Shown here piece by piece: positions 1 through 64,000 of a stretch of 64,000 nt of DNA. A model generated the notes under the pieces. That model was not told the origin of the DNA. It did no database searches and saw only the letters and a list, made by a program, of their open reading frames with translations. Each line of letters starts with the position of its first letter. Positions within the stretch are counted from its first letter, which is position 1. Source of the stretch: Verrucomicrobiota bacterium (lineage in GTDB: Bacteria > Verrucomicrobiota > Verrucomicrobiia > Opitutales > UBA953); the NCBI GenBank assembly GCA_003569205.1, contig BGOK01000003.1, positions 124,001 to 188,000 on the forward strand. Direction: 5' to 3'. The position numbers and the translations under genes are program-made.

Positions 1-1
1 G

Positions 2-1801
2 TTCAACCGCCGCTACCAACCCTACTTGGTCCACCTTAAGGGGAGCCGGCGGCTTTTGGTGTTGGCGCTGTTAGCGGGCGTCTGTTTTGCGGCCAGCAGC
101 GCGTTAGGTATCCCTTTCCTGATTGGGAAGGTCTTGCCAGCGGTTTTTGGCTCGGAGGCCCAGCAGGCGGCGCCGCTCATTGTCTTCCCCGCATGGTTGG
201 GTTGGAGCCCCCTGCACTTGCCTAAGGGGCACGAGGTGACGTTCGCGGTCGCTTTTCTGCCGGCCGTTTTCTGCGTCCGTGGCCTCTCGGAATTCTCCGC
301 CAATCTCCTCTTAAATCTTGCCGGCCTGCGCGTGGTCGAGTCCGTCCGGCGGGCGGTCTTTGCGCGGCTGCAGCGCCTGCACCTCGGTTTCTTTGCCAAG
401 TTGCCGACGGGGGATCTCTTACAGCGAGTGATCAACGATGCTAACTCGGTTCGCACCGTCCTTGTGGACGTTTCGAATGATATCTTGATTCAGCCGCTGA
501 CGTTACTCTTCGCCCTCGGCTACGTGACCTGGATTTGTTTGGCCAAGCCCGACGGCTACTGGTTCCTGGGTTGCCTCCTCGTCGTGCCCGTGGCCGTTTT
601 CCTAGTGCGGTCTATCGGTGCCGCCATCCAGCGGCGCGCTCGCGCGGGTCTCACTTCGGCTTCGGATTTGAACGGTATCGCCGTGGAGAACTTACAGTCC
701 GCCCGCGAGGTGCGCGCCTATGGTTTGCAGGACCGCGAGTGTGCCCGGTTCGACGCCGCCAGCCGCGAGGGCCTGCGGATTCAGGCTAAGCTGGTCCGCT
801 ACGAAAAGGCTTTGTCGCCGCTGTTAGAAATTTCGGCGTCCATCGGCATCGCTTTGGCCATTGGCGTCGGTGCTGGTATTGGCTTCCGCTTCGAAGAACT
901 CCTGGCGCTGATTGCCGCGTTCTATTTAGCCTACGGCCCCTTAAAGCGCCTCGGTTACGTGAACAGCCGCTTGAGTATGGCTGAGCCCGGCTTGGAGCGC
1001 TTGACGGAAATTCTGGAGGCCCCGATTGAGGTGGATGATACACCGGACGCCCGGGCCTTGGGGCGCGTGCGTGGTGAGCTCAGCATGGACCAACTGACTT
1101 TTGCCTACGGCACTGAGCCCATCCTGAGCGACGTCACGCTGCGGATTCCGGCCGGGCAGTCGGTGGCCTTGGTCGGTCCAAGCGGGGCCGGTAAGAGCAC
1201 GTTCGTCAATCTGGTGCCACGTTTCTTTGACCCGCAATCCGGTTCAATTCAGGTCGACGGCTACGACTTACGGACGGTGAAGCAGGTCGATTTGCGGGCC
1301 AACATCGCCTTGGTCTCGCAGGAGCCCGTACTGTTTAATGAGACTATCGCCGAGAACATCCGCCTCGGTCGCCCTGCCGCCACCGATGCGGAGGTCCGTG
1401 CGGCCGCCCAATTGGCGGGAGCTTTGGAGTTCATCGAGGCCCAGCCGCAGGGGTTCGCCACGCTGGTGGGTGAGCGCGGTTCGCGCCTTTCGGGTGGGCA
1501 ACGGCAGCGTGTCTCCATCGCCCGCGCTTTTTTGAAGGATGCCCCCATCCTGATTCTCGATGAAGCCACTTCGGCGCTGGATACCGACACCGAGCGAAGC
1601 ATTCAGCACTCGCTCGCCAAGCTGATGAAAGGGCGCACGACGCTGATTGTGGCGCACCGCTTCTCGACCATCCGTGATGTCGACCGCGTGCTCGTCTTCG
1701 ATGGCGGCCGCATCGTCGCGGACGGCCCCCGCGAGGAGGTCTACCGTTCGAACGAACTCTTTCGGCGTCTGTGGGATAACCAAGCCCAGGGCATTTCGTG
1801 A
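2..1801 (+). CDS. ABC exporter, MsbA-like (lipid/lipid A flippase), 5' partial
   Basis: Inner-membrane ABC half-transporter with fused membrane and ATPase domains, the architecture of MsbA-type exporters that flip lipid A core or other lipids outward. The frame is open from base 2, so the true start lies upstream; a TTG at 26 is only an internal candidate. The first 300 or so residues hold the hydrophobic membrane helices. The ATPase domain carries Walker A GPSGAGKST (near base 1175), signature LSGGQRQR (near 1490), Walker B ILILDEATSALD (near 1550) and an H-loop in IVAHRFSTI. The next gene's ATG overlaps this stop codon by one base and encodes an LPS-type heptosyltransferase, which supports lipid A/LPS export. 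Substrate is inferred, since the family also exports peptides and other lipids. Confidence 0.9.
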   Translation, partial: FNRRYQPYLVHLKGSRRLLVLALLAGVCFAASSALGIPFLIGKVLPAVFGSEAQQAAPLIVFPAWLGWSPLHLPKGHEVTFAVAFLPAVFCVRGLSEFSANLLLNLAGLRVVESVRRAVFARLQRLHLGFFAKLPTGDLLQRVINDANSVRTVLVDVSNDILIQPLTLLFALGYVTWICLAKPDGYWFLGCLLVVPVAVFLVRSIGAAIQRRARAGLTSASDLNGIAVENLQSAREVRAYGLQDRECARFDAASREGLRIQAKLVRYEKALSPLLEISASIGIALAIGVGAGIGFRFEELLALIAAFYLAYGPLKRLGYVNSRLSMAEPGLERLTEILEAPIEVDDTPDARALGRVRGELSMDQLTFAYGTEPILSDVTLRIPAGQSVALVGPSGAGKSTFVNLVPRFFDPQSGSIQVDGYDLRTVKQVDLRANIALVSQEPVLFNETIAENIRLGRPAATDAEVRAAAQLAGALEFIEAQPQGFATLVGERGSRLSGGQRQRVSIARAFLKDAPILILDEATSALDTDTERSIQHSLAKLMKGRTTLIVAHRFSTIRDVDRVLVFDGGRIVADGPREEVYRSNELFRRLWDNQAQGIS

Positions 1802-2808
1802 TGCGTATCTTGGTGGTCAAGTTCTCCGGCCTGCGCGGAGCCCTCGCCACCACGGCCGCCTTCCGCTCGCTCAAGGAGCGGCATCCGGGTGCGGCGGTCA
1901 CCTTCGTCACGGCCCCCGGCAGCGAGCCCGGCCTCGAGGGCTGTCCGGTCGTCAGTGAAATCGTGGCCTTTGACCCGCAGGCCAGTGCTTGGGAGGCTTG
2001 GGCCTTACTCAACCACCTACGCCGGCAGCGTTTTGATGCGGCGGTCGCCTTGGGGGTAGATACTTTATCTCGCCGCCTAGTGGCGTGGAGCGGGGCCGCT
2101 AAGCGCGCCTGCGCCGGCCAACCCTCCTGGGCCCTCTACCCTTGGTTTCATCAAGTGGTGACCGGCTCCGTGGCCGATCCGCACGAGGCTTCGCGCGATC
2201 ATGCGGTACTGTCGGCGGTCTTTGGTTTGGCCCAGGAAGTGCCAGGGCTTTGGTATGCAACTTCGCGCATGGAGGCGCACGGGCTCTTGGTGGAGCCACG
2301 CCGTTATGCGGTCATTCACCCAGGAGCTTCGCGCGTCGAACAAGTCTTTGAGGTGGATAAGTGGGCTAAGGTCGGCCGCGAACTCGTCGCTAGTCGCCGG
2401 GTTGATCGCATCGTTGTTTCGGCGGGCACATCTTCCTCCGAACGAATCATGGCGGAGGCCTTATGCGGGCTGATTGGTCCCGCCGCCCAGCCTACTCGCG
2501 GCGGGTTGGGCGTACCGCATTTAGCCAAGCTGATCAGTGAAGCCCGGCTTTTCATGGGGGCTGACTCGCCCATCCTACAATTGGCGGCTGCGGTGAACAC
2601 GCCTGTGGTCGGCGTCTTTGGTCCCTCGGACTACATCCGGTCCCGCCCGTGGGGCGTGCTTCACCGCATTGTGCGGGTGGATACCACGCCCTTCGAGGGT
2701 GAAGGGTCGCAGGATTATCGGCAGCGTATGGATCGCGCTTTGGCTCGGATTACTCCCGACCAAGTAATCCGCGCGGCCGAGGAGGTCCTGCAGTTGAGTA
2801 ATCCGTGA
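1801..2808 (+). CDS. Glycosyltransferase family 9 (heptosyltransferase-like)
   Basis: A cytoplasmic or membrane-associated glycosyltransferase of the ADP-heptose:LPS heptosyltransferase type (GT9, WaaC/WaaF/WaaQ group), adding a sugar to the LPS core. Visible family features are the N-terminal MRILVVKFSGLRGALAT (usual form RILxxRxxxxGDxxLxTP), the central VIHPGAS, and a late MGADSPILQLAAAVNTPVVG followed by FGPSDY, matching the family's GxDTGxxHLAxAxxxPxVxLFGP. The usual Asp-Thr-Gly is Asp-Ser-Pro here and the usual His is Gln (SPILQLA), so the exact substrate or activity is uncertain. I chose ATG 1801, which overlaps the upstream TGA by one base; a GTG at 1798 is also in frame. Length (335 aa) is normal. 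It sits between an MsbA-like exporter and an FAD enzyme. Confidence 0.85.
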   Translation: MRILVVKFSGLRGALATTAAFRSLKERHPGAAVTFVTAPGSEPGLEGCPVVSEIVAFDPQASAWEAWALLNHLRRQRFDAAVALGVDTLSRRLVAWSGAAKRACAGQPSWALYPWFHQVVTGSVADPHEASRDHAVLSAVFGLAQEVPGLWYATSRMEAHGLLVEPRRYAVIHPGASRVEQVFEVDKWAKVGRELVASRRVDRIVVSAGTSSSERIMAEALCGLIGPAAQPTRGGLGVPHLAKLISEARLFMGADSPILQLAAAVNTPVVGVFGPSDYIRSRPWGVLHRIVRVDTTPFEGEGSQDYRQRMDRALARITPDQVIRAAEEVLQLSNP

Positions 2809-2851
2809 TGCGTTCGCTTGACCCTTGTCCGCGGTCTTGGACTGTAAGCCC

Positions 2852-4273
2852 GTGAGCGTCGCGAGCACCCATTACGATGCGGTCATCATCGGCGCCGGTA
2901 TGTCCGGCCTCGCGGCGGCGGTGCGTCTCGGGATGTTCGGCCAGAAGGTCCTGGTCCTGGAGCGGCATAATTCCGCGGGCGGACTCAATTCCTTCTACGC
3001 GCGTGGGCAGCGCAAGTATGACGTCGGCCTACACGCCCTCACCAATTGGGTGCCCGAAGGCACCAAGGGAGCTCCGCTGGTCAAGTTGATGCGCCAGCTC
3101 CGTATTCGTCGTGAAGAGCTCGACCTTTGTCCGCAGCTCGGCTCCCGCGTCACGATGGCTGGCCGGAACCTTCGCGTGAATAATTGCTTCGCGGACTTCG
3201 AGGCGGATGTCGCCCGAGAGTTTCCGCGCTCCATCGATCGCTTCCGCGCGCTGGATGCTTATCTGTCGGGCCTGGATGAGGCGGCCTTGGAGGCGCGGGG
3301 TGGTTCGGCCCGTGCACTGCTGGATGAACGACTCGGCGACCCCCTCCTGCGCGATATGCTCCTCCTCCCGACCTGCTTCTATGGCAGCGCGGTCGAGGAC
3401 GATATCGAAGTCTCGCAGTTTGCCGTCATGTGGCGCTCCTTGTTTAAGGAAGGCTTCGCGCGCCCGTTCATCGGTGTCCGTCAGGTCATTCGTTTACTCA
3501 TCGATCGTTGCCGCGAGCATGGCGTCGAGCGACGCATGAAGTGTGGGGTTCGTCGCCTCGAGGTGCGGGGCGATCGGGTGTCCGCTATTGCTTTGGACGA
3601 CGGCACGGAGGTCACTGCCGAGCGCGTGTATTCCTCGGCAGGCGCGATCGAGACCTTACGCCTGCGCTCTGATCAGGCGCCCCTCGTCGGCGCTAGCGAG
3701 GTTGGCCGGCTGGGTTACGCTGAGACCATTGCCACCTACGAGCCGCAGGCCTTCGCGAACTTTGGTTGGCAGGACACGATCATTTTCTTCTGCGACGACG
3801 AGCGCTTCTCGTATCGTGCCCCGGCGGACTTGGTCGACCCGCGCTCTGGGGTCATCTGTATTCCAAATAATTACCACTACGGGGCGGGCCGGGCGCTGGA
3901 TGAAGGCTGGCTGCGTGTCACTGCCTTGGCTAACCACGATGCCTGGTGCCGCTTGCCGGAAGCCGAGTACTTGGCGCAGAAGCAGGCTTGGTGTGCGCGC
4001 CTCAATCGCGTGGCCCGGGCGCACCTGCCCGCGGTAGCGGACGCTGTCCACGACGCTGCCCAGACGTCGACCGACGTCTTTACGCCCCGCACTGTCCGTA
4101 AGTTTACGGGGCACTTAAACGGGGCCATTTACGGGGCTCCGACCAAGCGCCGGGATGGCCGGACCGATGTCGCCAACCTCTTTCTCATCGGGACGGACCA
4201 AGGGTTTTTGGGCGTCACCGGCGCAATGCTTTCTGGCATTTCGATGGCTAACCTGCATGGTTTAAAGGCCTGA
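2852..4273 (+). CDS. FAD-dependent oxidoreductase, phytoene desaturase/retinol saturase-like
   Basis: A flavoprotein of the CrtI/CrtISO/RetSat superfamily, which desaturates, saturates or isomerises polyene or isoprenoid chains. The N terminus has the Rossmann dinucleotide fold YDAVIIGAGMSGLAAAVRLG with an acidic residue (LVLERH) ending strand 2, then AGGLNSF; the C terminus has the family's second FAD contact, LFLIGTDQGFLGVTGAMLSG. Start choice is unclear. GTG 2852 gives a natural start a few residues before the FAD fold; a TTG at 2825 is in frame. An ATG at 2808 overlaps the previous stop by one base but reads only 15 codons to a TGA at 2853-2855, so either it is a mini-ORF or a base is missing there. 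Its place after LPS-type genes suggests a lipid substrate, which is inference. Confidence 0.8.
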   Translation: MSVASTHYDAVIIGAGMSGLAAAVRLGMFGQKVLVLERHNSAGGLNSFYARGQRKYDVGLHALTNWVPEGTKGAPLVKLMRQLRIRREELDLCPQLGSRVTMAGRNLRVNNCFADFEADVAREFPRSIDRFRALDAYLSGLDEAALEARGGSARALLDERLGDPLLRDMLLLPTCFYGSAVEDDIEVSQFAVMWRSLFKEGFARPFIGVRQVIRLLIDRCREHGVERRMKCGVRRLEVRGDRVSAIALDDGTEVTAERVYSSAGAIETLRLRSDQAPLVGASEVGRLGYAETIATYEPQAFANFGWQDTIIFFCDDERFSYRAPADLVDPRSGVICIPNNYHYGAGRALDEGWLRVTALANHDAWCRLPEAEYLAQKQAWCARLNRVARAHLPAVADAVHDAAQTSTDVFTPRTVRKFTGHLNGAIYGAPTKRRDGRTDVANLFLIGTDQGFLGVTGAMLSGISMANLHGLKA

Positions 4274-4283
4274 CCCCATCCCC

Positions 4284-5603
4284 ATGAGTGCGCCCGATTT
4301 TTCGTCTACCCCCCGTCCGTTATGGCGAGACCTCATGCAGCCGGCCGTGATTGTCGGCGCCCTCGGCTACTTCGTCGATATCTACGACCTCACGCTCTTC
4401 ATGACGGTGCGCGAGAAGAGCCTCGCTGGGCTGGGGCTCCATCACCTGATCAGTGGGGCGCCTTGGTACCAAGACCTCCTTTCTTGGCAGATGGCAGGCA
4501 TGCTCCTCGGCGGTATCTTCTTTGGCATCCTCGGCGACCGCATGGGACGGCTGACGACGCTGTTTGGGTCCATTCTTCTTTATTCTATCGCAAACATCGC
4601 CAACGGGATGGTCGATACTTTCGAGGCCTACGCGGCTTGGCGCTTCATCGCCGGCATTGGCCTCGCGGGTGAGCTCGGCGGTTGCATTGCGCTGGTCTCG
4701 GAGACGCTATCCAAGGAACGGCGTGGCTATGGGACTACCTTGGTCGCTACCGTGGGCGTTTTTGGGGCGGTCGTGGCGGGTTATATGGCCGACCATGTTG
4801 ACGCCATCGGTGCGGTCTTCGGAACTGAAGGCTGGCGGATGAGTTACTTTATTGGCGGAGGCCTTGGCCTCGCCTTGCTTCTCTTGCGCGTGGGTGTGCA
4901 TGAGTCCGGCATGTTTCAGCATGCGAAGGAATCCGCCGCCGAAGGCTCCATCGCCCGCGGGAATTTCTTCGCCCTATTCACGTCCCGCGAGCGCTTCGCC
5001 CGTTACGCCCGCTGCGTGCTCATTGGTCTCCCTACTTGGTTTATGATTGGCATCCTCGTCCAACGTGCGGCGACCGTGTTTGCTCCGGCGGCGGGGATCC
5101 AGGGCGAGAAGGTGCAGACGAATTGGGCCGTCGCTGCTTTCTACCTTGGCCTGACCTTCGGGGACCTCGCGAGCGGCATCGCCAGCCAGCTGCTAAAGTC
5201 GCGCAAGAAGGTCGTCGCCGCCTTTTTAGGCTTCAGCCTGCTTTGCGTTAGCGTCTTCCTCTATGGTGCGGATGGCTGGACGACCACCGGCTACTACCGG
5301 CTCATCTTCCTGATGGGCTTTGGCATGGGCTATTGGGCACTCTTCGTCACTATTGCGGCGGAGCAGTTCGGTACGAACTTGCGCGCCACGGTCGCGACGA
5401 CCGTCCCGAACTTTGCGCGCGGGTCGCTTGTCTTACTGACCTTCTGTTTCACGATGCTGATCGGCACCAAGGAGGCTCCGAACTACGCCCCCTCGACCGC
5501 GGGCTTAATCTTGGGCGTCGTCTGCTTCGGCGCAGCCTTCTTGGCGCTCTGGAAGATGGAAGAGACCTACGGTAAGGACCTCGACTACCAGGAGCAGAAG
5601 TAG
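4284..5603 (+). CDS. MFS transporter
   Basis: Twelve-helix inner-membrane carrier of the major facilitator superfamily. It starts at ATG 4284, ten bases after the FAD oxidoreductase. The first helix region reads GALGYFVDIYDLTLF; the loop 2-3 signature is GILGDRMGRL; a second family hallmark, RFIAGIGLAGELGG, marks helix 4 and resembles the metabolite:H+ symporter and sugar porter branches. The 439 residues and roughly even halves joined by a hydrophilic loop (ARGNFFALFTSRERFARY) are normal. The substrate cannot be told from sequence. Its 3' end is 3 bases from the convergent FGE gene, with no hairpin terminator seen between them. Confidence 0.85.
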   Translation: MSAPDFSSTPRPLWRDLMQPAVIVGALGYFVDIYDLTLFMTVREKSLAGLGLHHLISGAPWYQDLLSWQMAGMLLGGIFFGILGDRMGRLTTLFGSILLYSIANIANGMVDTFEAYAAWRFIAGIGLAGELGGCIALVSETLSKERRGYGTTLVATVGVFGAVVAGYMADHVDAIGAVFGTEGWRMSYFIGGGLGLALLLLRVGVHESGMFQHAKESAAEGSIARGNFFALFTSRERFARYARCVLIGLPTWFMIGILVQRAATVFAPAAGIQGEKVQTNWAVAAFYLGLTFGDLASGIASQLLKSRKKVVAAFLGFSLLCVSVFLYGADGWTTTGYYRLIFLMGFGMGYWALFVTIAAEQFGTNLRATVATTVPNFARGSLVLLTFCFTMLIGTKEAPNYAPSTAGLILGVVCFGAAFLALWKMEETYGKDLDYQEQK

Positions 5604-5606
5604 CCC

Positions 5607-6677
5607 TTACTTGGCCGCCGGTGCTGGCCGGTCAGCCACGCAGCGGAAGCCGGCGTGGTTGGTTGAGGTCAGCGTATCAAGGCCTTGGCGGGACGTCGCG
5701 CGGTAGCGGAAGCAGTAGCCTTCGTCGCAGAGCCAGGAGCCGCCCCGGATGACGTGCTGGCCATAGCCAGTCCCCTCGGGGTCGAAGCCGATGGTTGGGC
5801 CCAGCGGGTTGACGGCGGGCGAGACTTTATAGAAGTCAGGGTGATACCAATCCTCGCACATTTCCCAGACGTTACCGGCTACGTCGTAGAGGCCATAGCC
5901 GTTCGGCGGGAAGCTGGCGACGGGCGCGACGCTCTTAAAGCCATCAACGCCGGTGTCGTTGGCCGGGAACGTGCCCTGCCAGTGGTTGCACTGGTATTTC
6001 CCGTTGGGGCGTTCTTCTTTGCCCCAGACGAACGGCATATCTTTCAGCCCGCCGCGCGCCGCGAATTCCCATTCGGCTTCGGTGGGCAGGCGCTTACCGG
6101 CCCAAGTCGCGAACGCATGCACGTCTTTCCAGGTGAGGCAGAGGACGGGGTAGTTCATGCGCTGCTCGATCGTTGAGCCTGGGCCTTCGGGTGTGCGCCA
6201 CGTCGCTGCGGCGGTAAATTTCCACCACGGCAGGTTGCCGCTCGTGCCGCATTGGAAGGGGTCGACGCCTTGGACACGCTTAAAGATCAGCGAACCTCCT
6301 TTGAGGTACTCGGCTGGGGCGTTGGGAAATTCTTGAGCACTGAGATCCTTTTCGGCTTCGGTCACATAGCCCGTGGCTTGGACGAAGGCTGCAAACTGCG
6401 AGTTGGTTACTTCGGTTTCATCCATCCAGAAGCCCTTGACCTGCACATTGTGGGCGGGGCCCTCTTCCTTGTGTTTGTCGTCGACGTTGACGGTCCCCAT
6501 CCGGAATTCCCCGCCCGGGATCCAGACCATCTTGCAGACATTGGCTGGATCGACTGCGGGTGTGCGGCTCATCCAGTAGAACAGCCCGACGGGCAATAGC
6601 ATGAAGAGAGCGGTAGCCACGATGATCGTACTACGGGCCCGGGAGGCCGGGCCGTCGGCTGCTTCGGTGGTTTTCAT
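5607..6677 (-). CDS. Formylglycine-generating enzyme (sulfatase maturase), membrane-anchored
   Basis: Oxidises the active-site cysteine of sulfatases to C-alpha-formylglycine. The C-terminal stretch GGSWLCDEGYCFRYR (Cys317 and Cys322 of 356) matches the two catalytic cysteines of SUMF1/FGE, where the human motif is GGSYMCHRSYCYRYR. Many paralogues of this fold lack them, so this is probably an active FGE. Other family marks are WIPGGEFRMGT, PVVNVSW-equivalent PVLCLTWKDVHAFATW, RLPTEAEWEFAARGG and GNVWEMCEDWY. Residues about 18-36 form one hydrophobic segment, so the catalytic domain is probably outside the inner membrane or on a signal anchor. No sulfatase is encoded in the window, so its targets must lie elsewhere, consistent with the many sulfatases typical of PVC bacteria. 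It stands alone, convergent with the MFS gene. Confidence 0.88.
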   Translation of the reverse strand: MKTTEAADGPASRARSTIIVATALFMLLPVGLFYWMSRTPAVDPANVCKMVWIPGGEFRMGTVNVDDKHKEEGPAHNVQVKGFWMDETEVTNSQFAAFVQATGYVTEAEKDLSAQEFPNAPAEYLKGGSLIFKRVQGVDPFQCGTSGNLPWWKFTAAATWRTPEGPGSTIEQRMNYPVLCLTWKDVHAFATWAGKRLPTEAEWEFAARGGLKDMPFVWGKEERPNGKYQCNHWQGTFPANDTGVDGFKSVAPVASFPPNGYGLYDVAGNVWEMCEDWYHPDFYKVSPAVNPLGPTIGFDPEGTGYGQHVIRGGSWLCDEGYCFRYRATSRQGLDTLTSTNHAGFRCVADRPAPAAK

Positions 6678-6795
6678 GGGGTGGGTAGGGGAGGGATAAC
6701 CGCTGTTTTGGCACGGTCGACCCTTTCTTATTTTGCGCCGCTCCGAGGATATCGCCTCGCCCTTAGGCGCTGGGAGGCATTAGACCAACATCATC

Positions 6796-7365
6796 ATGAG
6801 TTCGTCCCAAGAAGAAGCCCTCCAGATCTTCCGTGACTCCCGTGCCCTCCTGACGGGGCATTTCGTTCTACGCTCCGGCTTGCATAGCGGCCACTTCTTC
6901 CAGTGTGCCCAGGTCTGTCAGTACATGGACAAGGTCACTCGACTCATCGAACTGCTCCGCCCTAAACTGGCCGCTTACCCTTGCGATGTCGTCCTAGCTC
7001 CGGCCATGGGCGGCTTGGTCGTCGGGCAGGAGCTCGCCCGCCAGCTGGGCGTCCGCTTTATCTTTGTGGAGAAGGAGAACGATCGCTTAGTCCTCCGCCG
7101 TAACTTCACCTTCCGCCCCGGCGAGCGGGTCTTGATTGCCGAGGACGTCGTCACCCGTGGCGGGCGTGTGCAGGAATGCTTGGACATCGTCGCGCAGCAA
7201 GGGGCGACGACGGTCGCTGCGACGAGTCTCGTCGACCGGTCCGGCGGTCAAACTAAGTTCACGGTGCCTTTCATCGCTTTAATGGAACTGACCTTCCCGA
7301 CCTACCCGGCCGATCAGGTACCAGCAGATTTAGCGAAGATTCCGGCCAGCAAGCCGGGGTCGTAA
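6796..7365 (+). CDS. pyrE: Orotate phosphoribosyltransferase
   Basis: Cytoplasmic enzyme of UMP synthesis: orotate + PRPP gives orotidine 5'-monophosphate. The PRPP-binding signature VLIAEDVVTRGG lies at about residues 113-124, and the early GHFVLRSGLHSGHFFQC matches the PyrE start where the orotate and phosphate contacts sit. A central VVLAPAMGGLVVGQELAR is the type I phosphoribosyltransferase fold's second strand and helix. Length 189 aa is typical for the short PyrE form. It is preceded by 118 bases with no recognisable attenuator or promoter box, and followed by 107 bases before yidC, so it may be monocistronic. Confidence 0.92.
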   Translation: MSSSQEEALQIFRDSRALLTGHFVLRSGLHSGHFFQCAQVCQYMDKVTRLIELLRPKLAAYPCDVVLAPAMGGLVVGQELARQLGVRFIFVEKENDRLVLRRNFTFRPGERVLIAEDVVTRGGRVQECLDIVAQQGATTVAATSLVDRSGGQTKFTVPFIALMELTFPTYPADQVPADLAKIPASKPGS

Positions 7366-7472
7366 GCGGCTGGAGGGGCTGCTTGGGGGGTAAAACCGCC
7401 CGCAAACGAGTCGGGAACGCCTTGTGCCTTGCACCCGGCGGGGCTCTTCCCTACGCCAACCCCTAACTTTCC

Positions 7473-9235
7473 ATGGATCGCAAAAATCTCTTTTTAGGTC
7501 TCGGCTGCGTCTCGCTGGCCCTGTTTCTGTACATCCTCAATGCCCCGAAGCCTACCCCGGTCGTCCCAGGTGCTTCGAAGGCGGTCGAGAGCGGCGCCGC
7601 TACCCCCGGGAAGGCCTTGGCGGCGGTTCCAGCTGCACCCTCGGTCGGTGCTGCCGGTGGTATCGCCATCAATCCAGCCGACGCCAAGCGTGTCACGCTC
7701 GAGAACGGTTTCGTCAAGGTCACCTTCACCTCTCGGGGTGGCGCGATTGAGACGGTTGAGCTCTTGAAGCAGTTCGCCGATACCGAGCGCAAGGGTAAGG
7801 TCGTTTTCAACGATAAGAACGCCGAGGCCGCCCTCGCCCTAGGCGTGCGCAATGCGGTGACCAATAAGGTCGAGCCAGTCTATTCTGAATTCACGGCGAG
7901 CGTCGACGAGAAGGCCCGCGCAGTCACGTTTACGGGCAAGCTACCGGACGGCACCCGCGTGATCCGTCGCTTCTCCCTTAACCTCGGCGAGAAGGAAGGC
8001 GAAGAGCCCTATGCCGTTCGCTTTAGCACGCAGGTCGTGCCGTCCGCCGCGGGCGTCGCCGCCACGCGCGTTTGGCTGTCCACCGGTTGCTGGAACTTGA
8101 CCGCGGGTGACACCATTAATCAGTATATTTCGATCTTGGCCCATGATGGGGATGACCTGACCCGCGTCGGTCCCGAGGTCTTTGTGGACTCCTCTGGCTT
8201 CTTCGGCCTAGGTTCGCATAAAGCGGTGGCCGAGCAGCCGGCTGCTGCGGTCGGCAAACCCTACCAGTGGGTCTCTTCGGGTAATCAATTCTTCGCTTCC
8301 ATTGTCCATGTAGACGCCGCTAGCCGGGGCACGCGCTCTGAATTCCTCGCTCGTCCGGTCGAGTTAACGAAGGAGACCCTCGGTATTCAGGCCTTTGCCT
8401 ATTGGGAAAGCCCAGTGGCGGCTGACGCCTCCATTACGACCGAAGGTAACTTCTTCGTTGGGCCCAAGGAGTATGCCCGCGTCTCAGCCTTAGCCGATGG
8501 CCAGGTGGACGTGCTCCAGTTCTCCAAAATCCTCGGCTTCATTTCATTCGGTGCCATCTGCAAACTCCTGTTAGCCTGCCTAGGTGGCGTGCATTCCTTA
8601 CTCACCTGGACAGGCGGTTGGTCTTGGGGCTGGGCGATTGTCATCCTGACCGTCCTCATTAAAATCCTCACCTGGCCGCTCACCGCCGCGCAGCAGCGTA
8701 GCGCCTTAAAGATGCAGCAGTTCGCCGGCCCGATGAAGGAGCTGCGCGAGAAGTACAAGGACAACTCAGAGAAGCTGAACAAGGAGATGATGAAGCTCTA
8801 CCAAGAGCATAAGATCAACCCCTTCGCCGGCTGTCTCCCGATCTTCATCCAGATCCCCATCTTCTTTGGTCTGTACACGGCCTTCCAGACCACCGTGGAA
8901 CTGCGGCTGGAATCCTTCCTCTGGATTCACGACTTGGCGGCACCAGACACGGTGTTTTCTATCGCTGGTTTCGGCATCAACATCCTCCCGGTCCTCATGG
9001 GTATTACCATGTGGATTTCGATGCGCATGACCCGAATCCCTCGGCCGACGAGACGCAGAAGATTATCATGTACACGATGGCCTTGGTCTTCCCAGTCATC
9101 TGTTATACGCTGCCAGCGGCCTTATCCCTTTACATGACGGTGCAGAACCTTTTGACGATCCTCCAGGCCAAGATGACGACAATCCCCACGGACGTGGTCG
9201 TGGTTGAGTCCCGGCCGAAGAAGGCCAAAGGCTGA
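7473..9235 (+). CDS. yidC: Membrane protein insertase YidC (reading frame broken by one missing base)
   Basis: Inserts and folds inner-membrane proteins, with or without Sec. The N-terminal signal-anchor FLGLGCVSLALFLYIL is followed by a large periplasmic beta-domain (residues about 50-340) and the conserved insertase core with several helices, including GWAIVILTVLIKILTWPLT and NPFAGCLPIFIQIPIFFGLY. The first frame runs to a false stop at 9137. The natural continuation (PNPSADETQKIIMYTMALV...) is in another frame, and restoring one C in the CCC run near base 9030 joins the two parts into about 587 residues, a normal YidC length. Since YidC is essential, I treat this as a sequence error. It precedes yebC by 22 bases. 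Confidence 0.9.
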
Positions 9236-9257
9236 TTTCACCTAACCCCACCTCCCC

Positions 9258-10000
9258 ATGTCAGGTCATAGTAAATGGCACACGACCAAGCGGCATAAGG
9301 CCGTCATCGACGCTAAGCGCGGCAAGGTTTTCTCCGTGCTGGCGAAAGAAATCTCCCTCGCGGCCCGTGCAGGTGGCGGTAGTCCCGAGACCAACGTTCG
9401 CCTCCGCACGTTGATGGATAAGGCCCGTGCGGCGAACATGCCGTCGGACAATATCAAGCGGGCGGTACAGAAGGGTACCGGCGAAATTCCCGGCGTCGTT
9501 TACGAAGAGATTACCTACGAAGGCTATGCCCCCGGTGGCGTCGGTATCATTGTCGAGAATCACGACCGATAATAAGAACCGCGCCGCGGCCGAAGTGCGC
9601 CAAGCCTTTAACGATAACGGGGGCAACATGGCACAGACTGGTGCCGTATCGCATAGTTTCCAGCGGAAGGGCCAAATCTTGATTGGCGCGGCGCAGATCT
9701 CCGAGGATCAGCTCATGGAGCTCGTCCTCGAGGCCGGCGCCGATGACATCATTAATCCACGGCGACCACTTCGAGGTGCTATGCGCGATTGCCTCGTACG
9801 ACTCCGTCGCCAAAGCCTTGCAGGAAAAATCTCTGAAGCCAGAATCCAGCGAAATTGCCTACGTCACGAGCATCCCGGTGCCAGTCAGCGACGTGGCGAT
9901 TGCGAAGCAGGTCATGGAACTCATTGACGCCTTGGAGTCCCTCGACGACGTGAAGGCCGTGCACGGCAACCACGAGATCGACGAGAAGTTGCTCGGGTAG
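9258..10000 (+). CDS. yebC: YebC/PmpR-family protein (two single-base insertions)
   Basis: Conserved YebC/TACO1-family cytoplasmic protein, described in various bacteria as a transcription regulator or as a factor that aids ribosomes stalled on proline-rich sequences. The start [14 protein letters not shown] and the segment [20 protein letters not shown] are diagnostic. The frame is broken twice. Near 9560, removing one C turns a false stop into [18 protein letters not shown], which aligns without gaps to the family's VExLTDNKNR. Near 9753, removing one C joins EAGADDIIN to [11 protein letters not shown]. With both corrected, the gene is exactly 247 codons (246 aa), the normal size. Two indels in 200 bases, next to frame breaks in yidC and eno, point to a poor consensus here. 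Confidence 0.88.
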
Positions 10001-10031
10001 GTCGTTTTCCGGCTTCCCTGCGCGCTGCCTT

Positions 10032-10056
10032 GAGGCCACCCTGTCGGGGTGGCCTC
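10032..10056 (+). terminator. Hairpin, probable yebC terminator
   Basis: A 9-bp perfect stem GAGGCCACC/GGTGGCCTC with a 7-base loop starts 31 bases after the yebC stop. The following bases (tatttcc) are only partly T-rich, so termination strength is uncertain. The candidate GTG start of the next gene lies inside the right arm of this stem. Confidence 0.6.
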
Positions 10057-10587
10057 TATTTCCTCGTCCCGTCCTGGCCCCTCAACCGTCCGCACGGCGG
10101 CCCGCGCGGTGATTTTGCGGGGGTCGGAGTTATTAGTCGTCCGGGTGCGGACCGACGAAGGGGAATTCCTGGTCCTACCAGGCGGCGGTCAGGAGCATGG
10201 CGAAACGTTGACCGATACCGTCCAGCGCGAGGTTTTTGAGGAACTGGGCTTGAGGGTCGTTCCCGGCCGCTTGGTCTACCTCCGCGAGTATGTCGGCAAG
10301 AACCATGGCATGCACCGCATCCATGGCCGCTTCCATCAGGTCGAAGCCGTCTTCCACTGTGCGTGTGGTGATTTTTCGCCCATCGGTGGTGGCCTGACTA
10401 CCGATCGTCGGCAGATTGGTTTCGAGTGGATTCCCTTGGAAAAACTGGCCGATTACCCCCTTTCCCCGCAGGGACTAGGGGCGATTATCGCCAGTCCCTG
10501 CAAGATGGCTCCGCGCGTTACCTGGGGGATGTGCACTGAAGGCTTGCCAGCAGCCTTTCTGTTCCCTTTGTTCACCTTCCGCTTTTT

Positions 10588-10597
<10 letters not shown>
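10049..10597 (+). CDS. Nudix hydrolase
   Basis: Hydrolyses a nucleoside diphosphate linked to another moiety; the substrate is unknown. A complete Nudix box is present, GGGQEHGETLTDTVQREVFE followed by ELGL, fitting GX5EX7REUXEEXGU with both metal-binding glutamates. The preceding RAVILRGSELLVVRV is the usual first strand. The start is uncertain: GTG 10049 gives a Ser/Pro-rich leader of about 17 residues and lies within a hairpin; a GTG at 10108 would begin directly at the first strand. The 3' end is unusual: the last codon and TAG stop (10595-10597) fall inside the acceptor stem and following bases of tRNA-Val, a 10-base overlap with the tRNA gene. Confidence 0.82.
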
Positions 10598-12120
<1,523 letters not shown>

Positions 12121-12146
12121 CCCTTCGTTCGGAGCTTCCGACTCAA

Positions 12147-12174
12147 GGGCCGCCCAAATGGGCGGCCCCTTTTG
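12147..12174 (+). terminator. Rho-independent terminator of eno
   Basis: A 9-bp perfect GC stem, GGGCCGCCC/GGGCGGCCC, with tetraloop AAAT and a following CTTTT tract lies 26 bases after the enolase stop. Confidence 0.93.
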
Positions 12175-12280
12175 TTGACTCACTCAAGTGGGGCGTCCGT
12201 TCGCTGCCTGTGGGTCCCCAGCGACGCCTGGAGGCTGGGCTGGGGCTTGCCGTTTGACGGTGAGCCCTTAACTTGGCGGG

Positions 12281-13204
12281 GTGCTTCGCCCCCTCGCCCT
12301 CTGCTTCTTTGCCCTCGTGGCCGCCGCGGCCGAACCTGCGGTCGAACGGCTGTTTGTCTTAGGCGATTGGGGCTGGGCTGACCCCGACATGGAGCGGCAG
12401 TATTCGTTGGTACGGCAAAACGCCGACTTACAACGGGCCGTGGCGAAGGCGATGGCCGTGCAGGCCGCGAAGGAGCCGGTTTCGGCAGTCGTGACGACGG
12501 GCGATAACTTCTATCCGAGTGGCGTGAAGTCGGTCACGGACCCGCGCTGGACGACGTCGTTTGAGCAGGTTTACGCCGCGCCAGCGCTGCAGGTGCCATG
12601 GATTGCTTCGCTCGGTAACCACGACCATGACCACGAAAACTCGGCGCAGGCTCAAGTCGATTACGCGGCTAAGTCCAAGGGCCGCTGGATTATGCCAGCC
12701 CTTTACTACGCGCACCATCTTCCCGTCCAAGATATCCGCGTGATTGTCCTCGACGCCTGCTCGCTGAGCCCGCGGTGGAATTCGCGTTATTTCAGCGCCG
12801 AGGCCGAGCGGGCGACTGCGGCCCAATGGGCATGGGTCGAAACTGAACTAGCCAAGCCCGCCCGCTGGAAGGTTGTCGTCGGCCACCTGCCCATCCGCAG
12901 TCACGGTATCCATTCCACTGAGCCCGAATATATCCGTCGGCTGACCCCTTTGCTCGAGAAGCACCGCGTCCAACTTTACCTTAATGGACATAACCACCAC
13001 GCCGAACTCGTGAAGGAAAAGGGCGTGGCCTACGTGACTTGCGGCAATGGCTCCGACCTTTACCCGATTGGTTCCGGCCAGGGTTCGGAGTTCATCGGTG
13101 CCTATGCCGGCTTTACGGCCTTGGACTTTGGCCGTGAGGAACTGGTGATCCGCTTCTTTGACGCCGAGGGTAAGGTGCGGCATCGGGCCGTCCAGCCCCG
13201 CTGA
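12281..13204 (+). CDS. Secreted metallophosphoesterase, tartrate-resistant acid phosphatase-like
   Basis: Calcineurin-fold phosphatase, probably periplasmic, releasing phosphate from esters. It starts at GTG 12281 and has a short signal peptide (LRPLALCFFALVAAAAE). The metal motifs appear in order: GDWGW, TGDNFYPSG, GNHDHDH, VVGHLPI and LNGHNHH. GDNFY with GDWG is characteristic of the purple/tartrate-resistant acid phosphatase branch rather than of PhoD or UshA types. The length of 307 aa suits a single-domain enzyme. It begins 106 bases after the eno terminator and ends 26 bases before an AGE-family epimerase; a shared transcript is likely but a shared pathway is not evident. Confidence 0.86.
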   Translation: MLRPLALCFFALVAAAAEPAVERLFVLGDWGWADPDMERQYSLVRQNADLQRAVAKAMAVQAAKEPVSAVVTTGDNFYPSGVKSVTDPRWTTSFEQVYAAPALQVPWIASLGNHDHDHENSAQAQVDYAAKSKGRWIMPALYYAHHLPVQDIRVIVLDACSLSPRWNSRYFSAEAERATAAQWAWVETELAKPARWKVVVGHLPIRSHGIHSTEPEYIRRLTPLLEKHRVQLYLNGHNHHAELVKEKGVAYVTCGNGSDLYPIGSGQGSEFIGAYAGFTALDFGREELVIRFFDAEGKVRHRAVQPR

Positions 13205-13230
13205 GGCCCTGCGTTGACCTGCCCGAGATT

Positions 13231-14445
13231 GTGGCTACACCCAGTCCCGTGACTCCTTACCTGCAGCAGCGTCGCCCTGAGCTCCTCACGGCCTACCGCG
13301 ATGGGCTCCTCCAGGATGTCATTCCTTTCTGGCTGAAGCACGGCATGGACCGCACCAACGGCGGTATCTACACGGCGCTCGGCCGGCACGGCGAACTCCT
13401 TGATTCGGATAAATCGGTATGGTTTCAGGGTCGCGCGGCTTGGACGTTCGCGAATCTCTATAACACGGTGGAGCCGCGCCCGGAATGGCTCGAAGCGGCT
13501 TTGTCCTGCGGCAATTTCCTGCACGACCGTTGTCCGGATCTAACCGGCAAACTCCATTTCACCGTGACGGCCGAGGGCGATCCGCTCCGCATGCGCCGTT
13601 ACGTGTTCAGCGAGTGCTTCGCGGCCATCGCCTACGGGGCCCTCTTTCACGCCACCGGCCAAGCTCAGTGGAAGGAGCGGGCCATCGCCGCGTTTGATCT
13701 TTTCCTGAAGTTCAACCGCGAGTCAGGCCACATCGCCCCGAAGACTTCGCCGGAGACCCGTCCGATGAAGGGTCTCTCGCCGCTGATGATGACCTTGGTG
13801 ACGGCCCAGGACATGCGGGCCGACCTCGGGGATATTTTTGTGCGCGGTAAGACGCTGACACAGTGGGCGGCTGAGGCGATTGCCGAGATCCGGGCGGATT
13901 TCGTGAAGCCCGACCTGAAGGCGGTCATGGAAGTGGTGGGCCCCAATGGTGAAATCTACGATCACTTTGACGGCCGACTGCTAAACCCTGGTCACTCCAT
14001 CGAGGCGGCTTGGTTTATTTTACGCGAGGCCCGTCATCTCGGCAACGAGTCCATGCAGCGACTCGGGCTCGACATGCTCGATTGGATGTGGGCCCGCGGG
14101 TGGGACCGTGAGCATGGCGGGATTCTCTACTTCGTCGATCTCTACGGGAAACCGATCCAAGAGTATTGGCACTTCATGAAATTCTGGTGGCCTCACAACG
14201 AAGCGATTATCGCAACGCTCATGGCTCACGTGATGACCGGTGACCCTAAGTACGCCGAGATGCACCGCCAGGTGCATGATTGGTCTTACGCGCATTTTCC
14301 CGACCGCGAAGGCGGCGAATGGTACGGTTACCTTGACCGCGAAGGCCGCCCGACGACCGAGCTCAAGGGTAACATGTGGAAGGGACCTTTTCATATGCCC
14401 CGCCAGAAACTGGTGTGCTGGCAACTCTTGGAGGGCTTAAGCTGA
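13231..14445 (+). CDS. AGE-family epimerase (N-acylglucosamine 2-epimerase-like)
   Basis: An (alpha/alpha)6-barrel epimerase/isomerase of the renin-binding-protein/AGE family, most likely interconverting ManNAc and GlcNAc. Visible family segments are DRTNGGIYTALGRHG, WFQGRAAWTF, FSECFAAIAYGALF, LLNPGHSIEAAWFILRE, WWPHNEAI and the end motif GNMWKGPFHMPRQ. It starts at GTG 13231, with 404 aa being normal for the family. Its gene ends about 740 bases before the end of a convergent sialidase/NanA/NanM operon. In Bacteroidetes and other bacteria an AGE-type epimerase replaces classical NanE for the ManNAc step, so this is the probable fourth step of sialic acid use here. Cellobiose or mannose epimerase activity is the main alternative. 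Confidence 0.85.
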   Translation: MATPSPVTPYLQQRRPELLTAYRDGLLQDVIPFWLKHGMDRTNGGIYTALGRHGELLDSDKSVWFQGRAAWTFANLYNTVEPRPEWLEAALSCGNFLHDRCPDLTGKLHFTVTAEGDPLRMRRYVFSECFAAIAYGALFHATGQAQWKERAIAAFDLFLKFNRESGHIAPKTSPETRPMKGLSPLMMTLVTAQDMRADLGDIFVRGKTLTQWAAEAIAEIRADFVKPDLKAVMEVVGPNGEIYDHFDGRLLNPGHSIEAAWFILREARHLGNESMQRLGLDMLDWMWARGWDREHGGILYFVDLYGKPIQEYWHFMKFWWPHNEAIIATLMAHVMTGDPKYAEMHRQVHDWSYAHFPDREGGEWYGYLDREGRPTTELKGNMWKGPFHMPRQKLVCWQLLEGLS

Positions 14446-14449
14446 TACC

Positions 14450-15166
14450 ATGCTTGGGCAGAGAGAGCCGATGTCGGGTGATGATTACGTGCCGTGTGTC
14501 GAATGTGACCGCGGTATTCCGCGCACACGCTTCGTCGACGGTAAGGTCGCGTGTCCTTGGTGCCAGGCTGTGCAGGATGATGCGGGCGGGCAGGTGGTCG
14601 TCAGCCCGTTGCCAGTCGGGGCGACGCATCCAAAGGTCACGCAGCGTATTGAAGGGGCGGAGCAGGTCTATGTGGCGCGACAGGGCACGTGGTTCGGTTG
14701 GTTCTGGTTGGCCTTCACGACCGTCCACTGCGTATTCATGTTCTACGGGCTGGCGTACGGGACGGTCCGGATCAACGGCCAGTTGGTCGCGCACCCGAGC
14801 GTCTGGCATTTCCTCGGGCTCTCGGCGTTTTACTCACTTTTCTTTGCCGTTGGCTTCGCGTTCACCCTCAGCCGTTACACCGTTCGACTGGCGGACGCGC
14901 AGGCGACCGTGCGGTTTCGGCTGTTCCCCTTCGTCGGCTGGACTTGGCGTTTGGCCGTCGGCGAGGTGATCCGCGTTTCGTTAGCCTACCGGGGTGCCCG
15001 CGAAAACAATAGCGCGGTGACCGCCGTCGTCTTGGCGTCCGACGGTAAAGAAATCAGCTTTGGTTCCTTCTTGGCCAAGGACGTGAAGGAGTACCTTGCG
15101 GGATCGATTGACGGCTTCTACAACGGTGCCGCAGGCGAGTCGGCTGCCTTCATTCCCAAACCTTGA
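14450..15166 (+). CDS. Zinc-ribbon-like membrane protein of unknown function
   Basis: Not recognised as a named family. The first 50 residues hold two CxxC pairs, CVEC and CPWC, 18 residues apart, a likely small zinc ribbon. Two hydrophobic segments follow (WFWLAFTTVHCVFMFYGLAY and FLGLSAFYSLFFAVGFAFTL), then about 110 residues of soluble sequence that look like a PH-like or DUF-type beta domain (RYTVRLADAQATVRFRLFPF). It starts at ATG 14450, 4 bases after the AGE gene, and a second Met at residue 8 is possible. The spacing suggests one transcript with the epimerase, but nothing ties it to sugar metabolism. Confidence 0.65.
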   Translation: MLGQREPMSGDDYVPCVECDRGIPRTRFVDGKVACPWCQAVQDDAGGQVVVSPLPVGATHPKVTQRIEGAEQVYVARQGTWFGWFWLAFTTVHCVFMFYGLAYGTVRINGQLVAHPSVWHFLGLSAFYSLFFAVGFAFTLSRYTVRLADAQATVRFRLFPFVGWTWRLAVGEVIRVSLAYRGARENNSAVTAVVLASDGKEISFGSFLAKDVKEYLAGSIDGFYNGAAGESAAFIPKP

Positions 15167-15186
15167 GCGCAAATGCTCCGGTCGAA

Positions 15187-16302
15187 TCACTTACCTTCGA
15201 GCTGGGTTCCTGTGATGGTGCGGTAGAGGACGATGGTATTGCTGGCCGGCTCGTAGAGCACGCCCACGTCGGCACCCACCTGAGCCATCGAACTGTAAGC
15301 AAAGGGCCCTGGGAAGAGTAGGGTCGATTCGGCCCAGGTCTTGCCGCCGTCTTCGGAGCGACGGAACGTGCCGTTAGCCCGGTTTTTTCCGGCAGGATTT
15401 AAGAAAAAGATAGTCGTCTTGCCGCCGGCCGTGGCGGAAAGCAGGGAGCCTTGGCAGACGGGCTCGGGCAGGGCGGCATCTTCCGTGGCCTTCGCCCAGG
15501 TAGCGCCACCATCTTGTGACCAGGAAACCTTGCGCAAGGGGGCGCCTGAACGCCAGCGCCGCGAATTCAGATAGAGGGAGCCATCGGCGGTTTCGGCGAC
15601 CTGGACTTCGTTGAGCTGCATGCCTTCCTGGGGCACTTCCGCCCCGCGTTTCCAGGTTTTGCCAGCATCATCGCTGAAGGCGACCCAGTTCACGAAATTC
15701 CGTTTCTCGTCTTGGGAGTTGAACGGTATCACTAGGCGACCCGCAAATTTACCTTTTTGTAGTTGGATGCCGATGCCGGGGCCGGAGGCGCAGGTCACGG
15801 CGTTGTCAGGCTTTACTTCATTACTCACATCGACGGGCTTGGACCAAGTCGCGCCTTCGTCGTCCGACGTCACAAACTTTAGGCGGTTGCCCTTCGGGTC
15901 CTTCGGGCCAGCGGGGAGGCCGCTGAACTCTTTGCCACCCGCGGGGAAAGTCTGGAAGAAGAGGAAGACGCGGCCGCTCTTGGCGTCCTGCACGAGGCAG
16001 GGGTTATTGCAGCTGTCATCTCCCTGCTCATAGGCGAGGGCGGGCTTCGACCACGTTTTCCCTTGGTCCTTGGAGAGAGCGACGAGCAGGTCGTTACCCG
16101 CTTGGTCGGTCGCTTTATCGCGGGCTTCGGCGATGGCGATGAGCGTGCCCTTGGCCGTCATGAGCAGCGCGGGGATGCGCACGGAAGCATGCGTGATATT
16201 CTTCTTCGCTTCGAAGACGGCAATCGTCGGCGTTTCGGAGAGCTTGGGCGCTGCGGTGAGGCAGGCCGGCAGGAGGAGGCAGAGCGTGATTAGTCTTTCC
16301 AT
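15187..16302 (-). CDS. Exo-alpha-sialidase (GH33)
   Basis: Secreted neuraminidase that releases terminal sialic acid from glycoconjugates. It has a signal peptide (LITLCLLLPACLTAA) and a six-bladed propeller marked by five Asp boxes: SKDQGKTW, SDDEGATW, SDDAGKTW, SQDGGATW and SEDGGKTW. The arginine motif RIPALL (usual FRIP) is the first catalytic Arg; EARD just after matches the GH33 catalytic Asp region; LNEVQV fits the Glu region of the Tyr/Glu pair. The length is 371 aa. Its start overlaps the end of the NanA-like gene by 13 bases, placing it last in a five-gene minus-strand operon for sialic acid scavenging. Confidence 0.9.
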   Translation of the reverse strand: MERLITLCLLLPACLTAAPKLSETPTIAVFEAKKNITHASVRIPALLMTAKGTLIAIAEARDKATDQAGNDLLVALSKDQGKTWSKPALAYEQGDDSCNNPCLVQDAKSGRVFLFFQTFPAGGKEFSGLPAGPKDPKGNRLKFVTSDDEGATWSKPVDVSNEVKPDNAVTCASGPGIGIQLQKGKFAGRLVIPFNSQDEKRNFVNWVAFSDDAGKTWKRGAEVPQEGMQLNEVQVAETADGSLYLNSRRWRSGAPLRKVSWSQDGGATWAKATEDAALPEPVCQGSLLSATAGGKTTIFFLNPAGKNRANGTFRRSEDGGKTWAESTLLFPGPFAYSSMAQVGADVGVLYEPASNTIVLYRTITGTQLEGK

Positions 16303-17204
16303 GAGAAATAGCCGATGGCTTCGAGTTCGCCGAGAATCGCTTGGACGCCCGCGGCGTCTGGGTTGGCGTTGGGTAGGCGGGCGGGCCCGACTGGGACGCC
16401 GAGGTGCGTCATCAGAGCCTTGGCGCAGCCCATGTAGCCGCGTTTGGCGACGATGCGGATCACCTGCATCATGCGGTCCTGCTCGAGCTGGCAGGTGGCG
16501 AGGTCGCCCTTGGGGAAGGCCACCATCATGCGCTGCAACGGGCCGGGGACGAAGTTGTACGTGCTGCCGACGCCGCCTTGCGCGCCCATGGCAAGGGCTG
16601 CGAGGAAGTATTCGTCGATGCCCCAGGGTAGGTCGAACTTACCGCCGTCGAGGCGCTTGCCGAGTAGGTAGGTGCCGAGGTCGGGGTTGGAGTATTTCAC
16701 GCCGGCCAGGTTAGGGATGCGCGTGGCGGCGAGCTTCAGGAAATCGTCGACGGGGAAGTTAATCCCCGTCAGCGGAGGGATGTCGTAGTAGTAGAATGGT
16801 AACTCAGGGGCGGCGGCAGCCACTTGAGCGCAACAAGCGACAAGGTCCTCCACGTTGCGCGGCTTGAAGTAAGACGGCGCAATCATCGAGATTGCACTGG
16901 CTTGATTGCGCTGGGCCTGGGCGGCGAGCGTCGCGGCGTCGGCGAGGCAGTTAGCACCGACATGAACAACAACCTTCATGCCGCTGGACTTGGACACGGC
17001 GGCCCAGCGGTCGCCGAGGGCGAGGCGTTCGGTGAGTTGTAGGGAGACGCTTTCGCCGGTCGTACCGCCGATGAAGACGCGGTCAATCTTACGGGCGAGT
17101 AAGTGTTCGGCCTGCCGTTCGACCACCACGAGGTTCAGCGAGCCATCGGCGTGGAACGGGGTGTGGGTGGCGGGACAGAGCCCGTGGAACTTGAAAGCGG
17201 ACAT
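16290..17204 (-). CDS. nanA: N-acetylneuraminate lyase-like aldolase (DHDPS/NAL family)
   Basis: TIM-barrel class I aldolase, most likely cleaving N-acetylneuraminate to ManNAc and pyruvate. Family features are the pyruvate carboxylate site GGTTGES (residues 46-52), the Tyr of PFYYYDIPPLTG (138-140) and the Schiff-base Lys170 in LAGVKYSNPDL. FYYxxP and the KYS context favour NAL over dihydrodipicolinate synthase, as does the operon: a sialidase downstream, a transporter and two NanM-like mutarotases upstream. The 304 residues are typical. It starts at ATG 17204, 10 bases after the MFS gene's stop. The two families cannot be separated with certainty by eye, but context makes NanA the best reading. 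Confidence 0.87.
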   Translation of the reverse strand: MSAFKFHGLCPATHTPFHADGSLNLVVVERQAEHLLARKIDRVFIGGTTGESVSLQLTERLALGDRWAAVSKSSGMKVVVHVGANCLADAATLAAQAQRNQASAISMIAPSYFKPRNVEDLVACCAQVAAAAPELPFYYYDIPPLTGINFPVDDFLKLAATRIPNLAGVKYSNPDLGTYLLGKRLDGGKFDLPWGIDEYFLAALAMGAQGGVGSTYNFVPGPLQRMMVAFPKGDLATCQLEQDRMMQVIRIVAKRGYMGCAKALMTHLGVPVGPARLPNANPDAAGVQAILGELEAIGYFSWKD

Positions 17205-17214
17205 GAGAAGGGGG

Positions 17215-18453
17215 TTAGCGTCGCAAAGCGGCGTTAGGCCTTATGCATAAGACGACCCCAACGGACAGTAAAGCAATCGCCGCGAAGGAGCCGAAGATGA
17301 CGTTGAGAGGGATGTGCGCGTCGCGCATCACGCCGAAGCCCCAGTCGGCCAAGCCGCCGCAACTGATGCTGACCAGGTTCATGAACCCATAGCCCGTGGC
17401 CCGGAGTTCCGGGCGAACGAGCTGACAGAGGATGGGCATGTTATTGCAGTCAAAGAAGCCCCAGCCGAGTCCGAAGAGAATGAGGAAGCCGATGGCCACG
17501 ACGAGCGTACCCGCATTGCCCACGCCGAAGAGGGCGGGTAAGAAGAGGCTCATGCCGAGCGCACTGACGAAGATACGTCCGCGTTCCGTGCGCTGTATCC
17601 AGCGGTCGGCCAGCCAGCCGCCGATCCCGACGCCGATGAGGGAGGCAATCTGGACATAGAGCACGGCCGACACGCCCGCCTTGCCTTGGCCGAGGCCGAA
17701 CTGTTCGCGGAGGATATCAGGCATCCAGTCTTTCACGACCCAGCCCGCGAGTGCCGGCAACGTGAAGTAGAGCACGAGTAGCAGGAAGTTGCGGTTCGTG
17801 AGAAGTTCGTTGAACGCACTGAAGAAGCGCGGGGTTGGAACTCCCGTCTCTGCGCGGGCGGGCGGATTGCGGAGCAGGAAGAAGAGCGGCAGCGCGTAAA
17901 AAATGCCGATCGCCCCGCACCAAGCGAAGGCCGAGCGCCACCCGATGTCTGGGCTCTCCGCCGCATAGCCAGCGAAGCCGCCGAGAATGATACCGATATA
18001 GATACCCATTTGGTGAAATCCAACGGCGCGTGAGCGGGTGGGGCCAAGGTGGAAATCGGTGATGAGGGCGAGGGCGGCCGGGATATAGAAGGCCTCGCTG
18101 ATACCCATGAGCGCGCGGGCGGCGAGTAGCTCGTGGAAACTGTTTACGTACCCCATGTACCAAGTCACCGCTGACCAGACGAGCAGGCTAGCGCAGATGA
18201 CGTTACGCCGGTTGAGGCGGTCGGATAAGTATCCGCCCAGCGGGCTGAGGATGGCGTAGACCCATTTGAATGAGCCCAGTACGAGGCCCCAGTTAGCCGC
18301 GGTCCCGATGTCCGGGATATCGCTCATCATCGAAACCTTCATGGCCGCCAGCATCTGGCGATCAAGGTAGTTGAGCAGCGCGACCGGCACGAGCAGTGCG
18401 ACGACCAGCCATGCGGTGCGCATAGCGGAGGCGTTGGGGGCTTCGTCTTTCAT
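17215..18453 (-). CDS. MFS transporter, probable sialic acid importer
   Basis: Twelve-helix major facilitator carrier with the loop 2-3 signature GGYLSDRLNRRNV and an N-terminal NYLDRQMLAAMK, resembling the anion:cation symporter (hexuronate/ExuT-like) branch. It lies between NanA-like and NanM-like genes; its ATG overlaps the upstream kelch gene's stop as ATGA. Import of free sialic acid across the inner membrane is inferred from this position, as in other bacteria where an MFS NanT serves this role. No TRAP or ABC sialic acid transporter is present nearby to compete for that role. Confidence 0.82.
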   Translation of the reverse strand: MKDEAPNASAMRTAWLVVALLVPVALLNYLDRQMLAAMKVSMMSDIPDIGTAANWGLVLGSFKWVYAILSPLGGYLSDRLNRRNVICASLLVWSAVTWYMGYVNSFHELLAARALMGISEAFYIPAALALITDFHLGPTRSRAVGFHQMGIYIGIILGGFAGYAAESPDIGWRSAFAWCGAIGIFYALPLFFLLRNPPARAETGVPTPRFFSAFNELLTNRNFLLLVLYFTLPALAGWVVKDWMPDILREQFGLGQGKAGVSAVLYVQIASLIGVGIGGWLADRWIQRTERGRIFVSALGMSLFLPALFGVGNAGTLVVAIGFLILFGLGWGFFDCNNMPILCQLVRPELRATGYGFMNLVSISCGGLADWGFGVMRDAHIPLNVIFGSFAAIALLSVGVVLCIRPNAALRR

Positions 18454-19505
18454 CGCAGTTTGACCGGAATCGTCCAGCGCGTGCAGGCGGGCGTGCGGAC
18501 ACCTGGCCGCGTTTCACCGCTGATGGTGACGAGGTCATCGCCGAGTCGTAGTAATGGTGCCGTGGCCACGGGGTGGGGCCATTGATCGACAACTTGAACG
18601 TCCAGCGTTTCCGTATCGATGGCGATGACTTGGGTGCTTTGGCCGGGGTGCGTCGCTGGCGGTTTGCCGTAGTGTTTGCCATCATCGCCGCCGACGAAGA
18701 AGAGGTGATGACCCGCGGCGACGCCCGGACCCGCACTCGCGGCGAGCGGGGTGGGGAGTGCGTGGAATTTAGTCCCTTGGCCATTCGGTTTATTGTAGGT
18801 CAGCGCATCGCGGTAGTCGCGCAGCGGCTTACCTTGGTCAGCGCTCAAAGCGCAGCCGCCCGCCCAGAGGACAACGCCATTTTCATCGGCGCCGACCAGC
18901 GGGAGAATCCGAGCAAACTCTTCTTTGTCGTCGGTCGACTTCCAGCCGTCTTGCGGGCGCGCCAGATCGAGCACGGTCATCGTTGCGAGCGCGGCGGTTG
19001 AGGTAGGTTGCGCCGTGCCTCCGCTAATGATTAAGCGTGTCCCGATGCTCAGGCAGCCGGCGTAGGCGCGCGGCTCTCGAAGGGGAGTGGCCAGCGGGGT
19101 GCATTGACCGTCGGCCTTCACGACGAGCACCGCAGAGAGGTGGCCGTCGGCGTTGCACCCGCCCGCGATGACGAGCCCATCACGCGTGGGCGTTGCGGCG
19201 AACGCCGCGTAGGCGGTGGGCGTGGGGAGCTGTCCAACCAGTCGCCAGGCCCACTTGCCAGCAGTTTTCTTCAATAGGAAAATATCCGTGTAGAAAACTT
19301 TCGTGCCACCGTCCCAAGGCATCTTGCCGGGGAAGTTGCTGCCGCCGGCCGCGAGGATGACCTCTTGTCCGTCGGTATCCTTTAGCACCGCCGCCATCAT
19401 GCCGGCTCGTCCCACTGGATCAGGGATGTCCGGCAAGGGCTCGGCCGCCGTCAAGCGAAGGGCGAGGCAGAGTAAGGTAAAGATGCGGAGAGCGGACAGG
19501 GGCAT
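18450..19505 (-). CDS. Cyclically permuted mutarotase, NanM-like kelch protein (copy 1)
   Basis: Periplasmic six-bladed kelch propeller of the NanM/cyclically-permuted-mutarotase family, which speeds conversion of alpha- to beta-N-acetylneuraminate after sialidase action. I chose ATG 19505, which begins a clean signal peptide (LSALRIFTLLCLALRLTAAE); an ATG at 19535 only adds a charged prefix. Blade motifs include VILAAGGSNFPG, GLVIAGGCN, RLIISGGTAQPTS, GVVLWAGGC and LFFVGGDDGKHYG. The C-terminal ATAPLLRLGDDLVTISGETR closes the permuted blade. It is followed by the MFS gene with a 4-base overlap and preceded by a second mutarotase gene. Confidence 0.85.
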   Translation of the reverse strand: MPLSALRIFTLLCLALRLTAAEPLPDIPDPVGRAGMMAAVLKDTDGQEVILAAGGSNFPGKMPWDGGTKVFYTDIFLLKKTAGKWAWRLVGQLPTPTAYAAFAATPTRDGLVIAGGCNADGHLSAVLVVKADGQCTPLATPLREPRAYAGCLSIGTRLIISGGTAQPTSTAALATMTVLDLARPQDGWKSTDDKEEFARILPLVGADENGVVLWAGGCALSADQGKPLRDYRDALTYNKPNGQGTKFHALPTPLAASAGPGVAAGHHLFFVGGDDGKHYGKPPATHPGQSTQVIAIDTETLDVQVVDQWPHPVATAPLLRLGDDLVTISGETRPGVRTPACTRWTIPVKLR

Positions 19506-19557
19506 GTCGGGGTATCCACGTAGATACCATCTCAACGGATACCTGCCAGCCTAAGCG

Positions 19558-20532
19558 CTATTCTTCGCGACCCAACCAGCCTTCAGAGGAACGCATGCAC
19601 GGACGGATTTCGCCGTTTACGACTGCAATCCCTCCATTCCACTTCGTACAGCCTGTCGTCAGCAAGGCCGCGGGGGCTTCACCAGCCTCGGCCCAGGTAT
19701 CTCGCGTCTTATCGTAGGAAAGAATCTTCTTCGAGAAGCCCGGGTGCTTCGCACCTTCGACTTTGCCAGCCAAGGTGCCGTCGTCTCCGCCGAGGAGGAG
19801 CGCTTGCTCGCCGACAAAGGGGCAGGGCGATGGGGCGGCGGCGATTGGACGAGGTAGTGGCGCGAGGCGGCGCCATTCCTTGCCTAGCGTGAAGGCGTGG
19901 CAATCGGTCAGGTACTCGCGCTCGGCGCCTTTCGCTCCAGCGGTTAAGGCCACGCCGCCGAAGAGGAAGAACGTGTCCTTGGTGCCAGCGGCTTGCGCGA
20001 GCATACGGCCCGAGCCCGCCCAGAGTGGGAGCTCTTTCCAGCCGCCGGTCAGGTTCGCGAGGTCGATGGCATAAGCCGTCGAAGACGCCGCGGTCGCATC
20101 CGGACGCTCGGTTCCGCCGGCGACGATGACTTTGCTGCCGACTAGGGCGCCGGCCGCATAAGCGAGCGGGCGGGGGAGGAAGGGGAACGGACGGACCTTG
20201 AGTTCGCCCTCTTCGATGCTGAGGACGTAGCAATCTTGATAGTGACGTTCAGCGTTAGCGCCGCCGATGGTCAGCAAGCCTTGGCGAATGGAAATGCCGA
20301 CGCCATAGCCGATGGGGCGCGGTAACTTCCCGGCCTCGGTCCACTTACGGTTACGTGGGCCAATCGTGTAGACGGTATCATGCCAGACCTTGGCACCGCC
20401 TTCCCACGCCGGCTTGGTCGGAAAATTGGAGCCGCCGGCCATGAGCAGGAGGTCGCCCGACGTGCCAAGGAAGGCACCGCCAACGCCCGGGGCGTTGGGA
20501 GATTCAGGAATTCGGGACCAGCGCATTGGCAT
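19558..20532 (-). CDS. Cyclically permuted mutarotase, NanM-like kelch protein (copy 2)
   Basis: Second kelch mutarotase of the NanM family, first gene of the sialic acid operon. Blade motifs run in the same order as in copy 1: LLLMAGGSNFPT, LLTIGGANAE, KVIVAGGTERPD, TFFLFGGVALT and ALLLGGDDGTLAG, ending in IAVVNGEIRP. The two copies clearly share a family but differ widely in sequence, so this is not a recent duplication. Unlike copy 1, no convincing signal peptide is seen: ATG 20532 starts right before the first blade, and extending to 20595 adds LGWLISGQGARGCLP without a clear cleavage site. If both assignments hold, copy 1 is periplasmic and copy 2 cytoplasmic. A 52-base gap separates them. 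Confidence 0.8.
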   Translation of the reverse strand: MPMRWSRIPESPNAPGVGGAFLGTSGDLLLMAGGSNFPTKPAWEGGAKVWHDTVYTIGPRNRKWTEAGKLPRPIGYGVGISIRQGLLTIGGANAERHYQDCYVLSIEEGELKVRPFPFLPRPLAYAAGALVGSKVIVAGGTERPDATAASSTAYAIDLANLTGGWKELPLWAGSGRMLAQAAGTKDTFFLFGGVALTAGAKGAEREYLTDCHAFTLGKEWRRLAPLPRPIAAAPSPCPFVGEQALLLGGDDGTLAGKVEGAKHPGFSKKILSYDKTRDTWAEAGEAPAALLTTGCTKWNGGIAVVNGEIRPCMRSSEGWLGREE

Positions 20533-20717
20533 CACAACATAAGGAAGACAGCCCCTCGCCCCCTGTCCAGAGATTAGCCAACCGAGTCTCATCATTTACT
20601 CAGATAACCCTAGGGTTTTTGGTCGTTAAGACCCTTTCGAATGGGGCGCCGAATCCCCTGATGGGTTTTGTTTGACACCCTTGCCCGATTATTGCCTTCA
20701 TTCAGGTCCTTTCGCAC

Positions 20718-20792
<75 letters not shown>

Positions 20793-20891
20793 GAAAGGGA
20801 CTTTTTCGCAAGCCGACCCTCCCCGGGACGGCTTAGCTGGCTTCACCTTCTCCTTGACCACGGGGGCGGTTGCGGGAGGATGCAAGTCACT

Positions 20892-21011
20892 ATGGGCCAG
20901 CAAACCAACAAAGTTATCAAGCGTCGTCGTCTCCGTGCTTACCTCGAGCGCAAGAAGGAGCGGATCAAGGCCGCCCGCGCCGCCGCCAGCAAGAAGAAGT
21001 CGAAGAAGTGA
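20892..21011 (+). CDS. Small highly basic protein, 39 aa
   Basis: An ATG frame of 39 residues beginning MGQQTNKVIKRRRLRAYLER and ending in a Lys-rich tail (SKKKSKK). About half the residues are Lys or Arg, and the middle could form a basic helix. I recall similar tiny basic proteins with an N-terminal MGQ-NKVIKRRR motif in other PVC genomes, annotated as hypothetical, but cannot check this here. Its TGA overlaps the GTG of the following lipoprotein gene (GTGA), a sign of translational coupling. Ribosome or RNA association is a guess from charge alone. The conserved-looking motif and the coupling make it a real gene rather than a chance frame. Confidence 0.7.
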   Translation: MGQQTNKVIKRRRLRAYLERKKERIKAARAAASKKKSKK

Positions 21012-21523
21012 AGCGCTTCGGTGGCATGGCCTGTTGGCAGGCCGCGCTCATCGCGCTGGCCCTGACCGCCTGCGACTCCCCGCCGCCTTCCGCCGTCGTT
21101 TTACCGGGAGTGGCCTATGTCCACCCGAAGCGACGCTCGGAAGCCGACGTGGCACGTGCCTCGGAGGCGTTCTACGCCAAGGAGACACATGGTCAGGATG
21201 TGGTTTTTCGCTCCGTTGAAACCGAGCGGGCGGGCTATTATTTTTACACGAAGTTCGCTTTCGAGCCGCCCGCCGACGCCCGCTTGGTCTTGGAAGTAGT
21301 CCGCACCGAGGCCACGGCGCCCGAACGTTATGTCTTCTCGACGAAGGTTCGTCCGCAGTTTCCGGTCGGTGAATATGTCATCGGCCTGACGGGTAAGGAC
21401 GCGGGTAGCCCGAAGTGGGTGCCGATCGCTTGGCGCCTTTCCGTCGTCGACGCCCAAGGTAAAGTCTTAGCTGCAACGCATAGTTTCCTCTGGGGTTCGC
21501 CCACGGATCTCGGCCAGAAGTAA
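21008..21523 (+). CDS. Predicted lipoprotein of unknown function
   Basis: The product starts with a lipoprotein signal peptide, hydrophobic stretch AALIALALTAC with lipobox LTAC, so it should be lipid-anchored. The mature part (about 145 aa) is rich in beta-prone segments (YVFSTKVRPQFPVGEYVIGL, AWRLSVVDAQGKVLAATHSF) and may be an immunoglobulin-like or CARDB-like sandwich; no named family is recognised. GTG 21008 overlaps the stop of the small basic gene; ATG 21026 is an alternative that still keeps the lipobox. A frame extension to 20870 exists but overlaps the small gene out of frame and looks unreal. The next gene starts 3 bases after the stop. Confidence 0.72.
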   Translation: MKRFGGMACWQAALIALALTACDSPPPSAVVLPGVAYVHPKRRSEADVARASEAFYAKETHGQDVVFRSVETERAGYYFYTKFAFEPPADARLVLEVVRTEATAPERYVFSTKVRPQFPVGEYVIGLTGKDAGSPKWVPIAWRLSVVDAQGKVLAATHSFLWGSPTDLGQK

Positions 21524-21526
21524 GCG

Positions 21527-22468
21527 ATGAAGGCTGTGGCTTGGACCGCTTGGCGCCCTTTACGGCTCGCGGACCCAGTGCCGGCGCAGACTTTACGCGA
21601 GCAGCTGGATGGCGGCCAGGCGTTTCGCTGGAATACCGCTGAAGACGGTGTGTGGACGGGCGTCTTTGGACGCACCGTCGCCGGGGTTCGCGCCGGCTCG
21701 AATGGCCTCGAGTGGCGCGGGGTCGTCGGGGTGTCGACCACCGAGGCCGCCTTGCAGTCCTATTTAGACGCAGCGGGCGGGCAGGCCGGGCTCGTGGAGA
21801 CTTTGCCTTGGCGCTCCGATGCGGTGTTACGTGCCGCCATCGCGGCGAATCCTGGTTTACGTATCTTGCGCCAAGATCCGCATGAGGCCCTCATCGGCTT
21901 TCTTTGTAGTTCCAATAAACGTATCCTGCAGATTCGTCAGATGGTCGCACAGTTGGCGACGACCCTCGGTGAACCGTTGGGCGGCGGTTTGCATGCCTTG
22001 CCGACGTGGGCGCAGCTGGCGGCCGCGACGGACAGTCAACTGAAGGCCTGCGCGCTCGGTTACCGCGCGGCCTTTTTGCGTGGCACGGCCCAGCGTTTAC
22101 AGTCTCGCCCCCATTGGGCCGAGGAATTCCAGGCTTTAACGACGGCGGATTTATTATCCGAGCTCCAGGGTTTACCGGGAGTCGGACCGAAGGTCGCCGC
22201 CTGCGTAGCACTGTTTGGCTTTGGACGGCTGGAAAGTTTCCCGGTCGATACTTGGGTCGTGCAGGCCTTGGCCGGTGCGTATGGTTTCCATGGCTGGGCG
22301 CCCGCGCGGTTAGAGGAGTTTGGGCGCGCGCATTTCGGCCCAGCGGCGGGCCTCGCCCAGCAATACCTTTTCGCCGCCGCTCGCGCTGGCCGCTTGCTGC
22401 AGCCTTTTGCGCTACCAGCTGAAGTGGTTAAGCCACGCCCCAAGTCGCGCGGACGAGCTCGGCGGTGA
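21527..22468 (+). CDS. 8-oxoguanine DNA glycosylase (OGG1-like)
   Basis: Bifunctional base-excision repair glycosylase/AP lyase of the HhH-GPD superfamily, removing 8-oxoguanine. The N-terminal domain has GGQAFRW, as in OGG1 (GQSFRW). The hairpin-helix-hairpin plus catalytic segment reads LPGVGPKVAACVALFGFG, where Lys is the Schiff-base residue (human Lys249), followed by FPVDTWV with the catalytic Asp (human VDVHMW, Asp268). DPHEALIGFLCSSN matches the OGG1 DPxExLxSFICSSNNN block. The length is 313 aa with a basic tail (KPRPKSRGRARR). Its last 41 bases overlap the end of the convergent ABC ATPase gene, an unusually long convergent overlap. Confidence 0.9.
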   Translation: MKAVAWTAWRPLRLADPVPAQTLREQLDGGQAFRWNTAEDGVWTGVFGRTVAGVRAGSNGLEWRGVVGVSTTEAALQSYLDAAGGQAGLVETLPWRSDAVLRAAIAANPGLRILRQDPHEALIGFLCSSNKRILQIRQMVAQLATTLGEPLGGGLHALPTWAQLAAATDSQLKACALGYRAAFLRGTAQRLQSRPHWAEEFQALTTADLLSELQGLPGVGPKVAACVALFGFGRLESFPVDTWVVQALAGAYGFHGWAPARLEEFGRAHFGPAAGLAQQYLFAAARAGRLLQPFALPAEVVKPRPKSRGRARR

Positions 22469-23123
22469 GTGCAGTGCTGGGTGGGCCGGCCGAGACGAGG
22501 CGGCCTTCACTGAGCACCAGGACCCGCTCACAAGTCCGGGCCCAAGCGAGGTCGTGGGTGCAAACGAGCACCGCTGCACCGGCTTGGGCGCTGGCGCGGA
22601 TGGCGCGCCCAACGAGCTCCGCGCGACAGAGGTCCAACGCAGTCGTCGGTTCATCGAGGAGCAAGACTTTACCATAGGCGTCGCCGAGGGCGCTGAAGGT
22701 TAGACTCAGGTGGGCCAACTTACGTTCACCGCCGGAAAGTTCGGAAAGTTTACGAGCCGTCAGTTCGTGCAGTCCGAAGCGCTCTTGCCAGTGGCGAAAC
22801 TCGGCCGCCGAAGACGCGAGCGTGCCGAGCTCTGCGAGGGTATAGTCCCAGGCCGACGTTGGGTGCTGTGGGGCGTAGGCGCGTAGGCGCACGAGCTTTT
22901 CAGGTGCGGTCTGCCGAGGGTCGACCCCGCCGAGGGTCAGGTCCCCGGTGGCTTCTGGTAGCAGGCCCGCGCAAGCGCGCAGCAACGTTGTCTTGCCGGC
23001 CCCATTGGCCCCAACGACGGCGACGACTTCCCCGGCGGAGACCGTGAGGGCAACGCCATCGAGTACGGTGCGCCCGGCTAAATCCACCGAGAGGCGGAGG
23101 GATGCAAGGAGGACTTCACTCAT
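22428..23123 (-). CDS. ABC transporter ATP-binding protein (FecE/BtuD-type)
   Basis: Cytoplasmic ATPase of a class II importer for iron chelates, haem or cobalamin. Motifs are Walker A VGANGAGKTTLLRACAGLLP, signature LSGGERKLAHLSL and Walker B VLLLDEPTTALD, with the H-loop in VLVCTHDLAW. I chose ATG 23123, which starts EVLLASLRLSVD and overlaps the permease stop by eight bases; an ATG at 23147 is in frame but lies deeper in the permease gene. No periplasmic binding protein or TonB receptor is beside it, so the substrate is open. Confidence 0.85.
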   Translation of the reverse strand: MSEVLLASLRLSVDLAGRTVLDGVALTVSAGEVVAVVGANGAGKTTLLRACAGLLPEATGDLTLGGVDPRQTAPEKLVRLRAYAPQHPTSAWDYTLAELGTLASSAAEFRHWQERFGLHELTARKLSELSGGERKLAHLSLTFSALGDAYGKVLLLDEPTTALDLCRAELVGRAIRASAQAGAAVLVCTHDLAWARTCERVLVLSEGRLVSAGPPSTALTAELVRATWGVA

Positions 23124-24066
23124 GGCGGCGGGAGGCGATCCAGACAAACGCCGGAGCCCCGAGGAGGGCCGTCATCGCGGCGGCGGAGATGGGCGTCTGC
23201 GGCCACAGCGAACGGCCTAAGGTATCCGCTAAGAGGAGAAGGCCGGCCCCGAGTAAACCGGCGAGCGGCAGCATGGCCCGATGGCGTGGTCCCACCAGCG
23301 CCCGTGCGAGGTGCGGTGCGAGTAAACCGATGAAGGCTACTTGTCCGACGAGGCAAATGGCCGCCGCTGCCGCGAGGGCGGTGAGGAGGACGCCTTGCCG
23401 ACGGGTCTGCGCGACATCGGTACCAAGGCAGAAGGCCATGTCTTCGCCCAAGGCGAGCCGGTCGAGGCCCGATGCTTGGGTCAGCAATAAGAGCGCAGCC
23501 AGTATGCAACCGAGGATCGGTAGCCAGGCTAGTTCAAGCGTGGCGGTGCCTAACCAATCCCCCGCGGCACCATTGACTAAGATATCGCGCGTTTCCGGAA
23601 AGCGGGCGGCAATCAGTAACGTGCCCGCTGCCGTAAAGGCGTTCAGTCCTAGTCCCGTGAGCAAAAGTTTCGTGGTCGACCGACCGCGGCCGAGCCAAAC
23701 TAAAATGGCGGAGGTCGCCAAGGCTCCGCCAAAGGCGGCGGCGGGGAGGGCCCAGCGATGATTCCACGTGAACTCGGTGGCTCCCGCCAAGAGGAGCGCG
23801 ATACCAAGGAGTGCCCCGCCGAAGACGCCCGTCAGTCCCGGATCCGCCAAGGGATTACGGAAGACGCCCTGTTGGTTAGCCCCGCCCAGTCCAAGGGCCA
23901 GTCCCGCGGCGAGGGCGGCCAGTACGCGCGGTAGGCGAAGCATGAACAGTTCGCCGTTGGTGCCCCAGCCGAAGCCAGCGCTGCCACAGGCAAGCGCCGC
24001 TAAGGCTAGTAAGGCCAAGAGCAGCGCCGCGAGGACGATGGTGCCGACGTGACCCTTCATGGTCAC
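23116..24066 (-). CDS. FecCD-family ABC permease
   Basis: Ten-helix permease subunit of iron-siderophore/cobalamin/haem importers. The family hallmark is NPLADPGLTGVFGGALLG (usual NPLADPxLLGVSSGA), with RLPRVLAALAAGLALGLGG before it and GQVAFIGLLAPHLAR late, the coupling helix region (usual GxIxFVGLxxPHxxR). At 316 aa from GTG 24066 it is normal in size; ATG 24060 is equally possible. The GTG overlaps the stop of the AsmA-like gene (GTGA). It works with the ATPase gene that follows. Confidence 0.86.
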   Translation of the reverse strand: MTMKGHVGTIVLAALLLALLALAALACGSAGFGWGTNGELFMLRLPRVLAALAAGLALGLGGANQQGVFRNPLADPGLTGVFGGALLGIALLLAGATEFTWNHRWALPAAAFGGALATSAILVWLGRGRSTTKLLLTGLGLNAFTAAGTLLIAARFPETRDILVNGAAGDWLGTATLELAWLPILGCILAALLLLTQASGLDRLALGEDMAFCLGTDVAQTRRQGVLLTALAAAAAICLVGQVAFIGLLAPHLARALVGPRHRAMLPLAGLLGAGLLLLADTLGRSLWPQTPISAAAMTALLGAPAFVWIASRRHE

Positions 24067-27000
24067 TTGCCGAATAAGGAATCGAACGGGTTCCGCGGTT
24101 TCGGCGTCGCGTTATTGTTCGGCGGCGTCGTCCGGTCGGGCTGTACGGTATTCTGATCTTGGTAGCTGGCACCGGAACGGATGTTATTCACGGCCGTCTG
24201 GAGCCGCTCGACGAGGTCGTTCTGTAGGTTATTCAACGACCCGCTAAATTTTACGCCGGGTCCTTTGGTTGAGCCATCTGGCACCGGGATGCCATCGGCA
24301 AAGCCGAGCAGGGCGAAGTATTGAGCGTAATCCCCTTTACCGCGCATATCGGCCTGTAGGCTTAAGGGCCAATCCGAGAAAGTCAGTTGGGACCGGGCGC
24401 CGATTTCCCCGATGGCGCTCAGCATTAGGTCAGGGTTGGAAACTTGGGCCTTGGTGATCTTGATGGTGCCGTCGGGCATACGCTGAGCGAGGAACTCGGC
24501 GTTATCATATTGGAAGTTCGCGAGGGACTTCTGCAATTTCCCCATCGCCGAGATGGCGGCCCCAATCTTGGCAACCTTTTCGCCTTGCTGCTGATTCTTG
24601 GTGAGTACTCCCGCGAGGATGGCGAGTCCACCGACCACTTCCGCGGCGTCCCCCGCCTTCTCGGCGGTGAGGGACATGGCGCTATCCTTGCCACCGAAGG
24701 CTTGAATCCGCCCGCCCTTCGAGGTGAGACCGGCATACATATTCATCTTCGCCACCAAGGCGTCGAGGTTGCCAGAGACGCCTTCCGCGGTAGCCCACGC
24801 ATCGGCCTTACCGTCGACGAATTCGCGCAACGAGGGGAACGCGGCGGCCACGGAGCCAAAGTCAAATTGGGTTAACGTGAGCTTAGACGTCAGCGTATAT
24901 GGGCCGCCCGTGGTCGTGGTTTGGAAGGATAGTTTACCGCCCCCGCCCAAGGTGCCTTCGGCGATCTTACCCTGAATCTTTGAGAGTGTGACCTGTTCCT
25001 CCATGACGTCCACCTGGAGCGAAACGTTCTGCGCGACGATACCCTTGGCGTAGGCTTTCCCGATGCGCACTTGGGCTTGGCCAAACTGATTATGCCAGAG
25101 CGGGCTAGCATCCTTAGCGGTGTTCGGCTTGACCGGTTTATCGGTCGGCTCTGCTTCCGCCTTGGACAGCACGGCGAGGAGGTCGTCGCCCGCGACGTTG
25201 GGGAATTCCGCCAGGACTTTCCATTCGGTGCGTTCACCGTGCTTGGTCTGCTTAATGAGCAACTGGCCTTCGGAGACGCCGTCGGCTTCGATGCGGATGC
25301 GGCCGGAAACTTCGAGCCCTTGCGCGTTCGGGGTGTAGGTCCCGCTCAATGTGGCGGCTTTGACTTTGCCTTCACGGTCCTTGAACGCGAGTTCCTTGAG
25401 GTTGAGCGTGGCCTTGATTTCGCCAGTGGGCGCCATCGTCGCCGCCGCCGCGTAGCTGCCGGTCGCGATGACGTTGAGGGCCTCGGCAAAGGGCTGTTCA
25501 GCCATCGCACCTAGATTTCCCTGTAAGCGCATCGTGGTGGGGGCCTCACCCATGCCCCAAGAAAGGTCGCCCGTTGCTAAGATGCGGCCTTTATTCGCGA
25601 GCTTCGCTTGGGTGAACGCTAACACGCTGGCCTTGTCGCCGAAGCTGAGGTCCAGGTCCGCCGTGAGGTCACAGTGACTCACCCAGAGTTTATCGCGCCA
25701 GCTCACGCTCGTGTCGACGAACGCCACGGAGGCGCCTTCGGTACGGATGAAGAGGCCGCTGGATTTGAAGCCCACGACGAGGTCCGCGCGGTCTAGGTTA
25801 CCGGAGAGCTTCAGCCCAGGCACCAATGCTGCGAGCGATTCCAGTGGCAACTTCGCCGCGCTTGCTTCCACGAGGACGCCCACCGGCTTCTCGCCGGAGA
25901 AGGGGAAGGGTTGCCGCAGTTTTAGGCTGAGGAGGTTCTCGCCGCCGCGCGTGATGCGCGCTTCGAGGGTGTTCAGGGCCGGGCCTTTGCCGGCTTCCGC
26001 ACCGAGCGCCGTCTTCGCGAAGACGCGGATACCGGCTAACTTATCTTTGGGCAGGTCTTCCCAGCCCGGCTGCTCAGCGAGTTCGGCGATACCGACTTGG
26101 GCATTCGCCGTCACGGACCAAGCGCCATCCTTGCCTGGGCGCACGACCGCATCGCCGGAGGCGATTTGACCGGCGGCGGAGCTGAGCGAAAACGGGGCGA
26201 TGAAAATGGCGCCGCCTTCGGAGCGTAGTGGGAGTTGCGCATCCACTTCCTTGAGCAGGACCTTCCCCGCGCGCTCGAGTGTCAGGCCCGCGAACGCGTG
26301 CGTCTTAATCGTCGTGATAGTCGGTTCGCCTTTAACGAGCGCCAGTTCGGCTTCGCCCGTCCAGCGTCCAGTGGTGGCGGTCAGTTCAGCCATCGCCAAG
26401 AACGGCGTGAGCGAGACGAGGTTGGCGTCGCGGGCCGTCAAGGTGAGGGCGGCCTCCTCGGGGAGCTTGCCGCTGGCGAGGTGTAAGGGCTTGGCGAGGA
26501 TTAAGGAGATTCCATTGCCCGAGACATCGAGTTGCTCGACGTCGAGGCCTTCGGCCGCATTGCGGGCCTGTGCTTTAATCGTCCACGAGGAAGTCGTGTT
26601 GCGCGGGATCGTTTTAGAGAATTTCGAGAGGTCAGTCCAAGTCGCCTTCACGTCTGTTTGGACGGCCCAGGTGCCGGCCAGCGGAGCCGTCTGTGCTTTG
26701 ATGAGGCCGGCGACTTGGCAGTCGGGGAGGCTGGAGCTAAGAATGCCGAAGCGCGTTGGATCCAGGTCAAGGGTCGCCTCTAAGCTAAGCGTGCCTTGGT
26801 CGGCGGTGCCAGTGAACTTGAGTGCTGGCCGGCGGGTGGCATCGAGCACTTGACCGGACAGCGCCAAGGGCTTGAGCGGCTCGCGTTGACCACGCAACTC
26901 CAAGCCCATGGCACCAGCGGCCAGCGGGCTATCATCTTTGGCGATGACATTGAGTTCGAACGATTTCACATCTTCGGTCAGATTTTTGATATCGAGCCCG

Positions 27001-27629
27001 GCCTGACCAAGCGCACGTTGGAGCTGCCCCTTGAAGATGATTTCGGCGCGCGGGCGCGTGATGGTCGTCCCGATCTTAAAACCTGGCCATACCACGCCGG
27101 CCCGGAGTGCGATGGCTCCAGCGGAGTCGATGCCTTCACCTGCGGCGCTAAAGCGGATCTCTTGTCCGTCCACCAAGGTCACGCGTCCGTTCGCGGAGTA
27201 CGGCCCGACTTTGAAGCCCGGCAGTTTCGGGGTAGCGGTGGGCGCTGGAACTAGCGGGGTGCCGGTGGGTTCGGCGGGGGCGGGCACGCGCGTCGAAAGG
27301 TCGAGGTCGAAGCCGCGGATGGCGATTTTCTCGACCGTGTAGGTGCCGAAGACTGAAGCCCAGACGTCGGCTTTGCCGGTGGCGCTCGCGAGTTTGACTT
27401 TGGTCCCGTCGGTGAGGGTTAAGTCGACGCCTAGGACTTCGAAGGTGCCATCGAGGGCGGCGGAGACTTTACCGATGCCCCCTTTGATTTTCGCATCGGC
27501 CAAGGCGGCGGCGACGCGTTTGCCGAGGGGGTCGGGTTTTAATTCAGAATCAATCCAGAGGACGGCACCACCCAGAAGGACGACGACGACACCGAGGGTC
27601 CAAAGACTAATACGAAGGGCACGGGGCAT
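24063..27629 (-). CDS. AsmA-like/TamB-like very large envelope protein
   Basis: A protein of about 1,188 residues with one N-terminal transmembrane helix (ISLWTLGVVVVLLGGAVLWI) and a long, mostly beta-strand periplasmic region, the architecture of AsmA/TamB/YhdP proteins that bridge inner and outer membranes and help move phospholipid or assemble outer-membrane proteins. Repeated strand patterns such as AALDGTFEVLGVDLTLTDGT and the C-terminal FDSLFGK after a Pro/Asn linker are visible. I chose ATG 27629; an upstream ATG at 27698 adds an implausible prefix and overlaps the terminator region. The AsmA assignment rests on architecture and the C-terminal AsmA-like texture (GGRIQAFGGKDSAMSLTAEK), not on a short motif. 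It is translationally coupled to a FecCD permease. Confidence 0.75.
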   Translation of the reverse strand: MPRALRISLWTLGVVVVLLGGAVLWIDSELKPDPLGKRVAAALADAKIKGGIGKVSAALDGTFEVLGVDLTLTDGTKVKLASATGKADVWASVFGTYTVEKIAIRGFDLDLSTRVPAPAEPTGTPLVPAPTATPKLPGFKVGPYSANGRVTLVDGQEIRFSAAGEGIDSAGAIALRAGVVWPGFKIGTTITRPRAEIIFKGQLQRALGQAGLDIKNLTEDVKSFELNVIAKDDSPLAAGAMGLELRGQREPLKPLALSGQVLDATRRPALKFTGTADQGTLSLEATLDLDPTRFGILSSSLPDCQVAGLIKAQTAPLAGTWAVQTDVKATWTDLSKFSKTIPRNTTSSWTIKAQARNAAEGLDVEQLDVSGNGISLILAKPLHLASGKLPEEAALTLTARDANLVSLTPFLAMAELTATTGRWTGEAELALVKGEPTITTIKTHAFAGLTLERAGKVLLKEVDAQLPLRSEGGAIFIAPFSLSSAAGQIASGDAVVRPGKDGAWSVTANAQVGIAELAEQPGWEDLPKDKLAGIRVFAKTALGAEAGKGPALNTLEARITRGGENLLSLKLRQPFPFSGEKPVGVLVEASAAKLPLESLAALVPGLKLSGNLDRADLVVGFKSSGLFIRTEGASVAFVDTSVSWRDKLWVSHCDLTADLDLSFGDKASVLAFTQAKLANKGRILATGDLSWGMGEAPTTMRLQGNLGAMAEQPFAEALNVIATGSYAAAATMAPTGEIKATLNLKELAFKDREGKVKAATLSGTYTPNAQGLEVSGRIRIEADGVSEGQLLIKQTKHGERTEWKVLAEFPNVAGDDLLAVLSKAEAEPTDKPVKPNTAKDASPLWHNQFGQAQVRIGKAYAKGIVAQNVSLQVDVMEEQVTLSKIQGKIAEGTLGGGGKLSFQTTTTGGPYTLTSKLTLTQFDFGSVAAAFPSLREFVDGKADAWATAEGVSGNLDALVAKMNMYAGLTSKGGRIQAFGGKDSAMSLTAEKAGDAAEVVGGLAILAGVLTKNQQQGEKVAKIGAAISAMGKLQKSLANFQYDNAEFLAQRMPDGTIKITKAQVSNPDLMLSAIGEIGARSQLTFSDWPLSLQADMRGKGDYAQYFALLGFADGIPVPDGSTKGPGVKFSGSLNNLQNDLVERLQTAVNNIRSGASYQDQNTVQPDRTTPPNNNATPKPRNPFDSLFGK

Positions 27630-27670
27630 GGGACGATGCCTCCAGATTGGGCGGCTTCGGCAACCGGGCA

Positions 27671-27705
27671 ACAAAAAGCCCGGTGGAATTACTCCCACCG
27701 GGCTT
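27671..27705 (-). terminator. Rho-independent terminator of the vWA gene
   Basis: An 11-bp perfect stem, AAGCCCGGTGG/CCACCGGGCTT (27676-27686 and 27695-27705), has a run of A on its low-coordinate side, which is a T tract when read on the minus strand. It lies 25 bases beyond the vWA stop codon. Confidence 0.9.
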
Positions 27706-27729
27706 GGCGACTGAGTCTAGGCGGGCCCT

Positions 27730-29085
27730 TTAGGCCTGCGGAGGCTGCTGGGGCGGCTGGGGGGCCGAACTGCGCCCGGCCGCACGCTTCTTGCGGAGGA
27801 AGAGAGCCTTCGCGCTCTCAATGTCCTCATTGAAGCTCTCGGAGTTTTCCGCGACGTTGCTGCCCTTAATGCTGCGGCTGAAGTTGCGGCTAGCGTAGCG
27901 CATCTCCTTCATCGCCATAATCTGGTCCTCTTCCAGGAGTCCCGTCAGGTAAATGACCTTCTCGCGCGCCCACTCGGAGAGATCGGTCTGCTGGGTGAGC
28001 TCGGCCAACTTCTGTTTGGCTTCGGCCACTTGGCCACCGCGTACGAGGGCTTGGATTACATCGAGCTTTTCTCCCGTGACGGCTTCGCCCACCGCGGCGG
28101 CCACATTCACGTCGGTCTGCAGGGTGCTGAACGTCGCGAGGTCGACTTCCGGGAGGATGAGGATCTGCGGGCCAAAGGCGACTGGGGTCCCGTCCTTGGT
28201 AACGGCGGTGAAGTTCACCGCGAGTAACGAATCGGCCTTAGCGTTGGCGCCGATCTTGAGTTCTACTACGGCCGTCAGCGCGGAATTCCAAGGCAACGTG
28301 CCGAGCTTACGGGTTCGCGTCACGCCGTCTTCGAGTAATTCACCCAGCAGGCGGGCCTGGACATCGCTCCCGCCCTGGACGGTGATCTTCACCTGGCGGA
28401 GGAAGCTATTGGACAGGATGGCAAACTGCTCTTCGAAGGCTTCGCTCAGGTCATCGGCCGTCTGACCGAAGTTGGCGGCACCTTCGCCGGCTTTAGCCAT
28501 GCCCGTGAGGAGCGTTTCATTGAAGCCGTGGCCGAGGCCGACCGTGGAAGTCGTGATGCTGGCGCCAGCGGCCTTGGCGACGTGTTCGAAGATTTTGGCC
28601 TCATCGACGAGGCCGTGGTTGGCCTGGCCGTCAGTCAAAAGGATGACCCGGGCGATACGCTCCTTCTTCACGAACGGCGCGAGCTGCTTAACGCCTTCCT
28701 GCCAGCCGTCGAAGAGGGCAGTGGAGCCGCCCGATTCGATTAGGCGGACGCGGGTGACCAAGTCATGGGCGTCGCCGACGGCGACCAAGGGTTGGACGAC
28801 TTGGACATGGTCATCGAAGGTGACCACGGCGATGCGGTCATCCGAGCGAAGGCCCTGGATGATGCGGACCGAACTTTCGAGGGCGGCCTTGAGGGGATCG
28901 CCGCTCATGGAGCCGGAGCGGTCGATGACCAAGGCGAGGTCAAGCGGAGCGCGCTGGGTGGAAGCGGAGTTTTCGGTGACGGGCTGGGCCGGAGCGACGA
29001 GACGGACGAGGACGTGCGTCGCATCAGCGGCGGCACGGAGGAAGCCCTTTTTCAGGGGCAGGATTTCGATGGTGGGGGAGTGCAT
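27730..29085 (-). CDS. von Willebrand factor A domain protein
   Basis: Cytoplasmic-looking vWA protein without a signal peptide. The MIDAS metal site is intact: DRSGSMSGD at about residues 55-63, the Thr/Ser region RLIESGGSTALFDG and LLTDGQANHG. A beta-rich domain follows the vWA fold (residues about 235-350), then a helical region and a Pro/Gln-rich tail (APQPPQQPPQ). Start choice: in-frame ATGs lie at 29115, 29097 and 29085. A TTGACA at 29134-29129 (minus) suggests a promoter whose -10 would cover the first ATG, so 29085 is preferred. The gene is paired with a MerR-like regulator immediately upstream, and a TGTTAACACC-like element sits in front of each. Function is unknown; protein-complex assembly or sensing is typical of vWA domains. 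Confidence 0.82.
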   Translation of the reverse strand: MHSPTIEILPLKKGFLRAAADATHVLVRLVAPAQPVTENSASTQRAPLDLALVIDRSGSMSGDPLKAALESSVRIIQGLRSDDRIAVVTFDDHVQVVQPLVAVGDAHDLVTRVRLIESGGSTALFDGWQEGVKQLAPFVKKERIARVILLTDGQANHGLVDEAKIFEHVAKAAGASITTSTVGLGHGFNETLLTGMAKAGEGAANFGQTADDLSEAFEEQFAILSNSFLRQVKITVQGGSDVQARLLGELLEDGVTRTRKLGTLPWNSALTAVVELKIGANAKADSLLAVNFTAVTKDGTPVAFGPQILILPEVDLATFSTLQTDVNVAAAVGEAVTGEKLDVIQALVRGGQVAEAKQKLAELTQQTDLSEWAREKVIYLTGLLEEDQIMAMKEMRYASRNFSRSIKGSNVAENSESFNEDIESAKALFLRKKRAAGRSSAPQPPQQPPQA

Positions 29086-29128
29086 AGGAGCGATCATGGA
29101 AAGACCACTATGCATACCACCCGTAAAC

Positions 29129-29167
29129 TGTCAACACCACCAGAGCATCTTTTTTGTTATTAACACC
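29129..29167 (-). promoter_or_regulatory. Candidate operator/promoter of the vWA gene
   Basis: Two same-orientation copies of a 10-base element lie 29 bases apart, TGTCAACACC at 29129-29138 and TATTAACACC at 29158-29167 (plus-strand reading). On the minus strand the first contains TTGACA, a consensus -35 hexamer, with a weak -10 (CATAGT) 16 bases downstream. The same element recurs twice upstream of the neighbouring MerR-like gene, so this is a candidate binding site of that regulator. Binding is inferred. Confidence 0.5.
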
Positions 29168-29192
29168 GAAAAGATACTGTCATAAATATGGA

Positions 29193-30023
29193 TTAAACTC
29201 TTAAGTAACTATCTTTCAACGCTTTGCGGAATTTATTCACGATTTCATCTAGGTCTTCTTCGCTAGGCCGACCGCGGTTATCAATATGGAAAGAGGCTTC
29301 GCACCAGTGGGAAAGGCGTAAACGCGTCCACCTTTCGCGCTTGGGTTCTTCCCCGCGGGAGGTCGGATGGAAGGCCAATAATTGCTGATAAAGTTCGCGG
29401 ACTTCCGGCTCTAGATCGGGGCGCATGGACTCCTTGACGACCAGTTTGCGGAACAGCAGGGCTGGCATCGGGGATTCCGAGAGGTCGCGCAGCTGCTGGA
29501 AGGTCTCATGGGCGAACCGGCTTTTGCGCGGCGGGGGCATGCCTGCGTCGGGTTCATTGAGCGAAGCAGCGTCAAAAGAGTCGATGCTGTAGAGCCGGTT
29601 GGCGCGCACCGATGCTGGGCGGATATGCCCCTCGGGGTCTTGATGCGCGGCCGTCCGGAAGAAGAGGCGTTCGGCCTCGTTGGGCTGGGCTAATTCATCA
29701 ATCAACTTGTTCAGTTTATCGACCTGGGCGTTGTCCTTGAGTAGATTGCGGATGCGGTCGAGTTCCCAGCCGCGTTCGGCCAACAGCCTAGCCAGCAGCA
29801 ATTGGCGCACCTGGAGGCTGCCGTAGTTGGCTTTGCGCCGGTCATCATTGGCCCGCTCGGGCTTGGAGATGAGGTTTTCGTAGGTATAGAAGCGGACGAG
29901 ACGCTCGGTGGCGTGGTGCCGATCGCCAAAGCCCAGTTCCTCGAGCTTTTTCGAGACGTGGTGGGCCAGCTCTTCGGCGGTGCCGAGGAAGTCGTCTCCT
30001 ATTTGGGCTGAGATTTTTAACAT
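29193..30023 (-). CDS. MerR-like transcriptional regulator
   Basis: A DNA-binding protein with a MerR-type winged helix at about residues 41-96: ERLVRFYTYENLISKPER, then YGSLQVRQLLLARLLAERGW and ELDRIRNLL, matching the family's xxRYYxxxGLLxPxRxxxxxRxY and the following helices. It differs from classic MerR proteins in having about 40 residues before the HTH and a long, charged C-terminal region (to 276 aa) without the usual metal-binding cysteines. No effector is suggested. It lies directly upstream of the vWA gene, 77 bases from that gene's first ATG, and its own upstream region has two copies of the same 10-base element, so it probably regulates both itself and the vWA gene. Base composition of the flanking gaps is more AT-rich than the genes around. 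Confidence 0.78.
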   Translation of the reverse strand: MLKISAQIGDDFLGTAEELAHHVSKKLEELGFGDRHHATERLVRFYTYENLISKPERANDDRRKANYGSLQVRQLLLARLLAERGWELDRIRNLLKDNAQVDKLNKLIDELAQPNEAERLFFRTAAHQDPEGHIRPASVRANRLYSIDSFDAASLNEPDAGMPPPRKSRFAHETFQQLRDLSESPMPALLFRKLVVKESMRPDLEPEVRELYQQLLAFHPTSRGEEPKRERWTRLRLSHWCEASFHIDNRGRPSEEDLDEIVNKFRKALKDSYLRV

Positions 30024-30045
30024 AGAGTTCTTTTATAGACAGCAA

Positions 30046-30096
30046 GGTGTCAGCATCGGTTGATGTGGCAATCCTTTATCGTGGTTTGTTAACACC
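30046..30096. promoter_or_regulatory. Candidate operator upstream of the MerR-like gene
   Basis: Two copies of the same element seen before the vWA gene, in opposite orientation: GGTGTCAGCA at 30046-30055 (reverse of TGCTGACACC) and TGTTAACACC at 30087-30096. They lie 23 and 64 bases upstream of the MerR-like ATG. This suggests autoregulation, by analogy with many MerR genes; no clear -35/-10 pair is visible. Confidence 0.42.
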
Positions 30097-30123
30097 CAGC
30101 AGGGGCAATTGTTCCACTAGGCC

Positions 30124-30154
30124 AAAAAACAGGCCGCCCGTTGCTGGGCGGCCT
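30124..30154 (-). terminator. Rho-independent terminator of amtB copy 1
   Basis: A 9-bp perfect stem, AGGCCGCCC/GGGCGGCCT, has a 6-base loop and a run of six A on its low-coordinate side (T tract on the minus strand), 26 bases beyond the amtB stop. Confidence 0.92.
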
Positions 30155-30180
30155 GGAGGCCTGACTCCCTGTCGAGGGGC

Positions 30181-31713
30181 TTAGGAGTTGTGGTTGTAGC
30201 CCTCTTCGCCGTGGTCCGAGATGTCGAGGCCGCGGGACTCGTCTTCTTCGGTGGGGCGGAGGCCGATCGTTGCCTTAAGTGCGTAGGCGATGACGGCCGT
30301 GGCCACGAGGGATATTACCAAGGTGATGCCGATCGCCTTGAACTGCTCGGTGAGGAGCGTCTGGCCGACGATGTCCTTGAGGTTGGTGGCCAAGTTAGCG
30401 TTGGCGTCGACCGTGGCGAGGACACCGGTCATGATGGCGCCCAAGGTACCGCCGACGGCGTGCACACCGAAGGTGTCGAGCGCGTCATCGTATCCGAGCT
30501 TAGACTTCAGGTAGACCACCGCGAGGAAGGGAATCACACCCGCAAGGACGCCAATGATGACCGCCCCCGTAGTCGTGACAAACCCAGCAGCGGGGGTGAT
30601 GACGACGAGGCCAGCGACGGCGCCCGAGCAGAGGCCTAAGATGCTGGCGTGCTTACGGAGGACCCACTCGAGGGCACCCCAAGTGAAGGCAGCCACGGCC
30701 GCAGCGAGGGTCGTCGTGGTGAAGGCCTGGGCGGCAACACCATCAGCCGCGAGGGCCGAGCCCGCGTTGAAGCCGTACCAGCCGACCCAGAGCATGCCCG
30801 TACCGACCGCGCAGAGGACCATGCTGTGTGGGCTCATCGACTTCTTACCGAACCCGATGCGCGGTCCGAGGATGATGCAGAGGAGCAGCGCGGACCAACC
30901 GGAGGTCATGTGGACGACCGTACCGCCCGCGAAGTCGATAGCCTTAATCGTGGCCTTAGCATTCCAGACGCCATTCATGTCGCCGGTGATACCCCAGATG
31001 GCGTGGGCCATTGGGAAGTAGACGAGGAACATCCAAGCCGTCATGAAGGCCATCAAGGCCGAGAACTTCATGCGTTCGGCAACGGCACCCACGATGAGGG
31101 CCGGGGTGATGATCGCAAACATGAGCTGGAACATCGCGAAGACGTTCTGGGAGATCCAGTAAGCGTAGTCGGTGTTCGGTGCCGAGGTGACACCATTCAA
31201 GAAGAAGAACTCACTGCCGCCGAAGATGTGGCCGAGTAGCGTGCCGTCGAAGCTCTTACCGAAGACGAGCGAGTAGCCGACGGCCCACCAGAGGATGGTG
31301 ACCAATCCCGCGAGGCCGAAGCACTGGGCGGCGACGGAGAGGATGTTCTTCGTGCGGACCAAGCCGCCGTAGAAGAGGAAGAGGCCGGGGAGCGTCATGA
31401 AGAGCACTAAGGCGGCGCAGATCATCATGAAGCCGTTGTGGCCTGGGCCTGTGGCGCTAGCGGCCGGAGTGGTTAGACCAGCGGGGATTGTGCCCTTGGC
31501 ATCTTTCAGGACGGCCGAGGGGTCGCCGTTGCCGAGGTAGGCCTCAATGCCAGCCAAGCGCTGTTCCAAGGTTGGGGCCGGCGGGGCTGGGGGGGTCTTA
31601 GCGGCTTCAGCCGCAGGAGCGGTTGCCGTGGCGGGAGCGCTGTCCGCCGCCGTCGCCCAGAAGGGCGCCGCCGCGAGAGCGAGGATGGTGAGTGTGCGAA
31701 GCAGGGAGTTCAT
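30181..31713 (-). CDS. amtB: Ammonium transporter, copy 1 (extended N terminus)
   Basis: Amt/Rh-family ammonium channel of the inner membrane. It has a signal peptide (LRTLTILALAAAPFWATAAD), then about 70 Ala/Pro-rich residues before the first channel helix. The twin pore histidines are present in VVHMTSGWSALLL and FGVHAVGGTLGAI, and the family signature region is LFLFYGGLVRTKNILS. The total of 510 aa is longer than E. coli AmtB because of the extra periplasmic segment (LEQRLAGIEAYLGN). No glnK/glnB accompanies it. A sigma-54 promoter 15 bases from the ATG indicates nitrogen-limited expression. It is followed by a terminator, so it is transcribed alone. Confidence 0.95.
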   Translation of the reverse strand: MNSLLRTLTILALAAAPFWATAADSAPATATAPAAEAAKTPPAPPAPTLEQRLAGIEAYLGNGDPSAVLKDAKGTIPAGLTTPAASATGPGHNGFMMICAALVLFMTLPGLFLFYGGLVRTKNILSVAAQCFGLAGLVTILWWAVGYSLVFGKSFDGTLLGHIFGGSEFFFLNGVTSAPNTDYAYWISQNVFAMFQLMFAIITPALIVGAVAERMKFSALMAFMTAWMFLVYFPMAHAIWGITGDMNGVWNAKATIKAIDFAGGTVVHMTSGWSALLLCIILGPRIGFGKKSMSPHSMVLCAVGTGMLWVGWYGFNAGSALAADGVAAQAFTTTTLAAAVAAFTWGALEWVLRKHASILGLCSGAVAGLVVITPAAGFVTTTGAVIIGVLAGVIPFLAVVYLKSKLGYDDALDTFGVHAVGGTLGAIMTGVLATVDANANLATNLKDIVGQTLLTEQFKAIGITLVISLVATAVIAYALKATIGLRPTEEDESRGLDISDHGEEGYNHNS

Positions 31714-31728
31714 GGCATTCCCTCTATC

Positions 31729-31744
31729 GCAACGGTCGTGCCAA
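31729..31744 (-). promoter_or_regulatory. Sigma-54 promoter of amtB copy 1
   Basis: Read on the minus strand, the sequence is TTGGCACGACCGTTGC, matching the sigma-54 -24/-12 consensus (YTGGCACGNNNNTTGCW) at every conserved base except the last W. The final C lies 15 bases before the ATG at 31713, which predicts a leader of only about four bases if transcription starts 12 bases downstream. Confidence 0.85.
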
Positions 31745-31864
31745 CCGTGCAGGGAATCGCCCCCCTAGTGTTTTTGATTAAAATCCGACTAACCAGCCGC
31801 CCTCCCTTGCCTCTTTTCGAGCAATCAGGGGGCACTTAAGCGTTCAACCGACCCAGCGCCGCGC

Positions 31865-33145
31865 TTAATTATGCTGATAGCCTTCTTCGCCGTGGTCGGC
31901 GATGTCCAAGCCTTGGGCTTCTTCTTCCTCGGTGGGACGCAGGCCGATGGTCTTCGCAACGAATAGCGCAATCAGCCACGTCGCTCCCAAGGAAACAAGA
32001 ATACACAAGAGCATCGCTAAGAGTTGGCCTTGGAGCAGACCCTGGGGAATGAGCGCCCCGCCGGCCGTATGCGCGGTGGAGCTCATCAAGAGACCAGTGG
32101 CGAGCGCCCCCAAGGTGCCACCAATGCCGTGGACACCAAAGGTATCTAGGGCGTCATCGTAGCCGAGCTTACCTTTCAAGACAGAGCAGGCCCAATAAGA
32201 AAGGCCGCCTGCCAGCGCGCCAATCAGAACGGCGGAACTGCCTGAAACGAAGCCGGCCGCATTCGTGATCGTGGCGAGGCCAGCGATCGAGCCAGAGCAA
32301 AGCCCGAGCACCGAAGGTTTCCCGCGGTGAAGTTTTTCGACGATGGCCCAGACGAGGGTCGCGGCGGCGGCCCCGAGCGTGGTGGTCAGGAAGGCCTGCA
32401 CCGCGACGCCGTCGGCGGCGAGGGCGGAGCCTGCGTTGAAGCCATACCAGCCAGCCCAAAGTAAACCGGTACCGAGCACGCAAAGCACCATGCTGTGGGG
32501 CGTCATCGCGCGCTTCCCGAAGCCCGCCCGAGGGCCGACCATGATGCAAAGCAGGAGGGCCGACCAACCAGAGGTCATGTGCACGACAATGCCGCCCGCG
32601 AAGTCCGCGGCTTTGAAGGCGGCATTCGGATTAGCCAAGCCTGCGAAGTCTCCCGTCTGGCCCCACATGGCGTGCGCAATCGGGTAATAGACGAAGATGG
32701 TCCAGAGCAGGGAGAAGAGCATCACGGCCGAGAACTTCATACGTTCGGCGACGGCACCGATGATCAAGGCCGGAGTGATGGCCGCGAACATGGCTTGGAA
32801 GAGGGCGAAGGCGCCCGCAGAGATGCGACCTTCATAGGAACTCGCCTCCGCGCCGATACCCGCGAAACCGAGGTGCTCCGTGCCGCCGAAGATATGGCCG
32901 AGGAAGGAGCCTTGGAGGCTCTTGCCGAACACCAAGGAATAGCCGAACGCCCACCACAGCAGCAGGCCCATGGCGGTCAGGGCCACACACTGAGCGGCGA
33001 TGGAGAGGACGTTCTTGGTGCGGACAAGGCCGCCGTAGAACAGGAAGAGCCCCGGGATGCACATCAGCAAAACCAAGGCGGTGCTGATGAGGACCCAGGC
33101 ATTGTCGCCCGCAGTGACGGTGGTGGCAGCGATAGAAAAGAGCAT
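31865..33145 (-). CDS. amtB: Ammonium transporter, copy 2
   Basis: Second Amt/Rh-family ammonium channel, 426 aa, in the same orientation as copy 1 and 151 bases upstream of it. Pore histidines lie in VVHMTSGWSALLL and FGVHGIGGTLGAL; the FLFYGGLVRTKNVLS signature is present. It lacks the long periplasmic extension of copy 1. Most helices are close to copy 1, and both end in LDI-DHGEEGY-HN, so they are paralogues. It has its own sigma-54 promoter with identical spacing, hence parallel nitrogen control with separate transcripts. It is divergent from an outer-membrane-type protein gene. Confidence 0.95.
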   Translation of the reverse strand: MLFSIAATTVTAGDNAWVLISTALVLLMCIPGLFLFYGGLVRTKNVLSIAAQCVALTAMGLLLWWAFGYSLVFGKSLQGSFLGHIFGGTEHLGFAGIGAEASSYEGRISAGAFALFQAMFAAITPALIIGAVAERMKFSAVMLFSLLWTIFVYYPIAHAMWGQTGDFAGLANPNAAFKAADFAGGIVVHMTSGWSALLLCIMVGPRAGFGKRAMTPHSMVLCVLGTGLLWAGWYGFNAGSALAADGVAVQAFLTTTLGAAAATLVWAIVEKLHRGKPSVLGLCSGSIAGLATITNAAGFVSGSSAVLIGALAGGLSYWACSVLKGKLGYDDALDTFGVHGIGGTLGALATGLLMSSTAHTAGGALIPQGLLQGQLLAMLLCILVSLGATWLIALFVAKTIGLRPTEEEEAQGLDIADHGEEGYQHN

Positions 33146-33159
33146 TGTGCGATTTATTG

Positions 33160-33176
33160 AGCAAGATGCGTGCCAA
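33160..33176 (-). promoter_or_regulatory. Sigma-54 promoter of amtB copy 2
   Basis: The minus-strand sequence TTGGCACGCATCTTGCT fully matches the sigma-54 consensus (YTGGCACGNNNNTTGCW). The C of TTGC is 15 bases from the ATG at 33145, exactly as in copy 1. Confidence 0.9.
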
Positions 33177-33248
33177 ATTTTATGCAGCGCTTGCTAGTCG
33201 CTTGCTTTCGAGGGTTTCAAAGACACAATTTTTCAATCTGTTTAAATA

Positions 33249-34139
33249 ATGTCTAAACTTACGCACTTTGCCGTACTTTCGGCAGTCGGTTTTACGGCTT
33301 TGCAGGCGGCCGAGGCCCCGGCGAAGCCCTGGATGGTGATTGCAGATTGGCAGACCCGCAGTGCCGAAACCGTCAGCCATGCTAACCCCGTCAGCGGGAC
33401 TTTCGGGCGTTCGCGTTCGGGCACTGAAGTCATCTGGGCAACGCCAACCGCCGCGGTCGATTTCGAGTACTATCGCTATAAAAACGATTTCACCGGAACC
33501 ATCCAAGGTTCGGATCAAGCTTACGGCCACACAACGGACTTGATGCTCACCGGCTTTAAGCAGTGGGATTGGAATGCAAAATATTCCGTGCAGACTCTCT
33601 ACGCCCTGGAGTCCGCCTATGAAGAAGGGGTTAGCCTCTCGCGGGGCTTTCGCTGGGGCTTCGGTGGCGCCGCCCGTTGGCGGCCAGATGCCGAGACGGA
33701 CATTACCTTTGGCGTGATGCTGCAAGACCGCTTCGAGTCGGGGGTGCTCCCGATCCCGTATCTCAAGGCGGTTTGGCGGCCCTGCCAAGCTGCAGAGGTC
33801 GAACTGCGGGCTACGGGTCTCCAGAATGGGCTCATCATCCGCGGTTACCTGACCGAGGACCGGGCCACCCGCGTCGATCTCTCCGTGATGTATGAGACGC
33901 TGACCTTCCGGCTGGCTGATAGCTCGACCTATGGTAGCCGGGCCGTTTCCGTCGGTGAGGTGCCACTGCGCATCGGTGTCACCCAATTCCTGGAGCGGAG
34001 CGGTACCTGGTTTGTCCAAGGTTCTTTCGAGTGGGTGGCGTTTTCCCGGCATTCCTTCGTGCACGCGGGTGAGACCCAAGGCGTCTTCCAAACCGCCGCG
34101 ACGTGGGGCTTCTCCGTTCGCGCCGGGGCACGTTTCTAA
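33249..34139 (+). CDS. Putative outer-membrane beta-barrel protein
   Basis: A secreted protein of 296 aa with a signal peptide (LTHFAVLSAVGFTALQAAEA) and alternating hydrophobic strands up to a C-terminal Phe (WGFSVRAGARF), the pattern recognised by the BAM machinery. I do not recognise a defining motif; it resembles the uncharacterised DUF6268-type barrels common in Verrucomicrobia and Bacteroidetes. It is divergent from amtB copy 2, with 103 bases between, so a shared nitrogen signal is possible but not shown. The next gene begins 21 bases downstream. Confidence 0.62.
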   Translation: MSKLTHFAVLSAVGFTALQAAEAPAKPWMVIADWQTRSAETVSHANPVSGTFGRSRSGTEVIWATPTAAVDFEYYRYKNDFTGTIQGSDQAYGHTTDLMLTGFKQWDWNAKYSVQTLYALESAYEEGVSLSRGFRWGFGGAARWRPDAETDITFGVMLQDRFESGVLPIPYLKAVWRPCQAAEVELRATGLQNGLIIRGYLTEDRATRVDLSVMYETLTFRLADSSTYGSRAVSVGEVPLRIGVTQFLERSGTWFVQGSFEWVAFSRHSFVHAGETQGVFQTAATWGFSVRAGARF

Positions 34140-34160
34140 GCCCGCGACTATTCTTATCCT

Positions 34161-35144
34161 ATGCGCTGGATTCTCGCACTCAGTTGTCTCGTCGCGTCGC
34201 TTGGCGCGGCGGTTTCTCCTGATACTACCGCGAAGCGGACGCGGGCCGAGATTGAGGCTGGCTTGAAGGCTTTGGAGACCAAGGCCCGGACCGCCAAAGA
34301 GGAGCCGAAGACGCCCGTCGGCACCGATAAAGGGAAGGGGGCCAAGGCCATCGTGAATGACCTGGTCATTAAGCCCGATGAACTCAAGCGCGCCCGGGCC
34401 GAACTACTCCAGCTGAACGCCTATCGCTACCTATGCGGGCTCGAGGCGAATGTTGTGCTCAAAGAGGAATACAATCTGACCTGTAAATTCGGTGCCTATC
34501 TCTGCAGTGTGATCGGGCGCATCGAGCACACCCCAGCGAAACCAGCGGGCCTGGATGAATTAGTTTACAAGAAAGGCTACGAAGGCACCTCGCGCTCTAA
34601 CCTATTCTGGTCATCCGGTCCCGATGGGCTCACGGGTTCCGTTAACGGCTATATGGACGACAGCGATGCCTCCAATATCGCCAAGGTCGGGCATCGTCGC
34701 TGGTGCCTTAATCCCGCGATGGGTGCCACCGGGTTTGGACAGGTCCGGGGTTATTCCGCGATGTGGTCGATGGATGCGAGCAACGCCGCCGGTAAGGGCG
34801 AGCACATCGTCTGTTTTCCGGCGGCCGGTTTCTGGCCCCTGGCTTATTGGCCGAACAGCCCTGCTTGGAGTATCTCCCTGGACCCGGGTCGTTATCGGGT
34901 GGAAGACAATCCGGAACTAAAAGTTTACCTCCTCGGCGGCACCGAACGCTTTCCGCAAGACACCAAGGGGCTAAAGGAACTTAAGTTGACGGATGTGCGC
35001 GTGGCTCGTGAGGGCATGGGCATCGCCCAGTGCGTGATCTTCCGCCCTCAAGTCGCCCCCAAGCGCGGTAACCGCTTCGGAGTTTCCTTGCCGGTCAAAG
35101 GCTGGCGAAGTGCGAAGCTCGAATACATCGTCGAGTTTTACTGA
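34161..35144 (+). CDS. Secreted CAP (SCP/PR1)-like domain protein
   Basis: A 327-residue exported protein with signal peptide (MRWILALSCLVASLGAA). A charged linker (residues about 25-75) leads to a domain with LNAYRYLCGLEANVVL and EYNLTCKFGAYL, then HTPAKPAGL and GHRRWCLNPAMGATGFGQV, consistent with the CAP/SCP superfamily, where RxxxGL and the HW/GH motifs mark the fold. The identification is moderate because the canonical GHYTQ box is not obvious. CAP proteins are secreted with varied roles. The last segment adds a beta domain (LTDVRVAREGMG and after). Confidence 0.6.
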   Translation: MRWILALSCLVASLGAAVSPDTTAKRTRAEIEAGLKALETKARTAKEEPKTPVGTDKGKGAKAIVNDLVIKPDELKRARAELLQLNAYRYLCGLEANVVLKEEYNLTCKFGAYLCSVIGRIEHTPAKPAGLDELVYKKGYEGTSRSNLFWSSGPDGLTGSVNGYMDDSDASNIAKVGHRRWCLNPAMGATGFGQVRGYSAMWSMDASNAAGKGEHIVCFPAAGFWPLAYWPNSPAWSISLDPGRYRVEDNPELKVYLLGGTERFPQDTKGLKELKLTDVRVAREGMGIAQCVIFRPQVAPKRGNRFGVSLPVKGWRSAKLEYIVEFY

Positions 35145-35164
35145 GCCACAGAGCAGTCGTGGCC

Positions 35165-35416
35165 TTAAGCCGCGCGGGCTGCGGTGACTGCTCGCGGTAA
35201 GGCGTCGAGGATTTCGTCGCGCCGGTGCTGGGCCGTGGCGAGGTCGTGCGTCCGTAACGAACGGCGGACGCGGGCCTTCGTGTAGGCGTCGGGGTGAATC
35301 GTGTAATGGATCCACCACGTTCCGTTGTTGTTCCAGAGGTGGTGCAACGGGTTCTCGCCCTGAACGCGGATGGAGAGGCGCGGGGCGGTGGGAGCGGTGT
35401 CGGTGGTGTTGATCAT
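35165..35416 (-). CDS. Small orphan protein resembling a tyrosine-recombinase arm-binding domain
   Basis: An 83-residue protein whose centre, NGTWWIHYTIHPDAYTKAR, followed by VRRSLRTHDLATAQHRRDEI, looks like the N-terminal arm-type DNA-binding domain of phage integrases (W-x-Y strand, then RRSLxTxDxxxAxxRRxxxL). No catalytic domain follows, and no remnant is seen on either side, so it is either a stand-alone DNA-binding protein or a fossil. A poorly structured 20-residue N terminus precedes the domain. It is divergent from a 245-base gap full of hairpins. Function is unknown, and the similarity is read by eye. Confidence 0.6.
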   Translation of the reverse strand: MINTTDTAPTAPRLSIRVQGENPLHHLWNNNGTWWIHYTIHPDAYTKARVRRSLRTHDLATAQHRRDEILDALPRAVTAARAA

Positions 35417-35454
35417 GGCGTGTGGATAAAAACGGCACGCAGCACGATCGACTC

Positions 35455-35661
35455 CGGGGGGAGGATGAATTGTGACCTTTCGGTCCTCATCTCAGGATGG
35501 TTATCCTGAAAACCACCGCGGCCTAGAAGGCTCGGTTGGTGCAAGGCAGGGGGCTGCTTTGCTCGTGATGCGTTTGTTAAGGAACTTAGCCCACCATGGA
35601 CGGCGGCGGGCTAAAGGCAAGCCCAGGCCGGCTTGGCCTGTGTCATAGGCCTTTCGGGCCT
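35455..35661. other. Hairpin-dense intergenic region
   Basis: Several inverted repeats lie in about 200 bases: GACC/GGTC at 35474-35485; TCAGGAT-GGTT-ATCCTGA at 35492-35509; CAAGGCAG-GGGG-CTGCTTTG at 35542-35561; TTAGCCC/GGGCTAA at 35586-35614; AGGCC-GGCTT-GGCCT at 35625-35639; AGGCC-TTTCG-GGCCT at 35647-35661. The last may act as a terminator of the minus-strand gene ending at 35661. No coding frame of interest crosses it. It could be a structured RNA or a palindromic repeat element linked to the small recombinase-like gene beside it; signal recognition particle and 6S hallmarks were not found. Confidence 0.45.
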
Positions 35662-36308
35662 TATTTCGGCTCGGTTAGCCCCACCGCCGCGCGCAGCTTA
35701 CGCAAGCCTGGCTCGGCGGTCGTGGCGGCTTTGGCGTAATCGTCCGCCAGTATCTGGCGGGCTTTTTCGGCCTGGGCCTCCACTTGCGCGGCCTCTTTGA
35801 CGCGGCTTTCGGCCCGGGTGAGGATTTCCCTAGCGCGACTGACCTGCTTCTGTTCATTGCTGACCTGGTTGGTCCTGGAAGTGAGCGTTGCCTGATAGCC
35901 GTCGATAGACTTGGCGTCTTCGCGGCGGCGGCGCGCGGCCTCCAGATTTTGCTTCGCTTGGTCGACCTGCTTCTCCGCCTTGGCCACATCGGCTTGCTGC
36001 CGCTGCATGTTACCCTTCTCGCGGTCGACGGTTTTCGCCGCTTCGTCTTGGGCGGTGCTGGCTTTCTTGGCCACATCGGTTGCCGTCCGGAGTTTCAGGT
36101 GGGCGGACAATAGTTGGTCGAGCTGTGCGCTTTGCAGGGCCTCGGCGATTTCCGCCTGTCGGCTGGTCGGGAGGTCGATGTGCTTCACGTCGTAGGCTAA
36201 CGCAAAGACGCCGCGTCCGGGGATGGTCATCATGGTTACCCGGGGCGGCGCCGGCGGCAAATCGGGGGTGGCGGCGGCCAAGCTGAGGGCGGCAAAGACG
36301 AGGAGCAT
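35661..36308 (-). CDS. Secreted coiled-coil protein of unknown function
   Basis: A 215-residue protein with a short signal peptide (MLLVFAALSLAAATPD) and, from about residue 55 to 190, a long Ala/Lys/Gln/Glu-rich helix with heptad periodicity (DVAKAEKQVDQAKQNLEAAR and after), predicting a coiled coil. The segment between signal and coil (VTMMTIPGRGVFALAYDVKH) is short and beta-prone. No family is recognised. It is probably periplasmic and single-gene, between the hairpin region and a divergent DUF4236 gene. Confidence 0.65.
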   Translation of the reverse strand: MLLVFAALSLAAATPDLPPAPPRVTMMTIPGRGVFALAYDVKHIDLPTSRQAEIAEALQSAQLDQLLSAHLKLRTATDVAKKASTAQDEAAKTVDREKGNMQRQQADVAKAEKQVDQAKQNLEAARRRREDAKSIDGYQATLTSRTNQVSNEQKQVSRAREILTRAESRVKEAAQVEAQAEKARQILADDYAKAATTAEPGLRKLRAAVGLTEPK

Positions 36309-36407
36309 GGCGGGGACGTTAGCGCGCGGCGGCCGCGCGGCAACCTCGCAGTGCCGGCGCGGAAAGCGCTCGCGGTCCCCCAGCTTCTTCTATTCTCTTA
36401 AGAACGC

Positions 36408-36670
36408 ATGGGTTTCTTTCGTTTCGTAAAGTCCTTTCGTTGGGCCGGTTTCTAAAATTGAACCTTTCCAAGACGGGCGTGTCAGCTTCGGTCGGGCGCC
36501 CTGGGGCGACGCTTAACGTGCGGAAGGACCGCGTCGATGGGACGGTGGGCGTGCCGGGCACGGGACTCTCGTACCGGGAACGCTTGGCGAATCGCGGGTG
36601 TGCCTCGCTCGTCGTCGGCGGACTGGGCCTGCTGGCGGGCGCGGGCGCGTGGTGGCTCGCCGCGGCGTGA
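36408..36670 (+). CDS. DUF4236-family protein (one missing base near 36455)
   Basis: The central KLNLSKTGVSASVGRPGATL and GTVGVPGTGLSY are the hallmark of DUF4236, small proteins of unknown function whose usual start is MGFRFRKS...NLSKSG. Here MGFFRFVKSFRWAGF begins at ATG 36408 and meets a TAA at once; restoring one base near 36455 joins it to LKLNLSKTG in the other frame, giving 87 residues with the family's normal start. After the domain there is one hydrophobic segment (LVVGGLGLLAGAGAWWLAAA), so the protein is membrane-attached at its C terminus. Without the correction, the frame would start at a TTG at 36440. Confidence 0.72.
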
Positions 36671-36694
36671 GCCGCGACGAAACCTTCACGCAAG

Positions 36695-36778
36695 TGCCCG
36701 GGAAAGGACTCGAACCTTCATGCCTTTAGAGGGCGGCGGATTTTGAGTCCGCTGCGGCTGCCATTTCGCCACCCGGGC
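36695..36778 (-). tRNA. tRNA-Leu (CAA)
   Basis: On the minus strand, the acceptor GCCCGGG/CCCGGGC, D arm, anticodon stem GCGGA/TCCGC with loop CTCAAAA (anticodon CAA, codon TTG), a long variable arm (class II tRNA) and T arm GAAGGTTCGAGTCCTTT are all present. The discriminator is A at 36695. Unlike the two other tRNAs in the window, CCA is not encoded: the next bases are CTT. Confidence 0.95.
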
Positions 36779-36852
36779 GACTTACGTAGTAACATTCATT
36801 CTGCTCGTGCGGGCGCTCGCAAGAAAAACCGTCGCAGGTTCGGCACTCCACC

Positions 36853-36885
36853 AAACAAAAGAGGCGCCTCTTACGAGGCGCCTCT
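36853..36885 (-). terminator. Rho-independent terminator of the HU gene
   Basis: An 11-bp stem, AGAGGCGCCTC/GAGGCGCCTCT, with tetraloop TTAC and a TTTTG tract on the minus strand, lies 21 bases beyond the HU stop. Confidence 0.92.
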
Positions 36886-36906
36886 GGTGGCAGATGTAAT
36901 CGAAGA

Positions 36907-37194
36907 TTACTTGGCGCCGAGGATCGCGTCCTTAGCGGCCTTAGCCACGCGGAACTTCACGACCTTCTTTGCCTTGATCTGGATGACTTCGCCGGTGGCA
37001 GGGTTACGACCCTGGCGAGCCTTGCGGTGCACGAGGACGAGCTTGCCGAGGCCAGGAAGCGTGAAGGAGTTCTTCGCGTTCTTGTAGGCGAGGGCGGCAA
37101 TGATCTCGAGGATCGCGACGGCCTGTTTCTTGGTGAGCTCTGCCTTCTCGGCGATAGCAGCGGCGATTTGGGACTTGGTGAGGGCTTTGGACAT
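36907..37194 (-). CDS. HU-family DNA-binding protein
   Basis: A 95-residue nucleoid protein. It has the HU/IHF order: helix pair KSQIAAAIAEKAELTKKQA, then FTLPGLGKLVLVHRKARQGR, then NPATGEVIQIKAKKVVKFR, with the conserved GRNPATGE loop and Pro that intercalates at DNA bends. It binds and bends DNA without strict sequence preference. It stands alone between tRNA-Leu and the sugar dehydrogenase gene, with its own terminator. Whether it is HU or IHF cannot be decided by eye. Confidence 0.94.
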   Translation of the reverse strand: MSKALTKSQIAAAIAEKAELTKKQAVAILEIIAALAYKNAKNSFTLPGLGKLVLVHRKARQGRNPATGEVIQIKAKKVVKFRVAKAAKDAILGAK

Positions 37195-37373
37195 GGTGTT
37201 TATGGGTTGGTGTGCAGTGATGCGGTTCTATTTAGTATCGAACTGCGTGCTGAAAACCAGCGAAAAATAAAGGTATTTGTCGGGTTACCGTCCGCCCCCG
37301 GGGCCACCGCACATTTAAAAAAAACTTTTAGTCGGGTTCGCTGTCTGTCATAAGGCACCTATCCCTGACTCCC

Positions 37374-38678
37374 ATGAAGCCTTCGACCCTCTCCACAATT
37401 CTTTTGGCGGCCGTCCTCGTCACGGCTCCGCTTCGAGCCGCTGATTCGGTCTCGGTCGAACAGGCTTATCCCGGCATGAGCTTTAGCCTCCCCGTGGCCA
37501 TCACCCCTTACCCTGGCCGGACCGATGCCTTCTTCGTTGTCGAAAAGGGTGATCCCGATCCCGCGGGTAAGGGTAACTTCTTCGGCGGTAAGATTCAGCT
37601 GGTTGAGGGGCTCAAGTCGGGCCAGCCCACCAAGCGCACGGTCTTCCAGCTGCAGGTGAAGGATGGCAAGTTCGAGGCCGGCGGGGAGTGCGGACTGCTT
37701 GGTCTGGCGGTCCACCCGAACGTCGATAAAAATGGGCAAGTCTTTGTCTATTATAGCCTTAAGATTAACGGAAAACTGCACCAGCGGGTGTCCCGCTTCT
37801 TGATTTCCAAGGAAAAGCCTTTTAAAATCGACCCCGACAGTGAGCAGCCGCTGATGACCCAGGCGGACCCAGCCTCCAACCATAATGGCGGCGATGTCCA
37901 CTTCGGTCCCGATGGCTACCTTTACTTCAGTTGCGGCGACGGCGGGGCGGGTGGGGACGCCTTCAATACGGCCGGCTTCATCAACAAGGGTTTCCATGCC
38001 GCGGTCTACCGTATCGATGTCGACAAGCGCCCCGGCAACCTACCTCCGAATGCCCATGCTTCGGTGCCGGTCGACGCCCAAGGGGCAGCCTTCTATGCCG
38101 TACCGGCCGATAACCCCTTTGTGAAGGCCACGACCCACCGCGGGCAGGCCCTCGAGCCCAAGTCCGTCCGGACCGAGACCTGGGCTACGGGCCTCCGCAA
38201 TGCCTGGCGGTTCTCCTTCGACCCCAAGACCGGGGCCTGTTTCACCGGTGACGTCGGCCAGAACCTCTACGAGGAAATCGACATTCTGGTGTCCGGCGGG
38301 GACTACGGTTGGAGCGAGGTCGAAGCTGACCATATTTTTAATAAAAAAGACGCGAGCGCCAAACAAGGCCCGGCGAAGCCGGCCGCCGCTTCCGCCTATG
38401 TGGCGCCCATTTACGAATACGACCGCAAGCTCGGTGGCTCCGTGACCGGGGGCGTCGTTTGCCGGAGCGAACGTATTCCTGCCATCCGTGACGCCTACGT
38501 CTTCGGTGACTACGCCTCGGGCCGCTTGTTCGCCATTAAGGAGAAGGACGGCAAGTGGACGGGCGAAGTCATTGCTAAAGACATGACGATCGCTGGCTTC
38601 GGCCACGACCCCGTGAATGGCGACGTGCTCTTCGTCACGCTGTCCGGCCAGTTGAAGCGCCTCGCCCCGAAGAAGTAA
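37374..38678 (+). CDS. PQQ-dependent sugar dehydrogenase-like (GSDH/sorbosone) protein
   Basis: A periplasmic beta-propeller of the glucose/sorbosone dehydrogenase family that oxidises aldoses with PQQ. The signal peptide is LSTILLAAVLVTAPLRAAD. Family blocks are GGECGLLGLAVHPN, NHNGGDVHFGPDGYLYFSCG, TWATGLRNAWRFSFDP and GDVGQNLYEEIDIL, with the catalytic His in the NHNGG motif. The 434 aa are normal. It is followed 6 bases later by a TAT-exported TIM-barrel protein and then by a haem-binding PVC protein of related propeller type, so the three may act together on a sugar in the periplasm. Substrate and pathway are not evident. Confidence 0.85.
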   Translation: MKPSTLSTILLAAVLVTAPLRAADSVSVEQAYPGMSFSLPVAITPYPGRTDAFFVVEKGDPDPAGKGNFFGGKIQLVEGLKSGQPTKRTVFQLQVKDGKFEAGGECGLLGLAVHPNVDKNGQVFVYYSLKINGKLHQRVSRFLISKEKPFKIDPDSEQPLMTQADPASNHNGGDVHFGPDGYLYFSCGDGGAGGDAFNTAGFINKGFHAAVYRIDVDKRPGNLPPNAHASVPVDAQGAAFYAVPADNPFVKATTHRGQALEPKSVRTETWATGLRNAWRFSFDPKTGACFTGDVGQNLYEEIDILVSGGDYGWSEVEADHIFNKKDASAKQGPAKPAAASAYVAPIYEYDRKLGGSVTGGVVCRSERIPAIRDAYVFGDYASGRLFAIKEKDGKWTGEVIAKDMTIAGFGHDPVNGDVLFVTLSGQLKRLAPKK

Positions 38679-38684
38679 GCGGCG

Positions 38685-39596
38685 ATGACGACGCGCCGCG
38701 ACTTCCTGCGTTCGACGAGCGCCGCGTTGGCGGGCCTGTGGGCCGGGAATGCGCTGGCGGCGCCGACGGTCGCCGGAGCCCCTAGCGGCCCTGCAATTAG
38801 CCTCTTTACCAAGCATCTGATCGGGCTATCGCACCGTGAACTTGCAGTTGCCGTCGCGCGTATTGGCGTGACGAGTATCGAGGCGCCTGTGCGTTCAGGC
38901 GGACACGTGCTCCCAGCTCAGGTGGAAGTGGAGTTACCTAAACTGGTTGAGGCGCTCGCAGCCAATGGCATCACGATTTCGATGCTGACCACTGGCATCA
39001 ACGCGGTGAGCGATACCACGCGCACCGAGGCCGTGCTGCGGACGGCCAAGGCTTTAGGGATTAAGCGGTACCGTATGAATTGGTATGCCTATGCGCCCGA
39101 TAAGCCTCTGTGGGCGCAGCTCGACGAGATCAAACCGCGGTTGCGTGACCTCGTTGCGTTGAGCAAGGAGATTGGCATCCAGCCTTGTTACCAGAATCAC
39201 TCAGGCGCCAAGACCGTCGGGGCGGCGGTCTGGGATATGGCCGCACTCATGCGCGAGTATCGCCCAGAGGATCTCGCTTGGAGTTTTGATATCCTGCATG
39301 CGACCGTCGAGGGCGGGCTCTCTTGGCCCAACCAAGTGGCCTTGGCCCGGGAGCGCATGGCCATGGCCTACTTCAAGAATTTCCGCTGGAAGGGGAGGGC
39401 GGTGGATTCCTGCCCGCTCGCTGACGGCGTCATCGATGCCGGCTATGTGAAGATGCTGAAGGCGTCGCGTTACCAGGGGCCGGTCTGCCTCCATGTGGAA
39501 TACCTAAAAGGCGCCATCGGTGACCCCGGCTATCTGGATTACGCCATCGAGGCTTCGCGGGCCGATCTGGCGACCCTCCGGGCCTGGTGGGCCTGA
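38685..39596 (+). CDS. TAT-exported sugar isomerase/epimerase-like TIM-barrel protein
   Basis: Xylose-isomerase-like TIM barrel (IolE/hydroxypyruvate isomerase superfamily) preceded by a twin-arginine signal MTTRRDFLRSTSAALAGLWA. Later segments such as QPCYQNHSGAK, WSFDILHATVEGG and YFKNFRWKGR match the metal-binding His/Asp/Glu positions of the superfamily. It is exported folded, presumably with its metal. The length is 303 aa. It starts 6 bases after the sugar dehydrogenase stop and ends 59 bases before the haem protein, so one transcript is likely. The reaction is not known, as many PVC proteins of this type are uncharacterised. Confidence 0.78.
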   Translation: MTTRRDFLRSTSAALAGLWAGNALAAPTVAGAPSGPAISLFTKHLIGLSHRELAVAVARIGVTSIEAPVRSGGHVLPAQVEVELPKLVEALAANGITISMLTTGINAVSDTTRTEAVLRTAKALGIKRYRMNWYAYAPDKPLWAQLDEIKPRLRDLVALSKEIGIQPCYQNHSGAKTVGAAVWDMAALMREYRPEDLAWSFDILHATVEGGLSWPNQVALARERMAMAYFKNFRWKGRAVDSCPLADGVIDAGYVKMLKASRYQGPVCLHVEYLKGAIGDPGYLDYAIEASRADLATLRAWWA

Positions 39597-39655
39597 TTTT
39601 TGGTTGGTCGATAAGTTAGGCTGGAACTTTCCCATGGGGGGCTTGTTATCGAGGG

Positions 39656-42340
39656 ATGCCCCGTCTTGCCTTCCTCCTGATGGCCGCCGTTTCTCTTTCG
39701 GCCGCCCCCCAACCCTACGTCCCCACTGAAGGGGGTTCCGTTCCGCTCAACCTCTTCCAAGTCCCCGAGGGCTTGGAGGTCACGGTCTGGGCGCGCTCGC
39801 CGATGCTGGCCAACCCAACGAACTTGGACATCGATGCCCAAGGCCGCGTGTGGGTGACCGAAGGCGTCAACTACCGCGTCTACAACAAGGGCGGCAAGCG
39901 TCGCCCCGAAGGCGATCGCGTCGTGGTGCTCAGCGACAGCAAGGGCGCCGGTAAGGCCGACACGGCCCACACCTTCATCCAAGACGCGGGCTGGACCTCT
40001 CCGCTCGGCATCGCGGTCTTTGATAATGTCGTGATCGTCTCGCATGCGCCCGACCTCATCAAGTTCACCGACGTGAACCGCGACGGCAAATTCGACCCCG
40101 CTGTCGATAAGCGCGAAGTGCTCCTCGGCGGTTTCGGTGGTCAGGACCATGACCACTCGCTGCACGCGATTGTCGCCGGCCCCGATGGCAAACTCTACCT
40201 CAACGCTGGTAACTGCGGTGGCTCGTTCACTGATAAGGCCGGCAAGACCTACCGCGTTGCTTCTGGCTACGTCGACCAGCGCGGTGGTGCTTGGCCCTTC
40301 GACCCCAAGGCTACGTCTGGGGCCAAGAGCGATGACGGGTTCGTCTGGTCCTCGGGTTTCTCCGCTCGCATGAACGCGGACACCTCGGGCGTCGAAATCA
40401 TCGGCAACGGCTACCGCAATAGTTACGAGCACTTCCCATCTTCCTTTGGCGATCTCTTCCAGGGCGACAATGACGACTCCAGCAGCTGCCGCACGTCTTA
40501 CATCCTCGAGTACGGCACCGCCGGTTACACCACACCCAAGGCCACGGGCTACAATTCGGTTCGCCGCCCTGGTCAGCCGACCGCTCGCGCCCATTGGCGC
40601 CAAGACGACCCCGATACCATGGACGTCGGTGATGTCTACGGGTCCGGCTCACCGACGGGGGTAGCCATTTACGAAAACGGCGCGCTGGGCGCGGCGTTCA
40701 ATGGCACGCTCCTGAATTGCGAGCCGTCCCGTAACACAATCTTCGGCTACAAGCTGCAGCCGCACAAGGGCGCCTTCGCCCTGAACGAAGCCACGCGTAA
40801 GGACTTTATCACTTCGAATCCCACGCGCGAATTCGAAGGCACAGACTTCCATCGCATCAAGACCCCGGGTAAGAGCGGTGAACATATCTGGTTCCGTCCG
40901 TCGGACGTCGCCGTTGGTCCCGATGGGGCAGTCTACGTGGCCGATTGGTTCGACACGCGCGTGGGTGGTCACCAGACGCTCGATGACACCTGCACGGGTG
41001 CAATCTACCGCATCGCCCCGAAGGGCTTTAAGTCGGTCATCCCCAAGCTCGACCTCTCCAGTGCGGCTGGCGCGGTCGACGCTTTGCGCAGCCCAGCGGT
41101 CAATGTCCGTCACCTCGGCTTCAACGCTGCGAAGGGCTTCGGCGTTAAGGCTCTGCCTGCGGTGCTAGAACTCGCCAAGGACAGCAACCCCTACGTCGCT
41201 GCCCGCGCCGTCTGGCTCTTGCCTTACCTTGGTGACGAAGGCTTGGCCCGTACGAAGGAACTTCTGAAGGATGCAAACCCAGCGAATCGTCGCCTCGCCT
41301 TCCAATCCCTCCGCCGTGCTAACCAAGACGTGCTCGCCATCTCGGCAACCCTAGCGACGGACGCCGACCTCGCGGTGCGTCGCGACGTCGCGACCTCACT
41401 GCATGCCGTCGCCGCCGACAAGGCCGTGCCGATCCTCGTCGAGCTCGCTAAGCGACTCGATGTCACCGACAAGAATTCCCTCGCCGCCTTTGGCATCGGT
41501 GCGGCCGGTAAGGAATCCGCCGTCTGGGCCGCTGTGAAGTCTGCTTACGTCAAGAACGGTGAAACGTGGTCCCCGCAGGTATCCCGCATCGCTTGGGTCC
41601 TGCACACGCCCGAGATGATGGATGAGCTCGTCGCGCAGGCTAGCGGCCAGAAGGTTCCCGCCGCCCAGCGCACCTTGGCGACGGAGACCCTCTCGTTTGT
41701 CGAGTCCAAGGAGGCCGCACTGGCCATGATCAAGCTCGCTGGCGAAGGTTCGCCGGTGAAGGGCGAAGCCGCCACCTGGGCCTTGATGCGCATGACGGGT
41801 ACTTGGTCGGCCTTTGATATTCGCTCCGAGTTGAAGAAGGCGGGCGTTTACGACGAAGCTAAGGTCGTGGTCGTCCCAGCCCCAGTCCCCGAGGCCCCGA
41901 AGGCCACTTTCACGGTTCAGGACGTTCTCTCTAAGAAGGGCGACGCCATCAAGGGTGGGGAACTCGTCCAGCGCTGCACGATGTGCCACCAAGTGGGCGC
42001 CATTGGTGCTAATTATGGCCCAGAACTCCGTGGTTTCGCCGCCCGCCAAGGCGTCGAATCAGTGGTGACCGCCATTGTAGAGCCCTCCGCGAGCATCGCC
42101 CTCGGTTACGAAGGCTCGACCCTGAAGCTCAAGGCTGGCGGCCAGATTGACGGCCTGATCCAGTCCAATAACGACCCAGTCGTCGTCAAGTCGGCTGGCG
42201 GCGTCTCCCAACTCGTCCCCAAGAACCGTATCGGTGGACAGTCCAAGCTGAACCGCTCCCTGATGCTATCGTCTGATCAGCTTGGCCTGACCGCGCAGGA
42301 TGTAGCCGATATCGCCGCCTGGTTGGCCACCTACAACTAA
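39656..42340 (+). CDS. PVC-type haem-binding CxxCH protein (membrane-bound dehydrogenase-like)
   Basis: An 894-residue exported protein (signal MPRLAFLLMAAVSLSAA) with three parts: an N-terminal propeller of the Pirellula/Verrucomicrobium dehydrogenase type (residues about 25-460, with LNAGNCGGSF and VAVGPDGAVYVADWFD), a HEAT-like helical section (about 470-720), and a C-terminal cytochrome-c domain with CTMCHQ (near residue 773) and a likely Met ligand later. These proteins are a large PVC-specific family thought to oxidise sugars or related compounds in the periplasm and pass electrons to the respiratory chain. Here one sits beside a GSDH and a TIM-barrel protein. A terminator follows. Confidence 0.88.
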   Translation: MPRLAFLLMAAVSLSAAPQPYVPTEGGSVPLNLFQVPEGLEVTVWARSPMLANPTNLDIDAQGRVWVTEGVNYRVYNKGGKRRPEGDRVVVLSDSKGAGKADTAHTFIQDAGWTSPLGIAVFDNVVIVSHAPDLIKFTDVNRDGKFDPAVDKREVLLGGFGGQDHDHSLHAIVAGPDGKLYLNAGNCGGSFTDKAGKTYRVASGYVDQRGGAWPFDPKATSGAKSDDGFVWSSGFSARMNADTSGVEIIGNGYRNSYEHFPSSFGDLFQGDNDDSSSCRTSYILEYGTAGYTTPKATGYNSVRRPGQPTARAHWRQDDPDTMDVGDVYGSGSPTGVAIYENGALGAAFNGTLLNCEPSRNTIFGYKLQPHKGAFALNEATRKDFITSNPTREFEGTDFHRIKTPGKSGEHIWFRPSDVAVGPDGAVYVADWFDTRVGGHQTLDDTCTGAIYRIAPKGFKSVIPKLDLSSAAGAVDALRSPAVNVRHLGFNAAKGFGVKALPAVLELAKDSNPYVAARAVWLLPYLGDEGLARTKELLKDANPANRRLAFQSLRRANQDVLAISATLATDADLAVRRDVATSLHAVAADKAVPILVELAKRLDVTDKNSLAAFGIGAAGKESAVWAAVKSAYVKNGETWSPQVSRIAWVLHTPEMMDELVAQASGQKVPAAQRTLATETLSFVESKEAALAMIKLAGEGSPVKGEAATWALMRMTGTWSAFDIRSELKKAGVYDEAKVVVVPAPVPEAPKATFTVQDVLSKKGDAIKGGELVQRCTMCHQVGAIGANYGPELRGFAARQGVESVVTAIVEPSASIALGYEGSTLKLKAGGQIDGLIQSNNDPVVVKSAGGVSQLVPKNRIGGQSKLNRSLMLSSDQLGLTAQDVADIAAWLATYN

Positions 42341-42366
42341 GCCGGAAGCTTAATTCAGGCTTTTCA

Positions 42367-42396
42367 GGGGGTTTTCCGGAAGGAAAGCCCCCTTTT
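42367..42396 (+). terminator. Rho-independent terminator after the CxxCH protein
   Basis: Stem GGGGGTTTTCC/GGAAAGCCCCC (one G-U) with loop GGAA and TTTT tail, 27 bases after the stop codon. Confidence 0.88.
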
Positions 42397-42515
42397 AATT
42401 TCCCGCTTGCTTCCGTGGCTGGGCTTCTCAAGTTCGACCCTCCTTTCCCTAGGCAAGGCACGGCCGCACAACGCGGGCCCGCGACTTACTAGGCCTCCAA
42501 AGACCTTTACACACC

Positions 42516-43199
42516 ATGAAGCAGCTCAGTCTCACCGTCTCCAATCGTCAGAACCTTGGCCGTGGCCACTCACGTCGCATGCGCAACGCGGGTTCCATCC
42601 CAGCCATCATCTATGGCCCTGCCGGCAACCACAGTGTTTCCGTTGAACAGGAGAAGTTCCGTGACCTCATGCGTGCCAAGGGCAACGCTGCCGCCCTCAT
42701 CGAGCTGACCCTCGAAGGGAAGAAGATGCTCTCCATCATCAAGGAGTTCCAGCGTCACCCCATCACCCTGAAGTTCCTGCACATCGACATCCAGCAGATC
42801 GACCCGAATGCTCTGATGAGCGTTGCGATTCCAGTCCGCACCGTGGGCGAAGCGCACGGCGTGAAGACCGATGGCGGCACGCTCGCTATCGTTTCTCAGA
42901 CCATCAATGTCCGTTGCTTACCGAAGGACCTCCCTGAGTTCATCGAAGTCGACGTGACTGAACTGAAGGTCAATGAATCCATCCACGTCGGCGCCCTCAA
43001 GGCTCCGGCTGGTATCACTTTCCCCGGCGACCCCGCCCGTGTCGTTGTGGTCTGTTCCGAAATGGCCGCCGAAGAAGCCGCTCCCGAAGCCGCCGCCGCT
43101 CCGATCGCTGGCGTCGAAGGTGCTGCTGTTCCGGCCGCTGGTGCCGCGGCTCCCGCCGCTGGTGCTGCTCCGGCCGCCGCTCCGGCTGCCAAGAAGTAA
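42516..43199 (+). CDS. rplY: 50S ribosomal protein L25/general stress protein Ctc
   Basis: 5S rRNA-binding ribosomal protein of the long TL5/Ctc type: an N-terminal L25 beta-barrel (RQNLGRGHSRRMRNAGSIPA, then IIYGPAGNHSVSV) plus the C-terminal TL5 domain (HIDIQQIDPNALMSVAIPV onward). It ends in a low-complexity Ala/Pro tail of about 40 residues (APEAAAAPIAGVEGAA and following), as in many Verrucomicrobia and Actinobacteria. The protein is 227 aa. It leads a plus-strand block of pth, rpsF, ssb and rplI, 42 bases before pth. Confidence 0.93.
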   Translation: MKQLSLTVSNRQNLGRGHSRRMRNAGSIPAIIYGPAGNHSVSVEQEKFRDLMRAKGNAAALIELTLEGKKMLSIIKEFQRHPITLKFLHIDIQQIDPNALMSVAIPVRTVGEAHGVKTDGGTLAIVSQTINVRCLPKDLPEFIEVDVTELKVNESIHVGALKAPAGITFPGDPARVVVVCSEMAAEEAAPEAAAAPIAGVEGAAVPAAGAAAPAAGAAPAAAPAAKK

Positions 43200-43241
43200 T
43201 TTCCGCGCCGGGCGTCCCCGGCACCCGTTCTTTGAAGTCAG

Positions 43242-43826
43242 ATGGTATTCTCGGTCATCGCCGCCCTCGGCAATCCCGGCAAGGAATACGTCGCCACCCG
43301 CCACAATGCGGGCTGGATCATCCTGGATGCGCTGGCCACCAAGGCCGGCGCGGAGTGGAAGCACGAAAGCCGTTTCCCGGCCGCCGTGGCCAAGACCACC
43401 TTCGGTGGTCAGCAAGTCTTCTTGGTCAAGCCGCAGTCGTTCATGAACTTGAGCGGCGAACCCTTGGCCGCCTTCCTTCACTTCCATCGCCTCACCGCCG
43501 CCGACATGGTCGTCTTACACGACGACATCGCTTTCGAGCCTGGCCAGATGCGACTTTCCCAAGGTGGTTCCGCGGCTGGTCACAACGGCATCGCCAGTTG
43601 TATCCAGCATTTTGGCGAAGCGTTCCTCCGAGCCCGTCTCGGTATCGGTCCCAAGCGGCACCCCGCCCAAGACCTCGCCGACCATGTGCTCGGTAAATTC
43701 CCCGCCGAAGACCTGCAGCGCCTCCACCAAGCTACCCCTGACTTCCTCTTAGGACTCGAAACCCTCCTTTCCCGCGGCCTCCCGGCCGCCCAAAACTTCA
43801 CCAATAGAAAATCACCATTACCATGA
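43242..43826 (+). CDS. pth: Peptidyl-tRNA hydrolase
   Basis: Cleaves peptidyl-tRNA released from stalled ribosomes. All key positions are present: catalytic His in YVATRHNAGW, Asn in QSFMNLSGEPLAAF, Asp in VLHDDIAFEPG and the GGSAAGHNGIAS loop. Length is 194 aa. Its TGA overlaps the rpsF ATG as ATGA. The rplY-pth pair before rpsF is a common arrangement. Confidence 0.95.
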   Translation: MVFSVIAALGNPGKEYVATRHNAGWIILDALATKAGAEWKHESRFPAAVAKTTFGGQQVFLVKPQSFMNLSGEPLAAFLHFHRLTAADMVVLHDDIAFEPGQMRLSQGGSAAGHNGIASCIQHFGEAFLRARLGIGPKRHPAQDLADHVLGKFPAEDLQRLHQATPDFLLGLETLLSRGLPAAQNFTNRKSPLP

Positions 43827-44131
43827 CCACCGCCACGATTCGCCGCGCCTACCGCGTCAGCCTAATCCTCGACCTCCGCGGTTCCGCCGAGGCTCCCGAG
43901 GCCGCTATCGAACGCCTGAAGGAAATCCTTAAGTCCGTCGACTGTAAGGTCACCGAGGTCGAAAACCTCGGTCAGCGCGAGTTCAGCCGCGCCGTTGACC
44001 GCAAGTTCCTCTCGGGCCTCTACATCCAGTTCCACTTCGAAGGTCCGGTCACCGCACCGACCGCCTTCGCCGACAAGCTTCGCCTCGACCGCACCGTGGA
44101 CCGTATCCTCGTGCAGTCGGTCCGCGCCTAA
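43823..44131 (+). CDS. rpsF: 30S ribosomal protein S6
   Basis: Ribosomal protein S6, 102 aa, binding S18 and central-domain 16S rRNA. It has the split beta-alpha-beta fold: YRVSLILDLRGSAEAPEAAI, then EVENLGQREFSRAVDRK (usual LGRRxLAYxIxK) and YIQFHFEGP. It is translationally coupled to pth by a 4-base overlap and followed by ssb at 24 bases. The usual rpsR between ssb and rplI is missing here, so S18 must be elsewhere. Confidence 0.9.
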   Translation: MTTATIRRAYRVSLILDLRGSAEAPEAAIERLKEILKSVDCKVTEVENLGQREFSRAVDRKFLSGLYIQFHFEGPVTAPTAFADKLRLDRTVDRILVQSVRA

Positions 44132-44155
44132 GCCCCGTCCCGTCTCCTCACGACC

Positions 44156-44590
44156 ATGGCCTCGTCCTTCAATCGCGTGATCCTCGCCGGCAATATGACC
44201 CGCGATCCAGAAGCGCGTGCGTTGCCCTCGGGTCAGCCCCTCACCAAGTTCTCCCTCGCGGTCAATCGCGCCTACACCACCAAGGAAGGCGAAAAGCGCG
44301 AGGAAGTGACCTACGTCGACATTGAGAGTTACGGCAAGCAGGCCGAAATCATCGCCAAGTATTGCGGTAAGGGCTCGGGCATCCTCGTCGAAGGTCGCCT
44401 CAAGCTCGACCAGTGGGATGACAAAAAGACCGGCGAGAAGCGTTCGCGCCTCGGCGTTGTCCTTGAGAACTTCACCTTTATTGGCGGCAAGGCCCAAGGC
44501 GGCGAAGAGGGCGGTTCGGCTCCTCGTTCCCGCGGTGGCGACACCCCCGCTCCTTCTGGCGACAACGGCGGCGACGACGTCCCCTTCTAA
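44156..44590 (+). CDS. ssb: Single-stranded DNA-binding protein
   Basis: OB-fold protein that coats ssDNA in replication and repair. It opens with FNRVILAGNMTRDPEARALP and GQPLTKFSLAVNRAY, then TYVDIESYGKQAEIIAKYCG and GRLKLDQWDDKKTGEKRSRL. The acidic tip DDVPF for partner docking ends the protein after a Gly-rich linker. Length 144 aa. It sits between rpsF and rplI, a conserved location. Confidence 0.95.
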   Translation: MASSFNRVILAGNMTRDPEARALPSGQPLTKFSLAVNRAYTTKEGEKREEVTYVDIESYGKQAEIIAKYCGKGSGILVEGRLKLDQWDDKKTGEKRSRLGVVLENFTFIGGKAQGGEEGGSAPRSRGGDTPAPSGDNGGDDVPF

Positions 44591-44626
44591 ATTCCACTTT
44601 CACTTTAACCCAAGCAAGATACCAAC

Positions 44627-45184
44627 ATGGCATTCACCGAAGTTTTACTCATTAAGCCCGTCGACGGCCTCGGCGCCGAAGGCGAACAGGTCCGCGTCCG
44701 CGCGGGCTATGCGCGCAATTACCTGCTTCTGCAGGGCATCGCGCTCCCCGTCAACCGCGCCAACACCAAGTACATCGAGTCCTTGAAGAAGGCCCGCGAA
44801 GCCCGCGAGTCCAAGGACCTCGAGTCCGCTACCGCGACCTCTACAAAGCTGGCCGCCCTCAAACTCGTCTTTGCCGTCAAGACCGGTGAAGGTGGCAAGA
44901 TGTTCGGCGCCATCAGCACCGCTGAAATCTCCGCCAAGCTCGCCGAACACGGCATTGAGCTGGAGCGCAAGCGCATCCACCTCGGCCAGGGTCCCGTCAA
45001 GGTTCTCGGCAAGCATCTCGCGACTATCCGTCTCCACGCCTCCGTCTCGATTGAGCAGGAGTTCGAAGTGGTCTCGGAGAATCCGATCGAGCCTGTCGCC
45101 GAAGAAGCCGAAGAAGCACCAGAACGCTTCGACCGCGACCAGAAGCCGCGCAAGCCGCGCAAGGATAAGAAGGAAACGAAGTAA
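44627..45184 (+). CDS. rplI: 50S ribosomal protein L9
   Basis: Two-domain ribosomal protein L9 (185 aa). The N-terminal domain has VLLIKPVDGLGAEGEQVRVR and AGYARNYLLLQGIALPV (signature GYARNYLxPxGxA), joined by a long helix to the C-terminal domain GEGGKMFGAISTAEISAKL. The C terminus extends about 30 residues beyond most L9 proteins with an acidic run then a basic tail (RDQKPRKPRKDKKETK). It ends the ribosomal block and is followed by a strong terminator. Confidence 0.95.
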   Translation: MAFTEVLLIKPVDGLGAEGEQVRVRAGYARNYLLLQGIALPVNRANTKYIESLKKAREARESKDLESATATSTKLAALKLVFAVKTGEGGKMFGAISTAEISAKLAEHGIELERKRIHLGQGPVKVLGKHLATIRLHASVSIEQEFEVVSENPIEPVAEEAEEAPERFDRDQKPRKPRKDKKETK

Positions 45185-45205
45185 GCCTTCGGTTCTTCTC
45201 CTTCC

Positions 45206-45235
45206 AAAAGCCCGCTCCTCGAGCGGGCTTTTTTT
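45206..45235 (+). terminator. Rho-independent terminator of rplI
   Basis: Stem GCCCGCTC/GAGCGGGC with a 3-base loop, A-run before and seven T after, 22 bases from the stop. The A-run means it may also serve the convergent minus-strand gene ending at 45245. Confidence 0.93.
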
Positions 45236-45244
45236 GGCCTAGGC

Positions 45245-46744
45245 TCAGCGTGCCTTCAGCCAGTCGGGGCTACTGATCATGAACTCCAGTTGGCCTTTGT
45301 AGAAGTTAAGCTGACCGAGCCAGCGCACGGCTTGGCCTTTCTCCGTAGCCTTGACGGATTTCAGGAGGGCCTGATTGGGGACATAAAGGGCGTAGCGTTT
45401 ATCGCCAATCATTAGGGTCGGCTTAGCCCCGCCGTTATAGACGCCTTCGAGAACAAAGACTTTTCCGACTTGCTGGGCAATCTCGTCCGGACTCAAGGCG
45501 GGAATGGTCTTGGCATTCCCGAATTTAGAGACGTCCAACTCAGTGGGATAGGCCGGGAGGCCCTCGCTGGGCGAGAGTTCAGGGCGGGTCAGTGGGGCGG
45601 CGGCTGGTTTAGCGTGAACCGTAAATTCGGCCTTAAGCGGGAAGTGGTCGCTGATGCCGGCGCCCGCGGCGTAGTTAGTCCAGCGCCAAGGAGTGGCTGG
45701 GTAAGGATGGGCATTCAGTCCAGGAAGAATCACCGCCCCGAAGCTGCCGGGAACGTAGTCCAGGCCTTGTCCATCGGCGAGTCCCTGCGAGATGATGAGG
45801 TGCATCAGCGTCCCCCATTCGCCGTGGTACTCATCGGACTTCCGGGCCATCGGTTCGACGTCATACCAGAGGTTGTAAAGGTCGGCGCTACCGTTCGCCA
45901 GTTTGGCGGGATCGCCCTGGGAGCGTAGAACGTCCTGGATGCCAGTTTTGGCCATGGCGGGGTAGCGCTGCTTTTGATTGTAGTGCGAATTCAGGTCCCC
46001 GCCGAAGACGATATTCGCGCGCGCGTTGGCCTTAAGGATTTCGTCAAGCCGGGCGCGGGCTACGCCGGCGTTTTGGATACGGGTGCTTTCGGTGGCTGGG
46101 CTACCTGCACCGCTCTTCCAGTGGTTGGCGAAGACGAACACGGATTCACCGCCCACGTCAATTTCTGCCTCCACGATAGTGCGCGCCGCCTGCACACGGT
46201 GTTGGCGAACCGCTTTGATGGGAAGGCGCGTGAGGATCGCGCAATGAATGGCTTCCTGTTTGATATCCAAGATATCGCCGAGCACGACCTTATAGCCGCT
46301 TAGGCCCTCATCTTCCAAGGCCTTGAGTAGCCAGGCTTCAACGGGAGCGCCGGTTAATTCGGCGGGCAGCTCTCCTTTCAGGAGGGCCCGATAGTTTTGT
46401 CCGCGGTGAGCCGCGACGAAGGCCTCGGGCGTGATCGTTGAAGTCGGCGTGTGGTCCGCTTCGAGTTCGCCCAAGATGAGGACTTCGGGCCCGCGACCGT
46501 CGTGACTGGCCTTGAGCACCGCGGCAATCCGGCTGAGTTTGCTGGCCAGCTTCTCGGGCGTCCAGCGCTCGGGGCTGGAGCCTGTCACCACGAAGTCATC
46601 ATAGAGCGATACTTCATCGAGGTCGAAGAGGTTCTCTACGTTGAAGGCCATGACGCTGAAGCGTTGCGCGGACGGCGTGGTCGTCTCCGCCGCCCAGACC
46701 AGCGACGTACACAGAAAGAAGGTGAGGGAGAGGAAGCGTTTCAT
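45245..46744 (-). CDS. Secreted endonuclease/exonuclease/phosphatase-family protein
   Basis: A 499-residue exported protein (signal LSLTFFLCTSLVWAAE) with the EEP fold: MAFNVENLFDLDEV, ILGELEA (metal Glu), ANHWKSGAG, FGGDLNSHY (Asp/Asn) and GISDHFPLKAEF (terminal Asp-His). These are the metal and catalytic residues of DNase I-like and sphingomyelinase-like enzymes. After about residue 390, a separate beta domain (KVFVLEGVYNGGAKPTLMIG) looks like an OB-type fold. It is an extracellular or periplasmic hydrolase of DNA, RNA or phosphoesters; substrate unknown. Confidence 0.82.
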   Translation of the reverse strand: MKRFLSLTFFLCTSLVWAAETTTPSAQRFSVMAFNVENLFDLDEVSLYDDFVVTGSSPERWTPEKLASKLSRIAAVLKASHDGRGPEVLILGELEADHTPTSTITPEAFVAAHRGQNYRALLKGELPAELTGAPVEAWLLKALEDEGLSGYKVVLGDILDIKQEAIHCAILTRLPIKAVRQHRVQAARTIVEAEIDVGGESVFVFANHWKSGAGSPATESTRIQNAGVARARLDEILKANARANIVFGGDLNSHYNQKQRYPAMAKTGIQDVLRSQGDPAKLANGSADLYNLWYDVEPMARKSDEYHGEWGTLMHLIISQGLADGQGLDYVPGSFGAVILPGLNAHPYPATPWRWTNYAAGAGISDHFPLKAEFTVHAKPAAAPLTRPELSPSEGLPAYPTELDVSKFGNAKTIPALSPDEIAQQVGKVFVLEGVYNGGAKPTLMIGDKRYALYVPNQALLKSVKATEKGQAVRWLGQLNFYKGQLEFMISSPDWLKAR

Positions 46745-46974
46745 GGATGCAGGGTGTAACCATCATTCTCGAGTGAAGGCTTTAGCCCATGGCAAAAATG
46801 TGAAGAGCAGGTGTCAGGAATGTCACGACTATTGGTCACTGCCGTCTTTTCGACACGCGTCGGTCGCGGCATCTGCCCGTCACTTATCCGCCCAGAACAT
46901 GTAACCCACGCGGAAGCTTTCCCGCTCGTGCCCGGTCACCGCCACTTCACTTTGTCACCATAATATTAGTACAT

Positions 46975-49923
46975 ATGAAAAACCTATCCTCCCCTCCATC
47001 CCGTCCGCTGATTGCTTTCACCGCGTTGCTGGCGATGGGTTCGCTCGCTCCCGCTGCCGTGATCTCTTTCGACGGGACGACCGCCTACACGCAGGACTTC
47101 CAGACGATGACGGGGACGACCATCCTCTCGACAGCGGCGGGAACGCTGACGCAGCCTGTGGTCAGTTCTACCATGACGGAGGTGTCCACGCTCGTTACTG
47201 GCTCCGCGGGGGTGCAAGGCTGGTTTATTTACGGATTTACTTGGCTCACTGCCGATAACAATAAGAAGTGGTATGGTGCGGATCCTGGTTCCAGTAGTTC
47301 GGGCGGCTTCCGGCAGCTGTATGACAGCTCCACCGGTGCTCGTGCGCTCGGCTCCGAGGGGTCTGGCACGGCCCAAGGATTTTTCGGTTTGGTACTGAAG
47401 AACACTTCCGCTTCTACGATTAACACGCTGAGTCTCTCTTACGATGCGGTCATGAACCGGAACCCAGCGACCACGGTCAATCAGTACCCACTTTCTTACT
47501 TAGTAAGTTCTACTGATGTCAGCACTTCGACGGCTTCGGGCGCCGCGGGCACTTTCGGTGCGACGATGACCGCCACGACGCTGGGTTTTAGTACTCCCTC
47601 GACGGGTACGGGCGCTCCAGGCACACAGTCCGCCACTGGAAGCCCCATGTTTACAATCGGCACGAAGGCTGGTAACCTGACGGGCTTGGGTTGGGGTGCC
47701 GGTCAGTTCTTGTATCTTGCTTGGAAAGAGACGGATGAGGCGAGTTCGGACGCCCTTGCTGGGGTGGATAACTTCTCTCTCAGTGCCCCGGTCATCCGCA
47801 ACTTGGTCTGGAATTTGGCCGGCAGTGGGGTCTGGGATGCGGCCACCGCTAACTGGGCCAATAACCTGACACCGACGGCTTACGCCGCGGGAGATGGGGT
47901 CACTTTCAATGGTACGGGTGGCACCATCACCCTTTCGGGTGCTTTGGCGCCGATTTCGGTCAATGTGAGCAATGCCTCGGGGACCTACGTGTTCAGCGGT
48001 GCCACTGCTACCGACAAAATTACTGGGGCGACGGCGTTGACGAAGGCCGGTGCGGGCATCCTGCAGCTGACCTCCGATAATGATTATTCCGGCGGTACCA
48101 CCATCAGCGGCGGAACAATCGTGGTCGATGGCGCCAGCCGACTCGGCACGGGCACGATCGCCCTCGCCGGCGGCACCCTGCAGCTCGCAGCTGGGACTTA
48201 TACCGTCGCTAACGCCCTGAGCGTGGCAGCCGCAGGTGGTTCGATTGATGCTGCCGCCGACCGCACGATTTCTGGTGCCGCTGCTCTCGCGGGAGTTCTG
48301 ACTAAACTGGGCACGGGCACTTTGACCCTCGGTGGCACGATCTCTTCTTCCGCCGGGGCCGGTTTCAACGTTGCCGCGGGCGACCTCGTCCTCGGACAAG
48401 CTTCGGGCATCGTCAAGGTCTTCGCGAACTCGACGTTAACGGGTAACCTAGTCCTCAGCGGCCCCATCCGTTTCGACGTCAACGGTAGTAGCACGGTTTC
48501 CGGTCCAGGTGCGATCAAGGTGGTCAGCTCGGGCACACTCTTTTCCAACTCGTCAGGCGACCTAGGCGGTACGATTACCTCGGAAATTATTCTTAATAAC
48601 ACGGGTGCCGCTTTCACCAAGGGCGCTTGGACGGGAACTACCTACGCGCCGTCGACATCGTTTGCGACTACCATCGGTGGCACGACTGGCGGTGCTTTGT
48701 CGGTTAATAAGATTAGCGGCAACTCGGATGTAGATATTTCCAATAACTCTTCGACGGGCGGCGGTGCGGGCTCGCTAACCCTCACGGGCGTGAGCACCTA
48801 CACCGGCAACACGACCATCAACGCGAGCACCCCGGCGGCGGCTAGCCTCGTGCTCGGCATCAACAACGCCTTGCCGACGGCCACGGGTATCATCGTCGGC
48901 ACCAAGACGGGTGTGAGGCTCCCGGTGATTGACCTGAATGGTTATAGCCAACAGGTCGCCTATCTGGCCGACGGTGCCCTGGTCGACGTTTCGAAATACC
49001 TGACGATCACCAATAACGCTGCGACCGCTTCGGTGCTCACCTTAGGCGGGGATACTTCTCCTGGCACCGGCTTCTCGGGTTACCTCTCCGACGGTGTCGG
49101 CGGCCTTTCCCTTGTGAAGACCGGCTCGAATACGCAGACGCTTTCGGGCTTTGGCGCCTTTAACGGTGGCGTGACCGTCAACGGCGGCGTGCTTAAGGTA
49201 GTCGCTGCCGCCAACACGACCAGTAGCTCCGCTTTGGGTACCGGTGGCGTTGTCATCGGCGGCACGGGCCAGCTCTTCGTCGCAACGACCATCACCAACG
49301 ACCTCATCGTGAATGCCGGCGGCCGTTTGGCTGGTAATGGTGCCACGGGCGCGGTCACCGTGAATTCGACTGGCGTGCTCGCTGCCGCCACGACTCCTGG
49401 TCTGTTGAACGCTGCTACCCTGACGACCAATGGACTCACGACGTTGAATTCCGGCTCCGTCCTCGAGTGGAAGGTTAATGATGCGGCCGGCCTCGCTGGC
49501 ATTGGTTACGATACTTTCGCTTTCGGCTTGGGTCTCGACCTTAGCAACCTCTCGGCCGCGAATAAGGCAACTATCCGCGTCGTTTCCTTTGCCAACGCGG
49601 GCGACGCCGTGTTTGGCAATTCCACGGCCTTTGCCAATGGCCAGGCCCGCACGTTCACCTTGGCGAACGTGGCGTCTATCACGATGCCTGGCGCGACGAA
49701 TAATATCACGGATCTCTTCGCCTACGACCTCACGCAGTTCCGCTTCACTGATGGTACGCAATCCGAACTCGCGAACTGGTCGCTAGCCTATGACGGTGCG
49801 GCCATTACCTTGGCCTATGCGTCGGCGATTCCTGAGCCTTCCACTTATGGCTTGGGCCTGGGCTGCTTGGCCTTGGCGTTTGTCGCCGTCCGCCGCCGCC
49901 GCCAGTCCGCCCCTAAGGCTTAA
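46975..49923 (+). CDS. Autotransporter-associated beta-strand repeat protein with PEP-CTERM anchor
   Basis: A 982-residue surface protein with a signal peptide (PLIAFTALLAMGSLAPAAV). The middle has autotransporter-associated strand repeats of the type xLTKxGxGxLxLxGxNxYxGxTxIxxGxL: ALTKAGAGILQLTSDNDYSG, VLTKLGTGTLTLGGTISSS, SLTLTGVSTYTGNTTINAST and SLVKTGSNTQTLSGFGAFNG, likely forming a right-handed beta helix. The C terminus is a PEP-CTERM sorting signal: IPEPSTYGLGLGCLALAFVAVRR split as the Pro-Glu-Pro motif, one hydrophobic helix and Arg-rich tail, for processing by an exosortase (none in the window). Ser/Thr/Gly-rich composition explains long shadow frames opposite it. Confidence 0.9.
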   Translation: MKNLSSPPSRPLIAFTALLAMGSLAPAAVISFDGTTAYTQDFQTMTGTTILSTAAGTLTQPVVSSTMTEVSTLVTGSAGVQGWFIYGFTWLTADNNKKWYGADPGSSSSGGFRQLYDSSTGARALGSEGSGTAQGFFGLVLKNTSASTINTLSLSYDAVMNRNPATTVNQYPLSYLVSSTDVSTSTASGAAGTFGATMTATTLGFSTPSTGTGAPGTQSATGSPMFTIGTKAGNLTGLGWGAGQFLYLAWKETDEASSDALAGVDNFSLSAPVIRNLVWNLAGSGVWDAATANWANNLTPTAYAAGDGVTFNGTGGTITLSGALAPISVNVSNASGTYVFSGATATDKITGATALTKAGAGILQLTSDNDYSGGTTISGGTIVVDGASRLGTGTIALAGGTLQLAAGTYTVANALSVAAAGGSIDAAADRTISGAAALAGVLTKLGTGTLTLGGTISSSAGAGFNVAAGDLVLGQASGIVKVFANSTLTGNLVLSGPIRFDVNGSSTVSGPGAIKVVSSGTLFSNSSGDLGGTITSEIILNNTGAAFTKGAWTGTTYAPSTSFATTIGGTTGGALSVNKISGNSDVDISNNSSTGGGAGSLTLTGVSTYTGNTTINASTPAAASLVLGINNALPTATGIIVGTKTGVRLPVIDLNGYSQQVAYLADGALVDVSKYLTITNNAATASVLTLGGDTSPGTGFSGYLSDGVGGLSLVKTGSNTQTLSGFGAFNGGVTVNGGVLKVVAAANTTSSSALGTGGVVIGGTGQLFVATTITNDLIVNAGGRLAGNGATGAVTVNSTGVLAAATTPGLLNAATLTTNGLTTLNSGSVLEWKVNDAAGLAGIGYDTFAFGLGLDLSNLSAANKATIRVVSFANAGDAVFGNSTAFANGQARTFTLANVASITMPGATNNITDLFAYDLTQFRFTDGTQSELANWSLAYDGAAITLAYASAIPEPSTYGLGLGCLALAFVAVRRRRQSAPKA

Positions 49924-49941
49924 AGTTCGGTCGCGTTGGTC

Positions 49942-51639
49942 TTAGTTGCCGCCGAGTCCGGAACGTCGTCCGTTCAGGAGGGCGGCCCCGATGAGCGACG
50001 CGGACAGGAAGGCCATGGACCAGACGCCCAGTGCCGCGGCCAATTGCGGGCCGTCGCCGAGGGCGGACATCAGCGCAAAGGTCGCCTTCGTGATTGGGTA
50101 GTGTTCTGCCCGTTGGGCGAGGATCAAGCTATCGCTCACTTCGAGCATCGAGAAGGCAAACGCCAGGACCGCGCCCGCGGCCAGATGGGCTGCGAGGAGG
50201 GGTAGGGTGATGCGCCGCCACGTCGACCAAAGCGATGCCCCCATCGAACGCGCCGCCATTTCCAGTGCGGGGTCACATTGTTGCAGGCCAGCACAGGCAG
50301 CTCGAGTGACGTAAGGCAGTCGGCGGATTGCATAGGCTACGCTGAGGAGCAGGAAGGGACTCCCGCCCGCGCCGACGAGGATCGCAAAGGGCTTACCTTC
50401 TTGGGACAGGGAGAGGTAGCCTAGGGCTAACACTAAACCGGGCACTGCGAGCGGCAGCATCGTCAAGGTATCGAGGAGGTGCCTGATCCGGAGATCCGAG
50501 CGGGTAATGACCCAAGCAGCGGCGGTACCGATCACTAAGGCCAGACACGTCGCCAAGCCTGCGTAAGCCAAACTGTTTTGAATGGAGGGCACGACCAAGG
50601 CACTGCCTAAGGCTTCTTGCCAATGGGCTGCCGTGAATTCGACTGGTAGGATGGATTGATGCCAGTAGCCAGAAACAGACATAAGCAAGACACCCAAGTG
50701 CGGGAGGCAGGCAACTGCCGCCACGCCCGCAAAGAAGGCTGAGCAGGCCCAGCCCGACCAGCCTTGGAGGGCTTGCGGCTCGGCGCGTTGGCTGGGACGT
50801 GGCGCTGCGCCACTCTGGCCCAGACCAAAGGCGAGTTTGGAGGCGAGAAAGACGCCGCCCGCGACGAGTAGCACGATGGTCGTGAGCGCATAGGGCAAGG
50901 GGTTGCGGTCCAGGTTTTTTATTCCATCCAAAATCTGCACGGGAGCGACCCGCGGGAAGTCGAAGACTAAGGGGACGCCGAGTTCGGTGAACGCCCAGAT
51001 GAAAACGAGCGCTCCACCAGCGAATAAGCCCGGCATGATCAAGGGTAGTGTCACGCGGAAGAACCTTCGCCCCGGCGGACAGCCAAGATTGGCGGCCGCT
51101 TGTTCCAGCGCTGGGTTCACTTGTGCGAGGGCCGCGGCAACGTTGAGGTAGAGAATGGGGTAAAGGTGCAGCGCATTCATCACGACGATGCCCAGTAGGC
51201 GATGCTCCGCCATCCAGTCGTACGGGTGTAAGGGGTCCATGCAACCTAGCGACATCAGGAGCGCATTGAGTGAGCCCTCCGTGCCGAGGATGCATTTGAT
51301 ACCGACTGCCCCGACGAACGGCGGCAGAATCATCGGGATGAGCAAGGCCAGTGAAAGGAAGCCGCGCCCAGGGAAGGTGAAGCGGTGGTTGAGGAGGGCC
51401 AGCGGCAGCGCCAGCAGGACCGCTACGAACGTACTGGCCACCCCAAGCAGCAACGCATTCGTCAGGCCTTCCCGATAAAGTGGGTCGCGGAGGACGGCGA
51501 AGAGAAAGCCGAAAGTGAAGGTGCCATCGTACGGGTCCACGAAAGCCTCCTTGAGTACGCTGGCGGCCGGGTAGATAAAGCCCACGGCCAATAGTAAGCC
51601 AATGGTCGCGCAAAGAATCCAAGCGGTGCGGCGGTGCAT
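49942..51639 (-). CDS. ABC permease, two-domain (Fe3+/FbpB-like)
   Basis: A 565-residue inner-membrane permease made of two homologous six-helix halves, as in FbpB/AfuB/SfuB iron permeases. Both halves carry an EAA coupling motif: EQAAANLGCPPGRRFFRVTL and EMAARSMGASLWSTWRRITL, each followed by PLI/PLL. A signal anchor begins the protein. It is the last gene of an importer operon, starting one base after the binding-protein stop. Fe3+ is inferred from domain layout; thiamine, putrescine or phosphonate-type permeases have the same fold. Confidence 0.85.
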   Translation of the reverse strand: MHRRTAWILCATIGLLLAVGFIYPAASVLKEAFVDPYDGTFTFGFLFAVLRDPLYREGLTNALLLGVASTFVAVLLALPLALLNHRFTFPGRGFLSLALLIPMILPPFVGAVGIKCILGTEGSLNALLMSLGCMDPLHPYDWMAEHRLLGIVVMNALHLYPILYLNVAAALAQVNPALEQAAANLGCPPGRRFFRVTLPLIMPGLFAGGALVFIWAFTELGVPLVFDFPRVAPVQILDGIKNLDRNPLPYALTTIVLLVAGGVFLASKLAFGLGQSGAAPRPSQRAEPQALQGWSGWACSAFFAGVAAVACLPHLGVLLMSVSGYWHQSILPVEFTAAHWQEALGSALVVPSIQNSLAYAGLATCLALVIGTAAAWVITRSDLRIRHLLDTLTMLPLAVPGLVLALGYLSLSQEGKPFAILVGAGGSPFLLLSVAYAIRRLPYVTRAACAGLQQCDPALEMAARSMGASLWSTWRRITLPLLAAHLAAGAVLAFAFSMLEVSDSLILAQRAEHYPITKATFALMSALGDGPQLAAALGVWSMAFLSASLIGAALLNGRRSGLGGN

Positions 51640-51640
51640 G

Positions 51641-53122
51641 TTAGCGGGCGGTCGGGTGCTGTCGTGCCTGCTCGGCGGCTCGACGATAATTTTGGCGGAA
51701 GATTTCTGCGAGTTCGGACATGCGTCGGGCGGAGACGAGTGGGTCGGTGCTGTCTAAGCCCAGGTCCCCCTTGCCGCCTTCACGGTAAGGAAAAGCGCTG
51801 ACGTCAGCCATCGTTGCTAGCGCTTCCGCGGGCAGGCCGGCGCGCACGATTTCCGTCCAGGCTTCTTTGAGTTCTTCGTGCGTATCGATGCACATCACCC
51901 GAACCGCCCGACGGATGGTCCCGAAGGCGGCCGAAGTAAGCTCGGGGCGATACTGGAGGTGATCGCCGGTGCGGTAGGGCGAGAGGGCGGCCCGCTCAGC
52001 GGGCAGCGACTCGTAGGCATCCTGACGGACCGGTGGCCGAAAGAGTTCCCGTTCGCGGGGACCATACGGGGCGCCGACTGGAGAGCTCCAGAGCGCTTGC
52101 CCTTCCGGGCTCAGCACAAATTTCACAAAGGCTTGAGCGAGCTCAGGCTCGGGGGCCCCACGGAGGACCGCAATCGGGTCGCCACTGACCGTGGTGCCCG
52201 CGGCCGGAGCCGTCCAGATCAAGCGAGTCGTGCCCGGTCGGTTAACTTGGTGGGCGAAGGCGGCCCCGTAGTAATCCACGCACATGCCGGCGGCGGCATT
52301 ACCGTCGGCTACATCGAGGGGGACCTTAGTGGAACTGTCGGAGAAGTAGCGGGCATTTGCAGAGAGACGTTGTAAGAGGCGTAAGCCATCGGTCCAGCCG
52401 AGGGCTAACCGCTGGGCTTCCGTTAACCCTTGGCGCGCCGGATCCTTCAGGCTGCGTTGCATCTCCGCTTGGATAATCAGCTCAAACGTACGGGCGACCG
52501 AGCCGCTCTTCGTCGGATCGGCCAATGCGAGTTGGCCGCGGAGTTTCGGGTGGGTCAGGTCAGCCCAGCGCGTGGGTGGGCTTAAGCCCAAGGCCTGCCA
52601 GCGACCGGGCGACCAGCAAATGCCGAAGCGGGAGAGGCAAGAAGAAGACCACGTCCGATCCTTCGCCCATAGTCGCTCACCGGTGAACATTTCTGGGATG
52701 GGTCCGCCGGGTGCGAACCACTCGGGGTGGCTTTGGAAAACTTGTAACGGGACCAAGCGGCCTTTCCTAGCCTGGCTAGCGAAGTCGGGTTCGCCCCCGC
52801 CAAAGAAAAGATCGGCGCCGATGCCGGCGAGTTTACCCTCATCGGCGGCTTTGAAGCCGGCGTCGAGCACCAGCCGGATCTCCGACGTTCCCCCGGGGCT
52901 ACGCCAGTCGATGTAGACGTCTTGCGAATGGGTTTTCCGCCAATGAAGGGAGAAGGCCTCGGCAAACTCCTTCCGGATAGTTTCGCTATGGGGCGTATAA
53001 ATCACGAGTCGCCGCGTACCGGCGGTGGGCATCTGCGTGGAGTCCTTGCGGAGTCCCAACGGCAAGGCGATGAGTAGCCCGATGCACCCCAGCGTTAGCC
53101 ACCATACCCGCAGGTTTTTCAT
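51641..53122 (-). CDS. ABC solute-binding protein (Fe3+-binding FbpA-like, extended)
   Basis: Periplasmic binding protein of 493 aa, against about 340 for typical FbpA/AfuA. A single hydrophobic N-terminal segment (LRVWWLTLGCIGLLIALPLG) acts as signal or anchor. RRLVIYTPHSETIRKEFAEA is the usual first strand; VDYYGAAFAHQ holds a double tyrosine like the iron ligands of FbpA; VSGDPIAVLRGAPEPELAQA matches the later lobe. About 130 extra C-terminal residues (from VMCIDTHEELKEAWTEIV) are of unknown role. It overlaps the ATPase gene by 4 bases. Confidence 0.8.
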   Translation of the reverse strand: MKNLRVWWLTLGCIGLLIALPLGLRKDSTQMPTAGTRRLVIYTPHSETIRKEFAEAFSLHWRKTHSQDVYIDWRSPGGTSEIRLVLDAGFKAADEGKLAGIGADLFFGGGEPDFASQARKGRLVPLQVFQSHPEWFAPGGPIPEMFTGERLWAKDRTWSSSCLSRFGICWSPGRWQALGLSPPTRWADLTHPKLRGQLALADPTKSGSVARTFELIIQAEMQRSLKDPARQGLTEAQRLALGWTDGLRLLQRLSANARYFSDSSTKVPLDVADGNAAAGMCVDYYGAAFAHQVNRPGTTRLIWTAPAAGTTVSGDPIAVLRGAPEPELAQAFVKFVLSPEGQALWSSPVGAPYGPRERELFRPPVRQDAYESLPAERAALSPYRTGDHLQYRPELTSAAFGTIRRAVRVMCIDTHEELKEAWTEIVRAGLPAEALATMADVSAFPYREGGKGDLGLDSTDPLVSARRMSELAEIFRQNYRRAAEQARQHPTAR

Positions 53123-54198
53123 ACGCTGGGTAGGACCACGATATCTTGGACCGCCGCCGCGACGGTCAAGGTTTGCCCTGTCGTCAACCCGGTGGGCGGA
53201 TTCAGGATGATGACGCTGAGCGGCCCCAGTGGGCTCGCCAAAGTGAGTTGGGCGCGGGCCCCTAGGTAGACTCGTTCGACGACTTGACCGGTGACTGAAT
53301 TAGGGGCGCCGTCCGCGGCGGGCTGCCAAGCTTCGGGGCGGACGGAGAGGGTGACTGGTGTGCCCGCAGCTGCGGTTAGCGGGGCACCTGCGCCTTGTCC
53401 CGTGAAGATGCCCGCCGCCGTGTTGACCTGGATGTGCTCGGCCCTCGCCTCGAGGAGTTCAGCCGGGATGAGATTAGTCTCGCCGATGAAACGGGCAACC
53501 GAGGTGCTCGTTGGGCGGCGATAGATTTCCTCTGGAGTGCCGACCTGGGCGACCACGCCCTTCTCCAGAATCGCCATCCGGTCCGCCATCGCCAAGGCCT
53601 CTTCTTGGTCGTGCGTCACGTAGACCGCGGTGAGGCCATTTTCTTTGACGATGCGTCGGATCTCGCGGCGCATCTCGATGCGGAGCTGCGCGTCGAGGTT
53701 GGAGAGTGGCTCGTCTAGCAGGAGGCAACGTGGGCGGACGACCAGGGCCCGAGCCAAGGCGACGCGCTGCTGTTGCCCGCCAGAGAGCTGATCGATGGCG
53801 CGATTTCCCAAACCCTCTAGTCGCACGCTCCGTAAGGCTTGTTCGACCCGCTGGGTCCGTTCCGCGGTCGGAATCTTCCGCTCGACCAAGCCGAAGGCGA
53901 TATTCTCCGCCACGGTGAGGTGCGGCCAGAGGGCATAGTTTTGGAAGACCATCGCAGTCTCGCGGAGGTGCGGCGCGAGATGCGTGACGTCGCGTTCACC
54001 GAAGAAGATCGCGCCGCTGGTGGGGAAGTCCAAGCCGGCCAAGCAGCGCAGCAGGGTAGTCTTTCCGCAGCCGGAGGGACCGAGCAGGAAGAAGAGTTCA
54101 CCTGGTTCAATCGTGAGGGTGATGCCATTCAGTACCTGGACCGCTTGCGGCTGGGACGGATAGCTTTTGCAGATGGCACGGAGGTGGAGGGGTTCCAT
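53119..54198 (-). CDS. ABC ATP-binding protein (FbpC/PotA-like)
   Basis: Cytoplasmic ATPase of the iron/putrescine/sulfate importer class. Motifs are Walker A LGPSGCGKTTLLRCLAGLDF, Q-loop VFQNYALWPHLTV, signature LSGGQQQRVALARAL, Walker B CLLLDEPLSNLD and H-loop VTHDQEEALAMAD. After residue about 240 there is a TOBE-type beta domain (TVAAGTPVTLSVRPEAW region). It is the first gene of the importer; its ATG is only three bases beyond the corrected stop of the Verru_Chthon A gene, which suggests read-through transcription from that cassette. Confidence 0.9.
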   Translation of the reverse strand: MEPLHLRAICKSYPSQPQAVQVLNGITLTIEPGELFFLLGPSGCGKTTLLRCLAGLDFPTSGAIFFGERDVTHLAPHLRETAMVFQNYALWPHLTVAENIAFGLVERKIPTAERTQRVEQALRSVRLEGLGNRAIDQLSGGQQQRVALARALVVRPRCLLLDEPLSNLDAQLRIEMRREIRRIVKENGLTAVYVTHDQEEALAMADRMAILEKGVVAQVGTPEEIYRRPTSTSVARFIGETNLIPAELLEARAEHIQVNTAAGIFTGQGAGAPLTAAAGTPVTLSVRPEAWQPAADGAPNSVTGQVVERVYLGARAQLTLASPLGPLSVIILNPPTGLTTGQTLTVAAAVQDIVVLPSV

Positions 54199-54201
54199 GA
54201 T

Positions 54202-57200
54202 TTAGATTTCTTCAGGCGAAAGCCATTTAGAGGATAGGATGATAAAGCGGCGGCCCAACAGCACATTTATGGGCGAGCGGGCGGAATCCTTCAAGCGATC
54301 GTGTGCGGCGTTGACGGGGTCGAGATAGTCGGGGGTACGTTGCACGACCATTTCCAGGACGGAGCCTTGGGCCGTACCGGCTCGTCGACGGCCTCTCCGT
54401 AGGCGCGGATGCGGAAGGTATCAGAACGGGTGGCGAGGATGGGTCCGAGGGCCTGCAGGAGATCGCCTTGGAAGAGGCAGCCATTGGCCCCGAAGCCATT
54501 ATGTGTCCGGTTGACGTTATCCGGATCCAGGACTTCAACGTTTCGGAAGTAAAGCCCGGGCGGCATTCCAGTACGTCCGCCGGCGACCCCTTGGTAGAGC
54601 CAGTTATGGGAAACCGATGGGTCGATCATCTTCCCCCCGGCGGGCATTTTGGCGAGGCTCTCCGTGCCGAGGGTTTTATCGGCCCGGGCAATGGCTGCTT
54701 CCAAGGTTCCGGAGCGGAACATCCACCGCACGTTCTGTGCCGCTGCGGGTAACACGGTGTTGGCGGCGGTATTGACGATGGGGTAATAGGAGCGGTTCAA
54801 TGTGACGAGGTTGCTGACCGTCGCGCCGGCGGTACGCGTCGGCCCTAGGTAGCGGTTGACGAACTCGCCGAGACCAAGGAACGGCGTGCCTGGGTTTTGG
54901 GCTGCCGGGAAGCCGCGGAAGCGCCGCGAGGTGGGGAGGTACTCCTGATCCCGCTCGGTGCGCTGGAAGAACTGCGCCCGCGCTTTCACCTCGGCGACCG
55001 TTGCGACCGCTAAGGCGCGAATCTGGGTGTCGGAGAGGTTGGCGTAGCCATTCCAATACGCGGCATCGGCGATGTTCCGGGTGGTCGGCGTTTGCGCTGA
55101 GTCGCCGAGGATACGTGGGAAGCGTGCATTGTTTGTCGCCGCCGGGGCGTTGGCTGACTGGGAGCCCAGCGCCAGCCCTTTAAGGGAACCGTAAAGAGCG
55201 GTCCAAGCTTCGACGGACGTCGAGTTGACGTTGAACGCGCCGACGTTCAGCAGGTAACTGGCAAACTTGCGGTAGCCATCCGTGGCTGCCCCAGTGCTAT
55301 CGGTGGCGAAGCCATCGGCCGTGATGGCCGTCGCCGCTGAGTTATCGCTGGTTTGGTAGAGCAGCATGCGCGGATTCGCCAACGTGCCGGTACCGCTCGC
55401 AAAATCATTCATCACTTCGGCCAGCGTCCGGCTGCGGACTTTGTTATAGTTGCCTTGGCGGGAACCATTGTCGGCGATGCTCGGGGCTGCCCCGGAGAAG
55501 AAGAAGCTATCCCAGAGCGCATTGTTCATGAGGTAACTCATGTCGCCGAAAGTGTGGCCGCCGATGTAACTGCGTTGGTGTGGGGCGTCCCTTGCGTCCA
55601 AGCTTTATCGAGGGGTACGACCATCGAGGGGAACGAATTACCAACCGTCCGATAGGGCATCCAATCCCAAGTGCTGAGATTAGCATGCATTAACTGGCCA
55701 AGGGAAGTGGGCGCCGTCACCGGAATCTCTACCGCCGTGGATTTTCCCTGGCCGGCGGCGCCATGCGATGAGCCGCCCAAAGCATTGCCCCCATTCGCGT
55801 TTGCGGCGTCGACCTGCAGTAAGGGACTCCAAGAAGTCGCGACGCCATTGAGCCCTAATTCGTCGCCGCCAAAGAGCTGCGTACGCAGGCTCGCAGTGCC
55901 GATACCTGGTAGCCCATTGAGCGCAGGGTTGGAAGAAGTCTGCGGCAGAGGGTTGGAGAAGACCCAGACGGGGTGGGCCGCGGGCACTGGGCTCGATTGC
56001 GCGGAGAACCAGGAGAGAACGGTACGGTTATGGGTGGTGGTCCGGGCCGTGTCCGGGAGGCGGGCTCGCGTGTCGAAGGCCGCAATTACCGGCCCCGGCG
56101 CCGTCTCGCTAATGGTACGGATGGCGGAAACGGGCCCAACGATCACTGGGTTAGTCACGCTGCCACCGTCACCGAGTTGCGTGACCCCGAAGTTGCTGCC
56201 GCCGACGTTGATGTAGTGTGCGTAGCTGGCGTAGGAATTATTGCGACTGGTGCCCAGCACTTCATCGAAGCCGAGGTCTTGCCCGTCGGCACTCACCGTG
56301 TCCGCGCGGAGAGATTTTTTCCAGCCCGAGTTGAGGTAGATCCAGTGGTGCCAATACATCGAGCTCGTGAGGTCGATGCAGCATTTGACCTGGTCAGCGG
56401 CGGCGAACTTGTAAGGGGCGGAGACGGTCGAGGCTTTAATGTCCGTATGGAAGCCACCGGTGAAGTAAAACCCCCGCTGCATGTTGAGGATTGGGATGGG
56501 CGTACTTTCATTGGAGCGCCCCAACGTGGAGGCATCGACGAGGTCTTGGGTGGTAAAGACCGCGAACTCCCCAGGCTCGAGGGTGGTCGCTGGCACGACG
56601 GCGACTAAGTTTTCGGCGTTCGCTCCCGTCGCGGAGGATGCCGCCGCCGTAAAGTTATAAAGCGAGTCGATCAGCCGCGTCGTGGCAGTGGCGGCGAACG
56701 GCTGGGCGGGGTCGTTGCCGTTGTGGGTGAAGATCTGCAGGCGCATCTGGTCGAACTGCGAGAAGACCAGCTTCAACCCACCCTTGACGCGGAGGTCGGG
56801 TTCAGCCGTCGCCGGCTCCTTGAGTTTGATCCGGACGTTGTAGGGGTTGTGCAGGACAAGGATGGGCGTACAGACCAGCTTCAGGGTGTAATCGGCACCG
56901 ACGTTAACCCGCCGTAAAGAGAAGACCATCGAGAACCGGTGCACCGTCGGCATGTAGGCGCCGCGCACGGCCCGCGGGATGAAGCGGCCCTTACCGCCGC
57001 CCGTAAGATCGCCTCCTTTGAGTCCATTAATCCAGCCCAAAGGATCCGGGGTGCTATCGTAAAAGTCGGTGAACGGGGTGGTGGCCTTACCGCCGCCTGA
57101 CCATAAGGAGTTGTCCAAATCGAAGCGTGCATACTTATGCATGCGGTAGCCGCCTTTGTCCAATTGGTTGGTGTTGGGGTAGAAGGCGCGGGCGCCTAAG

Positions 57201-58683
57201 GCTGGCACATTACCAGCCCAGTCGACGTCTTTGTAGAGGCGGTAGTAGTCGCGGACGAGATGCCAGAGGGGCCCGACGAGCCGGCGAGGTTGTTTATCCC
57301 AGAGCGAATTCACGGTCGTCGTCGGTGGAGTGCTGCTCGTATCGGTCAACGGCTGGCCCATCTCGTCTTCGCGAATGAAGACTGGCGACCAGGGCAAGTA
57401 TTTGGTCCCGCTGTTGCCTAGGTTTCGACTCGGGTTATCGGCGTTCACTTCATACATCGGGACCCAGACCCGCGGACGGGGATCGGGCGAAGTGATGAAG
57501 CCTGGGTTGACCTTAGCGGTCCCGTAACTGGGGAACCATGAACGCCGTTTGCCGAGTAATAGGTCGGCTGTGTAAGCTTCGGTGACCGTCTCATGGCCCG
57601 CGCCCGAACCAAAGTCGGATTTATCGAACTGAGCGTCGTCCATTTCGAAGGCGAGCGAAAGGTCGCGGCGCAGGCCACCGCGGTAACTGTCGGCAAGGAC
57701 GCCGGCTGACCACAGCGTGTGGTGATGGAAAGACAACTTATGGGCCGGCTGGCCGTTGGCCGCGGCGTCATTCACGTCGTACCCCTTCAGTAGTGGGAGT
57801 GTCGAGGTGGAGATGATCGCTGGTCGCGTCGCCTCGTAAGGGTCTACGCTCTTCAGGCCGAGGAGGAGTTCAGTTCCACGGCGACCTGGGGAACGCAGGG
57901 TGGTGGCGGTCGTCAGCGACGCCGGTGCCGCTTTGGCAGGGTCGCGGGTCTCGTTGAGCTGAATGGCAGCCTTCACGCCTTCGTCGCCAATCCAGTAGGC
58001 GAAATTCCCGGTGGTGGAGTTTGCCCAAGCTCCCGGCAGCGGAATTTTCGGTAGCGCCACGCGACCATCGACGTCATCGCTGGTATCCATGAGCCCGTCC
58101 GGCCCGAGGTCCAAGGTGGCGCTTCCATTGCCGACCAGGGTTGCGAAGGATTCGCCGCCGCCGGCCGAGAGGGCCAAGGGATAGTCCGTCTGCCAAGGGG
58201 CCCAGTAGCCTAGGTCATAGTCCGTCTTGCCAGCTAGGTTGACCGTTTGCAGGAGATAGGAATCGAATCGTCCAACGGTTTCTCACCGCGACCGCTGATG
58301 AGCCACTGCGGTGGTTCGTCGGGCTTGTCAGTGCGCCACACACCGGTCCAATGCCGTTGACCTTGGCCCAGCCGTAAACTCCAAGCGAGATTGGGATCAA
58401 AGGGGCTGACTGGAGCCGGAGTGCAGGCGAGTTCTCCGGTAGCGGTGCTCCGGACATCCGGGCCAGCCGCTTGCTGGAGATGGGCTAACGCCAGCCGGGC
58501 GGACATCGTGGCGTTTAGCCGGGAGCGCGCCTTGAGCGCCAGCCATTTGGAGGCCCGCATTTCCACGGTGATAAAAGCGGCCAGCACCAAGATCGTCAGG
58601 ACAATCATGGCCATGATCGTCAAGGAGAGGACGAGGGTGAATCCTTGCCTCGTCTGGCGGGGCTCTGGCGGCGTCGACCGCAC
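54202..58683 (-). CDS. Verru_Chthon cassette protein A (three single-base deletions)
   Basis: Very large protein (about 1,494 aa once corrected) of the Verru_Chthon cassette family A, known from Verrucomicrobia and Chthoniobacter-type genomes. The start GTG 58683 is just after the previous stop. The N terminus RQGFTLVLSLTIMAMIVLTI is a type IV pilin-like/prepilin segment (cleavage before the Phe), followed by the family's block ending LQQAAGPDVRST and GVWRT...WLISG. The C terminus VVQRTPDYLDPVNAA, INVLLGRRFIILSSKWLSPE is the family's usual end. Frame changes near 58255, 55583 and 54385 each need one added base; the second is most simply a C in aacgc. Proteins B, C and D of the cassette are not present nearby, so this is an isolated A gene. 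Its role is unknown, possibly surface or pseudopilus assembly. Confidence 0.85.
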
Positions 58684-58684
58684 T

Positions 58685-59410
58685 TTAGCGCAGCGCCTTG
58701 TTTTTGGAAACTTGCTTATCCCCGGGCGGAGCGGGGGATGGCGCGAGTTCTTCGACGATGCGCTCTTCAACGCCCCGAACCACAATCATCCCAGTATCGC
58801 CCGGAGCGGGTAGGAGGAAGAGGAGGGAGCGGATGTCTGGTAACTGGAGCCAGCGTAACCCTCCAGCCACTTGCCAGCCGTCGTCTTCGTTGGGCAGGAA
58901 AAATTGCGCTTGTCCGTACTCGGACGGTTTTACCTTAGGTTGTAGTGTGATATCTTGACCTGAGGGGATCACTCGACTCTCGCCGGGCATACTCAGGCCC
59001 ACGGGTTGGGGGCACAGGTTGAAGAAGCGAATCGTCCCCGCGGCGTTAGTAGTGGTTTTATCGGGGACGAGGCTTAGCCGAGTGGCGGCGCCGGTACCCG
59101 AAACGATGGCGATGAGTTTATTTTCGCCGGGGGGAAGGGCGGCGGAGGCAAGGACGGGGTAGGGGCTCTTCGGGTCTTGGTCGACCGGCTTACCGAACAC
59201 GCTAAACTTCCCCGCTTTCACCTGGCTGGTGATGGCGGTTGTCAGGCTGTGTGAATAAAGCTGAATGGCCACCGGCTTACCGGCGGCATTAAGGACGGCG
59301 ACTTCGCGCTGGGGGTCGTCGAAACTCATCAGCTTCACGGTCACGGGGATGGCTTCCGGATCCGGTAAAACCGCCGCCAGCATGACAAAGTGAAACCACA
59401 TACCACCCAT
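58685..59410 (-). CDS. Unknown secreted protein upstream of Verru_Chthon A
   Basis: A 241-residue protein with a signal peptide-like start (MWFHFVMLAAVLPDPEA). The rest is beta-prone (PVTVKLMSFDDPQREVAVLN, GTIRFFNLCPQPVGL, QDITLQPKVKPSEYGQAQFF) and ends in a charged tail. No family recognised. Its stop is one base before the Verru_Chthon A start, so the two are one translational unit and it is probably a helper of that cassette. It is divergent from dnaB, with 223 bases between. Confidence 0.68.
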   Translation of the reverse strand: MGGMWFHFVMLAAVLPDPEAIPVTVKLMSFDDPQREVAVLNAAGKPVAIQLYSHSLTTAITSQVKAGKFSVFGKPVDQDPKSPYPVLASAALPPGENKLIAIVSGTGAATRLSLVPDKTTTNAAGTIRFFNLCPQPVGLSMPGESRVIPSGQDITLQPKVKPSEYGQAQFFLPNEDDGWQVAGGLRWLQLPDIRSLLFLLPAPGDTGMIVVRGVEERIVEELAPSPAPPGDKQVSKNKALR

Positions 59411-59529
59411 TCAGACTCCCCCGTTTTCGGGGTCTATTCTATTGGAGATATGACCCGGGGGTTTAACCTGCTGGGTGCCTTTTTGCCACCGGACTGTCAC
59501 GTCGCCCTCGGCAGCCTTGAATTATGGCA

Positions 59530-59563
59530 TTTGTGACAACGGCCTACCACTTTGTTCACAAAG
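59530..59563. promoter_or_regulatory. Candidate dyad in the dnaB/cassette intergenic region
   Basis: Inverted half-sites TTTGTGA (59530-59536) and TCACAAA (59556-59562), plus the near-perfect palindrome CTTTGTTCACAAAG (59550-59563), lie between the divergent cassette and dnaB genes, 71 bases before the dnaB ATG. The sequence resembles a CRP/FNR-type or repressor site, but no such regulator is nearby. No better promoter box is evident. Confidence 0.3.
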
Positions 59564-59633
59564 GGCTGGGGGTAACTTGCTGTTAATTCGGGCTGTGCAG
59601 CCCTCTCGTCCCCCCGCAAAGTCCACCCCTTCT

Positions 59634-61070
59634 ATGAGCGATTTCCCCGCCGGCCGGTCCCCCCGCAACCGCCGCGATACCCAGCCTAATTACGGTGACC
59701 GCGTGCCGCCCCATAACCTCGACGCCGAGCGCGGGTTGATTGCGAGTATCATCATCGACGGCGAAACGCTCCAGCGCTGCCTTTCCGAGAAAATCACGCC
59801 CGACTTCTTCTTCGACCCGAAGCACCAGGATATCTATGCGGCCGCGGTCAAACTCTCGCAGGCCAACACGGGCATCGACGAGATTACGCTGACCGAGCAG
59901 CTCCGCCGCGATAGCCGCTTGGATTCCGCCGGTGGCGCCGCCTACGTCAACGAACTGACCGGCCAGGTGGCCTCTTCGGCGCACGCCCCGCATTGGATGG
60001 TCATCGTGCGCGAGAAACACTTCCTGCGCTGCCTGATTTCCACTTCGGTCAGCACGGTTGAGAAGGCCCACGCGCACACCGAAGGCATCGATCGCCTCCT
60101 CGAGGACGTCGAACAATCCTTCTTCCGTATTAGCGAAAGCCGCATCGCCGAAACGTCGCAACAGATCGACAAGCCGATTGAAGAGGCGATGGAGATGGTC
60201 GCCCGGATGATCGCGGAAAACGGCCGGGTTCAAGGCGTGCCGACGGGCTTCCGCGAGCTCGATACGCTTACTTATGGCTTCCAGAGCGGCCAGATGATCG
60301 TCGTCGCGGCCCGCCCAGGCATGGGGAAGACTTCCATCGCCCTCAACTTTATCGAAGCCGCCATGTTCCCGCCGCCTAACTCTGGCCGCGAACCCGCGCA
60401 CGTCGTGATGTTCTCCCTGGAAATGCCGGCCCGGGAATTGGCAATGCGCCTCCTGTGCTCCCGCGCCCGCGTCAACTTACAGAAGATGCGCTCCAGTCGA
60501 CCCGACGCCCAGACGCAACTCGACCTCGTGCAGGCTTCCAATGAATACCGGGGTAAGCCGCTGATTGTTGATGACAACGGCGGCCAGACGATTCTCGAGA
60601 TCCGGGCCAAGTGCCGGCGAATTGCCCGCCGCCGTAAGCTCGATATGGTCGTCATCGACTACATCCAGCTCATCAACGGTTTGGACTCCAGCATAGCGCG
60701 CGAACAGCAAATCGCCGAGGTCTCGCGCAGTATCAAGGCCATGGCCAAGGAATTCCAGATCCCCATCATCGCCCTCGCCCAGCTCAACCGAAAGTCCGAG
60801 GACGAGGCTCGCCAGCCCAAGATGTCCGACCTACGCGAGTCGGGCTCCATCGAGCAGGACGCCGATATCGTGATGCTGATTTCCCGGCCTAATGTCAGCC
60901 AAAGTAAGGCGGCCGAAGCCGAGGCGGAGCAAATGGGCCAAGATGGGTGCTATGCCCGCCAATTAATCGTGGCTAAGAACCGTAACGGCCCAACCAATGA
61001 TCTCGACCTGCTCTGGAATCCAGGGCTGACAAGGTTCGAAACACCTGCCAAAAGCCATTCCAATGAATGA
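59634..61070 (+). CDS. dnaB: Replicative DNA helicase
   Basis: Hexameric 5'-3' helicase of the replication fork. ATG 59634 is preferred: it begins a normal DnaB N terminus with RVPPHNLDAERGLIASIIID; a frame extension to 59475 is unlikely. The helicase core has Walker A AARPGMGKTSIALNF (near residue 228), FSLEMPARELAMRLL (H1a), MVVIDYIQLI (Walker B), PIIALAQLNRKSE (arginine-finger region) and DADIVMLISRP. The 478 aa are standard. It starts the last plus-strand block and overlaps the beginning of bamA by 8 bases. Confidence 0.95.
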   Translation: MSDFPAGRSPRNRRDTQPNYGDRVPPHNLDAERGLIASIIIDGETLQRCLSEKITPDFFFDPKHQDIYAAAVKLSQANTGIDEITLTEQLRRDSRLDSAGGAAYVNELTGQVASSAHAPHWMVIVREKHFLRCLISTSVSTVEKAHAHTEGIDRLLEDVEQSFFRISESRIAETSQQIDKPIEEAMEMVARMIAENGRVQGVPTGFRELDTLTYGFQSGQMIVVAARPGMGKTSIALNFIEAAMFPPPNSGREPAHVVMFSLEMPARELAMRLLCSRARVNLQKMRSSRPDAQTQLDLVQASNEYRGKPLIVDDNGGQTILEIRAKCRRIARRRKLDMVVIDYIQLINGLDSSIAREQQIAEVSRSIKAMAKEFQIPIIALAQLNRKSEDEARQPKMSDLRESGSIEQDADIVMLISRPNVSQSKAAEAEAEQMGQDGCYARQLIVAKNRNGPTNDLDLLWNPGLTRFETPAKSHSNE

Positions 61071-63584
61071 TGTGACCACATGCCGAAGTTTCCTTCGGGC
61101 TGCCTGCTTCGCTTTGGCCTTGGCGCCCTTAGCTGGTCTTGCCCAAGTAAATGCATCGACCCTCGAAAAGCCGCTGATGGTCGGCAAAGTGACGATTAAA
61201 GCGGAGAGAATCGTTCCAGACGAAAAGGACGAAAAGAAAAACAAGAGTGAAACTCTGCCGGCCCCGGAGGCCTTTATTCTCGGACATGTCGCCTTACGGG
61301 CGGGTGAGCCATTTTCGAAAGATGCCATCACCAGCACGGTTCGTTCGCTTTACGCCACCGGCCGCTTTAACCAGGTTAGGGTGGTGCCGACCTTGGATCC
61401 GCAGACCGGACAGGTCAATTTAGAGATTACCGTTGAGCCACGCCCAATCCTCCGGGAAATCATCGCGGGCGGGAAGTTAATCGACCTCGAGTCCGATGCT
61501 TTGAAGGTCGCTGGTTTCAGCGTGGGTGAACCGCTCGATGACGCCGCGATGCAACGGGCGGTGCTGGCCTTACAGAAAGAGCTCCGCAAGGAACGCCCTT
61601 TCGTCGTCTTGGAAGCAAAGACCATGCCCGAGGTCAAGGGACTGCCGGGTGTGCGCGTCGAGCTGACCGCCAGTGAAAGCCCTCGCCTGACGATTGATTT
61701 TATCACCATTGAGGGCGCCATGGTCCTCACCGAGAACGAGATCATCGAAGGCGCGGAAATAAAGACGGAGAAGCCAGGTTTCTTTTCGCGCCTTTTCGGG
61801 GAGTCTTTTTCAGTACCAACCTCGACACCGAGGAATACCGCCGGGATTGCAACCGCATCCGGGATTTCTATCGCCTCAAAGGCTTCCTAGACGTCGAAGT
61901 CGAGGACCTCGATCCAGCGAAGGTATGTCGCCAAAAGGACCTGAAGGATGGCTCCGGTAAATTGGAAGTCATTTTCAAGTTAAAGGAAGGCCGTCGCTAT
62001 ACCATCGGAGCCTTGGACATCTCGGGTAATAAGCTCGGAGCGACGAACCCGGTCTTTACGACTGAGGCGCTGCAGCAGGTGGTCACTTCGCCGTCCTTGC
62101 GTCGTGGGGCCTATCGCCCTGAAGTCGACCGTTTCATTACGGGTGAGGCCTTCGCAACGGTGGCCTTAGATGCCGCCACCGAGAAGCTCAGGGAGTATTA
62201 CGGGCAGATGGGCTACCAGAATATCCAGGTGGAAGCCCTCCGTGCACCCAACTTCCAGACGGGCGCCATCGCGGTGACCTTTAAAATTCAGGAAGGGGAG
62301 CGCTTCACCGTCCGTTCCTTGGATATCCAGGGGAACACTAAGACGCGTTCCACCGTGATTGCACGTGAGTTGGCGCTGAGCCCCGGCGAAGTCTTTGACT
62401 TGGCCCGCGTCCGCGTCTCCGAGGCCCGCCTGCGCAGTACGCAGTTCTTTAAAGAGGTCCGGCTCGTCCCGGTGCCTTCGCCGGTTCCAAACCAAAGCGA
62501 CCTCCGCGTCATCGTCGAAGAGGGTAGCACTGGTTCGGTGAGCTTTGGTGCGGGCTATAGCACGGTGGAGCAACTCGTTGGCTTCGTCGAGTACTCCGAG
62601 GGTAACTTCGACTTCACCAACCCCGAGGGCTGGTATCGTGGCGGTGGTCAGAAGTTCCGCGTCAAATTACAGGCCGGCAGCGTCTCCAACGCCTTCGAAC
62701 ATTCTTTCGAAGAGCCCGCACTCTGGGAACGTGAGTTGGCGGTCGGTTACAAGATTGAGCGGCGCTACACGGGTTATTCCTCGGCTAACTACAACGTCGT
62801 TAATGAAGGCGTCGGTGTTTATGTCCGCCGTCGGCTCTTCGGCAACGTCGAAGGCCGCATCGCCTATGACCTGCGTCGCGTCAGCGTGGGTGACGTCACT
62901 CCTACCGCGCCCCTCGATGTTCAGGCTGAGGATGGTCACCCGAAGACGATTTCCTCGGTGACGCTCTCCTTGACGCAAGATACCCGCGATGAATTCAACT
63001 TCCCGACGAAGGGTTCGCGGCTTTCACTCTCCGAGGAAATCGCCGGCAACGGCCTCGGCGGTAGCTTGGATTACTTTAGGACCGAGCTACGAACCGGTAA
63101 GTGGTTCCTACTTTCGCAGACCGCGGAGCAGACCCTTGGCCTGATTGGTCGCGTTGGGACCATCGCCGGATCCGGCGGTAATCTGCCATTCTACGAGCGC
63201 TTCTACCTAGGTGGTGCCTACGATATGCGTGGGTTCGACTATAATGACGTCGGGGCAGCCTCGACTTGGGACACGACTAACGGAAATCAGCCAGTCGGGG
63301 GCCTGACCTATGGCTACCTGAGCGCAGAGTATACGATCAAGGCGGCCGACAACCTCCGTCTCGCAGCTTTTTATGACTATGGTTTCGTTAATAAGGAAGC
63401 CGCCCGGTTCAGCCTGTCCGAAGCCAATTCCGACGTTGGGGTCGGGCTGCGCATCCTCCTTGGCGGCGCAGTGATGCGCCTCGATTTCGGGTTTCCGCTA
63501 CAGACCACGATAAACCCAGCTACCGGGGCCGAGCTCAATACCGGCGGGATGAAGTTCAACTTTAGCTTCGGGACCGTCTTTTGA
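61063..63584 (+). CDS. bamA: Outer-membrane assembly factor BamA (one missing base near 61815)
   Basis: Essential Omp85 protein that inserts beta-barrels into the outer membrane. It has a signal peptide (FLRAACFALALAPLAGLAQ), several POTRA domains (for example FTVRSLDIQGNTKTRSTVIA) and a C-terminal 16-strand barrel with YLGGAYDMRGFDYND (the VRGF-type substrate loop, here MRGF) and a terminal Phe after FSFGTV. The frame breaks in a T run near 61815: with one more T it reads GESFFSTNLDTEEYRRD and continues to LKGFLDVEVEDL, giving about 840 residues, a normal length. Since BamA is essential, a sequence error is the best explanation. It overlaps dnaB and precedes a Skp/OmpH gene, a classic pairing. 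Confidence 0.94.
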
Positions 63585-63622
63585 TTGCCAAGCCTTCCGC
63601 CAACCTTCTTCCTCTCCTTACT

Positions 63623-64000
63623 ATGAAGTCATTTTTCCTAGCCCTTGTTTTCACCTCGGTCACCTTGCACGCCGCTGTCCCTAGTATCGGTGTGGTTGAC
63701 GCTGAAGAAGTGATGAAGAAATACGGTAAGGCCGTCGCCATTCAGGGGGACATCCAGAAGTCCCAAGTCGCCGCTCAGGCCGCCATCAACGAGCGCGGCA
63801 AGGAAGTCGAAGGTATGTATGCCGAACTGCAAGCCATCGAGAAGCGCGGCCAGAGCCCGCTCCTCAGCGAAGCCGGGAAGAAGTCGGTCCAAGCCGAATT
63901 CCAGAGCAAATCCGAAGTCTTTCAGCAGCGTCGCGCCGAACTGCAGAAGTTTATTCAGGAAGCCAATGCGACCATCCAGCAGCGTCAGGCCGAGATGACT
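63623..64000 (+). CDS. OmpH/Skp-family periplasmic chaperone (3' partial)
   Basis: Partial gene that runs off the window. Signal peptide MKSFFLALVFTSVTLHAAVP, then SIGVVDAEEVMKKYGKAVAI, the usual OmpH/Skp start, and a long Gln/Ala/Glu/Lys-rich helical tentacle (AELQAIEKRGQSPLLSEAGK onward). It chaperones unfolded outer-membrane proteins on their way to BamA, whose gene lies 38 bases upstream. At least 126 residues are seen. Confidence 0.88.
   Translation, partial: MKSFFLALVFTSVTLHAAVPSIGVVDAEEVMKKYGKAVAIQGDIQKSQVAAQAAINERGKEVEGMYAELQAIEKRGQSPLLSEAGKKSVQAEFQSKSEVFQQRRAELQKFIQEANATIQQRQAEMT

Follow-up and report, generated by a model that had tools for sequence, protein, structure and literature searches.

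The run of hairpins between two minus-strand genes in this stretch of DNA is one conserved cis-regulatory RNA, the minus-strand leader of the adjacent 83-aa orphan gene, and its sequence identifies this leader as homologous to the SAM-I/IV riboswitch, though divergent. We consider it very likely that the leader acts as a metabolite sensor of that descent on the mRNA of the orphan gene, SAM-OFF at the start codon and, in family f14, at a terminator. The window, i.e. the whole stretch of 64,000 nt that was analysed, is taken from contig BGOK01000003.1 (GCA_003569205.1, positions 124,001-188,000 of the forward strand), and all features are numbered relative to it (Table 1). About 244 bases separate the stop of a 215-aa gene (35661-36308, minus) from the 83-aa gene. 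A first-pass annotation had described a run of hairpins here, and the run proved real: the minus strand has a folding energy of -98.7 kcal/mol over 35417-35660 (z = -4.78) and its core, 35436-35574, gives z = -6.39, with 0/200 shuffles as good in either case, while folding of the plus strand of the gene gap gives z = -2.80. Two of the repeats had been called perfect. This holds for TCAGGAT-GGTT-ATCCTGA (35492-35509), complementary at 7/7 positions, but CAAGGCAG-GGGG-CTGCTTTG (35542-35561) contains one non-Watson-Crick pair, a G.T that reads as an A.C mismatch in the transcript (minus strand). The hairpins are mixed in kind: those within 35452-35562 (P2 to P6) are part of the conserved RNA, and those at 35620-35660 are upstream of it. 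In the close relatives L010-L014 the pairing of the TTAGCCC.../...GGGCTAA hairpin (35586-35614) is disrupted. Beyond the left edge first drawn for it, the feature continues to the start codon at 35414-35416.

Table 1. Parts of the leader and its gene, in window coordinates.
Feature	Position	Strand	Basis or remark
Riboswitch aptamer P1-P5	35472-35570	minus	R1 match 35470-35572; RF01725 match 35460-35576
P1 5' strand CAUC	35567-35570	minus	pairs with 35488-35491 in 32/32; one pair varies C-G, U-G, U-A
P1 3' strand GAUG	35488-35491	minus	covariation alignment
P2 hairpin (CAAGGCAG/CTGCTTTG)	35541-35562	minus	both-sided changes in 3/5 outer pairs
P3 hairpin, invariant CCAACC...GGUGG core	35512-35540	minus	alignment of copies
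P4 hairpin (TCAGGAT/ATCCTGA)	35492-35509	minus	both-sided changes in 6/8 pairs
P5 hairpin outside P1 (GACC GAAA GGUC)	35474-35485	minus	both-sided changes in 2/4 pairs, 100% paired
Hairpin directly before switching strand (CUCC CCCC GGAG)	35452-35463	minus	relatives: different complementary arms
Switching (anti-P1) strand GAUCGUGCUGCGUG	35436-35449	minus	35438-35447 pairs with 35563-35572, or 35443-35449 with start-codon region
Start-codon region CACGC C AUG AUC	35411-35422	minus	hidden when P1 forms
Orphan gene, 83 aa, DUF6538-like (integrase N-terminal type)	35165-35416	minus	
Putative promoter TTGCCT (35615-35620), 16 nt, CATGGT (35593-35598)	35593-35620	minus	by eye

Searching 57 relatives turned up the orphan gene in 35 (36 matches altogether), and the aptamer, recognised by sequence motif, accompanies 32 of these matches, all in the window's genus. 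Among the other four, L042 has the aptamer, L043 starts inside it, L044 carries by eye a diverged version, and no aptamer was found in L040. The five helices are present in all 32 genus copies, whose alignment has 94.8% of cells paired. Both-sided changes occur in 13 of 34 pairs (72 cells), where shuffles gave 8.3 pairs and 21.5 cells and slid pairings no more than 5 and 20; since the sequences are related by descent, these counts are of non-independent events. Most of the compensatory change sits in P4 and P5. The number of further pair types in the 32-copy alignment (18) did not exceed that of the shuffles (22.4). RNAalifold on A1 favours the anti-P1 helix over P1, a preference that is expected because P1 and anti-P1 are exclusive folds of near-equal energy. 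We built a covariance model, R1, from the 32 genus aptamers and ran it on 372 genomes of the order. At E ≤ 0.01 it matched 78 of them, 75 with a single copy; 48 belong to the genus, 6 to a sister genus, 23 to family f14 and 1 to f2. The covariance search and folding of homologous regions proposed in the first-pass annotation thus yielded compensatory changes and a structure recurring across the order, bearing out its suggestion of a structured RNA. GC-rich DNA between two same-strand genes is where ordinary terminators of the genes on either side, or hairpins arising by chance, might be looked for, but the z-score of the core, the covariation and the conservation into other families leave this explanation hardly credible.

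The same annotation had alternatively proposed a palindromic repeat family of REP type, processed by the neighbouring protein as a RAYT-like enzyme, and had suggested counting similar sequences in the genome. The hairpins do adjoin a recombinase-like protein, but where such a family would have many dispersed palindromic copies, the window's own genome has one copy, the next R1 match in it lying at E 6.25; the protein matches DUF6538 only, with no match of the Y1 transposase type, and the helices form one folded aptamer. We therefore rejected the repeat family and give the idea almost no credence.

At Rfam cut-offs, tRNAs were the sole matches in the window. A permissive search of the leader returned SAM-I/IV (RF01725) as the sole family, with 33.9 bits and an E value of 0.00053 over 266 bases (0.0012 when 601 bases were searched), a score that falls below the gathering cut-off of 41.1 bits. 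The same family matches 15 of 20 loci (the window's L009 and 19 others) at 30.6-59.7 bits, one of them above the cut-off (L102, 59.7), and five of 12 further loci, ten of which are named loci without a firm R1 match. At L187 an RF01725 match of 47.5 bits, above 41.1, lies directly upstream of the orphan gene. Four matches in the order exceed the cut-off, and two of these precede homocysteine S-methyltransferase genes (PF02574, E 1.7e-55 and 1.4e-71).

The SAM-pocket core CAU-A-GA / CCAACC / GGUGG / AUG is kept in 71 of 73 copies. The crystallised SAM-I/IV aptamer begins GGAUCACGAG, as given in the portion of PMC5393176 consulted, and at the equivalent position the window RNA has AUCACGAG, the same J1/2. 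G8 and A25 of that aptamer take direct part in SAM recognition, according to a passage of PMC8525861; aligned by eye, their equivalents in the window are G35564 and A35537. Excerpts from the literature describe SAM-I/IV as having an undivided P2 and a P4 and as lacking PK-1 (PMC6890682), with a P2 that has no internal loop (PMC2864571) and a P5 that lies outside P1 (PMC5393176), and describe the three classes of the SAM-I clan as having a common pocket (PMC6890682). The window RNA resembles SAM-I/IV (RF01725; crystal 4L81/4OQU) in its P1-P2-P3-P4-P5 order, its core sequences and its identical J1/2 AUCACGAG, in having P4 inside and P5 outside P1, and in the pocket core AUC-A-GAG / CAACC / GGUG / GAU, compared by eye with the 4L81 sequence. 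It is unlike SAM-I/IV in scoring below the Rfam cut-off, in its putative target, an orphan DUF6538-like gene, and perhaps in its P2, which has one A.C mismatch in the window and a 3x3 loop in many genus copies. In all 22 non-f1 leaders the P3 loop pairs with the tail over 5-6 nt (GGGAGC:GCUCCC, AGGAGU:ACUCCU, GGGAAG:CUUCCC), as PK-2 should, and PK-2 is absent in the window's clade (L009-L014), where the best loop-tail pairing is 2-3 nt (shuffle p 0.73-1.00). Because the window RNA falls short in score and in PK-2, two tests of strict membership, we class it as a divergent SAM-I/IV variant. Hence the RNA that had been thought possibly undescribed is structured, as proposed, but is of the SAM-I/IV type and not an unrelated new RNA.

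The SAM-I family (RF00162) was matched in 0 of 57 relatives and was not listed for the window leader, where only the best match of the clan was kept. SAM-I RNAs differ from the RNA here by a kink-turn in P2 and by having no PK-2/P5 unit. They are like it in the common ligand-binding core and internal P4 (PMC6890682, in part). SAM-IV (RF00634) has the core and an external P5 in common with our RNA, but PK-1 and no P4 (same source), whereas the RNA here has P4 and, by eye, no PK-1. SAM is the presumed ligand. It is improbable, in our estimate, that the RNA retains the fold of the SAM-I clan while this lineage senses something else, e.g. S-adenosylhomocysteine: the loss of PK-2, the RF01725 scores under the cut-off in the window's clade and the unusual target gene would fit such a change, but the core is unchanged in those 71 of 73 copies, including the SAM-contacting positions of the crystallised aptamer, and sister RNAs precede the homocysteine S-methyltransferase genes.

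Two competing pairings were computed for the leader. The P1 5' strand CGCAUCACGA can pair with the downstream UCGUGNUGCG in place of P1, and this ten-pair anti-P1 helix has 93.4% of cells paired in the 32 genus leaders versus at most 57.8% when slid. Within the genus it shows no both-sided changes (0/10 pairs), so its support comes from comparing families, where a change of the J1/2 base is matched by one in its platform partner: C-G in f1, G-C in f14 (GCAUCAGG:CCUGAUGC) and A-U in L095 (GCGCAUCAAG:CUUGAUGCGC). When the anti-P1 pairing was required to be a perfect match, only 39 of 69 leaders reached p ≤ 0.05 in this strict test. In f14-type leaders the anti-P1 partner sits within a hairpin followed by a T-run, and a hairpin of at least -13.9 kcal/mol in strength precedes a T-run in 20 of the 22 non-f1 leaders; this would be an antiterminator/terminator layout, with intrinsic termination governed by the same P1 competition. 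In f1 the freed switching strand pairs instead with the start codon (UUGAUCGUG:CAUGAUCAA), and in the window GAUCGUG:CAUGAUC plus GCGUG:CACGC join it to the start-codon region.

We examined accessibility of the start in 46 leaders, of 48 offered (L040 and L086 were left out). With P1 forced to form, accessibility of the AUG fell by at least 0.2 in 42 of 46 and that of the preceding 9 nt likewise in 42 of 46; one or the other was hidden in 46/46, and neither rose by 0.2 in any. The medians moved from 0.62 to 0.00 for the AUG and from 0.79 to 0.33 for the preceding 9 nt, and in 41 of 46 leaders the switching strand was the pairing partner of the AUG. Controls in which the pre-AUG and coding stretches were shuffled (n = 276) showed hiding of the AUG in 19%, pairing of the AUG in 10% and a fall in either accessibility measure in 36%. 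In the window leader the unpaired probability of the AUG drops from 0.64 to 0.00, and the two states are only 2.8 kcal/mol apart (-62.0 versus -59.2). For the duplex that the switching strand forms with the start region, only 24 of 46 leaders had an energy better than that of shuffles (p ≤ 0.05).

We propose that at low SAM the P1 5' strand CGCAUCACGA would pair with the switching strand at 35438-35447, leaving the AUG open (ON). With SAM bound, P1 (CAUC:GAUG) would be held closed and the switching strand released, which in the window's clade would then pair with the start codon through GAUCGUG:CAUGAUC and GCGUG:CACGC and block translation (OFF). In f14, the second family, this competition would act through an intrinsic terminator. 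By the usual logic of riboswitches SAM stabilises P1, and from this we infer that SAM is the OFF signal, so that SAM-OFF switching would be the behaviour expected in cells. Counted against a SAM switch is the target, which is not a methionine gene.

The partnership of RNA and gene was evident from both directions. The gene lies downstream on the same strand, 31-118 nt away, in 36 of 40 further loci chosen for the RNA (a subset of the remaining R1 matches); of the others, L078, L099 and L107 run off the contig, and in L102 the RNA is followed by another ORF, of 100 aa, that has no Pfam match. Conversely, R1 (E ≤ 0.01) lies upstream in 69 of 80 named loci found with the protein (the best 80 of 318), and five more of these 80 have RF01725 at E 6e-5 to 0.18; the two sets of loci overlap. 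RNA and gene travelling together in this way (36/40 and 69/80) is also what might be seen if the orphan protein itself bound the leader and regulated its own synthesis without a metabolite, but it is the SAM pocket that is conserved, and the family also has members ahead of unrelated genes (L201, L203, L102); we judge autoregulation very unlikely. Several loci showed individual features. The SAM-I/IV riboswitch of L102/L199 (G275; 59.7 bits), before the 100-aa ORF, is accompanied by a T-run hairpin holding CCTGATG, complementary to the P1 strand. In L200 (G238) an above-cut-off SAM-I/IV riboswitch (52.2 bits) stands before very short ORFs. L040 (f5; minus) gave no SAM-I/IV match; it has a strong GC hairpin and long T-run just before 493, directly ahead of the start codon of the orphan homologue and attenuator-like. 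One f14 genome has a TPP riboswitch (L042:48-161, minus; 55.1 bits) close to its orphan gene.

The adjacent protein had been called recombinase-like, which is correct insofar as it matches DUF6538, a domain that is also N-terminal in an integrase of a relative, but it has no catalytic domain. DUF6538 was detected in 71 of 72 homologues, none with a catalytic family; the window protein scores 26.2 bits against a cut-off of 27 and gave no other Pfam match, including none to the Phage_integrase catalytic domain. In this relative (L246) DUF6538 occurs N-terminally in a protein of 350 aa that also has a Phage_integrase domain. The orphan protein thus resembles tyrosine recombinases with an N-terminal DUF6538 in its DUF6538 match and predicted three strands followed by a helix (AlphaFold model, modest pLDDT of 71.7), and is unlike them in having no catalytic domain and being a single-domain gene of 66-109 aa. 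Named relatives of the gene are mostly from Opitutae MAGs, so that the window's genome is of Opitutales type and, judging by isolate names, probably freshwater. In all ten pairs tried dN was below dS (e.g. 0.10 versus 0.45 for L009 and L014), and the protein is therefore under constraint. A sequence search of solved structures gave only two weak matches (E 0.24 and 1); with the modest model, Foldseek found nothing at E ≤ 0.001 and VIA-align had a best Z of 5.1, an AP2 domain (Z 3.8) appearing among unrelated rows. With the L042 homologue as query there was no match in phage records and only two weak ones in plasmids (E 0.8-0.9), and PHROGs gave nothing for the window protein. The domain suggests that the orphan protein may bind DNA. 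More tentatively, it could be a domesticated integrase arm-binding domain that binds DNA and regulates methionine/SAM metabolism throughout Opitutales, in which case the SAM riboswitch would top a cascade by controlling a regulator and not an enzyme, and the window's clade would have simplified SAM-I/IV by losing PK-2; we hold this whole picture to be possible but doubtful.

The riboswitch itself is ordinary biology, and the interesting parts are its unexpected single-gene partner and the loss of PK-2. In the open-licence PMC literature we found no paper on DUF6538, on Opitut together with SAM riboswitch, or on riboswitch together with Verrucomicrobiota and S-adenosylmethionine, and no title on the pairing of a SAM riboswitch with the orphan gene; the part of PMC3766115 available to us does not mention this pairing. 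A clade of SAM-type riboswitches missed by the Rfam cut-off is now identified, with a complete and testable predicted switch built on a single strand that can pair with the aptamer or else with the AUG itself. The sensed metabolite, putatively SAM, is tied to a conserved free-standing recombinase N-terminal domain that is apparently made at low SAM, and this link offers a concrete route to the function of the orphan protein.

Upstream of the promoter-like sequence, YTATGACAC (35640-35648, minus) is kept in relatives while its surroundings diverge. We rejected it as a regulon site, finding 8 genomic sites versus 6 for the reversed pattern, i.e. no enrichment; its combination with CTTGC has a single occurrence. 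Elsewhere in the window, an ORF at 36440-36667 (plus) carries DUF4236 (PF14020, E 8e-14), and the adjacent genes at 30181-31713 and 31865-33145 (minus) resemble, by eye from their translations, ammonium transporters.
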